Shown one piece after another: positions 1 to 39,451 of a stretch of 39,451 bases of DNA. The stretch lies in the IMG/VR virus record IMGVR_UViG_3300006947_000030, positions 1 to 39,451 of that record; one strand, given 5' to 3'. This DNA is from a virus. Position 1 is the first letter of the stretch. Each line of letters begins with the position of its first letter. The translations under genes and the position numbers were made by a program. The notes under the pieces were generated by a model. The model saw only the letters and a program-made list of their open reading frames with translations, was not told the DNA's origin and did not search any database.

Positions 1-1
1 A

Positions 2-247
2 GCTGAAAGGCTTGCAAACTCTGCTAAGTTTAAGAAGAAGTTAAAAGCTAAATCTAATGTGTTTAAAACTTCTCCAGTGTACGTTGAACTCAAAGCTCAA
101 AAGGCTGATGCGATCAATGATTTTAACAAGTCTATCGATAAGATGGACGAGAACTACAACCAATGGACTGATGCGTCTAAGTATGCAGATACTTATTACG
201 GTGACACTATGCGTGAAACCACTAAATTTGATAACGACTGGGGTTAG
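2..247 (+). CDS. Hypothetical protein, 5'-truncated by the window edge
   Basis: The reading frame beginning at base 2 is open to a TAG at 245-247, so this is the C-terminal part (81 residues visible) of a gene that starts outside the window. A GTG at 59 could serve as an internal start, but the frame upstream of it is open and reads as a lysine-rich helix (repeated K and A), so I favour a longer protein. The visible part is highly charged and rich in D, N, K and Y, with no cysteine and no membrane segment. It ends 3 bases before the next gene, so it belongs to the same operon. I do not recognise the family. Confidence 0.6.
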   Translation, partial: AERLANSAKFKKKLKAKSNVFKTSPVYVELKAQKADAINDFNKSIDKMDENYNQWTDASKYADTYYGDTMRETTKFDNDWG

Positions 248-250
248 TAA

Positions 251-481
251 ATGAATTTTAAATCTTTTGTACCGTCTCGCGAGAGGCTCACTTGGGAAAT
301 TGTTGGTTTTGTAGATGCTATGAGCATGTTAGTACCAATGGCAGTTTTACCTTTTGTTTCAATTTGGGCACTTAATACGTTATTCTCTCTAGGTTTACTA
401 GTTGATACTAAAACGTATTTAGCAGTGTTCTATTTTCACTCATTAGTTCAAATCGGATTAGAATATTCAAAAGAGAGGTAA
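251..481 (+). CDS. Small membrane protein, unknown function
   Basis: This 76-residue protein has a charged N-terminus, a long hydrophobic stretch from about residue 16 to 50, and a second hydrophobic segment at about 57-70 followed by a charged tail. That predicts one or two transmembrane helices. It sits between two other small genes (3-base gap upstream, 6-base gap downstream) and two genes upstream of a cell-wall hydrolase. The size and topology would fit a class II holin, but nothing in the sequence proves that. The next gene's ribosome site (AGAGAGGT) lies in its last codons. Confidence 0.65.
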   Translation: MNFKSFVPSRERLTWEIVGFVDAMSMLVPMAVLPFVSIWALNTLFSLGLLVDTKTYLAVFYFHSLVQIGLEYSKER

Positions 482-487
482 GTTAAT

Positions 488-793
488 ATGGATCGTAGCA
501 AGATTGTTAAGCTATTAGAAGAAGGTGTAATTCAAGTAACGTTCACTAAGAAGAATGGTGAGCAACGTATTATGGATTGCACTTTAAATATGGATATTAT
601 TCCTGAGGTTGCACACCCAAAGAGTAAGCAAGGTGTCAGTTATGTGGATGACGAAGGTGTACAACGCACTATTCAATCTATTGCATGTTATGATGTTAAG
701 GCAGAAGGATGGCGTTCATTCTTAGTTCCTAATATCACAAGCTTGAATATATTTGAAAATAAAAGTGGAATAAGTGTGTACAACTTAGTCTAA
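488..793 (+). CDS. WYL_2/DUF2693-like small SH3-barrel protein (copy 1)
   Basis: A 101-residue soluble protein with the pattern of the phage DUF2693/WYL_2 family: an N-terminal helix (IVKLLEEG), a beta hairpin ending in a CTLN turn followed by I-I-P, and a C-terminal W-R-S-F strand (around residues 81-84) of the type that closes an Sm/SH3-like barrel. The family is recognised from memory of the motif, not by a search. A second member lies at 2781-3077 with the same LLE-G, TLN-DII and E-W-x-x-F landmarks, so the two are paralogues. The start is supported by AGAGAGGT eleven bases upstream. Its role is unknown; such proteins are common in T4-like early regions. Confidence 0.6.
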   Translation: MDRSKIVKLLEEGVIQVTFTKKNGEQRIMDCTLNMDIIPEVAHPKSKQGVSYVDDEGVQRTIQSIACYDVKAEGWRSFLVPNITSLNIFENKSGISVYNLV

Positions 794-805
794 ACGTGAT
801 ATAAT
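777..805 (+). promoter_or_regulatory. sigma70-type extended -10 promoter
   Basis: TGTACA (777-782) and TATAAT (800-805) are separated by exactly 17 bases, and TGA directly before the hexamer gives the extended -10 form TGnTATAAT. It overlaps the end of the preceding gene and lies about 33 bases before the ATG at 838, so it should drive 838 onward. It lacks the T4 late consensus TATAAATA and therefore looks like an early/host-RNAP promoter. The same -35, spacing and TGn occur in reverse at 34380-34352. Confidence 0.7.
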
Positions 806-837
806 GGTATCATAAATTTGAGAAGAGAGAATATAGC

Positions 838-2049
838 ATGGCGACTTTAAAAGCTTTGACAACGAAAAAGAAAAAGAAAGTAGATTATACTCGACGTCCT
901 CGGACGGGTATTGCTGCAGCCTCTGTAGATAAAGGCTTTGCGCACTTAAAGGATTACTTTCAAGTTGAAGTTGTTAAGGCTGATAAAGTAAAGTTGATGA
1001 AAGCTTTCATTAAGAAGAATTATTCTAAAGATGATTCAACTGTTATGCTATCTGCTCCTGAATGGGTTTATAACTGTCGAGTACATGTTGCTGCTTGTAT
1101 GCAGTGGGTAACTCATGGATTAGAGTTTGAAAAAATACCATACAAACGTAAAGTTTTACAACTAGACGGCACCACAAGAACTGAAGAGTTGGAGTCTTTT
1201 TATGATGGACATGAAGCTATACGTCGTTTCGTAGCAGATGCGACTGAAGCAGGTACAACAGCGATTGCAGAAAAAGCTGAAAATACCGAAGCCGTAGCAA
1301 ATGTGATTGTCTTGACTCCCACTCAGAGGTACCAAGCTAAAGTTAATGATACTATTTTAACTGACTTGGATGAACTGGAAGATCAATGGATCGGTGGCGA
1401 AGAACCTGAATTTGATTTATACAATGGGTTCCGCCTCCATGGTCTTACAGGTAAAGCAGCTGAGCCCGTTCGCAAACGGCTTGATGGATGGCTTCTTGAC
1501 TTCAATGACTCTTATAACAAGCAGTGTGATCAAGCCGTAGAAGGCTATTCACATATCAAGCGTTCAGTAATGAGACGGCGCATTAAGCACGTTGAAGATA
1601 TGCTCGCTGATTGTGATAAAATCAAAGCTGCAACTGTCGCAACACGAAAAATTAGTAAACCTCGTGTAAAGTCTGCGGATAAGCAAGTCGCTAAGATGAA
1701 GTACAAGAAGGATGATAGTGAAAACAAATTAGTCTCTATCAATCCCATCTCAATAATTGGAGCAATGAGACTGTTTGTCTTCAACTCCAAGACACGAGAA
1801 ATCACCGAATACGTGTCAGACAAAGCGAGCGGGTTCTCTATTAAAGGTACTACTCTACAAGGTGTAGATCTAGAATCTGATAACACTCGGAAGATAAGGT
1901 TACGTAAACCTGAAGACTTCCTACATATTGTACAGTCCAAATCTCTTAAATTGATAGATAAAGCTTGGGCTACATTAACTACGAAAGAATCTAAACCTAA
2001 CGGTCGTATTAATGCAGATTGTATACTAATAAGAGTAGTAGATAAATGA
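838..2049 (+). CDS. Conserved hypothetical protein, 403 residues, basic
   Basis: A soluble 403-residue protein with a very basic N-terminus (KKKKK at 11-15, then R-R-P-R), an acidic middle (residues about 180-200, rich in D and E), a basic coiled-looking region around 240-290 and a beta-rich C-terminus. I see no catalytic motif that I recognise. The start is placed at the ATG behind GAGAAGAGAG, downstream of the extended -10 promoter at 777-805. The stop overlaps the next start (ATGA at 2046-2049), which implies translational coupling to the cell-wall hydrolase. I recall similar long hypotheticals near the replication genes of marine T4-like phages, but cannot assign a function. Confidence 0.75.
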   Translation: MATLKALTTKKKKKVDYTRRPRTGIAAASVDKGFAHLKDYFQVEVVKADKVKLMKAFIKKNYSKDDSTVMLSAPEWVYNCRVHVAACMQWVTHGLEFEKIPYKRKVLQLDGTTRTEELESFYDGHEAIRRFVADATEAGTTAIAEKAENTEAVANVIVLTPTQRYQAKVNDTILTDLDELEDQWIGGEEPEFDLYNGFRLHGLTGKAAEPVRKRLDGWLLDFNDSYNKQCDQAVEGYSHIKRSVMRRRIKHVEDMLADCDKIKAATVATRKISKPRVKSADKQVAKMKYKKDDSENKLVSINPISIIGAMRLFVFNSKTREITEYVSDKASGFSIKGTTLQGVDLESDNTRKIRLRKPEDFLHIVQSKSLKLIDKAWATLTTKESKPNGRINADCILIRVVDK

Positions 2050-2555
2050 GTAAAATCAAATTAGCAATCGCAGCACTATTATTATCAACATCAGCAAATG
2101 CAGAATTCGTTCTCGATGGAATGCACAATCTCCCTCAAGAAGAGTTTGATTGCTTAGTCTTGAATTCATATTTTGAAGCTAGAAATCAATCATCTAACGG
2201 ACAGATGGCAGTAACAAACGTAGTACTTAATAGAATGAAGGACAATCGTTATCCTAATACAGCGTGTGAAGTAATCAAGCAAGCTAAGTATCATAGCAAC
2301 GGAGCTATAGTACGTCATAAATGCCAATTCAGTTGGTTCTGTGATGGACTATCTGACCGTCCTAGAAACTTTGATGCATACTTTCACGCGGTAATTGTTA
2401 CTACTCAAGCGTTGGATCTCCATGATTATGGATTTGATTCAACAAATGGTAGTACACATTACCACACTAAATCAGTTCAACCATATTGGAGTACAACCCT
2501 TGAATACATTACATCTATTGACGACCACCATTTCTACAAATGGGGAACAGGTTGA
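2046..2555 (+). CDS. Secreted cell-wall hydrolase, SleB/Hydrolase_2 type (putative endolysin)
   Basis: The 169-residue protein starts with a textbook Sec signal peptide: positive residues K3 and K5, a hydrophobic core from L6 to L13, and an A-N-A cleavage site before E20. The mature part has the Hydrolase_2 (SleB/CwlJ) pattern: YFEARNQ with the likely catalytic Glu at 44, then a conserved helix (V-x-N-V-V-L-N-R), and the Q-F-S-W-x-x-D-G segment near residues 97-104. Such enzymes cleave peptidoglycan glycan strands. Being exported by Sec, it would not need a holin for release into the periplasm. It overlaps the upstream gene by ATGA and is followed directly by gp33, so it is transcribed with early/middle genes. 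Confidence 0.85.
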   Translation: MSKIKLAIAALLLSTSANAEFVLDGMHNLPQEEFDCLVLNSYFEARNQSSNGQMAVTNVVLNRMKDNRYPNTACEVIKQAKYHSNGAIVRHKCQFSWFCDGLSDRPRNFDAYFHAVIVTTQALDLHDYGFDSTNGSTHYHTKSVQPYWSTTLEYITSIDDHHFYKWGTG

Positions 2556-2784
2556 AATTCCTGCTCCTATCATTACAAAGAAAAGATTTTCAACTATGGT
2601 TGAAAATAAAGTTAAATCACTTAGTGTAGCGTACATCGAAGCTGTACTTATTATCTGTGAAGAACGAGAATTGCCTCCTGAAGATATTAAGAGGCTATTA
2701 AGTCCTGTAATTATAGATAAGATCGAAGCAGAAGCACTTGAAGTTAATTCTATTAAGGGTGGAGGAGCAAGGTTACCTATATGA
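2518..2784 (+). CDS. 33: Late-promoter transcription co-activator, gp33-like
   Basis: Residues about 27-88 (K-R-F-S, then V-x-Y-I-E-A-V, I-C-E-E-R, L-P-P-E-D, I-I-D-K-I-E-A-E-A) match my memory of gp33 from marine T4-like phages. In T4, gp33 bridges the RNA polymerase beta-flap and the gp45 sliding clamp so that gp55 can use late promoters. The order gp33, (small gene), gp59, gp32 also fits T4. The start is uncertain: the first in-frame ATG (2596) would cut off the conserved K-R-F, so I use the in-frame TTG at 2518, giving 88 residues; an ATT start near 2557 behind GGGGAACAGG is another option. The C-terminus (A-R-L-P-I) lacks the T4 clamp-binding ending L-D-F-L. Confidence 0.65.
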   Translation: MTTTISTNGEQVEIPAPIITKKRFSTMVENKVKSLSVAYIEAVLIICEERELPPEDIKRLLSPVIIDKIEAEALEVNSIKGGGARLPI

Positions 2785-3077
2785 GTTTACACTACTCAAA
2801 GTTTGAACTGATAGAACTACTCGAGATTGGTGTGTATAGTGTTATGTACATGGACAATGAGAATAGAAGACAGTCTAGATGTCTTACTTTAAACCGTGAT
2901 ATAATCGGTGAATTAGATGCTCTCCCTCCTGGTTTTCATAGTGTAATGGAAGCTGCAGACTACAAAGGTGGTAAAGAGGCAATAGCAGCACTTGATATTA
3001 ATTCTAAAGAATGGCACATATTCTATTTAGAAAATGCAATTAGGATGAAGAAGTACGATGATAATGGAACCTTTTGA
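2781..3077 (+). CDS. WYL_2/DUF2693-like small SH3-barrel protein (copy 2)
   Basis: A 98-residue paralogue of the protein at 488-793: both have an LLE-G helix start, a C-L-T-L-N turn followed by D-I-I, and a final E-W-x-x-F strand. It starts inside the last codon of gp33 (ATGA overlap, 2781-2784) and its own 3' end overlaps gp59 by 20 bases, so it is a coupled member of the gp33-gp59 operon. The function is unknown. A sequence inside it (TGATATAAT at 2897-2905) resembles the phage's extended -10 elements but encodes the conserved N-R-D-I-I and lacks a -35 box. Confidence 0.6.
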   Translation: MSLHYSKFELIELLEIGVYSVMYMDNENRRQSRCLTLNRDIIGELDALPPGFHSVMEAADYKGGKEAIAALDINSKEWHIFYLENAIRMKKYDDNGTF

Positions 3078-3642
3078 AGCGTTTAGATACTACCAGTCTT
3101 TGAAGCTGCATTTTGAGCAAGAGTCTTATGATGCACCAAAGTATAATTTTAAAACATCAGTGAAGCCACAATCCTTCTGGAAACGTAAGGATAAATACTT
3201 CTTTGCTAAGGTTGGCAGGATGTTTGATACACCACCTGAGCTAATCAATTACTACGCTGCGCACTTTGTTGCAGACAATAATTGGGTTGGCGATATGCTT
3301 GGCAATGAACAAGTGTATCGTGATTGGCAAAAAAGAACAGAGTCCATGGGATATAACTTTGAACAAGATCTTGATAAAGTGAATGTTGATAGTTTTGACC
3401 AGCTGTTTGAAATCGGCAACCAATATCCAAAGGTTGTAGAATCCTACTTATCAGATGATATAAATATTGAGTCTGTCGTGATACTTAATAAGCTCACGAA
3501 CTTTATGAGTAGGGCGGACAAAACCATTTCTGATCCAATCTTGTGGCCTAGTGTCTCACGTAAGATTAGAAAATATAGCTTACTTGTTAACATTAATTCA
3601 GATAAAATGAAAAAAATTATCTTTAAAGTGTTTACATCTTAA
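3058..3642 (+). CDS. 59: gp59-like loader of the replicative helicase
   Basis: The 194-residue protein aligns along its length with T4 gp59 (217 residues): A-F-R-Y-Y-Q-S-L-K near the N-terminus, K-Y-N-F then K-R-K-D-K-Y-F-F-A-K (T4 has R-R-D-K-Y-F-F-Q-K), A-x-x-W-V-G-D, F-x-x-D, and K-V-x-x-S-Y at about 132-138. gp59 binds gp32-coated forked DNA and loads the gp41 helicase, linking recombination to replication. It lies just before gp32, as in T4. The start could be ATG 3058 or 3064; 3058 fits AGGA better. The gene ends just before the gp32 promoter. Confidence 0.85.
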   Translation: MIMEPFEAFRYYQSLKLHFEQESYDAPKYNFKTSVKPQSFWKRKDKYFFAKVGRMFDTPPELINYYAAHFVADNNWVGDMLGNEQVYRDWQKRTESMGYNFEQDLDKVNVDSFDQLFEIGNQYPKVVESYLSDDINIESVVILNKLTNFMSRADKTISDPILWPSVSRKIRKYSLLVNINSDKMKKIIFKVFTS

Positions 3643-3668
3643 GCGATACGTGTTATAATAGACGTATC
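3631..3668 (+). promoter_or_regulatory. sigma70-type extended -10 promoter with flanking inverted repeat, upstream of gp32
   Basis: TTTACA (3631-3636) and TATAAT (3654-3659) are 17 bases apart, with TGT before the hexamer (extended -10). A perfect 7-base inverted repeat, GATACGT (3645-3651) and ACGTATC (3662-3668), brackets the -10 element and could be an operator. The gp32 ATG is at 3710 behind AAAGGAAAC, leaving a leader of about 44 bases. Confidence 0.75.
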
Positions 3669-3709
3669 ACCAAAACAATTAATACACTGCAATATAAAGG
3701 AAACATAAT

Positions 3710-4615
3710 ATGTCTTTTGCAAACTTAAAACGAAATCGTACTGATATCGCCTCTCTCACCAAAGCTGCTGAAGCTGTTGGTGGTCAAAAAGCATCTTACC
3801 AAGATGATCGCTTCTGGAAGCCTACTGTAGATAAAGCTGGTAATGGCTATGCCGTTATTCGTTTCTTACCTGCTGCTGAAGGTGAAGAACTTCCATGGGT
3901 TCGCTACTGGGACCATGGTTTTAAAGGTCCAACTGGACAATGGTACATTGAGAATTCTTTGACTACTATTGGTCAAGATGATCCTGTATCAGAAATGAAT
4001 AGTATTCTTTGGAATACTGGTCGTGATGAAGATAAAGAGATTGCACGTGCTCGTAAGCGCCGCTTACACTATGTGTCAAATATCATGGTAGTATCTGATC
4101 CTTCTAATCCAGCAAATGATGGCAAGACTTTCTTGTACACATTCGGTAAGAAGATCTTTGATAAGATCATGGATGTTATGCAGCCACAATTCCAAGATGA
4201 AACTCCGGTTAATCCATATGACTTCTGGGAAGGTGCTGACTTCAAGCTTAAGATTCAACAGGTTGCGGGATACCGTAACTATGATAAGTCTGAATTCGCT
4301 GGTATGAAAGCTTTGTCTGAAGATGATGCTAAACTTGAAGCGATCTATAATACACTATACAGCCTTGCTGAGATTGTAGATCCTAAAAGCTTTAAGACTT
4401 ATGCGGAACTTAAAGCTAAGTTGAATCGTGTACTTGGCGAAGAAGGTGCTGTCATGACTACTGCTGAAGCGGTATCACTAGACGAACCAACTGCAGCGCC
4501 AATGCAACGTGCAGCAGCTGAACCTGTACCGCAAGCTACGTTTGTACCTCAAACAGCAGCAACAGATGATGATGATGATTCGTTATCCTACTTTAATAAG
4601 TTAGCTAACGGTTAA
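3710..4615 (+). CDS. 32: Single-stranded DNA-binding protein gp32
   Basis: The 301-residue protein has the T4 gp32 layout: a basic N-terminus for cooperative binding (L-K-R-N-R-T at 6-11, LAST-like), an OB-fold core with Y-x-D-H-x-F-K-G, Q-W-Y-I-E and D-P-x-x-P-x-N-D-G-K-x-F-x-Y-x-F-G-K-K-I-x-D-K-I, W-E-G-A-D-F-x-L-K, and an acidic C-terminal tail with five consecutive Asp near residues 287-291 that in T4 contacts partner proteins. It coats single-stranded DNA during replication, recombination and repair. The entire protein contains no cysteine, so the zinc site of T4 gp32 (His64, Cys77, Cys87, Cys90) is absent. It has its own strong promoter and is closed by the terminator at 4631. Confidence 0.95.
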   Translation: MSFANLKRNRTDIASLTKAAEAVGGQKASYQDDRFWKPTVDKAGNGYAVIRFLPAAEGEELPWVRYWDHGFKGPTGQWYIENSLTTIGQDDPVSEMNSILWNTGRDEDKEIARARKRRLHYVSNIMVVSDPSNPANDGKTFLYTFGKKIFDKIMDVMQPQFQDETPVNPYDFWEGADFKLKIQQVAGYRNYDKSEFAGMKALSEDDAKLEAIYNTLYSLAEIVDPKSFKTYAELKAKLNRVLGEEGAVMTTAEAVSLDEPTAAPMQRAAAEPVPQATFVPQTAATDDDDDSLSYFNKLANG

Positions 4616-4630
4616 TAACTGTCGCATACT

Positions 4631-4659
4631 AAAAGGGAGCTTAATCGCTCCCTTTTTTT
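4631..4659 (+). terminator. Intrinsic terminator, bidirectional, after gp32
   Basis: AAAAGGGAGC (4631-4640) pairs perfectly with GCTCCCTTTT (4647-4656) around a 6-base loop, followed by a T run to 4659. The A run on the 5' side makes it a terminator for the minus strand too. It lies between convergent gp32 and the tape-measure gene. Confidence 0.9.
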
Positions 4660-4681
4660 AACTTTAATAAAGTTATAAAAC

Positions 4682-6226
4682 TTACCTAGCAGATTTCTTT
4701 TTTATATCTCCAGGTTGACCAGCTTCACTACCTTGTGCGCTAGGCTTATGAGAATAAACCGTAGTTGTAGTAGCTCCAACAGTCGTAGTATTACCGCTAT
4801 TAATTGCAGCTTGACCTGCAAAGCCTTTGGCTAAGCTTGCAACTTCTTTCGCAGCTTGATCTTCTGCTAACTGAGCACCGATCTCTGATGATTGTGCCAA
4901 ATCATATTCCACAGTATTATCGCCAGTTTCTGGATTAAGTCCGGCGTATTCATAAACGCTGTTTGGAATAGCTTTTGATACTAGGTTTGGTATGTCGTAC
5001 CAAGGTGCATCAGCATTAGGCATTGGTAGAATACTACGTAATACGTCTCTATAGAAGTCTTTAATACTGAAGTTGCTTCCTATATCAATACCCTTTTTGA
5101 AAATAGCTACTACTGAATCAATAATTCCGTCTATGAAATCATATATCCCTTGTGTCAAACTCAAAAACAAATCAGTGAAACTAAAACTATCGAGAGCCTC
5201 AGAAGACTCATCAAATCCAAATTTCTTAAGAACCCATGATACTAAGTCTTTTATTAAGTCAAGCGGTACAGTAACCAATGATGTAACAAATCCGTTGAGT
5301 GCGCCTTTAAGACCAAGGAATAAACCTTCGATAACTCCTGAACCTTCATTAAATCCGTCTATTGCTCCCATGATAGTATCCCATGCAACCATGATAATAC
5401 CGAGAGGAGCTAATACTTTTCCTGCAATACCAGCAATCTTTCCAATAAGACTTCCAAATTTACCAACGTGTGTGCCAATTGTCGTAAAGAAGTTGCGAAC
5501 CAGCCTGATAGGCTTCATTACTATTTCAGTAATTATTATTCTTATACGAGTGAAAATACTTCCTATTCTTGTTCCTACACCTTTCCACGATTCAAATATG
5601 CCGTCAGATATAATTTTATAGAAGTTTGCTATTCTTGCTCCAATCTTTGCTAAAGGACCTTCAGCAGATGGAGTTAACTTCATCTTTAGATCATCAAAAA
5701 ATGCAGCAAGTGCTACACCAATGTTAGTAACCTTAAGAGCCATCCTAGATTTTAAATTAGCAATAGAGGTTTTCCAACCATCTAACACTGCAGCAAGACT
5801 CTTTCGAAATTCAGCTGTAGTGAATAACTTAAAGTATGCCTTTATAGTCTTACCCCAAGCTAGCAACGCACCTGCAGCTGCTCCAATACCAAGTGCTGCT
5901 GCTCCAAGCGCTACGCCTACCGCACCACCACCACCGTCGCCAGTAAATTGTGCATGCTCTGGAGCTTCAGTGCTTGGATTTTTTAATGCATTAAGTAGTT
6001 CACGATCTTTCTCAAGCTGAGCAAGAGCATTACCTTTCATGAACTCTAGCAATGCATTAATTCCAAATGCAATTTGCGATTGAATATTAAACGCATCAAG
6101 ACCAGTACTACGAATCTCTTCAAGCGAAAAGAATCCATCTTCTGTGTTTTGCTCTATCGCTTTCGTAGATTTATTCTGTTCTTGCATCTGATCTGTAAGA
6201 TCAGCTAGCGTAAGTGTTAATGCCAT
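4682..6226 (-). CDS. Tape-measure / tail-length protein
   Basis: A 514-residue protein with the hallmarks of a tape measure: a helical, Gln- and Glu-rich N-terminus, a Gly/Ala-rich hydrophobic segment at about 98-124, and further hydrophobic helices around 265-290 and 300-330, separated by amphipathic helices. It is the last gene of the minus-strand tail operon and follows the gp26-like chaperone gene and its frameshift extension by 34 bases, the position tape measures occupy in most tailed phages. In T4 the equivalent is gp29 (590 residues, also a hub subunit). I rely on context and composition, not on a clear residue match. The start at 6226 has AAGGTGA upstream. Confidence 0.7.
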   Translation of the reverse strand: MALTLTLADLTDQMQEQNKSTKAIEQNTEDGFFSLEEIRSTGLDAFNIQSQIAFGINALLEFMKGNALAQLEKDRELLNALKNPSTEAPEHAQFTGDGGGGAVGVALGAAALGIGAAAGALLAWGKTIKAYFKLFTTAEFRKSLAAVLDGWKTSIANLKSRMALKVTNIGVALAAFFDDLKMKLTPSAEGPLAKIGARIANFYKIISDGIFESWKGVGTRIGSIFTRIRIIITEIVMKPIRLVRNFFTTIGTHVGKFGSLIGKIAGIAGKVLAPLGIIMVAWDTIMGAIDGFNEGSGVIEGLFLGLKGALNGFVTSLVTVPLDLIKDLVSWVLKKFGFDESSEALDSFSFTDLFLSLTQGIYDFIDGIIDSVVAIFKKGIDIGSNFSIKDFYRDVLRSILPMPNADAPWYDIPNLVSKAIPNSVYEYAGLNPETGDNTVEYDLAQSSEIGAQLAEDQAAKEVASLAKGFAGQAAINSGNTTTVGATTTTVYSHKPSAQGSEAGQPGDIKKKSAR

Positions 6227-6260
6227 TAGCCTTCACCTTGTGTGATGTTAGTTCTATTTT

Positions 6261-7147
6261 CTATTTTCTATTCTGCTGCTTTTGACGGTCAGCTTCTTCT
6301 TTCAAATATTCTATCAACATAGTAACATACACTTCTCTTTCCCAAGGCACCATATTATCCAATTCACTAAGACTATAATTATGGTGCTGCATCATATTAA
6401 AGTTCACTTGAAAATGATTAACAAGAGAATCGTGGGAGAGGGCTATGAGAAAAAATTCTGTGCGCCCGTCAATACTACATGATTATCTGCTTCACAGCTG
6501 CTACACTTATAATCTAAAGCAATAGTTGCTGCTGGCATATTTTCTAAATGATCTCGTATCATAGTAAACTGTGCAGATGTGAGTGAGTCAATAAAAGAAG
6601 TAACCTCTTCCTTAGATTGTTCTTTCACATTCCAAACTTCTTCATTAGAATAGATTGAAGCAATGCTTGCCTTAACCATACCCATCATTTTATCTATATC
6701 TGAACCGTTACCTAGATCAGCAATATCGTTGACGTCAGGGTAACACATTGTAAGACCTATACCATCGGCAAGCTCAATGTTCATGCCACGATCTGGATCT
6801 TTCTGTTCAACAGTAACTGCATCAAGATTAAATGTTACTTCATTTTTAAAATCACATGACGAGCAGGCTTGTTTTACCTTTGCAGATTCGCCTACTGACT
6901 TAGCTCGTATCTTAATGAAAAGATATTCTAAATCGTACATCGTCAGTTTATTAGGATCTACCTTGCCATACGTACAAGTTTCTATAAGATCTTTCATAGC
7001 ACCGATAATAGCTTGCTCATCCTTTGACTCAGCCGCCATCATAAGTAATTTTTCTTCTTTGACCAAATACGGTCTATAGTCAACAGTAACCTTTGTTGAA
7101 GGAACTGTCATTGTGTATTTTGGTGCATTTAGCTTTGGTAAAGCCAT
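6261..7147 (-). CDS. Frameshift fusion: gp26-like protein extended by 62 residues (tail assembly chaperone GT form)
   Basis: If ribosomes slip back one base on T TTT TTC (6455-6449), the gp26-like frame continues for 62 codons to a TAG at 6263-6261, giving a 295-residue fusion. The extension has no start codon with a ribosome site, yet reads like a real protein: after a hydrophobic linker it has L-S-E-L-D-N-M-V-P-W-E-R-E, then V-T-M-L-I-E-Y-L-K-E-E, a pattern typical of the C-terminal part of tail assembly chaperones. The short product alone ends at 6443. Lambda G/GT uses the same arrangement ahead of its tape measure. Confidence 0.75.
6443..7147 (-). CDS. gp26/gp51-family baseplate hub assembly protein (short, unshifted form)
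   Basis: The 234-residue protein fits the T4 baseplate protein family (PF12322, T4 gp26/gp51): N-terminal P-K-L-N-A-P-K, then V-D-Y-R-P-Y-L-V-K-E-E-K-L-L, characteristic of marine T4-like members. Two C-S-S-C pairs (95/98 and 215/218) could form a zinc ribbon. In T4 these proteins catalyse hub assembly. The stop codon follows a TTTTTTC slippery run by one codon, and the downstream -1 frame is open, so this is also the likely zero-frame chaperone (lambda G-like). A good ribosome site (AGGAGTGA) precedes the ATG at 7147. Confidence 0.8.
   Translation of the reverse strand: MALPKLNAPKYTMTVPSTKVTVDYRPYLVKEEKLLMMAAESKDEQAIIGAMKDLIETCTYGKVDPNKLTMYDLEYLFIKIRAKSVGESAKVKQACSSCDFKNEVTFNLDAVTVEQKDPDRGMNIELADGIGLTMCYPDVNDIADLGNGSDIDKMMGMVKASIASIYSNEEVWNVKEQSKEEVTSFIDSLTSAQFTMIRDHLENMPAATIALDYKCSSCEADNHVVLTGAQNFFS
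6449..6455 (-). promoter_or_regulatory. Programmed -1 ribosomal frameshift site (slippery heptamer T TTT TTC)
   Basis: In the zero frame the codons read AAT TTT TTC TCA TAG, so the heptamer T TTT TTC (6455 down to 6449) has the canonical X XXY YYZ form. Slippage to the -1 frame bypasses the TAG at 6445-6443 and enters the 62-codon extension. Both Phe tRNAs keep their first two pairs after the shift. Confidence 0.8.
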
Positions 7148-7176
7148 TTCACGTCACTCCTGTATAAAATAATTTA

Positions 7177-7887
7177 CTACTGTAATATATTTCTTAATTG
7201 GTTAATTGAATTAGATACGATGTCACCACCGCGACCTGCTAGATCTGAAAAGCCATCAGCTGTGCTTACTTCTTCCCAATCTTCATATGCCATAGTAATA
7301 CTCACCTTGAGCGTAGTATTTTCTGAGGCGTTAGAAAGCTCCATTGAACCTAAGGTTGTAGGGAAAGCTTTCTTTAATCGAATAGTTTTAACTGGAATAT
7401 AGTCTGTGTTACCCATCACTTGAATAAGCATATCAGTAGCTATATCATCAACGAATGCAACACCTTTACTTTCACTGCTTGGATCTATAATAGCTTGTTG
7501 CCACGAGTTAAAATAGTTCCATATGTACATGTCGTTAGTTAAGTGGAATGTTAGACTTACATCTTCATTCATATACGCATAAGGCTTCTTCACGGCCTTG
7601 AGCGTAGTATAATGTTCTTGTGTTGCGATCTGTCGACCTGGAATACTCACTGATTCACATAGCAAATACATATCACGTGGATCTTCAACAAAGCTTGCCA
7701 AAGATAAACTACCGCCACTGATGAGAGTTCTTGCTGCGTTCCCAACAATACCTTCTACATCTGTATTGAATATAGAAGGTTTTTTACCAGGGTGTGATAT
7801 GTATAGCGCAAAGCGATTAGCTTTTGCTAAACCTCCTCTACGACCGATAGTAGACTTAAGTGCGTCTATGCCTGCAGGTAATGCCAT
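7177..7887 (-). CDS. gp19/gp54-family tail-tube protein (probable baseplate tube initiator)
   Basis: This 236-residue protein has the T4 gp19-family pattern: N-terminal A-G-I-D-A-L-K-S-T-I, a beta-rich core with S-I-P-G-R-Q-I-A-T near 75-83, a F-H-L-T-N-D-M-Y-I-W-x-Y-F segment, and the final beta strands ending K-V-S-I-T-M-A-Y-E-D-W. T4 has two such proteins, the major tube gp19 (163 residues) and the initiator gp54 (320). Its place among baseplate genes, next to gp4 and opposite gp48, favours gp54. I chose the ATG at 7887, which overlaps the upstream stop (TAATG) and sits behind AGAGGATG; an upstream start at 7914 would add nine residues. Confidence 0.7.
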   Translation of the reverse strand: MALPAGIDALKSTIGRRGGLAKANRFALYISHPGKKPSIFNTDVEGIVGNAARTLISGGSLSLASFVEDPRDMYLLCESVSIPGRQIATQEHYTTLKAVKKPYAYMNEDVSLTFHLTNDMYIWNYFNSWQQAIIDPSSESKGVAFVDDIATDMLIQVMGNTDYIPVKTIRLKKAFPTTLGSMELSNASENTTLKVSITMAYEDWEEVSTADGFSDLAGRGGDIVSNSINQLRNILQ

Positions 7888-8474
7888 TAGATCATCCTCT
7901 TCGATGCGCCCCAAACGTGGGTTTTGTTTTTACCTTGGAACTGTTCTGTCGGAAGGAATATAGCGATATCCCATTCTGGTGCTTCAACTCTTGCAACAGT
8001 ACCTTGAATGTTTGCAGTAAGATAACGCTTAAAGCATGGTTGAAATTCACGGTATTTAGCTACCGATTTTAATAAACTATAATTCAACCTTAGCTTTGTA
8101 CCATCATCGAACCTAGAGTTGTTAGCGGTTTCCATTAGTTTATCAAGGAACTTTGCGCGTAACATGGGTGATAGGTAATGTAGGTTAAGACCGTAAAAAC
8201 CATCTTTAGTTGGCTCAACCATAATGGTTAAGGGAAACGCATCCCAATATGGTAAGGTTTTTCTAAACTTAGCATCGTAGAAAAACATGTACATGTCACC
8301 AGCTTCTGGGTTTTTAGTCTTCTTTAAAGCTTCGTCCTTTAATAGAGACTGACGATTAACACCAGATAATTCCGTAGTTTTTTTACGGAACCAAGCTCTG
8401 GCTTCTTTAGATCTTGCCTGCAAACCTTTGCGGTAAGCCTCGATCTCTAATTTGTGAAATAATGAATTTTCCAT
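7887..8474 (-). CDS. Possible DNA end protector gp2-like protein
   Basis: The 195-residue protein is basic with a helical N-terminus, and a central D-M-Y-M-F-F-Y-D-A-K-F-R motif followed by T-L-P-Y-W-D-x-F-P-L and D-G-F-Y-G-L-N-L-H-Y-L-S-P. I associate that block with T4-like gp2, which coats DNA ends in the head, and T4 places gp2 directly next to gp4. Recognition is from memory and the protein is shorter than T4 gp2 (274), so the name is tentative. The ATG lies exactly five bases after a minus-strand TATAAATA, with no clear ribosome site, so a leaderless transcript is likely. Confidence 0.5.
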   Translation of the reverse strand: MENSLFHKLEIEAYRKGLQARSKEARAWFRKKTTELSGVNRQSLLKDEALKKTKNPEAGDMYMFFYDAKFRKTLPYWDAFPLTIMVEPTKDGFYGLNLHYLSPMLRAKFLDKLMETANNSRFDDGTKLRLNYSLLKSVAKYREFQPCFKRYLTANIQGTVARVEAPEWDIAIFLPTEQFQGKNKTHVWGASKRMI

Positions 8475-8479
8475 ACTAC

Positions 8480-8487
8480 TATTTATA
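8480..8487 (-). promoter_or_regulatory. T4-type late promoter (TATAAATA)
   Basis: A perfect TATAAATA reads from 8487 to 8480 on the minus strand, followed by GTAGT and the ATG at 8474. T4 late transcripts start about six bases after the element, which here is the A of the ATG. Confidence 0.75.
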
Positions 8488-8489
8488 CC

Positions 8490-8939
8490 TTATTTAAGGA
8501 TCTTTATTCCCATGGACTTAAGAACGTCTTCGTGCCATATAACAAAATGCCATCCACGATTATCACAAAACTCTTCTGCAGCTCTCCACTTAGATTGATT
8601 CTTAATGTATGTCAATGCTTCAGTGATAGATCTACGAGATCGCCGAGTAACTTTAGGAGGTATAGTTTCTTTCTTAGGTTTAATCTCTACAAGGTATTGT
8701 GCCCCTGACCTATCTTTATAATATACGTCAACAAAGTACCGATGCATACGTTTATCTGTCTCACATCGGTAAGGTATTACTACTTCTTCTGAGTTCCATT
8801 CAACAATATCAGGGTTTGCATCTATCCATCTGAATGTATTTCTTTCCCATAATGATCTATAAACAACCTTATCTGGGTCACCTTTGTATTTTTCTGCGTT
8901 TTTAGGGCGGTATTTCCCCTTGTACGTCATTCGAGCCAT
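8490..8939 (-). CDS. 4: Head completion nuclease gp4
   Basis: The 149-residue protein matches T4 gp4: N-terminal Y-K-G-K-Y-R-P-K, K-Y-K-G-D-P-x-K-V-x-Y-R-S-x-W-E, then N-P-D-I-V-E-W-x-S-E-E, I-P-Y-R, and H-R-Y-F-V-D-V. Acidic D71 with E85-I-K87 forms a PD-(D/E)XK-like nuclease core, with W48/E51 in front. gp4 acts with gp2 to finish packaged heads before tail joining. It is the first gene of the minus-strand operon that runs to 4682 and starts at 8939, with AAGG upstream, opposite gp48. Confidence 0.88.
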   Translation of the reverse strand: MARMTYKGKYRPKNAEKYKGDPDKVVYRSLWERNTFRWIDANPDIVEWNSEEVVIPYRCETDKRMHRYFVDVYYKDRSGAQYLVEIKPKKETIPPKVTRRSRRSITEALTYIKNQSKWRAAEEFCDNRGWHFVIWHEDVLKSMGIKILK

Positions 8940-8947
8940 TATAAATA
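8940..8947 (+). promoter_or_regulatory. T4-type late promoter for the baseplate operon
   Basis: A perfect TATAAATA at 8940-8947 begins one base after the gp4 start codon on the other strand. The gp48 ATG is at 8989 behind ACGGAG (8977-8982), leaving a leader of about 36 bases. Confidence 0.8.
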
Positions 8948-8983
8948 ACCTTATAGTATTTTAAAAGTTTACAGTTACGGAGC

Positions 8984-8991
8984 TATTTATG
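8984..8991 (-). promoter_or_regulatory. Probable late promoter for the gp4 operon (CATAAATA variant)
   Basis: CATAAATA reads from 8991 to 8984 on the minus strand, one mismatch from the late consensus, overlapping the gp48 start codon. It would give a leader of about 40 bases to gp4 at 8939. A similar CATAAATA faces a TATAAATA at 34405-34412. Confidence 0.45.
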
Positions 8992-9804
8992 GCACTTCGA
9001 TATCCCCTTAATCACGACGCAGGTGACAAACCTTTTATTTTGTTCACTTCACATCGTGCAAAATATACAACTGCGTTTAAGTCTGATAGCGGGGCGGTAA
9101 AGGAAATCCACAAAAATGATTCTGGTTCTTGTGCAATGTACATGCCTCAAGGTTTTCAGGTATCAGACACTATGCGTTATGAATCAGCTGCTGGTGGTTT
9201 AGCTGGTGGCGTTATAGAAAATGTCATTAACGAAAATAGTGACTATAGTCTGGATGATGTGGTCAACGTTGCATCAACCGGTGTTGCTTCAGCAACTACA
9301 GCACTTGCTGGATTAATAGGTAATGCCGTTGGCGGGCCCGCTGGAGCGTTTGCTGCAGGTACAGGTGGTGCTTCAGTAGGTACAGCTTTAGAAGCTATTC
9401 GAAGCAAGAAAATGCAGAACACTTTAAACCCTCAAGAGTTTATGCTTTTCAGAGCCCCAGGTATGAGAGCATTTAGTTTTACTTTTAGTATGATACCTTC
9501 CTCACAAACAGAAGCTGAGCAAGTGACAAAGATTATTAAATTCTTTCGTACTAAAATGTATCCTACTCTTGATGCAAAAGCTCTGATGTATAACTTTCCT
9601 GAAGTGTTTAATGTTTCATTTCATAATGTTCAAGGTATTCCTAAGATTGCGGAAGCTGCATTAACAAATGCTAGCACAACGTTTAACCCTAACAGCATGT
9701 CTTATTTTAAGCGATCACAGACACCTGTTGAAATCGGCTTGACATTATCATTCCAAGAGTTAATGCCATTGTCGCAGAAAAATATAATAGAGGATGATTT
9801 TTAA
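8989..9804 (+). CDS. 48: Baseplate tail-tube cap, gp48-like
   Basis: The 271-residue protein has the gp48 pattern of marine T4-like phages: N-terminal L-R-Y-P-L-N, M-Y-M-P-Q-G-F-Q-V, a Gly/Ala-rich hydrophobic insert at about 105-135, then N-P-Q-E-F-M-L-F-R and R-A-F-S-F-T-F-S-M-I-P-S-S-Q-x-E-A, followed by F-F-R-T-K-M-Y-P. T4 gp48 (364 residues) caps the baseplate hub and lets tube polymerisation start on gp54. Its 3' end overlaps gp53 by TAATG. It is the first gene of the plus-strand baseplate operon. Confidence 0.82.
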   Translation: MALRYPLNHDAGDKPFILFTSHRAKYTTAFKSDSGAVKEIHKNDSGSCAMYMPQGFQVSDTMRYESAAGGLAGGVIENVINENSDYSLDDVVNVASTGVASATTALAGLIGNAVGGPAGAFAAGTGGASVGTALEAIRSKKMQNTLNPQEFMLFRAPGMRAFSFTFSMIPSSQTEAEQVTKIIKFFRTKMYPTLDAKALMYNFPEVFNVSFHNVQGIPKIAEAALTNASTTFNPNSMSYFKRSQTPVEIGLTLSFQELMPLSQKNIIEDDF

Positions 9805-10571
9805 TGGCATACTTTAAAACCTTTAATAATGTGGAATACGACTTTGATGGTAGCGGTATTAATAAAACTATTAAAGACCTATCCCAGTATTCTACTATTA
9901 TCTCTAAAAACTTAGATAATGTTTCTTTCTATTCTTATTATAGTATACTAGATGGAGAAAGGCCGGACACTGTATCGCAAAAACTATATGGAACACCTGC
10001 TTATTATTGGATGTTCTTTCTTATAAACGAAGACCTTCAGAATTACTGGCACGATTGGCCTAAGGGTTCTGAAGCTTTACGTAGTTATATAGAAGCAGAG
10101 TTTGTTGGCCTTGCAGCAATCTTTGATGCAGACGTATCCGCGTTTGGTAAATTTGTAAAAGGCGGAACAGTGCAAGGTTCTCTTTCATTAGCAACCGGTA
10201 AAGTTGTAGGGATATATCCTACAGCCGGCTATATTCAAATAGAACAAGATACAACATCACCCGCAGATTTTAGAACGGCTGGAGAAACTATCACACTTAC
10301 TGCATCTAATAGTGCACTCGCTGCTGATGTTGGTAAGGTAGGTAATACCTTATCTTGTACTTCTATTGTTAAAGCTGCTTATGGTCCTGCGCACCACATA
10401 AGTGATAGCACGCTTGAGAGAACTCGTAGACAAATGGCAGGAACAAGTCCTGTTACAAACTTCGAAGTAAGTACCGCTCAAAACCTTGCTAAGTCAAAAA
10501 TAAAAGTTGTTAAACCAGAATTTGTTGGTGATATTGTAGAAGCTTTTGAAAAAGCAATGAGAGAATCATAA
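9804..10571 (+). CDS. 53: Baseplate wedge protein gp53
   Basis: The 255-residue protein has the gp53 signature Y-S-Y-Y-x-I-x-x-G-E-R-P-D-T-V-S-Q-K-L-Y-G-T-P and Y-Y-W-M-F-F-L-I-N (about residues 45-80), equivalent to T4 Y-G-N-P-Q-L-Y-W-V. gp53 staples neighbouring wedges around the hub. The middle (about 110-170) is a beta-rich segment that resembles a structural insert, and the C-terminus is helical. It overlaps gp48 and is separated from gp27 by one base. Confidence 0.85.
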   Translation: MAYFKTFNNVEYDFDGSGINKTIKDLSQYSTIISKNLDNVSFYSYYSILDGERPDTVSQKLYGTPAYYWMFFLINEDLQNYWHDWPKGSEALRSYIEAEFVGLAAIFDADVSAFGKFVKGGTVQGSLSLATGKVVGIYPTAGYIQIEQDTTSPADFRTAGETITLTASNSALAADVGKVGNTLSCTSIVKAAYGPAHHISDSTLERTRRQMAGTSPVTNFEVSTAQNLAKSKIKVVKPEFVGDIVEAFEKAMRES

Positions 10572-10572
10572 T

Positions 10573-11877
10573 ATGCCAGAACCTATGACTAATGATTTAA
10601 GAGATGCTTCTCCAAGAATATTAAGAGACCTAAGGGTCTATATCTCAACGCGCATTGAAGAAGTAGAAATTACTCATCTTGTTATTGAGGTATCTATCTT
10701 TGAGGCTATCGATAACCCGTTCTTACACGGCGAAGTAATATTTGCTGATAACGCAGGCCTTGTGGCTATTCTTCCTATAATAGGTCAAGAAGAAGTGCGT
10801 ATCAAATTTACAAGGAGAGGCAAGACAGTAGAAAAAACATTTGCTTGTACTCGAGTTAAAGGTATAAAGAAAGTATCAGGAGAATCAGCAGGTGTTGTAT
10901 TAACTATTACTTCTAAGAAACATTTGACCAATGCAGTATCTTTATTTTCTAAATCATATAGTGGCTTAGCATCAGATATTATTGACAGCATCCACTTTAA
11001 TTACTTTGCCGAACATATAGATGTTAAGACACCATCATCAAGTGCACATCACATAGTATTCCCTTATAGTAAACCATATGCAGCTATTGATACAGTAATA
11101 AGTAAAACATTTGGAGAAGATGGAACTCCATATTTTTTATTCGAAAATTTATTTGGTGACAAGCCGATACTACAATCACTACAGTCTATGGTTGGCGATG
11201 CAAAGGATATAAAAAATCTTCCGGTGCTTTCTAGTAGAAAAGTAACGAACAAGGATTATACTGGCCAGGGCACACGATACTTAGACGATTCTTTGGGCGT
11301 ACTATATGAATATGAAATAATTAAAAATTCAGATACCTTAAAAATTCTGAGCGGTGGAGCTTTACTTAATAATACTATTAGACTTAATGTTGCGAATAAC
11401 GAATGGTCTGAAATTGAGTTTAATCATTCTTTACATGCTCCAACCTTAGCTCCATTAGATCCGTATAGATTGTATACTGTTGATGCAAAGAATCTTAATT
11501 CAAATGAGCTTAAACCTTCTGTTAGTCTTGAAATGCATAACCCTATCGCATATGAATCATTAGGTGTAACAGATCTTAATACTCAAAGCGATTCATTATC
11601 ATTGACTAAGCTTGATTCACGAATTACAAGGATAAATGATATGGTACGCATATCCACTTATTCTGATTCAGACCCTGAGAATTATCAAGCTGGTAAATCT
11701 GTAAACCTAATAATTACTCCTAATAAACCAGCGTTAGCTGGTGAACCAAATGATAAGGACGAATTATTTTCTGGATCTTATGTCATATCTAGGATTAGAC
11801 ATTACATTAAAGGAGCTGAATATACTGTGTCAATGGAATTAATACGTGATGGTTTAAGCTTCATGGAGAATAATTAA
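10573..11877 (+). CDS. 27: Baseplate hub subunit gp27-like
   Basis: A 434-residue protein with the T4 gp27 style: early L-R-V-Y-I-S-T, S-I-F-E-A-I-D-N-P-F-L-H-G-E-V-I-F-x-D, then I-x-G-Q-E-E-V, and K-x-V-x-G (about residue 95), the tube-like domain of the central hub. T4 gp27 is 391 residues and forms the trimeric torus that holds gp5. It sits directly before gp5, sharing the ATG (TAATG overlap at 11877), as expected for proteins that assemble together. Confidence 0.85.
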   Translation: MPEPMTNDLRDASPRILRDLRVYISTRIEEVEITHLVIEVSIFEAIDNPFLHGEVIFADNAGLVAILPIIGQEEVRIKFTRRGKTVEKTFACTRVKGIKKVSGESAGVVLTITSKKHLTNAVSLFSKSYSGLASDIIDSIHFNYFAEHIDVKTPSSSAHHIVFPYSKPYAAIDTVISKTFGEDGTPYFLFENLFGDKPILQSLQSMVGDAKDIKNLPVLSSRKVTNKDYTGQGTRYLDDSLGVLYEYEIIKNSDTLKILSGGALLNNTIRLNVANNEWSEIEFNHSLHAPTLAPLDPYRLYTVDAKNLNSNELKPSVSLEMHNPIAYESLGVTDLNTQSDSLSLTKLDSRITRINDMVRISTYSDSDPENYQAGKSVNLIITPNKPALAGEPNDKDELFSGSYVISRIRHYIKGAEYTVSMELIRDGLSFMENN

Positions 11878-12884
11878 TGTTATATTTTGGAACAGTAGAA
11901 GATCGTAATGACCCTCAGGAAATTGGACGAGTAAGAGTCCGAGTGTTTGGGTTACACAGTTCTGATAAAATTAATGATATTCCTACGTCATCATTGCCGT
12001 GGGCTCCTGTCATGAATCCTACAACTACTCCTGGAAATTCAGGCTTAGGACAAACTCCGTTCCTGGTTCCTGGTTCTTGGGTAGTATTATCGTTTCTTGA
12101 TGAAGATATGCAATCGCCTATTGTTATGGGTTCTGTGCATGGTCTACCATATACAAAACCTAATTCAGAAAATGGATTTGCAGATCCAACCGCAACATTT
12201 CCAAGAGAAGTTAACGAATCATCTATACCTCGACGTGCTCGTGGCACAAGTAATATAGTAAAACAAGTAGCTGGAACTGAACCTGCTGATCCTTATAATG
12301 CAAAATACCCATACAACCATGTATTTAGTTCTGAGTCAGGACACATGATAGAGATGGATGATACACCTAACCACGAAAGAGTTCACGTATATCATCGCAG
12401 TGGTTCATACGTTGAAATCCATCCTGACGGTTCTATGGTAGTTCATTCAAGTAATCATTACAACTCAAGTCAAAAGCTTGAAATAAATGTTACTAATAAT
12501 GCTGACATTAACGTTGGTGGTAATATAAACGTAAAAGCTGGTGGTACATTAGATATTCATAGTTCAGGTAATATTAAAATGTCATCGGTTGGTAGTATTG
12601 ATATTGCAGCAGGTACTACATTTAAAGCATCGTCAGCTGGTGAGATGGACTTATTTGGTTCTCTTATAAATCTTAAAAAGCCAGGGGTAGTTGCTACTAG
12701 TCCTTCGTACGTTGCATCAACTACTGCTAACGCGACCTTGGTAACTCCATTAAATTCCGTTGTTGAGCCTGATGGTAATTCATCTTACTCAACACAAACT
12801 GCGGCAGGCGTAACAGTTCCACGTAAAGATCAATCTTCTGTGGCTACAACGTTTAAGCCAGTAATTCCTGAGTGGTTGCAGTAA
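11877..12884 (+). CDS. 5: Baseplate central spike, gp5-like without lysozyme domain
   Basis: The N-terminal 90 residues form a gp5/VgrG OB-fold: F-G-T-V-E-D-R-x-D-P, I-G-R-V-R-V-R-V-F-G-L-H, L-P-W-A-P-V-M, and G-S-W-V-V-L-S-F-L-D-E-D. The C-terminal part (about 160-275) has short beta repeats of the N-I-N-V-x-A-G-G type, a triple-stranded spike helix. T4 gp5 has 575 residues with a lysozyme domain between these parts; here there is no room for it and no lysozyme motif. The tip is supplied by the PAAR protein that starts in its stop codon. Confidence 0.88.
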   Translation: MLYFGTVEDRNDPQEIGRVRVRVFGLHSSDKINDIPTSSLPWAPVMNPTTTPGNSGLGQTPFLVPGSWVVLSFLDEDMQSPIVMGSVHGLPYTKPNSENGFADPTATFPREVNESSIPRRARGTSNIVKQVAGTEPADPYNAKYPYNHVFSSESGHMIEMDDTPNHERVHVYHRSGSYVEIHPDGSMVVHSSNHYNSSQKLEINVTNNADINVGGNINVKAGGTLDIHSSGNIKMSSVGSIDIAAGTTFKASSAGEMDLFGSLINLKKPGVVATSPSYVASTTANATLVTPLNSVVEPDGNSSYSTQTAAGVTVPRKDQSSVATTFKPVIPEWLQ

Positions 12885-13183
12885 TGCCAAAAGCATGTAG
12901 AATAACTGATCTAATTACGATACACGAATGTGGTGTTATTCCTACAGCACTCACTGGATCGGCTGATGTATTCATAGAAGGTAAAGGTGCGCATAGACAA
13001 GAAGATTCAAATTCTTCACATCCTGCCGTGCCTGAAGCAAGTGGTTGTACACCGCATATAACACAACTAACTTCTGGTTCTCCAGACATTTTTGTTAATG
13101 GTAAACCCTTGGCCAGAGTAGGTGATTCATATGGCTGTGGTATCGAATTAACTTCGGGTGCGAGTAACGTTTCCGCGAATTAG
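12884..13183 (+). CDS. PAAR-repeat spike tip protein
   Basis: A 99-residue PAAR protein: K-A-C-R-I-T-D at the N-terminus, a V-F-I-E-G turn and H-R-Q-E-D-S, a histidine/cysteine pattern (H29-type, H51, C60, H63, C89) suited to the metal-bound apex, and I-F-V-N-G-K-P-L-A-R-V-G-D. PAAR caps the gp5 beta-helix with a sharp metal-binding cone (T4 gp5.4). I use the ATG at 12884, overlapping the gp5 stop as TAATG. Confidence 0.88.
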   Translation: MPKACRITDLITIHECGVIPTALTGSADVFIEGKGAHRQEDSNSSHPAVPEASGCTPHITQLTSGSPDIFVNGKPLARVGDSYGCGIELTSGASNVSAN

Positions 13184-13186
13184 GGT

Positions 13187-13194
13187 TATAAATA
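13187..13194 (+). promoter_or_regulatory. T4-type late promoter directly before gp25
   Basis: A perfect TATAAATA at 13187-13194 is followed by ACAGT and the ATG at 13200. The expected transcription start is the A of the start codon, as at 8480-8487. Confidence 0.75.
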
Positions 13195-13199
13195 ACAGT

Positions 13200-13616
13200 A
13201 TGGCAAATACAAATTCAAATATTAGCTCTCGTAAAAAGCCTTACGCTGACTTTGATTTTTCTTTTTTAAAGCATCCTGTAACCGGTGATGTTCCTATTAA
13301 AAGAGATGTTGAAGCGGTGAAACAGTCTGTGCGTAATATCTTACTCACAAGACGCGGCGAGAAATTCTTTGATCCAGATTTTGGTGGATCATTAACTGAG
13401 TTCCTTTTTGAAAACTTCGACCCGATAGTCAAAGCAGATATGGAACAAAGAATTATCGGTACTCTTAGAAACTATGAGCCGAGAGTAAAAGTTTTAGATG
13501 TACGCATTGAAGATCTATCTTATAGAAATGCACTAAGCTTAAACTTAGAAGTACAAATCCTGTCACCTGAAGACGTGACCACAAACATAGAATTCATTAT
13601 TGAGAGGCTCAGATAA
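13200..13616 (+). CDS. 25: Baseplate wedge subunit gp25
   Basis: The 138-residue protein is a gp25-family wedge: F-D-F-S-F near the start, T-G-D-V-P-I-K-R-D-V-E-A-V-K-Q-S-V-R-N-I-L-L-T and R-R-G-E-K-F-F-D-P-D-F-G (about 47-58), then L-F-E-N and a C-terminal I-E-D-L-S-Y. gp25 joins the sheath initiator ring to the wedge; T6SS TssE is a homologue. The start is the ATG at 13200; an upstream GTG frame (13158) overlaps the PAAR gene and has no gp25 features. No ribosome site precedes the ATG. The next gene starts right after its stop. Confidence 0.9.
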   Translation: MANTNSNISSRKKPYADFDFSFLKHPVTGDVPIKRDVEAVKQSVRNILLTRRGEKFFDPDFGGSLTEFLFENFDPIVKADMEQRIIGTLRNYEPRVKVLDVRIEDLSYRNALSLNLEVQILSPEDVTTNIEFIIERLR

Positions 13617-15476
13617 ATGACTGATACTAACCGCCTTAAAGTTTCGGAGATGGATTTTGATGCCATCAAGACAGACTTAAAGACATTCATGAAAGCCCAA
13701 ACCACTTTTGAAGACTACAACTTCGAAGGGTCTGCTTTAAGTTCAATGATTGACGTAATGGCATATGTAACTCATTACAATGCAATCAACGCTAACTTTG
13801 CAATCAACGAAACATTCTTAGATAGCGCAAGATTACGTCCTTCAGTAGTATCACACGCTAAGATGCTTGGTTACACACCACGTTCATCTTATCCTGCTGT
13901 TGCATATATTACTGTCAAAGTAAATTCTCCTGTAGGTGTTACTGATTCTGATGGTAATTACTTACCTTTGACAATGACAAAGGGCACAGTATTTACTTCT
14001 ACAATTGATGGCGTCACATATAAGTTTGTTAACGATCAAACGGTATCAACAACAAGAGATGCTGATGGCGAATATATCTTTACTAATATTAAAGTATTGC
14101 AAGGTTCATATAAAAGTATAGAATACATATACGATTCTGCGTCTGCTGAATCATACCTAATACCATTTGATAACGCTGTAACCTCAGAACTTACAGTTAA
14201 GATTAAAGCTTCAGATACAAACTCTGCAGTAGATACCTATTCTTCTTCAGTCAATGTGACTGCAGTAACATCAGCATCTAAAGTATATTTCCTTGAAGAG
14301 CATCGCACCGGAATGTTTGAAGTTAAGTTTGGTGATGGTGTTCTTGGTAAGAAACTAGACAATGGAAACATCATCCAATTAGAAACATTAGTTACTGATA
14401 ACGATGCGGCAAACGGTGCATCAGTATTTGCACTCGCTGGAACAATTAATGGTAATACAGATATAACATTAACTGTTGTGTCTAAAGCAGCTGGTGGTTC
14501 TGAGAGAGAAGATTTAGAATCCATTAAGTTCAACGCTCCGCTATCATATGTTTCTCAGAATCGTGCAGTGACACCAGATGATTATAAAACTATCATCCAA
14601 AATAACTACGCGAACATCGATGCCATATCAGTTTGGGGTGGTGAAGATAATGATCCACCAGATTACGGAAAAGTTTATATCTCTATTAAACCTAAGGATG
14701 CTGAGGTACTTACCGCTACAGATAAGACACTCATCATTTCTCAGTATCTTAAACCTAAGAATGTGGTTTCGATTACTCCTACAATTATAGATCCACAATA
14801 TACTTACATTTCTCTGGATGTATTCTTTAAGTATAATCCTAACGTAACTTCACTTTCTTCTGATGCGCTTGCTGTATCAATTCGTGAGGTTATTCGTCTA
14901 TATAATACTGACCAGCTAAAACGTTTTGATGGAGTATTCCGGTATTCTAATGTTAACGCTAACATAGATGCTACAAGCATTGCTATTCTTAACTCAGTTG
15001 TTAGAGTTAAAATGAAAAAGCGTATTGTTCCTACAACGACAGCTGAAGCGAAGTATGATGTAACGTATTCATCTCCAATTTATAATACAAATTCAACTGA
15101 TCAGATAATTAGTTCTACAGAATTTGTTCATGCTGGAAATACTGGATGTACTCTCAGAGATCGTGTTGATAATACAGGAACTCGTAGACTTCAGATTGTT
15201 CAAGGGACTGGTACCAATGAAGTGATTATAGTGAATAACGCTGGTACGATAAGTCCTACAACTGGTAAGCTTTCATTCACTGCAGCGTTTGATTCGTTCA
15301 CTGGAACATATATCGAAATTACTGCTGCTCCTGATTCAAATGATCTCGCGCCTAAGAGAAACGAACTACTAACTATTTTAGTAGATGATTGTGTAATTAC
15401 TGGTGAAGTTGATACAATGATTACTGGCGGTACTTCAGCTGGTGTCGCTTATAATACTACTGCAAGGCATGAATAA
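13617..15476 (+). CDS. 6: Baseplate wedge subunit gp6
   Basis: The 619-residue protein has the gp6/gpJ-like N-terminus: K-V-S-E-M-D-F-D-A-I-K, F-x-D-Y-N-F-E-G-S-A-L-S, M-I-D-V-M-A-Y-V-T-H-Y-N, then N-E-x-F-L-D-S-A-R-L-R-P-S-V, A-K-M-L-G-Y-T-P-R-S. The middle has F-G-D-G-V-L-G-K and V-T-P-D-D-Y-K, both standard for this family. T4 gp6 (660 residues) forms the inner wedge ring. It follows gp25 without a gap and shares its stop with the next start (TAATG). Confidence 0.92.
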   Translation: MTDTNRLKVSEMDFDAIKTDLKTFMKAQTTFEDYNFEGSALSSMIDVMAYVTHYNAINANFAINETFLDSARLRPSVVSHAKMLGYTPRSSYPAVAYITVKVNSPVGVTDSDGNYLPLTMTKGTVFTSTIDGVTYKFVNDQTVSTTRDADGEYIFTNIKVLQGSYKSIEYIYDSASAESYLIPFDNAVTSELTVKIKASDTNSAVDTYSSSVNVTAVTSASKVYFLEEHRTGMFEVKFGDGVLGKKLDNGNIIQLETLVTDNDAANGASVFALAGTINGNTDITLTVVSKAAGGSEREDLESIKFNAPLSYVSQNRAVTPDDYKTIIQNNYANIDAISVWGGEDNDPPDYGKVYISIKPKDAEVLTATDKTLIISQYLKPKNVVSITPTIIDPQYTYISLDVFFKYNPNVTSLSSDALAVSIREVIRLYNTDQLKRFDGVFRYSNVNANIDATSIAILNSVVRVKMKKRIVPTTTAEAKYDVTYSSPIYNTNSTDQIISSTEFVHAGNTGCTLRDRVDNTGTRRLQIVQGTGTNEVIIVNNAGTISPTTGKLSFTAAFDSFTGTYIEITAAPDSNDLAPKRNELLTILVDDCVITGEVDTMITGGTSAGVAYNTTARHE

Positions 15477-16747
15477 TGAGTAACGATTCTAATAAGGTAG
15501 ACATATCCTCGTTGATCTCGGACCTAGTCCCTGAACATATCAACCAGTCATATCCTGACTTTATTGAGTTCTTAGAGCTATTTAATAAGTATCTAGTTTC
15601 TGAGAACCGAGCATCTCACTACATTAACCGTATTGCTAGTCAGAGAGATATAGATTTAGTTGAAGAAACGTTTCTTACGAACTTACAACAAGAGATTGGC
15701 ATTTCAGTACCACGTACGTTCGCTGCCGATCCTCGTTTATTTTATACGAAGCTTGTACAGTTCTACCAGTCACGTGGAACACCTGATTCCATTACATCGT
15801 TCTTTAACATATTATACGATGATGAAGTTGAGATCTATTTTCCTAAAGAAGATATGTTTGTTCCCTCTGATAACCCGTGGACAGATTTTTCTACAGATGT
15901 TATTGCTAACCCTGGAACTTATTCTCCTTCTCTTACGTATACAGTTTCAGGTGCTACTTCAGAAATAACTGGCCAAGACGATAATAGTTTTTGGTTGTGG
16001 TACGATGTGCCTATCGTCTTTGTTAACGGTACACTAAATACTAATTGGAAGTCAAGCACATATTATAGAACGTATGGTGGTGGAAGTGATGATCCAGATT
16101 CAAGTGACAACGTCACACAGACACTTGCATATAAATTAACATTTAGTCCTGCACTTGCTAATGCCGATGTTGTTAAGATATATCGTTCAGGGTCGAGTGC
16201 AACATCACGTTCATTTGTATCTGATGATAAGAAAATTCAAGATTCTTACAAGTATCAAAAGTTCTCATACATCCTTAAAACTGGTGCTAACATTGACCAG
16301 TGGAAAAACGCATTTAATCGGTTGGTTCACCCAGCAGGTTTTATATTCTTTGGTGAGATTCTTCTCTTCATTGAAATTTTAGAAAAGAATCGTGCAGGTA
16401 CTGTTACGCCGTTTGCACAACCTGGATTACAACTTGGTGCTGGTCTTCCAGTTCCGATTATTATACCTCCAGTAGAGATCAATGCTCAGGCTATTGCAAC
16501 TCGAACTGGTCATGGTGTATTAAGTTCTCACCTTGGTTATACTGGTGATCTTGCAACTGTCTACTTCACTGAAGGCATTGTAAATACTAATACAAGACAG
16601 ACTAATCATCTAGGTCCTAAACAATACCTCGAAGATTTAAAATTCTTGCTACCGAATCCTGTATCTAATTTCTCAGATTACACTATTCTAAACGCTATAA
16701 ATAAAACAATAGATATTAACGCGACAGCTGAAATAACTATCACGTAA
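15476..16747 (+). CDS. Baseplate wedge-like protein between gp6 and gp8 (gp7 position)
   Basis: A 423-residue protein with an N-terminal helical domain: L-V-P-E-H-I, Y-P-D-F-I-E-F-L-E-L-F, K-Y-L, then L-V-x-F-Y-Q-S-R-G-T-P-D-S-I-x-S-F-F-N-I-L-Y (about 92-115). That Y-Q-S-R-G-T block is frequent in marine T4-like baseplate proteins. Its position between gp6 and gp8 matches T4 gp7, although T4 gp7 is 1032 residues; I cannot prove homology. A T4-late-type TATAAATA lies within its last 55 bases. Confidence 0.65.
   Translation: MSNDSNKVDISSLISDLVPEHINQSYPDFIEFLELFNKYLVSENRASHYINRIASQRDIDLVEETFLTNLQQEIGISVPRTFAADPRLFYTKLVQFYQSRGTPDSITSFFNILYDDEVEIYFPKEDMFVPSDNPWTDFSTDVIANPGTYSPSLTYTVSGATSEITGQDDNSFWLWYDVPIVFVNGTLNTNWKSSTYYRTYGGGSDDPDSSDNVTQTLAYKLTFSPALANADVVKIYRSGSSATSRSFVSDDKKIQDSYKYQKFSYILKTGANIDQWKNAFNRLVHPAGFIFFGEILLFIEILEKNRAGTVTPFAQPGLQLGAGLPVPIIIPPVEINAQAIATRTGHGVLSSHLGYTGDLATVYFTEGIVNTNTRQTNHLGPKQYLEDLKFLLPNPVSNFSDYTILNAINKTIDINATAEITIT
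16696..16703 (+). promoter_or_regulatory. Possible T4-type late promoter upstream of gp8
   Basis: TATAAATA at 16696-16703, inside the end of the preceding gene, lies about 75 bases before the gp8 ATG. It is a perfect match, but it is coding (A-I-N-K) so chance cannot be excluded. Confidence 0.45.
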
Positions 16748-16777
16748 AGAACGAACATTTAATAGGAGTCGAAATCA

Positions 16778-18142
16778 ATGGCCGCCATTGTTACACAAAA
16801 CTTTAGGCTAAGAGCTGCAAAGCAGTTTGTAGCTGATCTTACGGCAGCGGCAAATAATTATTATTTGTTCGTTGGTCGTTCAGCAACGTGGACTGATGAT
16901 ACTTCACCAGACACGCCGTACGATAATACTCATTCTCATACAACTGATGTATGGCAACACATGACGTCCCTTAAGAAATTAGCTACTACGGATTTGCAGT
17001 TCGCTGCACCTCGTTACCAGTGGATTTCAGGTACAACCTACGTTGAATATGACGATCGTGATACTACACTAGAATCTAAAAAGTTCTATGTTATTACCGA
17101 TAACAACCATATCATGCTTTGTTTAAAAGCTGGTCCTGGCGCATCTACTACTAATCCAGATAACTCTGGTGTTACTACTGCGGGTGTTATCGATTTTAGT
17201 GGATCTGATGGTTACATCTGGAAATATTTGTATACATTATCAACCACCGCTGCTAACAAATTTTTAACTTCAGCATTCATTCCAATGAGTGATATTACGA
17301 CAAACCCTGGTGGTGCTGCAGCACAAGCCCTTCAAGATCAATGGGCAGTTAAGCAAGCGGCAGTAGATGGTGCGATTTATAACGTTAAAGTTATTAATGG
17401 CGGTACAGGTTATTCTGCAAGCGATACTTTCACTGTGACAATTACTGGTGACGGAGCTTCTGCTGCGGTAGTTGATGCTAATGTAACTGTTGCAGGTGGT
17501 GTAATTACTAAGCTTCTTGTAAGTACTGCAGGAACTGGATATTCTAAAGCTAAGGTTGTAATTACATCTGACGGTTCTGGTTCTGGTGCAACTGCTCGTG
17601 CAATCATTGGTCCTAAGAATGGATTTGGTTACGACGCACGTCAAGATTTGCGAGGACATTATATTACTGTTAACGCTTCTTTGACTGGCAACGAGAACGA
17701 TACGTTTATTACTGGCAACGAATTCCGTCAGCTAGGTATCATCCGCAACCCATATAACTTTGGAACAACTACTGTTTCATCAGGTGGATCATTGCGAGCG
17801 ACGTATAGTTTAACTTTAGCAGGACCACCAGCCGCTGGCGAGTTTACTAATGATTCAGTGATCGTTGGAAGTTCATCTGCAGCGTTAGGTGTTATTGATG
17901 ATTATAATGCAACTACAGGCGTTGTAAATTATCACCAAAACGAAACTACAGGATTCGGTACTTTCACGACTTCAGATAATATTAAAATCAGTGGCTCTAG
18001 TAACACTGCGCGTAATTGTACAGCTGTAGGAAATCCTGGAGTTGAGCACGGTTCAGGCGAGGTTATCTTCGTTGAAAACCGTACGGCTGTTAACCGAGCT
18101 AACGATCAGATTGAAACAGTAAAACTAGTACTTGAATTCTAA
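16778..18142 (+). CDS. 8: Baseplate wedge subunit gp8-like, with beta-module insert
   Basis: The ends match T4 gp8: an N-terminal I-V-T-x-x-F-R, F-V-G-R-S-A-T-W (T4 F-G-R-S-E-P-W), D-V-W-Q-H-M (T4 D-M-W-T-H-M), D-G-Y-I-W-K-Y-L-Y, and a C-terminal G-E-V-I-F-V-E-N-R ending D-Q-I-E-T-V-K (T4 G-E-M-I-Y-M-E-N-R). It is 454 residues against 334 in T4; much of the surplus is an insert at about 205-285 with two G-T-G-Y-S beta repeats. gp8 forms part of the wedge. The ribosome site is TAGGAG, about ten bases before the ATG. Confidence 0.88.
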   Translation: MAAIVTQNFRLRAAKQFVADLTAAANNYYLFVGRSATWTDDTSPDTPYDNTHSHTTDVWQHMTSLKKLATTDLQFAAPRYQWISGTTYVEYDDRDTTLESKKFYVITDNNHIMLCLKAGPGASTTNPDNSGVTTAGVIDFSGSDGYIWKYLYTLSTTAANKFLTSAFIPMSDITTNPGGAAAQALQDQWAVKQAAVDGAIYNVKVINGGTGYSASDTFTVTITGDGASAAVVDANVTVAGGVITKLLVSTAGTGYSKAKVVITSDGSGSGATARAIIGPKNGFGYDARQDLRGHYITVNASLTGNENDTFITGNEFRQLGIIRNPYNFGTTTVSSGGSLRATYSLTLAGPPAAGEFTNDSVIVGSSSAALGVIDDYNATTGVVNYHQNETTGFGTFTTSDNIKISGSSNTARNCTAVGNPGVEHGSGEVIFVENRTAVNRANDQIETVKLVLEF

Positions 18143-18153
18143 GGGAAAAAATA

Positions 18154-21100
18154 ATGGCCATTAAGTTTAACGTAGATCCATACTACGATGACTTTCTTAA
18201 GGATGGGGCTGATAGCCTCTCCCCTCAGGAAAAATATCATAAGGTACTCTTCCGTCCTGGAATTGCTGTGCAAGCACGAGAGCTTACTCAGCTTCAGTCG
18301 ATTCTTCAAAACCAGGTTACTCAATTCGGTAACCACATGTTTAAAGAAGGTTCGCTTGTAATTCCTGGCGGTAACTCTTATAACAACTACGCCGACTATG
18401 TTAAGCTGTCTGCTACTAACGCTGCTACTGTGGGTGATACCCTTAACGGTAAAATGGTTGCGAACGCAGCAGGCCTGCGTGCTAAAATCATTAAAGCTGT
18501 TGCTGCCACCGGATCTGATCCCGATACATTTTATGTGGTTTATCAGAATTCTAACGGCGCAACTAATGCTAATAAGGTATTTAGTTCATCTGATTCTTTA
18601 ACTGAAAAAGTGTGGAATGCCAGTAGTTCTTCTTACGACAATGGTACACTTACAGCAACAGTTGCATCATCTGCAGCAACGGGCGAAGGTGCGCTGATTC
18701 AAGTTGAAGAAGGTGTATACTTCTTACGCGGACATTTTGTCATTGTTAAAGCTGACACTCTTATACTTTCAAAGTACACTAATAATATTTCCCTTGATGT
18801 TGGTCTAGAAATTACTGAGGCTGTTACTACTGCAGCTGAAGATACTACTTTAAACGACAACGCGACTGGTTCTCCTAACTATGCAGCTCCTGGAGCACAT
18901 CGTTATTCAATCAAGACTGCGCTTAAGACACAAGCGAACTATGCCTCTACAATTGAAAACTTCTTATTATTACTACGAGTTGTAAATGGCAAGGTACAAA
19001 AACAAGTACGTGGCTCTGATTATTCTGTGATCGAAGACGTATTAGCTCGCCGTACATACGATGAGTCTGGTGACTACACTGTTCGACCTTTCCGTGCAAC
19101 GATGAAGGAAGATACTGCAGTCAATTCTCCAGGTGATGCTACTAAATTGATCGCAGCGATCGAGCCTTCTAAAGCATACGTTCGTGGTTATGAGATTCAA
19201 ACATTATCTACTACTAACCTATCAGTTAATAAAGCTCGTGAAGCGGCATTGTTTGAAGGTGCTTCTGTATCCTCACTTATTGGCAACTACATTAACCTAT
19301 TAGCTTCCACAGTTACTGGTCTACCCGATATAACTACCTTTGGTCAGATTGAATTAAGAAGTGCAACAGGCGGCGGTGGTTCTATCATCGGATACGCACG
19401 TGCTCGTAGCATTGAAAAAGATGGTACTAACTATAAGTTATATTTGTTTGACGTCTTAATGAATGCTAGCCAAACATTCTCTTCTGTTAGATCTGTTAAG
19501 GTTGGAACTACATTTGCTGGTAACTTAGTTCTAGTGAATAGTAAAGCAGTTATAAACGAACCTATCAATAATACTGCAGTGTTTGCTTTACCGTTCGATC
19601 GTGTTAAAACATGCGATGATGGTACTGGTGATTTTAACTACGTATATTTCTCTAATAAAAGGTTTGGAGCTGATACAGTTTCTGGTGGTGAAGCAACGTT
19701 TACTACGGCAGGTTCCACAGAGTTGTTCGAACCGTTTGATAATGATAACTGGATCTTAGCTGTTACGTCTGGATCAAGTGCGGGTACTATTGTCGCAGCA
19801 TCATCTGGTGATGTTAGCATCGCAGGTAACTCTCAATCAGTAGACATCTCAGGGCTTACTTCATATAACGGTGACCAAGTAACATTGATTGCTGGTATTA
19901 AGAAAACTCTCGATCACGATTCTAAATCATTGACAACCTCTGGTTCTCAGAACGTTCATCAAGTAGCATTCACCAATCAGTCTACAATCGAAGCTGGAGA
20001 TTTAGCGTTAGGTAAAGCTGATGGTTATCGTTTGCTTGCGGTGTATATGGCTCCAAACTTTTCAACAGTAGCGACAGCGTCGCACCCTGATGTTAAGGAA
20101 TACTACGACTTTGACAATGGTCAAACAGATAACTTCTATGGTATATCTAAGGTTACTATCAAGCCTGGTACAAACTTTGTTCCTACTGGAAGATTACTAG
20201 TTAAGTATGAGTTTTTCACTCATGACGGAACAGGCGATTTCTTCTCAGTAGATTCATATTCAGGTCTTACAGACGACGACGGTGCTACAGTAACATACGA
20301 AGATATTCCTTCATATACTGTTAAGTCAACTGGTAAAGTGATTGAGCTCCGATCAGCTATCGATTTCCGTCCTCGTGTATCAGACGCTGGTGGGAACTTT
20401 ACTGGAACTGGTGCAATTGTTAAGCTTTGTCCAGAACCTGCTACTACATTTACTACTGATATTCAATACTACTTAAATCGTCGCGACAAGGTATTTTTAG
20501 ATAAGAACGGTACTTTCGGAGTTATTGAAGGTGTTTCTTCTCTTAATCCTGAATTACCAGATGATCCAAAAGATGCAATGGTATTATACCAATTGTTAGT
20601 GCCTGCTTATACTCTTAAGCCGTCTGATGTTGAGATTACTGTTCTTGATAACAAGCGTTATACAATGCGAGACATTGGTAAGATCGATCGTCGTGTCAAT
20701 ACCTTAGAGTATTACACTGCATTGACATTCTTAGAAAAAGAAGCGTCTGATCGTCAAGTTGTTGATTCAACAGGTGCACTACAACGGTTTAAGAACGGCT
20801 TTGTTGTTGATTCGTTTAAGTCATACAATGTTGCTGATGTTATTTCTCCTGAGTTTAGGGCAGCTATTGATCCTGATCGAGGTGTCTTACGCCCACAGTT
20901 CTCACAAGAATCAACACGTCTTCGTTGGGATTCAAGTGCTTCAACTGGAGTAGTTAAAACTGGCGATCTAGTAACATTACCATATAGTTCTGTTTCTTTA
21001 GTGAATCAGCCACAAGCTTCTTCTGTTATTAACGTTAACCCATATGACGTATTCACATGGTCTGGATCTCTTGACTTATCACCTTCATCAGATGAATGGC

Positions 21101-23385
21101 GTGATGTTAGTCGTCGTCCTGCAGTAACCATTGATAACTCAGGTGTTACGAATGCAATGTTAGATCAGATAAATGAATCTACAGCGTTTGGTACAGTATG
21201 GAATAACTGGCAAACACAATGGACTGGAACGCAAACACAGAATGGTAACTGGATAGCAGCTGGAGGAAGACGCCGTGAGAGAACTCTTACTACTGATACC
21301 TTAGCTACTCAAAATCGCACTGGTACTAATACTGCGCTGGCTTGGTCTACTCAGGTAGATTCTCAAGGTGATCGTGTAGTGTCAATCGATATTATACCGT
21401 TTATTCGCTCTCGTCAGATTTCATTCCGTGCTGTTCGTATGAAGCCAAATACTAGAGTATATGCATTCTTTGATGGTGTTGATGTATCATCATTCGTACG
21501 TGAAGAATCTTCTTATACCTTATGGTCTAATAACGATTCCTCAGTTGTTACAGGACAGAATGCGATTACCGCTCATCCAAGTACAGCAGGTCAATTGATT
21601 ACAGATGCATCTGGTTATATAACTGGTTCGTTCTTTATACCTAACAATAGTGCTACAACGTTTAGTACTGGTTCTAGGGTATTCCGACTAACTGATTCAA
21701 CCACAAATGCTACGACTAATACTACAGAAGCTGAAGCTTCGTATAACGCCGTTGGATTGATTGATAATATTGAAGAAGTCTTTTTGTCAACGCGTACTCC
21801 TCGAGTTGAGCGAAGTGCTGTAGGTGATAATAGAACTATTATTACTAATACTCGAACTGAGACTCAAACGGGTTGGGCAGATCCATTAGCACAGTCATTC
21901 TTAATTGATGAAACTGGTGGAGCATATATCACAAAGGTTGATATGTTCTTTGCTACTAAAGATGATAACATTCCTGTGACGTTACAGATTCGTGAAATGG
22001 TAAATGGTTTTCCATCTCCACGAATTGCGCCGTTCGGTGAAGTTGTATTGAATCCTGCAAGCGTTAACATATCAGCAACTGCTGCAACCGCCACAACCTT
22101 TACATTTGAATCTCCTATATTCTTACAAGAGAACGTTGAGTACTGTGTTGTACTACTTGCCAATACTAATAAGTATACTGTATGGCATGCTGTAATGGGC
22201 CAAGAAGATTTAGCTGGTGTTAAGATTAATAAGCAACCATATGCTGGTGTAATGTTTAAGTCTCAGAACGCCGCTACATGGACAGCTGATCAGAACGCTG
22301 ATCTTAAGTTCAATATTCATCGCGCTGAGTTTACTATTGGTGCAACAGCTAATTTAGTTCTTAAGAATGATGCTCCTGAAAAAGCTAGCTTACAATATGA
22401 TCCATTTAAGTGTACTTCTGGTTCTGGTATTGTTAGAGTATCTCATGACAACCATGGATTCTTTGTACACGGAAGTGTTAATTCAAGTGTAACAATATCA
22501 GGTGTTGCAACAGCGATACACGGTATTCCAGCTTCTGAATTGAATGCGACACACGTAGTGAGTGCGGTAGAGCAAGATTCATATACAATTACGGTATCAA
22601 CAAATGCTACATCAACAGGTATTGGTGGTGCAGCTACGATAGATGCTACAGATAATAGAGCGTTCCAAGCGTTCCAAACTAATATTCAACAAGTCTTATT
22701 GACTGGAACGAATGTTACTTGGGCAGCTAAAACGACGTCTGGCCTAGGTCTTATGGAAACATCTCGTACGCCTTATGTGGTTGATAGTGCATTCTCAGCA
22801 ATCATACCTAATGAGACAATGTACTCATCTACTACACGGGTTATTGCAACTGCTGATAACAAGAATGTTTCAACATTCCTTGCTCGTGGCGCGTTTACTT
22901 CAACACGAAGTAACCTATCTCCTGCAATAGATCTTGAAAGAGCATCGGTGTTTACTATAGGTAATAGAATTGATAGACCTGTAGGATCAACCACCGCAGG
23001 CTTTAACGTTGTGGATGGCTTTGTCGCTGAAACAACAGCTGCTGTCGGATCTGCTCTTGCTAAGTATGTTACAAAAACAGTGTTACTAAATGAAGCTTCG
23101 TCCACATTGAAAATCTTTATAGATGTTGCTCGTCCAAATAATACAGAGTTTGAAGTGTATTATAAGACAGGTGCTGATGAGACAGAGGTGAATGCCGCAA
23201 GCTGGGCCTTAGCAACTCCAGATAATGTTATACCAGTTAGTGACACTGGAACATTCAGTGAAGTTGAATGGACGATCAATCCTACTATTGACTTTAAAGC
23301 GTTTGGTATTAAACTTGTTATGAAGTCTGAAAACCCAGCACTAGTACCTAACGCTGCAGCATTCAGAGCAATAGCATTAGTATAA
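18154..23385 (+). CDS. Giant virion structural protein, DUF4815-type (baseplate/fibre connector)
   Basis: At 1743 residues this is the largest protein here. The N-terminus has F-N-V-D-P-Y-Y-D-D-F, F-R-P-G-I-A-V-Q-A-R-E-L-T-Q-L-Q-S-I-L-Q-N-Q, and F-G-N-H-x-F-K-E-G-S-L-V-I-P-G-G, which I recognise as the DUF4815 pattern of marine T4-like structural proteins. The rest is beta-rich with repeated S, T and G. Further landmarks are D-F-R-P-R-V (about 735) and a P-L-A-Q-S-F-L-I-D (about 1243-1251) typical of fibre-attachment segments. It takes the place of T4 gp9/gp10. Ribosome site AAGGGAAAA precedes the ATG. Confidence 0.75.
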   Translation: MAIKFNVDPYYDDFLKDGADSLSPQEKYHKVLFRPGIAVQARELTQLQSILQNQVTQFGNHMFKEGSLVIPGGNSYNNYADYVKLSATNAATVGDTLNGKMVANAAGLRAKIIKAVAATGSDPDTFYVVYQNSNGATNANKVFSSSDSLTEKVWNASSSSYDNGTLTATVASSAATGEGALIQVEEGVYFLRGHFVIVKADTLILSKYTNNISLDVGLEITEAVTTAAEDTTLNDNATGSPNYAAPGAHRYSIKTALKTQANYASTIENFLLLLRVVNGKVQKQVRGSDYSVIEDVLARRTYDESGDYTVRPFRATMKEDTAVNSPGDATKLIAAIEPSKAYVRGYEIQTLSTTNLSVNKAREAALFEGASVSSLIGNYINLLASTVTGLPDITTFGQIELRSATGGGGSIIGYARARSIEKDGTNYKLYLFDVLMNASQTFSSVRSVKVGTTFAGNLVLVNSKAVINEPINNTAVFALPFDRVKTCDDGTGDFNYVYFSNKRFGADTVSGGEATFTTAGSTELFEPFDNDNWILAVTSGSSAGTIVAASSGDVSIAGNSQSVDISGLTSYNGDQVTLIAGIKKTLDHDSKSLTTSGSQNVHQVAFTNQSTIEAGDLALGKADGYRLLAVYMAPNFSTVATASHPDVKEYYDFDNGQTDNFYGISKVTIKPGTNFVPTGRLLVKYEFFTHDGTGDFFSVDSYSGLTDDDGATVTYEDIPSYTVKSTGKVIELRSAIDFRPRVSDAGGNFTGTGAIVKLCPEPATTFTTDIQYYLNRRDKVFLDKNGTFGVIEGVSSLNPELPDDPKDAMVLYQLLVPAYTLKPSDVEITVLDNKRYTMRDIGKIDRRVNTLEYYTALTFLEKEASDRQVVDSTGALQRFKNGFVVDSFKSYNVADVISPEFRAAIDPDRGVLRPQFSQESTRLRWDSSASTGVVKTGDLVTLPYSSVSLVNQPQASSVINVNPYDVFTWSGSLDLSPSSDEWRDVSRRPAVTIDNSGVTNAMLDQINESTAFGTVWNNWQTQWTGTQTQNGNWIAAGGRRRERTLTTDTLATQNRTGTNTALAWSTQVDSQGDRVVSIDIIPFIRSRQISFRAVRMKPNTRVYAFFDGVDVSSFVREESSYTLWSNNDSSVVTGQNAITAHPSTAGQLITDASGYITGSFFIPNNSATTFSTGSRVFRLTDSTTNATTNTTEAEASYNAVGLIDNIEEVFLSTRTPRVERSAVGDNRTIITNTRTETQTGWADPLAQSFLIDETGGAYITKVDMFFATKDDNIPVTLQIREMVNGFPSPRIAPFGEVVLNPASVNISATAATATTFTFESPIFLQENVEYCVVLLANTNKYTVWHAVMGQEDLAGVKINKQPYAGVMFKSQNAATWTADQNADLKFNIHRAEFTIGATANLVLKNDAPEKASLQYDPFKCTSGSGIVRVSHDNHGFFVHGSVNSSVTISGVATAIHGIPASELNATHVVSAVEQDSYTITVSTNATSTGIGGAATIDATDNRAFQAFQTNIQQVLLTGTNVTWAAKTTSGLGLMETSRTPYVVDSAFSAIIPNETMYSSTTRVIATADNKNVSTFLARGAFTSTRSNLSPAIDLERASVFTIGNRIDRPVGSTTAGFNVVDGFVAETTAAVGSALAKYVTKTVLLNEASSTLKIFIDVARPNNTEFEVYYKTGADETEVNAASWALATPDNVIPVSDTGTFSEVEWTINPTIDFKAFGIKLVMKSENPALVPNAAAFRAIALV

Positions 23386-23597
23386 TGGAAGGTGACCGTT
23401 ATATTCCAGTAAATGAGGCTCCCGGTTTATTCCGGGATTCTCAGTCTGGTGCTATTATAAATATGGATAAGAATGGTGCTCAGAAAGCAAGGGATGCTCG
23501 TAATGAACATCTTAGAAAAGAAAACGAGATGCAAGAGCTAAAATCTGAAGTAAAAGAGATTAAAGGCATCTTAAAACAACTATTAGAGAGACTGTAA
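23385..23597 (+). CDS. Small coiled-coil protein
   Basis: A 70-residue protein. The N-terminal half has a short P-x-L-F-R-D-S-Q-S-G-A-I-I-N motif also seen in short proteins next to marine phage fibre genes, and the C-terminal half (about 30-70) is a strong heptad helix (M-Q-E-L-K-S-E-V-K-E-I-K-G-I-L-K). It overlaps the giant protein by TAATG and its stop TAA immediately precedes the ATG of the next gene. A 6-bp hairpin (23420-23437) and a TATAAATA (23456-23463) lie in its coding sequence. Probably a structural or assembly helper; function unknown. Confidence 0.65.
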   Translation: MEGDRYIPVNEAPGLFRDSQSGAIINMDKNGAQKARDARNEHLRKENEMQELKSEVKEIKGILKQLLERL

Positions 23598-25220
23598 ATG
23601 GCCATTGTTAATATCACAACCGCTAATACGTTTAACGAGTGGCGTATTAAGTCAAATGAGCTCGGTAGTCAGCTAGGAGATGTAAGTGGCACTGTATCAA
23701 ACAATGCGACTACTACGTTCACAGGCCAAAAAGGTGTTAATGCAAACGACTTTGTAGGAACAGCTGCTACTTTCACAATCACAAATACTGCCGGAGTATA
23801 CGGAGTCGCAGTAACACAAGCTGGAACTGGTTATGCAACTAGTGATACTGTGGTTATTAAAGGTTCTGATATTGGTGGTGTAGATACTACTAACGATGCA
23901 ACTATCACAATCACTGGTCAGACCGGTGGTAACATTACTTCTGCTACAATCGCTGGAACTGAAGCTGCGGTTCTTGCTGCTGAGTTTAAGTTAGTTCAAG
24001 ATTTTGTTGAACCTGCTCAAGCTCTTACTACTACTGCAACGACACTTGCCGATGCAATCAATGAACATGAAGCCAACATTGGCTCTATGTCTTTGACCAC
24101 CACAGCAACTAATATCACTGCAGCGATTAATGAATTAGATGCCATTTTTGGTGATACTTCTTTAACTACTACTTCTCAATCGACTACCGGAGCGATCAAC
24201 GAATTAGACGCGCACTTAGGTACAATGTCTCTTACTACGACAGGTACTAATGTTACTGCGGCAATCAATGAGTTAGATACAAATGCTGATACCGCACTAT
24301 CTGAAATTGGTGGAGCTGGTTCTCTTCGTATGGCCGCAGCATATAGCGGATCACAAACAGATATAATTTCTGCATTGAATGCAGTATATACTGCTTCTAC
24401 TTCTAGTACATTAAACGCTGCTTATATGCGTTTAGATGGTACTTCGACAATGGATGCAAACGACGGCCTAAAGTTATCTGAAGGTGGTTTAAGCGTTAAA
24501 ACCGGTACTAGTCTTAAGATTCGTACAGAAGATAGTTCTAACGCAATGCAAGATCGAATTACCGTTGCTGATGGTACTGGTAACGTCGGTGTAGGTAAAG
24601 CTCCAGGTACATATAAATTTGATGTACAAGGTTCGGCTAATGCCACTACTCTACGATATGGTGGAGAAGATACTGATACACGTTATTTGCGTGCAGGCGG
24701 TGGAGGTGGTGGTGCAACTGCTATTACTGTTGCACTAGATCTTCAGGGTGCTAATACTATTAGCGGTGATCTTACAATTGGATCTGAATTGGTATTCGAC
24801 GCTGATGGATATACATTCTCTGAATGGTCACAAGATCTTGTAGGAGCTATGGTTACTGGTAACACAGAAACTGGTGGTATCTCTGCAGTATATAATGATA
24901 GCACTGGTAAGCTCACATTAGCAATTGCTAACAACGCTCACTCGCATACAACAGCAAACGTAACTGGTTTTGATGAAGCAGTGCAAGATCTTGTTGGTGG
25001 AATGGTTGCTGGTAATAGCGAATCTGGTATATCAGTCACATATGACGATTCAGCGGGTAAGGTTAATTTTGACGTCAATGATCCTACTATCACTTTGACC
25101 GGTGATGTGACAGGTTCTGCTACTATGACAAACTTAGGTTCATTGAGTATAGCGACTACTGTAGCTACTGCTCCTACATTAAATGTATATGATGTGAACG
25201 GAACTCGTCTGTACCCTTAA
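23598..25220 (+). CDS. Repeat-containing tail fibre/structural protein
   Basis: A 540-residue protein. Near the N-terminus it has an A-G-T-G-Y-A beta module like that inserted in gp8. Residues 142-233 are four tandem 23-residue repeats built on S-L-T-T-T and A-I-N-E-L-D. Then come F-D-V-Q-G-S-A-N and Y-L-R-A-G-G-G-G-G (Gly-rich hinge), and beta repeats to the end. Such repeats build trimeric fibre shafts. It lies at the start of the fibre block. Confidence 0.75.
   Translation: MAIVNITTANTFNEWRIKSNELGSQLGDVSGTVSNNATTTFTGQKGVNANDFVGTAATFTITNTAGVYGVAVTQAGTGYATSDTVVIKGSDIGGVDTTNDATITITGQTGGNITSATIAGTEAAVLAAEFKLVQDFVEPAQALTTTATTLADAINEHEANIGSMSLTTTATNITAAINELDAIFGDTSLTTTSQSTTGAINELDAHLGTMSLTTTGTNVTAAINELDTNADTALSEIGGAGSLRMAAAYSGSQTDIISALNAVYTASTSSTLNAAYMRLDGTSTMDANDGLKLSEGGLSVKTGTSLKIRTEDSSNAMQDRITVADGTGNVGVGKAPGTYKFDVQGSANATTLRYGGEDTDTRYLRAGGGGGGATAITVALDLQGANTISGDLTIGSELVFDADGYTFSEWSQDLVGAMVTGNTETGGISAVYNDSTGKLTLAIANNAHSHTTANVTGFDEAVQDLVGGMVAGNSESGISVTYDDSAGKVNFDVNDPTITLTGDVTGSATMTNLGSLSIATTVATAPTLNVYDVNGTRLYP
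24021..24296 (+). repeat. Four tandem 23-codon repeats in the fibre gene
   Basis: The protein reads as four consecutive 23-residue units each with (A/S)-L-T-T-T at the start and A-I-N-E-(L/H) in the middle (residues 142-164, 165-187, 188-210, 211-233). Amino-acid identity is clear; the DNA is diverged. The repeat likely forms a trimeric shaft. Confidence 0.75.
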
Positions 25221-25283
25221 ACTTATAGGATAATATTGTGGCAAGACCATTAAAAGTAGATAACACCACTCCTATAAGTTTAA
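25217..25283 (+). repeat. Perfect 14-bp inverted repeat enclosing a GTG start codon
   Basis: TTAAACTTATAGGA at 25217-25230 and its exact reverse complement at 25270-25283 flank 39 bases that contain the GTG start (25238-25240). The left arm covers the stop codon of the upstream gene and the only purine-rich ribosome-site candidate (ATAGGA). In RNA this would form a hairpin hiding the ribosome site. Confidence 0.75.
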
Positions 25284-26203
25284 AGGAGATGACTGATGTA
25301 GAGATGAATTACATCGCTAACAGAATTCTTGATGCATATCATGCAAGTGCTTTAGGAGCTTTAACTGTTAACTCTAACCCTGGTTCTTATACTAGTATCG
25401 GTGCGTTCGTTGATACCGTTCGGCCGGGTTCTGTTGGCGATCATCCAGCATCTTCTACTATAAATAGTACAACATACACATTTAGACAAAACCGTCAGAC
25501 TGGATCTGAAGGCCATGTTGGCCCTATGGTATTTGATACCACATTAGATGGTATACAACAAGCTGGCAGTACAGAACTAGGTAATAAAATTAATGCTATT
25601 ACATTTGGAATTATGTCGGCAAGTGGATTAGCAAGTTATGTGTTGCAAGCAAGTGCTCCTTCAGGTGGCACCTGGACCACAAGAGCTACAATAACTGATA
25701 CAGCTATTAGTGGTAATGCTACTACTAAATTGTGGCAAAAGACTGCAGATACTACACCGACTATTGTTAGGCCTTTATTATTTAATACTGGTCTAGATGG
25801 AATAAAAGAAGCAACTGATGCCGAGATAAGTTTACTAGTTGTCCAATATCACAACTGGTTAATGGCTAATAATAAAGGTCATTATTATGCATCAGCGTCT
25901 GCTCCTGGCGCAGGTACTTGGGTTCAAGTAGGTTCTGTATTCACTGATACTCGTCAGCAACGTAGTAACCAAAACTATACAGGATATTATTCTGGAACTT
26001 ATACTGGAAACTACACCGGGACATACGCTGGATCTTATATAAGATATTTTCGTGGTTGGGTAGGTGGTTATTTTACAGGATATTATTCTGGAACTTATAC
26101 TGGAAACTACACAGGTAACTACGCTGGAACTTATACTGGTGCAACGATTCAAGCATCAAAAGAAAACGTATCAACAATAAAGCTTTGGCTGAGGACTGCA
26201 TAG
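25238..26203 (+). CDS. Fibre protein with C-terminal Tyr-Thr-Gly repeats (GTG start)
   Basis: A 321-residue protein. The N-terminus (A-R-P-L-K-V, then E-M-T-D-V-E-M) and paired D-G-I-Q-Q-A / D-G-I-K-E-A repeats fit fibre-like architecture. The C-terminus (about 248-305) is a run of Y-T-G, Y-S-G-T and N-Y-T-G units in which nearly every third residue is Tyr, a low-complexity pattern seen in some marine phage fibre tips. The start is GTG at 25238 inside the inverted repeat at 25217-25283. The gene ends two bases before the modification island, so its repeats are a candidate substrate. Confidence 0.7.
   Translation: MARPLKVDNTTPISLKEMTDVEMNYIANRILDAYHASALGALTVNSNPGSYTSIGAFVDTVRPGSVGDHPASSTINSTTYTFRQNRQTGSEGHVGPMVFDTTLDGIQQAGSTELGNKINAITFGIMSASGLASYVLQASAPSGGTWTTRATITDTAISGNATTKLWQKTADTTPTIVRPLLFNTGLDGIKEATDAEISLLVVQYHNWLMANNKGHYYASASAPGAGTWVQVGSVFTDTRQQRSNQNYTGYYSGTYTGNYTGTYAGSYIRYFRGWVGGYFTGYYSGTYTGNYTGNYAGTYTGATIQASKENVSTIKLWLRTA
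25978..26112 (+). repeat. Identical 39-base direct repeats in the Tyr-rich tail
   Basis: The 39 bases at 25978-26016 recur without a mismatch at 26074-26112. Both encode the same Y-T-G-Y-Y-S-G-T-Y-T-G-N-Y segment, and a shorter piece (CTGGAACTTATACTGG) occurs a third time near 26123. Such identity suggests recent duplication or a recombination hotspot. Confidence 0.85.
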
Positions 26204-26204
26204 C

Positions 26205-26492
26205 ATGAAAGATTTTTTCGGATTAAGAGAACAACAAGAAGGATGGGAGAGCGAGGAATTTGAAGAGGCTACTCTAGGTCTACCCACTAAGAAAATGGAT
26301 AAGGCATCTGCAGCTACTTTAAAAATGGCTTTAAATAATAGTGTTAATGGTTTTGAATCAGTAGCATGGAAATTAGAAAATCAGTATGAAGGTGTTGATC
26401 CAAAGGCAGTTGCTGAATTAAGAGCTTTATATAAACAAGCAAAGAAAATCCAAAAGGGTATTGTTAGCGCAATAGATAAATCAAAGGCATAA
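26205..26492 (+). CDS. Small acidic helical protein, unknown
   Basis: A 95-residue protein with an acidic N-terminus (E-E-F-E-E-A) and two long helices; residues 35-90 look like a helical hairpin. It has no cysteine or membrane segment. The ribosome site is GAGGACTGC. It begins two bases after the Tyr-rich fibre gene and opens the accessory island. Family not recognised. Confidence 0.65.
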   Translation: MKDFFGLREQQEGWESEEFEEATLGLPTKKMDKASAATLKMALNNSVNGFESVAWKLENQYEGVDPKAVAELRALYKQAKKIQKGIVSAIDKSKA

Positions 26493-26494
26493 TC

Positions 26495-26959
26495 ATGAAT
26501 GTAGTATCAAAGAAATATAGTGACCCAGTGTGGGGTGATAACAATAAGAACTCAGTGTTAGTTACTATCATTACAGAAACAGAAGACGGTAATATATTAG
26601 TACAAGATGCTTCTGTTTCTAAAGATGAAAGTAATCCTGACTGGCAAGCTATCGTAAAAGAGTATAAAGAAACAGGCATAGATAATAATACCAAAGCTAT
26701 TATAGCTTCAAATAAAGAAAATATTATATCTAAAACCGCTGCTCAAAAAGAAGAGCGAGCTAGTTCATTAGAACGTGGTAAACAAGAAAAGTTGTTTGAA
26801 ACTAAGCTTGCTATATTTGAGATTGAAAATATCAAGAACTCTAAAGATCGTAAGATCAAATCGTTGATCCGTAAAGCACCCACTGAAATTGAAGCAATGG
26901 CTTATGCCACTGCGCTTTTATTGAATGTAATTAATGAAACTCCAAAGCAAAAAAAGTAA
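26495..26959 (+). CDS. Hypothetical protein, helical, unknown
   Basis: A 154-residue protein with an N-terminal beta part (about 1-45) that starts W-G-D-N-N, followed by a long Lys/Glu-rich helical region (70-150). Small proteins with such an N-terminal pattern occur next to fibre genes in marine phages, where they can act as fibre-assembly chaperones, but I have no direct proof. Two bases separate it from the upstream gene and it overlaps the next glycosyltransferase start by 26 bases. Confidence 0.6.
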   Translation: MNVVSKKYSDPVWGDNNKNSVLVTIITETEDGNILVQDASVSKDESNPDWQAIVKEYKETGIDNNTKAIIASNKENIISKTAAQKEERASSLERGKQEKLFETKLAIFEIENIKNSKDRKIKSLIRKAPTEIEAMAYATALLLNVINETPKQKK

Positions 26960-27653
26960 TGGTTATTTAATAGCTGCGACTCAGTCTAAGTATTATTATC
27001 AAAGTGCGATAAACTTAGCTGAGTCTATATTAGATCATTTCCCAGATGCAAAGATTGCATTGTTCACTGAAGAAGGTTTATTTGAAGATATTCATATAGA
27101 CCTATTCGATCATATAAATCTAGAAACTCCTTCACATTGTCGTGGTAAGCTATGGGCTTTGTCACGAACGCCTTATATCAATACAATGTATATCGATGCA
27201 GATTGCGAAGTGATGCACGAAGATATATCTACGGTGTTTAAACATACTAAGGGTGATATTACTCTCACTAACATTAGACCTTATTCAGGGGCACAAGTAA
27301 AGTTTAATAATAATACCGAAGAAATGGTGTACCATTGCGGTGTAATGTGTTATAATAGTAATACGTTAATGTTAGATTTTATGAAAGACTGGTGGGAAGA
27401 GTTTAAATATCAATATGAAGTTCAACCATGGCCTTACCCTGATGATGAATCATTAAGAATATGGGATCAGTATACTTTCTGGCGTTTACTAAGGATGGAT
27501 AAACATAAAGGAATAAAGATCGGCATCTTTGAAGATGATGCTAGATGGAATTTCGTAAACAACTATAAAAAAGATGAAGCAGAAGGTGAGATAATAATAT
27601 ATCACCACACATTAGATGGAGATAAAGTGTATGCGGGTTCTATCAAAGATTAA
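26934..27653 (+). CDS. GT-A-like glycosyltransferase 1
   Basis: A 239-residue protein with the GT-A pattern: a beta strand Y-L-I-A-A-T-Q-S, a helix, K-I-A-L-F-T-E, K-L-W-A-L then T-M-Y-I-D-A-D (DxD metal/nucleotide-sugar motif at 88-90), and downstream H-C-G-V-M-C-Y-N-S. GT-A enzymes of this form transfer a sugar from a nucleotide donor. The acceptor is unknown. The start at 26934 overlaps the previous gene by 26 bases, without a strong ribosome site. Its 3' end overlaps the next oxygenase gene by 23 bases. Confidence 0.7.
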   Translation: MKLQSKKSNGYLIAATQSKYYYQSAINLAESILDHFPDAKIALFTEEGLFEDIHIDLFDHINLETPSHCRGKLWALSRTPYINTMYIDADCEVMHEDISTVFKHTKGDITLTNIRPYSGAQVKFNNNTEEMVYHCGVMCYNSNTLMLDFMKDWWEEFKYQYEVQPWPYPDDESLRIWDQYTFWRLLRMDKHKGIKIGIFEDDARWNFVNNYKKDEAEGEIIIYHHTLDGDKVYAGSIKD

Positions 27654-28254
27654 TCCAGAACTAATAGAGATTCTAGATTGGTGGAAAGACTGGGTATTTT
27701 CTATTGATATAGAAGCTAATGCAGACCTTGGAAGACAAGGGACATACGATCATGTATACGGAACAAGTGATGAATATCTAGAACAGCTTAAAGATGAAGC
27801 ACACGTTGGATTTCCAGAATGCAGCAGAGGTGTATCATTAGGAAGTGAACCAAGACAATATCCTATTGAATGGGAAGCAACTATTAAGGAATGTGAAAAG
27901 AAGCTTATTGGATTTCTTGGTGCTAGGAATGGTGCGATTAAGATGTATTATCCTAAGGACGGTTTTTTAGGTTGGCATAATAATGCTAATGCGTCTGGCT
28001 ATAATATCATTATGTCATACACTGAGAACGGTGGTGGGTATTTTAAATACCAAGATCCGATTACAAAAGAGATTGTTAAGATAGATGATCCAGGTGGATG
28101 GACGGTTAAGGTAGGATATTTTGGTGCACACGATGAACCAGATCATATATTCTGGCACACTGCAGGTACTGACGTACCAAGACTTACGTTAGGTTATATT
28201 ATACCAGATAAATGGATGTGGGAAGAGATGATCATGGATATAAGTGATGACTAA
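27631..28254 (+). CDS. 2OG-Fe(II)-oxygenase-like protein (HxN...H...R)
   Basis: A 207-residue protein with a double-stranded beta-helix look: Y-Y-P-K-D-G-F-L-G-W-H-N-N (H116, N118), Y-N-I-I-M-S-Y-T, G-G-Y-F-K-Y, then I-F-W-H-T (H176) and R-L-T-L-G-Y (R184). The order H-x-N, H, R matches the iron-binding and 2-oxoglutarate positions of this superfamily, except that the usual Asp is Asn. Cyanophages often carry related genes. Substrate unknown. I take the ATG at 27631 (GGAG nine bases upstream); 27616 would add five residues. It converges on the next gene with a 23-base overlap. Confidence 0.65.
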   Translation: MRVLSKINPELIEILDWWKDWVFSIDIEANADLGRQGTYDHVYGTSDEYLEQLKDEAHVGFPECSRGVSLGSEPRQYPIEWEATIKECEKKLIGFLGARNGAIKMYYPKDGFLGWHNNANASGYNIIMSYTENGGGYFKYQDPITKEIVKIDDPGGWTVKVGYFGAHDEPDHIFWHTAGTDVPRLTLGYIIPDKWMWEEMIMDISDD

Positions 28255-28966
28255 GTTCATCGTACATCCATGGTTCAACATCACCATTAAAAAGACATAC
28301 TAATGCCTCTTTAATATAATACAAATCTATTTCATCATACGGTAGCAACTCTGTTTTAACTTTATTCTTGAAAGTCTTATGCTTTCCAATATAATCATCT
28401 GATATTCCACACACCCTAGAGTATATTAATCCTTCTGGAAAATACTCTAGATTAAATCCTTCATGGAATAAAAATCTATCAATGCCTTTATACTTAATCA
28501 TATAGTAATCAGCATTAGCATCAAAGTGGTCCCATATGTAATCTAAAGAACCTGCTTCCCATACAAGCACACTTGAATTAACGTACATATTATATCGTTC
28601 TTTGCGCTTCAGTGAAGAACCATCCGTAACTAAATCACCCTTCCAATATGCACGTATCATTCTAAGATTATCGCACTTATAGTCTAACAATGGCTCTATA
28701 TTGTTTTGAATAACAACGTCTATATCAAAGTATAAACATGTACCTTTTACAAAATCCTTTTGAAACATCGCAAGCTTGTTCCAGTAAATTTCTAGGTCAT
28801 TATCTAGAGGCATAGATATAATGTCACACTCAAGTCCAGTAGGATCTTCTGTATAACAATAAAATTTATGAGGTACCTTAAGATATTTCTGCACGTTTCT
28901 TTGAAGTCTATTGACCTCATATGCAGAATACTTAGTACCCCATTTAACACATATAACATTTATCAT
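28232..28966 (-). CDS. GT-A-like glycosyltransferase 2
   Basis: A 244-residue minus-strand protein: V-K-W-G-T-K-Y-S, N-R-L-Q-R-N, F-Y-C-Y-T-E, then L-Y-F-D-I-D-V-V with D-I-D at 81-83. It is a clear paralogue of the protein at 31935-32681 (V-G-T-K-Y-S, N-R-L-Y-x-S, L-Y-C-Y-T-D, L-D-I-D-W) although the two genes face each other. I place the start at 28966, since a longer upstream frame crosses the divergent gene. It lies exactly five bases after AATAAATA and has no ribosome site. Confidence 0.7.
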   Translation of the reverse strand: MINVICVKWGTKYSAYEVNRLQRNVQKYLKVPHKFYCYTEDPTGLECDIISMPLDNDLEIYWNKLAMFQKDFVKGTCLYFDIDVVIQNNIEPLLDYKCDNLRMIRAYWKGDLVTDGSSLKRKERYNMYVNSSVLVWEAGSLDYIWDHFDANADYYMIKYKGIDRFLFHEGFNLEYFPEGLIYSRVCGISDDYIGKHKTFKNKVKTELLPYDEIDLYYIKEALVCLFNGDVEPWMYDELSHHLYP

Positions 28967-28971
28967 AAGGC

Positions 28972-28979
28972 TATTTATT
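28972..28979 (-). promoter_or_regulatory. Probable T4-type late promoter (AATAAATA) for glycosyltransferase 2
   Basis: AATAAATA (7 of 8 to the late consensus) reads from 28979 to 28972 on the minus strand, then GCCTT, then the ATG at 28966. The five-base spacing equals that at 8480 and 13187. The region also overlaps the start of the divergent gene at 28980. Confidence 0.55.
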
Positions 28980-29543
28980 ATGTTCGTAATGGACGCAGTT
29001 ACACAACGAGCGATTAAAAAATTCCCGCACAGAGCGGTTGACATAGTCCAGTCGTATGATGAAAAGCAAGTTAAGTGTAAGGATTGGTTATGCGAGCATA
29101 TTGAAATGGCAAACATACCAAGTGTTAAACGCATGTACATAGCAGGAAGTTGGTATGGCAATGTGCTTGTACCTCGATTAAAAGAAATCTTTCCTGACAC
29201 AGAAATAAGATTACATGATATTGATGAAGAAGTGGTGGGCATATCTAAAAACATATTCTTTAAAGATGATGATCTGGTTAAGGCTGATCTCATAGATTGT
29301 TCTGCTCATGAATATAAATATTTAGTAATTAATACTTCGTGCGAACACATGCCTCCGCTTAAAGTAAGGCCAGGGTCATATGTGGCATTACAGAGTAATA
29401 ACTATCGTGAAATAGAAGATCATACTAACTGTGTAGACTCTGCTGAAGAATTAGCCACACAATATGGCGTCAATGAGATTTTATACAAGGGTGATTTAGA
29501 GTTTGAAAAATATACAAGATTTATGGTTATAGGAAGAGTATGA
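28980..29543 (+). CDS. Rossmann-fold SAM methyltransferase-like protein
   Basis: A 187-residue protein: M-Y-I-A-G-S-W-Y-G-N (glycine-containing motif I at about 53-61), E-I-R-L-H-D-I-D-E (acidic end of beta 2, D80), V-K-A-D-L-I-D (motif II region), and I-N-T-S-C-E-H-M-P (motif IV-like). This is the SAM-binding order of class I methyltransferases, but no family-specific feature shows the substrate. The ATG at 28980 has AAGG nine bases upstream. Only 13 bases separate it from the divergent glycosyltransferase. The 3' end overlaps the next radical SAM gene (ATGA). Confidence 0.6.
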   Translation: MFVMDAVTQRAIKKFPHRAVDIVQSYDEKQVKCKDWLCEHIEMANIPSVKRMYIAGSWYGNVLVPRLKEIFPDTEIRLHDIDEEVVGISKNIFFKDDDLVKADLIDCSAHEYKYLVINTSCEHMPPLKVRPGSYVALQSNNYREIEDHTNCVDSAEELATQYGVNEILYKGDLEFEKYTRFMVIGRV

Positions 29544-30853
29544 AAGAAACATTAGACGATATTAAAGAAGACAAGAATTGGTTTTGCCCGCTTCCATTTA
29601 ATCACATATACTCAAACTCCGACGGTTCATGGATGCCCTGTTGTTTGAGTAAACAAACTTCAAAGGATGATGCAAATATTATTTCTACTGATAGAATAAT
29701 AATGTACAACACTGAAAACACTTCGATGATCGATTGGTGGAAATCTGATACTATGAATGGCATCAGGGATGAAATGGTAGGTAAAAGTAAAGAAACAAAA
29801 CTTACTGATCATTACTGTGGTAACTGCAAAAAACAGGAAAATATACAAGGGACATCTGCTAGGATAAAATGGAAGAACTCAGCAATTGGTGATTTAAAGC
29901 ATCACCAATCTTCTAGGGCTTTAATAATGGCAGTTGATTCCTACAAAGATTATAATGAAATGGATTTATCAGATATTGATGATCGTTTCTTAAGTCTTAA
30001 ATTAAGGATATTCGGTAACCTATGTAATCTATCTTGTTATATGTGCTGGCCTCATAATTCTAGTACACGTATTAATGATGTTAAAAGACTACCAGATAAG
30101 TATAAAGGTATGTGGTTTGATAGCAGGCGCACTGATGATGGAACACCTAAAAATATTTCTAAGGTAAATAAAGATGAATTCGCTTCTTCTCTAGAGCAAA
30201 TAAAAGACATTGCTCATTTAGTTAGTTCTATTAAAATTACCGGTGGTGAACCGATGATGATGGACAGTCATTACAAATTACTAGATTTGCTTATTGAATC
30301 TGGAGATGCCAAACATATTGTGTTAAAATATCAAACAAACTTTACTAAGTTTAGCCGAGGTGAAGAAGCCTTTTTTAAATATATGAAAGAGTTTGAACAT
30401 GTGCATGTACATATCTCTATTGATAGTGTCGGCGAATACGATGAGTATATTAGAAAAAACGGAAGTACCGATACTGTAGAAAAAAACATAGATAAATTAC
30501 AAAATCTACCTAATGTTTCCTTTGGAATTGCAAACACTGTATCAATGTTAAGTGTGTTAAACCATGGTGAATTTGATAAGAAGTGGAAAAATAAAAATGC
30601 TAAGCTTAGTTATTTTGTGTTAGCATATCCTGACTATCTTTCTGTAAAGCATCTTCCTGATAAAATCAAACAAAGATTAATAACCGAGACCGCACAAGAA
30701 CCTATTATAAAAGTGCTAAAACAAGAAAGAGATGATTCTCAATTTCAGATTGCAATACAATATTGTCTAGATCTAGATATACTATATAAAAGAAAAAGAG
30801 GGTTATTCGATCTATGGCCTGAATTGAAGGAATACTATGTACAATCCGGCTGA
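29540..30853 (+). CDS. Radical SAM protein with N-terminal Twitch-like Cys domain
   Basis: A 437-residue protein. The core has C162-x3-C166-x2-C169 (N-L-C-N-L-S-C-Y-M-C) for the [4Fe-4S] cluster that cleaves SAM, and I-T-G-G-E-P at 233-238. In front, residues 14-96 carry C16-P-L-P-F, D-G-S-W-M-P-C34-C35 and C93-x2-C96, an auxiliary-cluster Twitch/SPASM-like set placed N-terminally, as in the N-Twitch radical SAM group. Such auxiliary clusters often occur in peptide-modifying enzymes. It starts inside the methyltransferase stop (ATGA) with AGGAAG before it, and overlaps the next gene by 17 bases. Confidence 0.85.
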   Translation: MKETLDDIKEDKNWFCPLPFNHIYSNSDGSWMPCCLSKQTSKDDANIISTDRIIMYNTENTSMIDWWKSDTMNGIRDEMVGKSKETKLTDHYCGNCKKQENIQGTSARIKWKNSAIGDLKHHQSSRALIMAVDSYKDYNEMDLSDIDDRFLSLKLRIFGNLCNLSCYMCWPHNSSTRINDVKRLPDKYKGMWFDSRRTDDGTPKNISKVNKDEFASSLEQIKDIAHLVSSIKITGGEPMMMDSHYKLLDLLIESGDAKHIVLKYQTNFTKFSRGEEAFFKYMKEFEHVHVHISIDSVGEYDEYIRKNGSTDTVEKNIDKLQNLPNVSFGIANTVSMLSVLNHGEFDKKWKNKNAKLSYFVLAYPDYLSVKHLPDKIKQRLITETAQEPIIKVLKQERDDSQFQIAIQYCLDLDILYKRKRGLFDLWPELKEYYVQSG

Positions 30854-31499
30854 TAATTTAGAATTCTTTGACCGTAACATCAACTTAGATATTACTCATA
30901 GATGTATTCTTCAATGCCCTAGATGTATGAGGCAATTTAAACCCGGACTGCACAAACGCGGTCATGATATATCTGTCGAAGATTATACAAAAATATGCAA
31001 AGCTTTCAGTGGTGTAGCTCTTTGCGGCCAAATGGGAGATCCTATATATCACACAAAACTTCACGATCTATTAGATGTTAATATAGAACAAAAGAATCGT
31101 TTACAGATTTCAACAAATGGCCACGGTAAAAAAGATGCATGGTGGGATAAGTCTTTTGCAAAGACGCGTAAGTTGCATAGGCATAAGTGGATATTTGGTA
31201 TAGATGGTTTACCTAAAGACAGCCATGTGCATCGTGTTAATCAAAATGGTGAAGCTGTTTTTGAAAAAATGGTTGAAGGCGCAAAGGTAGGCAATAACAT
31301 ACTCTGGCAGTATATCGTTTTTAAATATAATGAGAACGATATTGAAGAAGCTATTCAACTGGCCAGAGATAATAACATTAAATTCATGCTCTTAGAATCA
31401 AGTAGATGGCTAGGAGAAGACGATCCGCTTCGGCCATCTAAACATTATATTGATAGAACACTTGGACGTGAGATCGAAATGTTAGGAACGCAGGTATGA
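30837..31499 (+). CDS. Radical SAM protein 2, minimal
   Basis: A 220-residue protein with L-D-I-T-H-R-C23-x3-C27-x2-C30-M-R and a G-Q-M-G-D-P segment (64-69) in the position of the GGEP motif. There is no auxiliary Cys set on the chain, so it is a core-only radical SAM protein, shorter than most. It begins behind GAAGGAATACT inside the preceding gene and ends in ATGA with the Cys-rich protein at 31496, which could supply the missing cluster domain. Substrate unknown. Confidence 0.8.
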   Translation: MYNPADNLEFFDRNINLDITHRCILQCPRCMRQFKPGLHKRGHDISVEDYTKICKAFSGVALCGQMGDPIYHTKLHDLLDVNIEQKNRLQISTNGHGKKDAWWDKSFAKTRKLHRHKWIFGIDGLPKDSHVHRVNQNGEAVFEKMVEGAKVGNNILWQYIVFKYNENDIEEAIQLARDNNIKFMLLESSRWLGEDDPLRPSKHYIDRTLGREIEMLGTQV

Positions 31500-31855
31500 G
31501 TAAAATTATAGTAAGCGATAGGCCTAAGTTAACTAAAGCGCAAATAAGGGATATGGAAGTAAAACTATATCCTAGATGTTTAGATCTAGAACAAAGAAAA
31601 CCGCCTGCATATAGTGCAGCAGGATATATTCTTCCTTGTTGTTGGGCAGATACTGCTAACTGGGATGGTTATGAGAAACTTGTTCAAGAGCATTTACATA
31701 TCAGCAACGTTAAGGATGTTGATGAGATATTATTTTCATATGAATGGGATGAGTTTTTTCATAACTTAATAGAGAACCCAAGGCTAGCGCCGCGGGTGTG
31801 CAAAATTAAATGTTGCACAGAAATGCCATTTAAATTAAAATTAAAAGTAAGATAG
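31496..31855 (+). CDS. Free-standing SPASM/Twitch-like Cys-rich protein
   Basis: A 119-residue protein with six cysteines: Y-P-R-C28, G-Y-I-L-P-C48-C49, then V-C102-K-I-K-C106-C107. The L-P-C-C-W and later Cys cluster resemble the M-P-C-C and C-x2-C of the N-terminal domain in the 437-residue radical SAM protein, so I read it as an auxiliary iron-sulfur domain encoded apart from its enzyme. It is coupled (ATGA) to radical SAM protein 2. Partner and clusters are inferred. Confidence 0.65.
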   Translation: MSKIIVSDRPKLTKAQIRDMEVKLYPRCLDLEQRKPPAYSAAGYILPCCWADTANWDGYEKLVQEHLHISNVKDVDEILFSYEWDEFFHNLIENPRLAPRVCKIKCCTEMPFKLKLKVR

Positions 31856-31866
31856 CGGATGCAATT

Positions 31867-31938
31867 ATGCGATTAACAGTAGGGGATCAATCAATAGGAT
31901 TTTTTGATTTTGGTTCATATGATGGCGGAAGACAATGA
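31867..31938 (+). CDS. Small ORF of 23 residues, coupled to the next glycosyltransferase
   Basis: Between the Cys-rich protein and glycosyltransferase 3 a 23-codon frame runs from ATG 31867 to a TGA that overlaps the next ATG (ATGA at 31935-31938). The peptide has a Gly- and Phe-rich composition (I-G-F-F-D-F-G-S-Y-D-G-G). The ribosome site is weak. It may be a leader that couples translation, or a modification substrate, or chance. Confidence 0.3.
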   Translation: MRLTVGDQSIGFFDFGSYDGGRQ

Positions 31939-32681
31939 TACACATACTTACTCTTAAAGTAGGTACTAAGTACTCTGTGGACTATGTCAATAGGTTATAC
32001 AATAGCATTAAAAGAAATACCTCAGAAGAATTTAAACTTTATTGCTATACAGATGATAATAAAGGTGTACATTCTGATATAACTGTGATACAATTAGATA
32101 ATCCAGAGGAGTTTAAACTTCAATGGCATAAGATTAAATTCCATAAATCTGGATTTGGTGATATACCTGTAGGTGAGAAGTGTCTTATACTTGACATTGA
32201 TTGGATCATTACAGGTGACATGGATGATATACTCTCTTATGATCTTTCAAAGAATACGTTTGGTTGCTTTGAAAGATGGTGGTCTAACCTAACTCATCTA
32301 TGTAAGATCAATGGTGGATTTCAGATGTATCATATGGGAGACACTGATCATCTATGGGAAGAGTTTGTAAAAGATCCAGAGTATTGGCAAGAGTATTATA
32401 TTAATAACGGCTTAGCTTCTGGTCCTGTCAATGGTGAACAAAACTTTATTGATGAGCATGTTGGATTAGATCGTGCTTGGTTGCAACCTATATGGTTCGC
32501 AAAGTATCAAGAAGAAAGATTAAGAGAGATTCAAGTTAACTGGAATAAATCGTGTGGCATATCAGAGCCATTCTTTATGGGTGGTGAGTTTCATGAAGAT
32601 ATTAAAATGGTACACTTCTCTGATTCTGATAACAATATGGAACTAGTAGAAGATGATTGGATTAAGGATTATTGGTATTAA
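31935..32681 (+). CDS. GT-A-like glycosyltransferase 3
   Basis: A 248-residue protein with V-G-T-K-Y-S, F-K-L-Y-C-Y-T-D, and C-L-I-L-D-I-D-W (D-I-D at 87-89), followed by N-G-G-F-Q-M-Y and N-G-E-Q-N-F-I-D. It is the paralogue of glycosyltransferase 2 in opposite orientation. The start overlaps the small ORF (ATGA), behind GGCGGAAGAC. The 3' end converges on the B12 radical SAM gene with 20 bases of overlap. Confidence 0.72.
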   Translation: MIHILTLKVGTKYSVDYVNRLYNSIKRNTSEEFKLYCYTDDNKGVHSDITVIQLDNPEEFKLQWHKIKFHKSGFGDIPVGEKCLILDIDWIITGDMDDILSYDLSKNTFGCFERWWSNLTHLCKINGGFQMYHMGDTDHLWEEFVKDPEYWQEYYINNGLASGPVNGEQNFIDEHVGLDRAWLQPIWFAKYQEERLREIQVNWNKSCGISEPFFMGGEFHEDIKMVHFSDSDNNMELVEDDWIKDYWY

Positions 32682-33864
32682 ATTTTTCGATCTTATTTGT
32701 TGCATGATCTTTAAATTTATAACCAAGAGCAGCACCTACCTCAAATACCTTTAAGAATCTTCTATATCTTTCATCATAGTCTGAATTCTCATTAGTCCAT
32801 TTAAAACCAAAGTCATCATATAGATCTCTATGGTTATAATCAAGTGGTGTATTTTTATCGACCAACATCATATGAGGTGAGATTTCAGTGGTTGGTGCAT
32901 ATCTTTTAAACTTCTTTAGCATCTCTAAGGTTTCAAGGAAATCCTCTTTAGTCTCTGTAGGATAACCAACAATCAATAAGAACTTCATCTTGATACCTCG
33001 GTCACCAATGTTAGTGATAAACCATTCTAAGTCATCGTCACTAAACTTCTTCTTCATATGGTAACGTACTGCCTCAGATCCAGATTCAATCCCTATCGTT
33101 AATCCACTACATCCAGAATTAGCAAGGTTATTAAAGTCTTTCTCTAAAAAGGTCTTCTTAGGACGGATAATAAATTGACCGCTCCATTTAATTTTTTTAT
33201 CAATATTAGCAAGTGAATAACACATTTCTCTAAAATGATTCATAGACCCATTTACTAAAGAGTCTGAGAATCCAATACTCTTAAATCCTGTTTGTGTTGA
33301 TACAGCATGCATATGTTGAGCGATACGTTCACCACCAAGAAATCTATACTTAGGCCATATTGATGCAACATCACAAAAAGTACAGGCACGTACACATCCA
33401 CGAGAACCTGAGATCACAGCAGATGTGTACGCAGAATGATTTAGATCAGAGTAATCAGGAGGAGGTAGTATCGCCAAGTCAGGTATTTGTACTTGAGCTC
33501 TACCATTAATACCTGGATAATATTTATTTCCACGGAGGTATTCTAATAGAGCAAGCTCACCTTCACCTACAATATAATCACCATGCGGCCAATCTTTATG
33601 AACTCCTGAACCACCATAGATTACATTTTCATACTCTTCACCAAGCTCTAAAGCAAAGTCTACTTGCTCATATGAGAAGACTGAAATTCCTAGATACTTA
33701 TATTCGTATTGTGATATTGTTAGATGTATTGAATCAATATCACCTATCTGATTACCGTCAATTGTTTTTACAGTAAATCCGTGTTGTTCTATGTAAGCCT
33801 TTATAAATCCTAAAGCAGGGGAAGGTTTGTCTTTGTCCATTTCAGGCAAAGATACAAGTACCAT
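32662..33864 (-). CDS. B12-binding-domain radical SAM protein
   Basis: A 400-residue protein. Residues 1-130 form a Rossmann-like domain (M-V-L-V-S-L-P, G-F-I-K-A-Y-I-E-Q-H-G, Y-G-G-S-G) of the B12-binding type. At the spot of the DxHxxG cobalamin motif it has D36-G-N-Q-I-G41, so the His is Asn. The radical SAM core follows with C157-x3-C161-x2-C164 after S-R-G, then I-G-I-E-S-G-S and L-I-V-G-Y-P-T-E-T. Class B members include methylases and ring-forming enzymes; substrate unknown. Start at ATG 33864 directly after the upstream stop; GTG at 33873 is an alternative. Confidence 0.85.
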   Translation of the reverse strand: MVLVSLPEMDKDKPSPALGFIKAYIEQHGFTVKTIDGNQIGDIDSIHLTISQYEYKYLGISVFSYEQVDFALELGEEYENVIYGGSGVHKDWPHGDYIVGEGELALLEYLRGNKYYPGINGRAQVQIPDLAILPPPDYSDLNHSAYTSAVISGSRGCVRACTFCDVASIWPKYRFLGGERIAQHMHAVSTQTGFKSIGFSDSLVNGSMNHFREMCYSLANIDKKIKWSGQFIIRPKKTFLEKDFNNLANSGCSGLTIGIESGSEAVRYHMKKKFSDDDLEWFITNIGDRGIKMKFLLIVGYPTETKEDFLETLEMLKKFKRYAPTTEISPHMMLVDKNTPLDYNHRDLYDDFGFKWTNENSDYDERYRRFLKVFEVGAALGYKFKDHATNKIEKFNTNNP

Positions 33865-33865
33865 A

Positions 33866-34318
33866 TCATACACTAAACGCACCTACTATATGAATTCTGT
33901 CTTGCTTAGATGCATTAAGTGCAGTGTGCATTTTCGTCGTATCAATTACGTATGCTTCACCTGTTGCAGGTAAATGCATTTGCTCGCCGTCTACGATAAG
34001 AAAGCAATGTGGATTTGTTACGACTGGAATATGCAAACGTTTCGTATAGTCGTTGTGCCAATAAAGGCAAGTTTTAGGTTTCATTCTCATTATGCGTGTA
34101 CGTACTAATCCATGTTCATTGATAATAGAATTGATATAAGGAATATCAAACAAATTAATGTTATACTCTAACTCGTTATCATCTACGTATAAATAATTTT
34201 GTCCACGAGTAGGTTCAATAGGATCCATATCAGATCTATTCCCTTGTAGATATAATTGATTCTTGTACTCTGGAAGAGTTGTTAACTCCAATAGTATTTT
34301 AGAAATATTGTAATTCAT
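33866..34318 (-). CDS. Asp/Asn beta-hydroxylase-like 2OG oxygenase
   Basis: A 150-residue protein with the aspartyl/asparaginyl-hydroxylase pattern: C-L-Y-W-H88-N-D90, R-L-H-I-P-V (R94), then a small G-E-x-Y-V-I-D-T segment, H131, and R141-I-H. These are the iron ligands (H-x-D, H) and the 2-oxoglutarate Arg. Such enzymes hydroxylate residues in proteins. It is the first gene of a two-gene minus operon with the B12 radical SAM enzyme, under the promoter at 34352-34380. The ATG at 34318 has GGAGG at the best spacing; 34321 is also possible. Confidence 0.8.
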   Translation of the reverse strand: MNYNISKILLELTTLPEYKNQLYLQGNRSDMDPIEPTRGQNYLYVDDNELEYNINLFDIPYINSIINEHGLVRTRIMRMKPKTCLYWHNDYTKRLHIPVVTNPHCFLIVDGEQMHLPATGEAYVIDTTKMHTALNASKQDRIHIVGAFSV

Positions 34319-34351
34319 CATATACCTCCACCCTCAGCAGATAACTCTTCT

Positions 34352-34380
34352 ATTATAACACAGTTTTTACTATTTGTACA
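34352..34380 (-). promoter_or_regulatory. sigma70-type extended -10 promoter for the oxygenase/B12 radical SAM operon
   Basis: On the minus strand TGTACA (34380-34375) and TATAAT (34357-34352) are 17 bases apart, with TGT before the hexamer. -35 box, spacing and TGn match the promoter at 777-805. The leader to the ATG at 34318 is about 28 bases. Confidence 0.7.
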
Positions 34381-34382
34381 CA

Positions 34383-34390
34383 TATAAATA
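34383..34390 (+). promoter_or_regulatory. T4-type late promoter (distal) for the fibre operon
   Basis: A perfect TATAAATA at 34383-34390, about 74 bases before the ATG at 34465, beginning two bases beyond the -35 box of the opposing promoter. Confidence 0.65.
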
Positions 34391-34404
34391 AACTTATATG
34401 AAAC

Positions 34405-34412
34405 TATTTATG
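34405..34412 (-). promoter_or_regulatory. Possible late promoter variant CATAAATA facing the oxygenase operon
   Basis: CATAAATAG reads on the minus strand (34412-34404), one mismatch from the late consensus, facing the two-gene minus operon. It mirrors the variant at 8984-8991. Confidence 0.35.
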
Positions 34413-34426
34413 TAGATTCCACCTTG

Positions 34427-34434
34427 TATAAATA
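34427..34434 (+). promoter_or_regulatory. T4-type late promoter (proximal) for the fibre operon
   Basis: A perfect TATAAATA at 34427-34434, 30 bases before the ATG at 34465, whose ribosome site is GTGAGAA. This is the ordinary spacing for a leadered late mRNA. Confidence 0.8.
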
Positions 34435-34464
34435 GTTGTAAGAAATCTAATTAGTGAGAATTTG

Positions 34465-34797
34465 ATGGCAGTATACGCAAACATTTCAGCAGATCAAGGG
34501 ACGAGCTTCTCTGCAACGGTTACAGTAACAAGCTCTAACGGAGTGGATGCTGCAGACCTAACTGGTTATACTGCAGCCGCTCAAGCTCGTCGTACATATA
34601 CCTCCTCAACATCGTATCCTTTTGTTGCAGTTATTAATACTCCATCACAAGGCATCCTAACACTTTCTATGAGTCACTCAGTAACAGAAACTATGAAAGG
34701 TCGATACTTATACGACGTTGAAGTAACTGATGGTTCAGGAATTATAACCAGGGTTATTGAAGGTCAATTCGAAGTTGGGCCAGGAATAACTAGATAA
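34465..34797 (+). CDS. Small beta-rich virion protein at the start of the second fibre block
   Basis: A 110-residue protein with an N-terminal N-I-S-x-D-Q-G-T-S-F and a D-L-T-G-Y-T motif, followed by beta strands ending Y-D-V-E-V-T-D-G-S-G. This resembles the small immunoglobulin/BppU-like domains that attach to phage baseplates, but the match is only by pattern. It is the first gene behind the two late promoters and is followed by another small fibre-linked gene. Confidence 0.6.
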   Translation: MAVYANISADQGTSFSATVTVTSSNGVDAADLTGYTAAAQARRTYTSSTSYPFVAVINTPSQGILTLSMSHSVTETMKGRYLYDVEVTDGSGIITRVIEGQFEVGPGITR

Positions 34798-34810
34798 ATA
34801 GGATTAAGTA

Positions 34811-35023
34811 ATGACTGTACTTAAAGGAGCAATCGGACCAACTAGTAACTTGAGAGTTAAAACTCTTAATTTATCTACTGGACGGTTATTAGAATTAACT
34901 GACGTTGACCCTGTTGATCTTGGAGATGGGTCTGTTGTCGTATATAATGCAACGAGTGAAAAATTCGAGATCAGAAGAAAAATGGAAAACGCTAATACCC
35001 GAATAATTGGAGGAACATACTAA
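34811..35023 (+). CDS. Small fibre-associated protein
   Basis: A 70-residue protein with P-T-S-N-L-R-V, L-E-L-T-D-V and a beta-rich C-terminus ending R-I-I-G-G-T-Y. It overlaps the following fibre gene by TAATG and has AAGTA before its ATG; a GATAAATA (34793-34800) lies upstream. Small proteins of this kind may form an N-terminal fibre cap. Function unknown. Confidence 0.55.
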   Translation: MTVLKGAIGPTSNLRVKTLNLSTGRLLELTDVDPVDLGDGSVVVYNATSEKFEIRRKMENANTRIIGGTY

Positions 35024-36633
35024 TGGCAACAGTCATTAAAATTAAAAATACTGACCAGAGTAAGTTGCCAGTAGACGGAAGTAGTAATCCGGTAATTGCA
35101 ACTGGCGAGCTAGCTTACTCATCTCAAACACCACCTACACAAGCTAACCACGGCGGCCGTCTTTATATCGGTACAGGCGATGATAGTGGTACAGGCTTCT
35201 CGCCAACGTATCAAGTTATCGGTGGCGCATACTTTACTACTATGCTTGATCACGTTCATGGTACTGCGACAGCTGCATCTGCAGTTATCCTAGATGCTAA
35301 CAAGAAAATTGACGAATGGAATGTTGATAACCTTGTAATGAATGGTAGTACACTTTCTATCAACCAAACATCAGCTGCTAACGGTAACTTAACCATCGCT
35401 CCTGGTGGTTCCGGTGAGTTAGTAGTAACTGGTCCCGCAACGGTCAATGGTACATTCGATGTTGTTGGTGTAACTACGTTAACCGGCGCAGTTGTTGGTA
35501 CAGCTAACATCGGCGCTGCAACCATGTCCACGTCAGGTGAAGCAACGTTTGCATCAGCTATCGTTAGTGATCTTACGGCAGGCCGTGTAACCTTTGCAGG
35601 TACATCAGGCGCACTTGTTGATTCAGGTAACTTGTTATACAATACATCCTCAGGTTTATTAACAGTAACTGGTTCCCTTGCAGTTGATAATGTAAAGCTT
35701 GATGCTAATACAATTTCTACATTGTCTGGCTCGTTACTTATCGCACCTGCTTCTAACGCTGAAACAATTATTAGTTCTACTTCAGCCCTTAGAGTTCCAG
35801 CTGGTAATTCAAGTGAACGACCAGGTACAGCAGTCACCGGCCAGATTCGTTATAACAGTACGACTACACAGTTCGAAGGATATTCTAGTTCTGCATGGCA
35901 AGGTCTTGGTGGTGTCATTGATGCTGACCAAAACACTTATATCATTGCAGCACCTAGTTCTAACCTATCAGTCCCTGGTTCGCAAGTTGCAGATACTATT
36001 TACTTTGTAACTGGTGGAGCTTATCAAGGTAAGATTGATTCTGGTTCTGGTTTCACGTTTAATGAAGTTCGTGTTGACGGTTCAACTGTTGGTACTACGT
36101 CAGGCGATCTTTATTTAGATCCTGGTCATACAGGTTCAGGTTCACCTACTGGTAACGTTGTAGTATATGGTAACCTTAGTGTTATGGGTACTTCAACTAC
36201 CGTGAATTCAAACACCGTTACTGTTGATGATCCAGTATTTACTTTGGGTGGCGATACTGCCCCAAGTGCTGATGATAACAAAGATCGCGGTATTGAGTTT
36301 AGATGGCATAACGGTTCTGCAGCAAAGGTTGGTTTCTTTGGTTACGACGATTCAGCATCTCGCTTTAAGTTTGTTGCTGATGCGACTAACACTTCTGAAG
36401 TATTCGCAGGAAGTGCTGGTAACGTAGAATTTGGTAACGCACTTTTAGATGGTGTCACATTATCTAGTGGTAACTTTGGTGGTGGTCTATCCATCCCATA
36501 CTTTACTACATCAGGTAATATGGCGTTCTTAGTAGATGATGCTTCATCTGCATACGGAACTGAAGGTCAAACCCTTCAAACTGCGGCCAACGGAACTCCT
36601 TTCTTTGGCCACATTGATTGCGGCACTTACTAA
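35023..36633 (+). CDS. Tail fibre/adhesin-like protein A
   Basis: A 536-residue protein. The N-terminus M-A-T-V-I-K-I-K, G-E-L-A-Y-S and R-L-Y-I-G form the small attachment domain common in marine phage fibres and shared with the protein at 36871. Then follow beta repeats with N-G-x-L-T-I-A-P-G-G-S-G, G-D-L-Y-L-D-P-G, N-V-V-V-Y-G-N-L-S-V-M-G and V-D-D-P-V-F-T-L-G-G, a shaft pattern, and a final F-W/F-G-like C-terminus. It is downstream of the late promoters and ends just before the hairpin at 36648. Confidence 0.75.
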   Translation: MATVIKIKNTDQSKLPVDGSSNPVIATGELAYSSQTPPTQANHGGRLYIGTGDDSGTGFSPTYQVIGGAYFTTMLDHVHGTATAASAVILDANKKIDEWNVDNLVMNGSTLSINQTSAANGNLTIAPGGSGELVVTGPATVNGTFDVVGVTTLTGAVVGTANIGAATMSTSGEATFASAIVSDLTAGRVTFAGTSGALVDSGNLLYNTSSGLLTVTGSLAVDNVKLDANTISTLSGSLLIAPASNAETIISSTSALRVPAGNSSERPGTAVTGQIRYNSTTTQFEGYSSSAWQGLGGVIDADQNTYIIAAPSSNLSVPGSQVADTIYFVTGGAYQGKIDSGSGFTFNEVRVDGSTVGTTSGDLYLDPGHTGSGSPTGNVVVYGNLSVMGTSTTVNSNTVTVDDPVFTLGGDTAPSADDNKDRGIEFRWHNGSAAKVGFFGYDDSASRFKFVADATNTSEVFAGSAGNVEFGNALLDGVTLSSGNFGGGLSIPYFTTSGNMAFLVDDASSAYGTEGQTLQTAANGTPFFGHIDCGTY

Positions 36634-36647
36634 AATTATGGTAATCT

Positions 36648-36674
36648 GGACTCAGGATAAATAACCCTGAGTCC
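36648..36674 (+). repeat. Perfect 9-bp hairpin with a late-type -10 element in its loop
   Basis: GGACTCAGG (36648-36656) pairs exactly with CCTGAGTCC (36666-36674) around the 9-base loop ATAAATAAC. With the last G of the left arm the loop reads GATAAATA, one mismatch from the late -10. No T run follows, so it is not a standard terminator. It lies between a fibre gene (stop 36633) and the next ATG (36695). Confidence 0.75.
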
Positions 36675-36694
36675 TATAACACTTGAGGTATATA

Positions 36695-36862
36695 ATGGAT
36701 CAAGAATTAATGAACGTCTATATCAATAAACAGAATAGACTAATTGGCGATTTGATTAATAAGAATTTGATGTTAGATTCACAATTAGAAATTGCAAACC
36801 AAAAGATTGCAAAGTTATCTGAAGATGTGGATAAGACAAAAGAAGATACACCATATAAGTAG
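36695..36862 (+). CDS. Small coiled-coil protein (55 residues)
   Basis: A 55-residue protein starting at 36695 behind TTGAGGTATA and ending with TAG at 36860-36862, eight bases before the next fibre gene. It is one helix with heptads of I and L (L-I-G-D-L-I-N-K-N-L-M-L-D) and a charged Lys/Asp C-terminus. It resembles the small coiled-coil protein at 23385 in placement. Likely a chaperone or fibre connector. Confidence 0.65.
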   Translation: MDQELMNVYINKQNRLIGDLINKNLMLDSQLEIANQKIAKLSEDVDKTKEDTPYK

Positions 36863-36870
36863 GGTTTCCG

Positions 36871-37839
36871 ATGGCAACAGTAATAAGACATAAGAAAAGT
36901 AGTACGGGAGGTAGTGCACCAACTACAAGCAATCTCGCGCTCGGTGAATTTGCCATCAATACAACTGACGGTGATATTTACTTAAAGAAATCAGTAGGTG
37001 GTACTGAATCAATTGTAAAGTTTTCTGGTAGCGGAACAACAGCTAGCGCGACTTCTATGACGGTCAATGCCTTTACCGGCAATGGATCAACAAGAGCTTA
37101 TACCCTTAGTAGCATACCAGACAACGATCAATTAGTCTTTGCCACTATTAACGGTATAAACCAACATATAACTACGTATTCAATAAGCGGTAATGCACTA
37201 ACATTTACTACAGCGCCGGCAAATGGAGATGCTGTAGAAATACGAGTGCTCTCAAGCGATTCAACAGTCGTTAGCTTAAGAGATTATGCGAATTATGTTT
37301 ATACAATTTCAACCTCCACAAGTTCTTTAAGCGGAGCAGATGATACTAGTACAACACTAGCCTATGATGCAACTAAGTTAAATGTATACCAAAACGGTGT
37401 GCGGCTTATCAATGGTTCTGACTATACTGCTACTAACGGAACTTCAATCACATTCATTACTTCATTAGAATCTGGTGACGTTGTTGAAATCGAATCGTTT
37501 GGCAGAGCCTCAATTGCATCTCATGATGCTCTTCAACCAGGTGGTGCAGCGTTAAGTACTACTGCTACGAACCAAACAGTTGATACATTCACAAAAACTC
37601 AGTATCGAAGTGCAAAGTATTTAGTTCAAGCTTCGGCAGGTTCTGCGTATCATTGTTCAGAAGTGCTACTCATTCATGATGGCACAAATACGCATATGAC
37701 AGAATATGGAGTAATATATACTGGTAGTTCATTGTATACTGTGAGCTCAGATATTTCTGGAACTACTGTGAGACTGTTGTGTAGTCCTGTTAACGCTAAT
37801 ACAACTATTAAACTTCAAAGACTTACGGTGGTCGCATAG
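36871..37839 (+). CDS. Tail fibre/adhesin-like protein B
   Basis: A 322-residue protein whose N-terminus (M-A-T-V-I-R, L-A-L-G-E-F-A-I-N-T, D-G-D-I-Y-L-K-K) matches the attachment domain of protein A at 35023 and is typical of marine phage fibre genes. The middle and C-terminus contain T-G-N-G-S-T-R-A-Y-T-L, repeated N-G-V/I-N-Q modules (the second as V-Y-Q-N-G-V-R-L), and G-D-V-V-E-I, a repeat common in phage adhesins. It is followed directly by protein C. Confidence 0.75.
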   Translation: MATVIRHKKSSTGGSAPTTSNLALGEFAINTTDGDIYLKKSVGGTESIVKFSGSGTTASATSMTVNAFTGNGSTRAYTLSSIPDNDQLVFATINGINQHITTYSISGNALTFTTAPANGDAVEIRVLSSDSTVVSLRDYANYVYTISTSTSSLSGADDTSTTLAYDATKLNVYQNGVRLINGSDYTATNGTSITFITSLESGDVVEIESFGRASIASHDALQPGGAALSTTATNQTVDTFTKTQYRSAKYLVQASAGSAYHCSEVLLIHDGTNTHMTEYGVIYTGSSLYTVSSDISGTTVRLLCSPVNANTTIKLQRLTVVA

Positions 37840-38751
37840 ATGTCAGATACAAAATTAAAAACGAGTAATATCGGTGATCTAGCGATCACACACGATAAGT
37901 TACATACTACCATGGATCTTACTGGTAAGACAGTAACCGTTGCTACGCCAACTGCTGATACTCATCCTGCTACAAAAGTTTATGTGGATACTGAGGTTGC
38001 AAACTTAATCGATTCTGCGCCAGGTACGCTCGATACTCTTAATGAACTCGCTGCAGCGATCAATGATGATGCAAACTTTAACGCAACAATAGCAACATCC
38101 TTATCTGAAAAACTGCCACTCGCTGGCGGTACAATGACTGGTGTTTTAAAAATACCAGATGGTTCTAGTTCCGCACCATCTATAGCTTTTGGTGATGATA
38201 CAAATACTGGTATATATTCTAGCTACAACGACGGCCTAACTTTAGCAACTGGAGGGTATGCTAGGTTAAGTGTCAACGGTTTGGGTATTTATAGTAATTA
38301 TAATGTAAGTTCTGGAAATTCGGGAGCATTCCGAAACTATGGTGGCACTTGGCAAGCAAAAGCTGAGCTTACAGGAAACGGATTTACATTTATAAACAGT
38401 GTGGATGGAACCGCAGCAACTATTAGTTCAACTGGTAATGCAGTTTTTACTGGCACTGCTACTGCCACATCATTTATTGGCTCAGGCGCTGCTCTTACAG
38501 GTATTGATGCATTACCTTCACAAACCGGTCATGCTGGAAAATATTTAACAACAGATGCAACTACCGCCACCTGGGCAGTATTAGATACAGATTCTAATAC
38601 AACAACAAAGGCTTTATATGAAATGTCTAATGTCATAGCTGCTGATTACACAATAGCATCCGGCAACAACGCATTTACCGCCGGGCCGATCACTATAAAT
38701 ACTGGCATAAGTATCACAGTTCCAAGTGGAAGCACTTGGGTAATCGCATAG
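37840..38751 (+). CDS. Tail fibre/adhesin-like protein C
   Basis: A 303-residue protein starting right after the stop of protein B. It has a typical fibre motif set: A-I-T-H-D-K-L, T-P-T-A-D-x-H-P-A-T-K-V-Y-V-D, L-D-T-L-N-E-L-A-A-A-I-N-D-D-A-N-F and L-P-L-A-G-G-T-M-T-G, all standard in phage tail fibre shafts. C-terminal beta region with I-T-V-P-S-G-S-T-W. Late gene by position. Confidence 0.8.
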   Translation: MSDTKLKTSNIGDLAITHDKLHTTMDLTGKTVTVATPTADTHPATKVYVDTEVANLIDSAPGTLDTLNELAAAINDDANFNATIATSLSEKLPLAGGTMTGVLKIPDGSSSAPSIAFGDDTNTGIYSSYNDGLTLATGGYARLSVNGLGIYSNYNVSSGNSGAFRNYGGTWQAKAELTGNGFTFINSVDGTAATISSTGNAVFTGTATATSFIGSGAALTGIDALPSQTGHAGKYLTTDATTATWAVLDTDSNTTTKALYEMSNVIAADYTIASGNNAFTAGPITINTGISITVPSGSTWVIA

Positions 38752-38760
38752 GAAATAGAG

Positions 38761-39451
38761 ATGGCGAAAGTAAAAATTACAGGGCACGCATCAGGAACAG
38801 GTGTTGTTACAATCACAGCTCCGAATACGAGTACCGATAGAACGATAACATTACCAGATGGCACAGGTACTCTATTGGATGAAAACTCTAGCTTACCCGC
38901 AGCTAATCTAACAGGAACGGTTGCTGATGCACGTATTAGTGCATTGACCGCATCCAAATTAACAGGTGATTTACCTGCAATTAGCGGAGTTAATGTTACC
39001 AATGTTCATGCTGTTAATAGTGGCAGGAAGAACTGGATTATTAATGGTGATTTTCAAGTATCGCAACGTGCTGCATTTACAAGTGCTACGGCATTGACTA
39101 CATCTTCCGTGTACCATTTGGATAGATTCAAGTCCAAACACAACAATATCTCTGGCACAGTAACTCACAAACTAGCACAAACAGTAGATGGAAAAGTAAC
39201 AAACACAATGTTGCTTACTGCAACTGCTGGTAATAACGGGCGTGTAGAAGGTGTCCAACAAATAGAAGATACTCAGCCTTTTGTGTCACAAACAATAACT
39301 TTCAGTGCGTGGGTAAAATCTAACAACGCAAGTTCTAGACTGATTATCCATCAAGATGGGGCGAACATACAAACCAGTAGTAATCAACATACAGGCGGTG
39401 GTGCATTTGAGTTATTAAAAGGTACAGTTACGTGTGCTGCTAACTCAGGAA
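38761..39451 (+). CDS. Tail fibre/adhesin D, 3'-truncated at the window edge
   Basis: An ATG at 38761 behind GGAAATAGAG opens a frame that runs to the end of the window (230 codons visible). The N-terminus has A-K-V-K-I-T-G, S-T-D-R-T-I-T-L-P-D-G-T-G-T-L and L-T-G-T-V-A-D-A-R-I, a fibre shaft motif. A further N-W-I-I-N-G-D-F-Q-V-S-Q-R-A segment and Y-H-L-D-R-F match the adhesin domain found in many phage fibres, often with a carbohydrate-binding jelly-roll. The full C-terminus is outside the window. Confidence 0.8.
   Translation, partial: MAKVKITGHASGTGVVTITAPNTSTDRTITLPDGTGTLLDENSSLPAANLTGTVADARISALTASKLTGDLPAISGVNVTNVHAVNSGRKNWIINGDFQVSQRAAFTSATALTTSSVYHLDRFKSKHNNISGTVTHKLAQTVDGKVTNTMLLTATAGNNGRVEGVQQIEDTQPFVSQTITFSAWVKSNNASSRLIIHQDGANIQTSSNQHTGGGAFELLKGTVTCAANSG

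Follow-up and report, generated by a model that had tools for sequence, protein, structure and literature searches.

The PF12322 gene of the phage studied here is best explained as a tail assembly chaperone gene of a T4-superfamily myovirus, one in which -1 ribosomal slippage would yield both a short and a long form, that is, the two products which phages of the T4 group would obtain instead from two genes. We put the probability of this reading at about 93%. The DNA considered, hereafter ‘the window’, is a stretch of 39,451 nucleotides from an uncultivated phage, making up an IMG/VR virus record (IMGVR_UViG_3300006947_000030). A first-pass annotation of that stretch had proposed a programmed -1 frameshift ahead of a tape-measure-like gene, with two proteins of different length as the outcome, and this is still the best explanation, with tests of conservation, of codon-level constraint, and of selection in agreement. 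What can be observed directly consists of the sequence itself, its conservation, the selection upon it, its homologies, and a predicted fold.

The gene, its probable slip site and its extension

The gp26-like reading frame terminates as AAT TTT TTC TCA TAG, with the 0-frame stop (TAG) at 6445-6443. Within that 3' end is the heptamer T TTT TTC (6455-6449), which closes the gene as had been claimed and does so in the register that tandem -1 slippage requires. From CTC (6449-6447) the -1 frame is then open for 62 codons, again as claimed, to a TAG at 6263-6261, and the next gene begins at 6226, i.e., 34 bases past the extension. Indeed every coordinate given in the first-pass annotation (reading frame, heptamer, -1 frame, stop, and next gene) was right. 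The features are collected in Table 1.

Table 1. Features of the chaperone locus and its surroundings (window coordinates), along with Ackermannviridae-type loci (coordinates of each locus)
Feature	Position	Strand	Basis or remark
gp26-like short form, TAC-N type, PF12322	6443..7147	-	234 aa; PF12322, phrog_150, AlphaFold2 model
Slippery heptamer T TTT TTC, in phase	6449..6455	-	sequence; kept in 157/157 non-T4-group homologues recovered (55 clusters)
-1 frame extension, gp51 homologue	6261..6449	-	62 codons plus stop; phrog_634, pN/pS, alignment with T4 gp51 C-terminus
Extension as C-terminal part of predicted 295-aa fusion	6261..6449	-	
Possible internal ATG ATG within extension, weak SD	6390..6395	-	anti-SD energy -2.3
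Upstream tail tube protein, gp19/gp54 family	7177..7914	-	phrog_45 8.5e-33; PF06841 6.2e-6, slightly under cut-off
Downstream tape-measure-like gene, 514 aa	4682..6226	-	phrog tape-measure matches 5e-4 and 6e-4, weak
Ackermannviridae-type locus, Det7	L178 1438-2402		
Ackermannviridae-type locus, GR28A	L185 1435-2363		
Ackermannviridae-type locus, K475	L186 1345-2348		

The gp26-like protein matches PF12322 (T4_baseplate) at 8.1e-59, with 199.4 bits as against a curated cut-off of 24.5 and covering model positions 2-218 of 219, and it matches as well phrog_150, ‘baseplate hub’, at 1e-61. The 39 kb record holds no PF12322 gene other than the one encoding it; a second copy, i.e., a T4-type split arrangement, was not found in that record, which may be incomplete and possibly is a fragment. 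The extension, which includes the sequence DNMVPWEREVYVTMLIEYLKEE, had been described as being in the style of chaperone C-termini, and this turns out to have been an understatement. That is, the extension is a gp51 homologue, as its main part (6437-6264), when searched alone, matches positions 61-117 of the 121 of phrog_634, the ‘baseplate hub assembly catalyst’ profile of the T4 gp51 family, at 8.6e-27. The extension had been said also to have no usable start, which is only partly so. In-frame ATGs are present, at 6395 and 6392, but the anti-SD energy there is weak (-2.3 versus -7.2 for gp26 and, for the next gene, -6.9), with a start at these positions omitting the first 18 residues of the extension. 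Internal starts of this sort have been chosen by public annotators.

Within the gp26-like protein there are two CxxC motifs (CSSC; minus strand, 6854-6865 and 6494-6505), a pair whose sequence suggests a zinc ribbon. These are replaced in many cyanophage homologues (CPDDG, NPNTG), a branch that has apparently lost the metal site.

The gene sits between that for the tail tube (phrog_45, 8.5e-33) and a presumed tape measure gene. The claimed spacing of the latter, 34 bases on, is true, while its assignment as tape measure is weak, with matches of 5e-4 and 6e-4. The product of this presumed tape measure gene, at 514 aa, compares with about 780-810 aa for the genes found in the same place in S-RIM8 and ACG-2014b. 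Elsewhere in the window, within a plus-strand structural block, is a large reading frame of 1743 aa (18154-23385).

Conservation and selection

Homologues were gathered using gp26 or gp51 proteins as queries, rather than the slippery site, giving 173 loci from IMG/VR and reference phages. These loci hold 182 PF12322 reading frames, with the 157 lying outside of the T4 group representing 55 clusters under 75% identity. Looking in homologues for the heptamer and an open -1 extension had been suggested in the first-pass annotation, and an in-phase T TTT TTY near the stop is found in 157 of the 182, which is to say in every one of the 157 non-T4-group genes recovered (TTTTTTC in 142, TTTTTTT in 15). 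In 156 of these 157 no stop interrupts the -1 frame for at least 40 codons; the remaining one is cut by the end of its contig. The extensions have a median length of 63 codons (range 55-72). In 146 of the 157 the 0-frame stop falls no more than one codon beyond the heptamer. The reading frames without the heptamer are the gp26 and gp51 genes of the T4 group, plus one spurious short fragment. An identical arrangement is found in contig L001, whose gp26 is 99% identical to that of the window, and the same site with extension is seen across cultured lineages: cyanophages, Vibrio VH7D/V07, Aeromonas Ah1, Stenotrophomonas Ps15, Pseudomonas pf16 and Milchi, Acidovorax ACP17, Sinorhizobium phiM12, Cronobacter S13, and Citrobacter Ci1. 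Rhizobium RL38J1 displays this arrangement as well, there with T TTT TTG.

Constraint can be seen also at the level of individual codons. Across the 55 clusters the codon preceding Phe-Phe is AGT, TCT, AAT, GAT, GCT, CAT or ACT, the base before Phe-Phe thereby always being T across six different amino acids (S, N, D, A, H, T). Based on the family's codon usage, the naive probability of that invariant T is 10^-13.8, and another factor of 10^-11.3 attaches to the invariable use of TTT for the first Phe, values which assume independence and so serve as indications. The gp26 genes of the T4 group mostly keep Phe-Phe, or a close variant, but as TTC TTT lacking the preceding T. Together these observations argue that the T run is kept for its own sake rather than for the amino acids it encodes.

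The first-pass annotation had suggested a dN/dS test on the extension, and a test of this type was run on 44 non-overlapping pairs of relatives. Substitutions at positions 1, 2 and 3 of -1 frame codons number 594, 300 and 1083, with pN/pS for the extension equal to 0.23 in the -1 frame versus 1.01 (0 frame) and 2.15 (+1 frame). Purifying selection acts strongly on the extension, and does so in the -1 frame only.

Relatives also tend to carry possible stimulators of frameshifting. A GAGG-type sequence often lies about 14 nt upstream of the heptamer, upstream anti-SD energies average -6.4 over all clusters versus -5.3 for synonymous shuffles, and the downstream fold is more stable than that of shuffles (mean z of -1.6 over 60 nt). 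In the window the upstream SD-like stimulator is weak (-2.5 versus the cluster mean of -6.4) and a downstream stem-loop does no better than shuffles, with z of about 0 to 0.6. Slip efficiency in this phage consequently may be low.

Counterparts in phage T4

Genes 26 and 51 of phage T4 are separate and divergently oriented. T4 gp51 (249 aa) matches PF12322 over its residues 1-201 (3.9e-52), its phrog_150 match runs through the C-terminus, and a phrog_634 match covers the C-terminus. Its C-terminal NYSLNSISKMIPAER aligns with NYSLSELDNMVPWER of the window, T4-type gp51 C-termini being alignable to the extension. To judge by these sequence comparisons, T4 gp51 is a PF12322 domain plus extension, fused in frame, and T4 gp26 is the short form, without slippery run. 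T4 very probably carries, as two genes, the short/long pair that the window phage would make by frameshifting. Common to both systems, that is, are the PF12322 domain, the C-terminal extension, and short as well as long forms; they differ in that the T4 group employs two genes with no slippery run whereas the window has one gene with T TTT TTC.

Split genes occur also in Aeromonas 31, Krischvirus, Bragavirus, and RB43, and frameshift-type genes are found among Straboviridae (Cronobacter S13, Citrobacter Ci1, Aeromonas Ah1, and Vibrio VH7D/V07). In an unrooted tree with long branches, the split genes stand apart from the frameshift and Ackermannviridae genes (99/98 support), which is as a single duplication would predict. 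Frameshifting may be the ancestral state, though with a tree of this kind that direction of change is inferred. RB43 gp26 is placed oddly in this tree, beside gp51. In RB43 itself the gp51 and gp26 paralogues overlap in tandem on one strand (L174, 2501-3244 and 3237-3794) whereas in T4 they are divergent, and the RB43 order could be closer to that of the original duplication.

Leiman et al. 2010 (PMC3004832) count both gp26 and gp51 among the hub assembly chaperones, and do not place gp51 in the virion. A sequence search of the PDB returned neither gp26 nor gp51, with gp27 present in T4 baseplate entries, which fits with absence from the particle though is not proof of it.

Predicted fold

An AlphaFold2 model of the window's gp26 (pLDDT 94.7, pTM 0.88) was aligned with 996 PDB chains. 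The best of these is 3FGX (Z 8.1; 85 of 96 residues, 3.8 A) and the second is HK97 tail assembly chaperone gp13, 2OB9 (Z 7.2; 84 of 107 residues, 4.2 A), Z values which are close to the tool's caution limit and which were obtained with a predicted model as query; the third chain reaches a Z of only 2.8. Both structures align to model residues 1-95, and both have been described as tail assembly chaperones (PMC9603447). The N-terminal fold of the window's gp26 is predicted, that is, to be closest to those of HK97 gp13 and 3FGX. Foldseek alone yielded no significant PDB match to this model, with 3FGX and 2OB9 ranked low. For a T4-type gp51 model no PDB match exceeded a Z of 3.2 and the chaperone structures were not retrieved, so that the case for a chaperone fold rests on the window's gp26 model.

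Alternative explanations

The extension might instead be made as a small gp51-like protein in its own right, whether translation begins at an internal start or resumes after the gp26 stop, with the T run then being incidental. Current annotations are in line with this, giving a separate small CDS in S-RIM8, phiM12, V07, Milchi, Ps15, Melnitz-1, and others, and restart would be possible in the 4 of 54 clusters in which the gp26 stop overlaps an extension-frame ATG (TAATG/TGATG), as also in the Ackermannviridae-type homologues GR28A and K475. The -1 frame, however, is open and conserved all the way back to the heptamer, i.e., upstream of any start, while the position of the first ATG varies among relatives and SD sequences at the window's extension starts are weak. 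A separate protein also would not call for the nucleotide-level conservation of the slippery run, nor for T4 gp51 being a true fusion, and overall we view this explanation as improbable.

Improbable to a greater degree still is that the long form arises from slippage of RNA polymerase, rather than of ribosomes, on the run of six or seven T's which is found in all. Such a run is short for polymerase slippage, and its invariant NNT TTT TTY phase is instead what fits tandem tRNA slippage, with the anti-SD pairing and downstream folding by which relatives exceed shuffles both being ribosomal stimulators. That the extension is a pseudogene, i.e., a degenerate gp51 remnant, or the product of a sequencing indel and hence an assembly error, can be given almost no weight, as the identical arrangement recurs in L001, 99% identical over gp26, and in all of the further non-T4-group homologues that were recovered, and as purifying selection in the -1 frame is strong.

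Proposed mechanism

Under ribosomal frameshifting most ribosomes would stop at the 0-frame TAG, giving rise to the 234-aa, gp26-like short form. A minority, shifting back by a single base at T TTT TTC, would continue for another 62 codons, resulting in a 295-aa long form whose tail would be the gp51 homologue. By analogy with the lambda G/GT tail assembly chaperone system (reviewed in PMC5009743), the short form may coat the tape measure protein, with the extension of the few long copies then recruiting tube subunits or starting assembly. Phages of the T4 group would obtain these same two products from paralogous genes, i.e., gp26 as the short form and gp51 as the in-frame fusion. We infer that ribosomes slip in the cell, the ratio at which they do so, and the action of the chaperone on the tape measure protein.

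Relation to known systems

The first-pass annotation had likened this locus to the lambda G/GT architecture, a likeness that is upheld by the in-phase site, the conserved -1 extension, the position between tube and (weakly assigned) tape measure genes, and the predicted fold. The lambda G/GT and HK97 gp13 types share with the window a -1 frameshift near the 3' end with short as well as long products (for the window, as predicted), and this position, the predicted N-terminal fold being similar to that of HK97 gp13 in particular (Z 7.2 to 2OB9). The slippery heptamer of lambda, however, is G GGA AAG rather than T TTT TTC. The window's protein also is larger than those of the lambda/HK97 type, possessing a second part which bears the two CxxC motifs, and sequence similarity to lambda/HK97-type chaperones was not found. 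Phage P2, which like the window phage is contractile-tailed, has a T-rich -1 site in E/E', T TTT TTG, the comparison here being by site and not by protein family; within the window's own family, RL38J1 has exactly this P2 heptamer. A Vandenendeviridae tail assembly chaperone locus (phage Adele) also combines a conserved, T-rich -1 frameshift with an extension that tends to be annotated as a gene of its own, but in a different phage family and with the site given as GTTTTT (PMC12846349).

The proposed link between PF12322 proteins and tail chaperones holds, given the in-frame fusion that is T4 gp51 and the HK97 gp13/3FGX fold, but it is not a new one. T4-like tail assembly chaperones were already identified, according to papers citing that study, by Vladimirov, Gautam & Davidson (Virology 2022, 566:9-15). 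To that work are credited T4-like phages with a short copy plus a longer fused copy in place of frameshifting (as cited by PRFect, PMC10885494) and poly-T -1 signals in T4-like TAC-N genes (as cited by PMC12846349). As conveyed by these sources, the chaperone identity and the split arrangement are prior art, and probably the poly-T frameshift is as well. Added here, besides the phage itself, are how widely the site is conserved and how strongly so down to single codons, as well as the test of selection on the extension. A further addition is an annotation gap that persists: each of the 14 frameshift-type reference records examined either gives the extension as a separate small gene or lacks it, and a joined gp26-extension gene is found in 0 of these 14. 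The window's gene, though well conserved, accordingly belongs to a kind of phage gene that is already known. As to what this means, gp26 and gp51 of the T4 superfamily, to which the label of hub proteins has long been given without a clear role, would become a short/long tail assembly chaperone pair, and among marine T4-like phages frameshifting would be the rule, with the T4 arrangement the exception.

It is conceivable, though we would sooner doubt it than not, that the T4 superfamily and Ackermannviridae between them have three ways of expressing one and the same short/long pair: by frameshifting in the window phage and most lineages, by duplication with in-frame fusion in the T4 group, and by TAATG restart or a non-canonical shift in the Ackermannviridae-type group. 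If so, then the long form would be dispensable as a fusion in that last group. In the Ackermannviridae-type PF12322 genes of Det7, GR28A and K475 the -1 extension is conserved (MPWH/MPWQ motif) but a canonical heptamer is lacking; there the pair may be expressed by yet another route, or through a non-canonical shift. In GR28A and K475 a TAATG overlap is present.

Follow-up and report, generated by a model that had tools for sequence, protein, structure and literature searches.

The region from 26.2 to 34.3 kb of the window (the whole 39,451-nucleotide viral stretch analysed here, IMG/VR record IMGVR_UViG_3300006947_000030) lies among tail-fibre genes, in what appears to be the host-recognition cluster of a T4-like myovirus from the sea. 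Of the two limits of that cluster, VrlC and the neck gene gp14, the VrlC side is marked by a gene for a VrlC-like baseplate protein (18,154-23,385, plus strand) with 36% identity to VrlC of phage Mosig (E = 6e-142), and the contig stops before gp14; fibre genes and glycosyltransferases occur together, as in other marine T4-like host-recognition clusters. A fibre-like gene with Y-x-G-x repeats (25,238-26,203, plus strand) stands upstream of an island whose open reading frames we located throughout, namely three GT8-like glycosyltransferases, a methyltransferase-like protein, the radical SAM proteins rSAM1 and rSAM2, a stand-alone SPASM-type protein, a B12-type radical SAM protein, the oxygenase OG2 and a putative second oxygenase, OG1. 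The proposal of the first-pass annotation that an accessory enzyme island is embedded in the fibre block is thereby borne out by reading frames, by family matches and by the same order in the viral contigs L067, L069 and L070.

Enzymes of the island

Directly behind the fibre gene lie u95 (26,205-26,492, plus strand), a small protein placed by position and without any match above cut-off in family profile searches, and u154 (26,495-26,959, plus strand), which adjoins the island in L067, L069, L070 and others, follows the fibre gene in relatives as well and is possibly an assembly chaperone. The three glycosyltransferases, previously described as GT-A-like, appear GT8-like. GT2 (28,232-28,966, minus strand, with its ATG at 28,966) and GT3 (31,935-32,681, plus strand) match phrog_1962 at 4.9e-11 and 1.9e-13, and their joint profile reaches the GT8 structure 5gvv (E = 0.0021); a profile of six homologues of GT1 (26,934-27,653, plus strand) reaches glycogenin (E = 0.0014), so that the GT8 matches fall at E values of 0.001-0.002. 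The DxD motif is invariant in the GT1 and GT2/GT3 families alike, the two profiles match each other with only 14% probability, and Pfam GT8 is not matched by any of the three as single proteins.

The MT gene (28,989-29,543, plus strand) encodes a divergent class I methyltransferase-like protein that, taken alone, matches no family; its assignment is upheld through its relatives, 8 of 26 family members matching Methyltransf_25 and the best match being Methyltransf_31 at 4.9e-6, and through the alignment. Only one of the two anticipated 2OG oxygenases could be confirmed. OG2 (33,866-34,321, minus strand) is Asp/Asn beta-hydroxylase-like (Asp_Arg_Hydrox, PF05118, 1.1e-12, 48.5 bits against a cut-off of 22.6) and is paired with the B12-type radical SAM gene in L068, L069 and L070, whereas OG1 (27,616-28,254, plus strand) is unconfirmed: none of its six homologues matches any family, its AlphaFold2 model is too poor to use (pLDDT 44), and the conserved pattern H-x-N...H...R is the sole hint of such a function.

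PF04055 finds the three expected radical SAM genes (4.7e-18, 5.9e-14 and 4.8e-7, the third under the curated cut-off). rSAM1 (29,540-30,853, plus strand), in which PF04055 and SPASM both score above cut-off, is the N-Twitch enzyme that had been predicted, since it fits the NCBIfam family of twitch domain-containing radical SAM proteins, NF033640, along its full length (residues 13-433; 297.4 bits against a cut-off of 170; 1.7e-88) with no notable difference. The B12-type protein (32,662-33,882, minus strand, starting at a GTG at 33,882 or an ATG at 33,864) matches PF04055 above cut-off (1.4e-15) and is 81% identical to its counterpart in L068 and 72% to that in L069; its match to the B12-binding family PF02310 remains below cut-off (0.0012, 19.1 bits against 32.1), and no DxHxxG motif was seen in its sequence.

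Transcription, gene order and selection

ATGA or short overlaps couple u154-GT1-OG1, MT-rSAM1-rSAM2-SPASM and OG2 with the B12-type radical SAM gene. The earlier suggestion of coupled operons thus holds for these three overlapping runs and not for the island as a whole, as GT2, the B12-type gene and OG2 occupy the minus strand, which implies several transcription units. The plus-strand beginning of the island, u95, u154, GT1 and OG1, continues the fibre gene, successive genes being separated by 1-2 bases or overlapping, which suggests late co-expression with virion parts. The T4-like late promoter motif TATAAATA is overrepresented, with 13 occurrences in the window against 5.4 expected; before GT2, however, there is no more than a weak AT-rich match, and the promoter map is not firm.

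The order of most island genes is repeated in three further viral contigs, L067, L069 and L070; the first-pass annotation had stated that a lack of synteny in any relative, together with unmodified virion proteins and host glycans, would refute its proposal, and the first of these is not what we find. Ratios of dN/dS, which cover four genes, range from 0.06 to 0.19 (0.07 for rSAM2 against L067, 0.06 for SPASM, 0.13 for rSAM1 and 0.19 for GT3) and, taken together with the shared order, argue that the island is not a product of chance. Between SPASM and GT3, a remnant of a PP-loop ATPase gene (31,867-31,938, plus strand) corresponds to the two termini of the PP-loop gene that L067 and L078 have in intact form: its first 15 and last few codons are joined, and its stop overlaps the start of GT3. 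Judging from this scar, the window has lost the PP-loop gene by deletion.

The rSAM2 and SPASM genes

rSAM2 (30,837-31,499, plus strand) encodes a short radical SAM barrel (PF04055, 1.6e-5) with the motifs of its family and without an auxiliary-cluster domain of its own; the cysteines of its CX3CX2C motif (C23, C27 and C30) are invariant across 27 sequences. The SPASM gene (31,496-31,855, plus strand) begins in a different frame, overlapping the rSAM2 stop by 4 bases (ATGA), and is predicted to encode a Twitch/SPASM-type auxiliary Fe-S cluster protein. Five cysteines are invariant across 31 divergent copies, in a pattern (C...G...PCC...CX3C) that fits one cluster, as in Twitch domains, rather than the seven-cysteine SPASM arrangement. 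In a SPASM-seeded search, 78 of 81 separate reading frames adjoin a radical SAM gene on the same strand, which lies upstream in 40 and downstream in 38; in L166 and L167 it is placed one gene upstream. A control gave adjacency to a radical SAM gene for 72 of 75 SPASM genes as against 22 of 220 other small genes of the same loci. The separate Cys-rich protein that had been noticed from the sequence is accordingly well founded, its low dN/dS included.

A frameshift in an ordinary SPASM enzyme would produce what the window displays, i.e. two reading frames in different frames with a 4-base overlap, and the SPASM frame could then be no more than a broken piece of such an enzyme. We consider this extremely improbable. 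Among 109 non-redundant rSAM2 domains, 71 are split from the auxiliary domain and 21 are clearly fused to it, and the tree requires at least six changes between split and fused states and at least seven changes of gene order; the occurrence of both orders, with own start codons and varied overlaps on many contigs, refutes a frameshift or assembly artefact, and the invariant cysteines, the near-constant radical SAM neighbour, the fusions elsewhere and the purifying selection likewise argue for an intact gene. The pair is split, moreover, in the cultured phage Mosig.

Viral relatives such as L029 carry both parts in one chain, and it is only in these fused relatives that the auxiliary domain belongs to the rSAM2 protein. 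Further distinct fusions join SPASM to GT3 (five), PP-loop to rSAM2 (two), PP-loop to rSAM1 (two), GT3 to MT (two) and PP-loop to GT3 (one). Overlapping phage genes can fuse through the loss of a single stop codon, so that single fusion cases are weak evidence. An AlphaFold2 model of a naturally fused rSAM2-SPASM relative (pLDDT 83.7, pTM 0.86) aligns across both domains with BlsE (Z 18.9, superposing over 260 residues), SuiB (18.9), MoaA (17.7), DesII (16.6) and BtrN (15.1); SuiB, SkfB and anSME are among its best matches, and the nearest structures mix peptide maturases and sugar enzymes at equal Z. What the viral proteins share with BlsE, SuiB, SkfB, MoaA, BtrN, PqqE and DesII is a CX3CX2C barrel followed by a C-terminal auxiliary-cluster domain. 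The solved SPASM/Twitch enzymes are single chains, whereas the window and most viral relatives carry that domain as a separate protein, which makes rSAM2 plus SPASM a variant rather than a plain member of this group.

Distribution

Sugar-type genes (glycosyltransferase, methyltransferase, carbamoyltransferase, aminotransferase, epimerase or PP-loop genes) lie within 5 kb of 67 of the 109 rSAM2 domains, with no neck, terminase or gp41 gene nearby, a count made without a background control. Another 17 have neck, terminase or gp41 genes nearby and lack sugar genes within range, some pairs sitting between terminase genes, and the pair stands alone in two Hyphomicrobiales MAG chromosomes; hence the reaction of the pair is not linked to glycosyl transfer in every case. 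Cellular occurrences are few (seven loci in a cellular genome collection, several on short viral-looking contigs; 2 of 297 and 1 of 398 sampled genomes of one order and one phylum, respectively), which indicates that the family is mainly viral. Among cultured phages, a close split pair is found in Mosig only and distant fused ones in Campylobacter phages. The repeat fibre adjoins the island at only three of the loci retrieved, those of the window, of L067 and of L069, which amount to two distinct contigs, and is therefore unsupported as a general partner or substrate of the pair.

Discussion

The interpretation we prefer, with a probability of roughly 0.6 and on the strength of sequence comparisons, is that this late-region cassette constitutes one sugar- or glycan-tailoring pathway centred on a two-subunit radical SAM enzyme. 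rSAM2 would contribute its barrel together with the [4Fe-4S] cluster that cleaves SAM, the SPASM protein would dock on it and bring the auxiliary cluster through its cysteines, and the two would act with rSAM1, MT and the GT8-type glycosyltransferases on a single substrate, presumably a sugar or glycan. The product may be displayed on the virion or on the host envelope, the former option being suggested by the unbroken continuation of the island's plus-strand start from the fibre gene. That the genes form one pathway had been proposed from their proximity; the recurrent fusions among the same families (rSAM2-SPASM, SPASM-GT3, GT-MT and PP-loop with rSAM1, rSAM2 or GT) and the order conserved in L067, L069 and L070 lend support beyond adjacency, and of the targets put forward, i.e. 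a fibre peptide, a host sugar or a peptide, we favour glycan tailoring.

A rebuilding of the host envelope polysaccharide (O-chain) late in infection, excluding other phages and with no role in the virion, is a real possibility, though we place it below an even chance. GT8 enzymes are common in LPS synthesis, and relatives encode carbamoyltransferases, aminotransferases and epimerases of the sort that usually go with surface sugars; however, neither a membrane flippase nor a polymerase or O-antigen ligase is found among the island genes of the window, and the tight succession from the fibre gene to OG1 suggests late expression with virion parts. An O-chain role has also been proposed for the host-recognition glycosyltransferases of pelagimyophages (PMC7029224).

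SPASM enzymes are mostly peptide maturases, and rSAM2 with SPASM might likewise modify a phage or host peptide, for instance the Y-x-G-x repeats of the fibre, with glycosyltransferases decorating the modified residues. The peptide maturases among the best structure matches, the repeat fibre adjoining the island and the resemblance of GT1 to glycogenin, a protein glucosylase, are consistent with such a scheme, which we nevertheless regard as unlikely, given that repeat fibres occur at so few loci compared with a pair present in well over 100, and that no conserved small precursor gene was noticed beside the pair among genes above 50-60 aa. Quite unlikely, too, is a random accumulation of mobile cassettes of cargo genes without any joint pathway: the region is known as hypervariable (PMC7029224), subsets of the genes recur in other combinations and places, and the PP-loop gene is deleted in the window, yet most genes keep their order in three further contigs, the same families fuse repeatedly and selection is purifying.

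Islands of this kind are not new. In pelagimyophages, the hypervariable host-recognition cluster contains glycosyltransferase genes as well as radical SAM cassettes (PMC7029224), as many as 12 radical SAM genes have been reported from one marine T4-like genome (PMC5332604), and the Campylobacter phages CP220 and CPt10 have a radical SAM/amidinotransferase cluster regarded as an interchangeable module (PMC2853527). The earlier statement that no described phage pathway has this exact set is therefore literally correct for the literature searched, but not for the type of island. A close counterpart is Pelagibacter phage Mosig EXVC030M, where glycosyltransferase genes and radical SAM cassettes lie next to VrlC and are flanked on both sides by fibre genes, with a split rSAM2/SPASM pair (Mosig_00084 and Mosig_00085), MT and GT3- and GT2-like genes; it differs in having carbamoyltransferase, aminotransferases and nitroreductases, and no GT1 or OG1 homologue was found there. 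The Mosig annotation calls the rSAM2 protein a molybdenum cofactor enzyme, and it does not mention the split SPASM, nor do the passages of PMC7029224 consulted. In CP220 and CPt10, which are T4-like phages, the island is likewise close to structural genes and contains five radical SAM genes, joined in CP220 by sugar-transferase-like ones, but their rSAM2-like proteins are single chains of 326-342 aa and no separate SPASM protein was found. The separated SPASM protein is the part for which we found no published description in the open-access literature searched, although one may exist elsewhere.

SPASM/Twitch auxiliary clusters have been studied as parts of single polypeptides, and it is debated whether they serve in electron transfer or in substrate binding. 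Should the auxiliary domain be a separate subunit, that role could be tested by omitting or swapping the corresponding protein. A bolder reading, which we consider rather improbable, is that marine phages use such a subunit, joinable to a glycosyltransferase, for radical-derived changes on their own fibre sugars. The split enzyme would also suggest a concrete function for the radical SAM cassettes reported from host-recognition regions of marine phages.

Setting and gene content of the island

The window, an IMG/VR record of 39,451 bases, carries T4-like phage genes for baseplate wedge, tail-tube-cap, gp19-like and ssDNA-binding proteins, its nearest cultured DNA matches are cyanophages, and its VrlC protein shares 36% identity with the VrlC of Pelagibacter phage Mosig (EXVC030M). 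VrlC and fibre genes precede the island (26.2-34.3 kb) and Mosig-like fibre genes stand on its opposite side, thereby placing it at the position of the pelagimyophage host-recognition cluster (PMC7029224); the contig covers the VrlC side of this cluster, the gp14 end lying outside it. Radical SAM and glycosyltransferase cassettes are already known in phage host-recognition regions (PMC7029224; PMC2853527; PMC5332604). Fibre-like proteins directly 5' of the island contain Y-x-G-x tetrapeptide repeats (window 25238-26203; relatives L067:5844-7001 and L069:15200-15403). Elsewhere in the window, a TnsA-like endonuclease N-terminal domain (PF08722, 5.6e-20) is found amid tail genes (8490-8939, minus strand), and the T4 late promoter core TATAAATA occurs in 13 copies on both strands versus 5.4 expected, some directly 5' of structural genes.

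Every island gene named in the first-pass annotation proved to be an open reading frame at the position assigned to it. The N-Twitch radical SAM protein (rSAM1) is an NF033640 member over its full length, and the second one (rSAM2) is a radical SAM barrel of 220 aa. The 119-aa SPASM protein that follows it (31496..31855, plus strand) has no match in Pfam, PHROG or NCBIfam; its homologue in fused relatives is the auxiliary-cluster domain at the C terminus. GT8 structures are found by the profile of glycosyltransferase GT1 and by that of GT2/GT3, the latter two matching phrog_1962, and MT is, on family evidence, a predicted divergent methyltransferase. In the B12-type protein (B12rSAM) the radical SAM domain is clear and the B12-binding match is weak. 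Of two proposed 2OG oxygenase-like proteins, OG2 is borne out by a match to Asp_Arg_Hydrox. OG1 (27616-28254) received no family assignment and is no more than a candidate for the 2OG fold; in place of the H-x-D/E of 2OG oxygenases, its family has a conserved H-x-N.

A lack of synteny in every relative would have counted against the earlier proposal of a pathway, but the gene order recurs in L067, L069 and L070. L067 reads u154 (a fibre-associated protein)-GT1-OG1-GT2-MT-rSAM1-rSAM2-SPASM and continues with a PP-loop gene, a second copy of the rSAM2/SPASM pair and, after these, GT3; L069 and L070 have u154, GT1, OG1, GT2 or GT2-like, MT, rSAM1, a fused rSAM2-SPASM, GT3, B12rSAM and OG2, with PP-loop genes in between; L078, whose contig falls in the bin of a Rhodobacteraceae MAG, has the end of MT, rSAM1, rSAM2, SPASM, PP-loop and GT3; and L068 has the OG2-B12rSAM pair and a divergent split rSAM2/SPASM pair. 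For the genes where dN/dS was computable against L067, values were 0.13 (rSAM1), 0.07 (rSAM2), 0.06 (SPASM) and 0.19 (GT3). In the closest relatives (L067:15591-17686; L078:4727-7931), 2OG-like, TctA-like transporter and ATP-grasp-like genes, named by eye, follow GT3 in place of the B12rSAM/OG2 pair; in the L078 segment there is in addition a match to TctC that is weak (0.027) and falls below the cut-off.

A putative split SPASM/Twitch-type enzyme

An rSAM2-seeded search yielded 61 loci, in which separate SPASM genes (90-139 aa) adjoin short radical SAM genes or, in other loci, one fused chain is present. In the 80 loci of an independent SPASM-seeded search, 78 of 81 separate SPASM reading frames have a radical SAM gene on the same strand no more than 300 bases away (40 follow it, 38 precede it); of 220 other small genes in the same loci, only 22 come that close. 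Nine fused chains come in addition. One of the three exceptions is at a contig end, and for the others (L166 and L167, identical in sequence) an rSAM2 gene stands one gene upstream. Of 109 non-redundant rSAM2 domains, 71 are split and 21 clearly fused; no SPASM was recognised for the other 17, several of which belong to chains of 344-390 aa. The tree of all 109 requires at least six split/fused changes and at least seven changes of gene order. Five cysteines are invariant across 31 divergent separate SPASM copies, and the AF2 model of L029, a relative with a fused chain, is good (pLDDT 83.7, pTM 0.86) and aligns across the two domains with BlsE and SuiB, both at Z 18.9, and also with MoaA, SkfB, PqqE, DesII and BtrN. 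From this pairing, tree, cysteine conservation and model we infer that rSAM2 and SPASM form a putative two-subunit SPASM/Twitch-type enzyme. Searches of an open-access library turned up no description of SPASM as a detached protein.

Genes of one sequence cluster, assigned to FeS_assembly_P (PaaD/SufT-like; PF01883) by a match run on the L028 copy, lie near the pair or fused gene in L028, L030, L036, L041, L045 and L059, which fits a need for Fe-S clusters. The annotation of Mosig calls both Mosig_00083 and Mosig_00084 (L004:13132-14630) molybdenum cofactor enzymes; since Mosig_00084 is an rSAM2-family protein and Mosig_00083 has no family in Pfam, both names look unreliable.

Link to glycosyl transfer

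Most likely, rSAM2 would generate the 5'-deoxyadenosyl radical and the SPASM protein would contribute an auxiliary cluster that transfers electrons or binds substrate, the product or substrate being a sugar unit transferred by the GT8-type enzymes and methylated by MT; fibre and host envelope are both candidate sites of the product.

Other viruses encode fused chains of SPASM with GT3 (five distinct) and of GT3 with MT (two), together with fusions of a PP-loop ATPase to rSAM2 (two), rSAM1 (two) and GT3 (one). The gene for this ATPase, intact in L067 and L078, survives in the window as a 23-codon deletion scar (31867-31938), in which the first 15 codons meet the last few at a short repeat; its stop still overlaps the GT3 start.

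Of the 109 rSAM2 domains, 67 have sugar-type genes within 5 kb and none of the neck, terminase and gp41 genes. For 17 domains it is these core genes that lie near, for four both kinds and for 21 neither. Split or fused, rSAM2/SPASM stands between neck (gp15) and terminase (gp16, gp17) genes of T4-like viruses in L040, L037, L018, L170 and others. The pair is alone amid chromosomal genes on contigs of 174 and 228 kb from two Hyphomicrobiales MAGs; these split pairs occupy two different chromosomal sites without nearby sugar genes (L082:7962-8914; L083:7947-8914). Hence the link to a glycosyl-transfer pathway holds for islands like that of the window, but outside such islands the rSAM2/SPASM pair may have another role.
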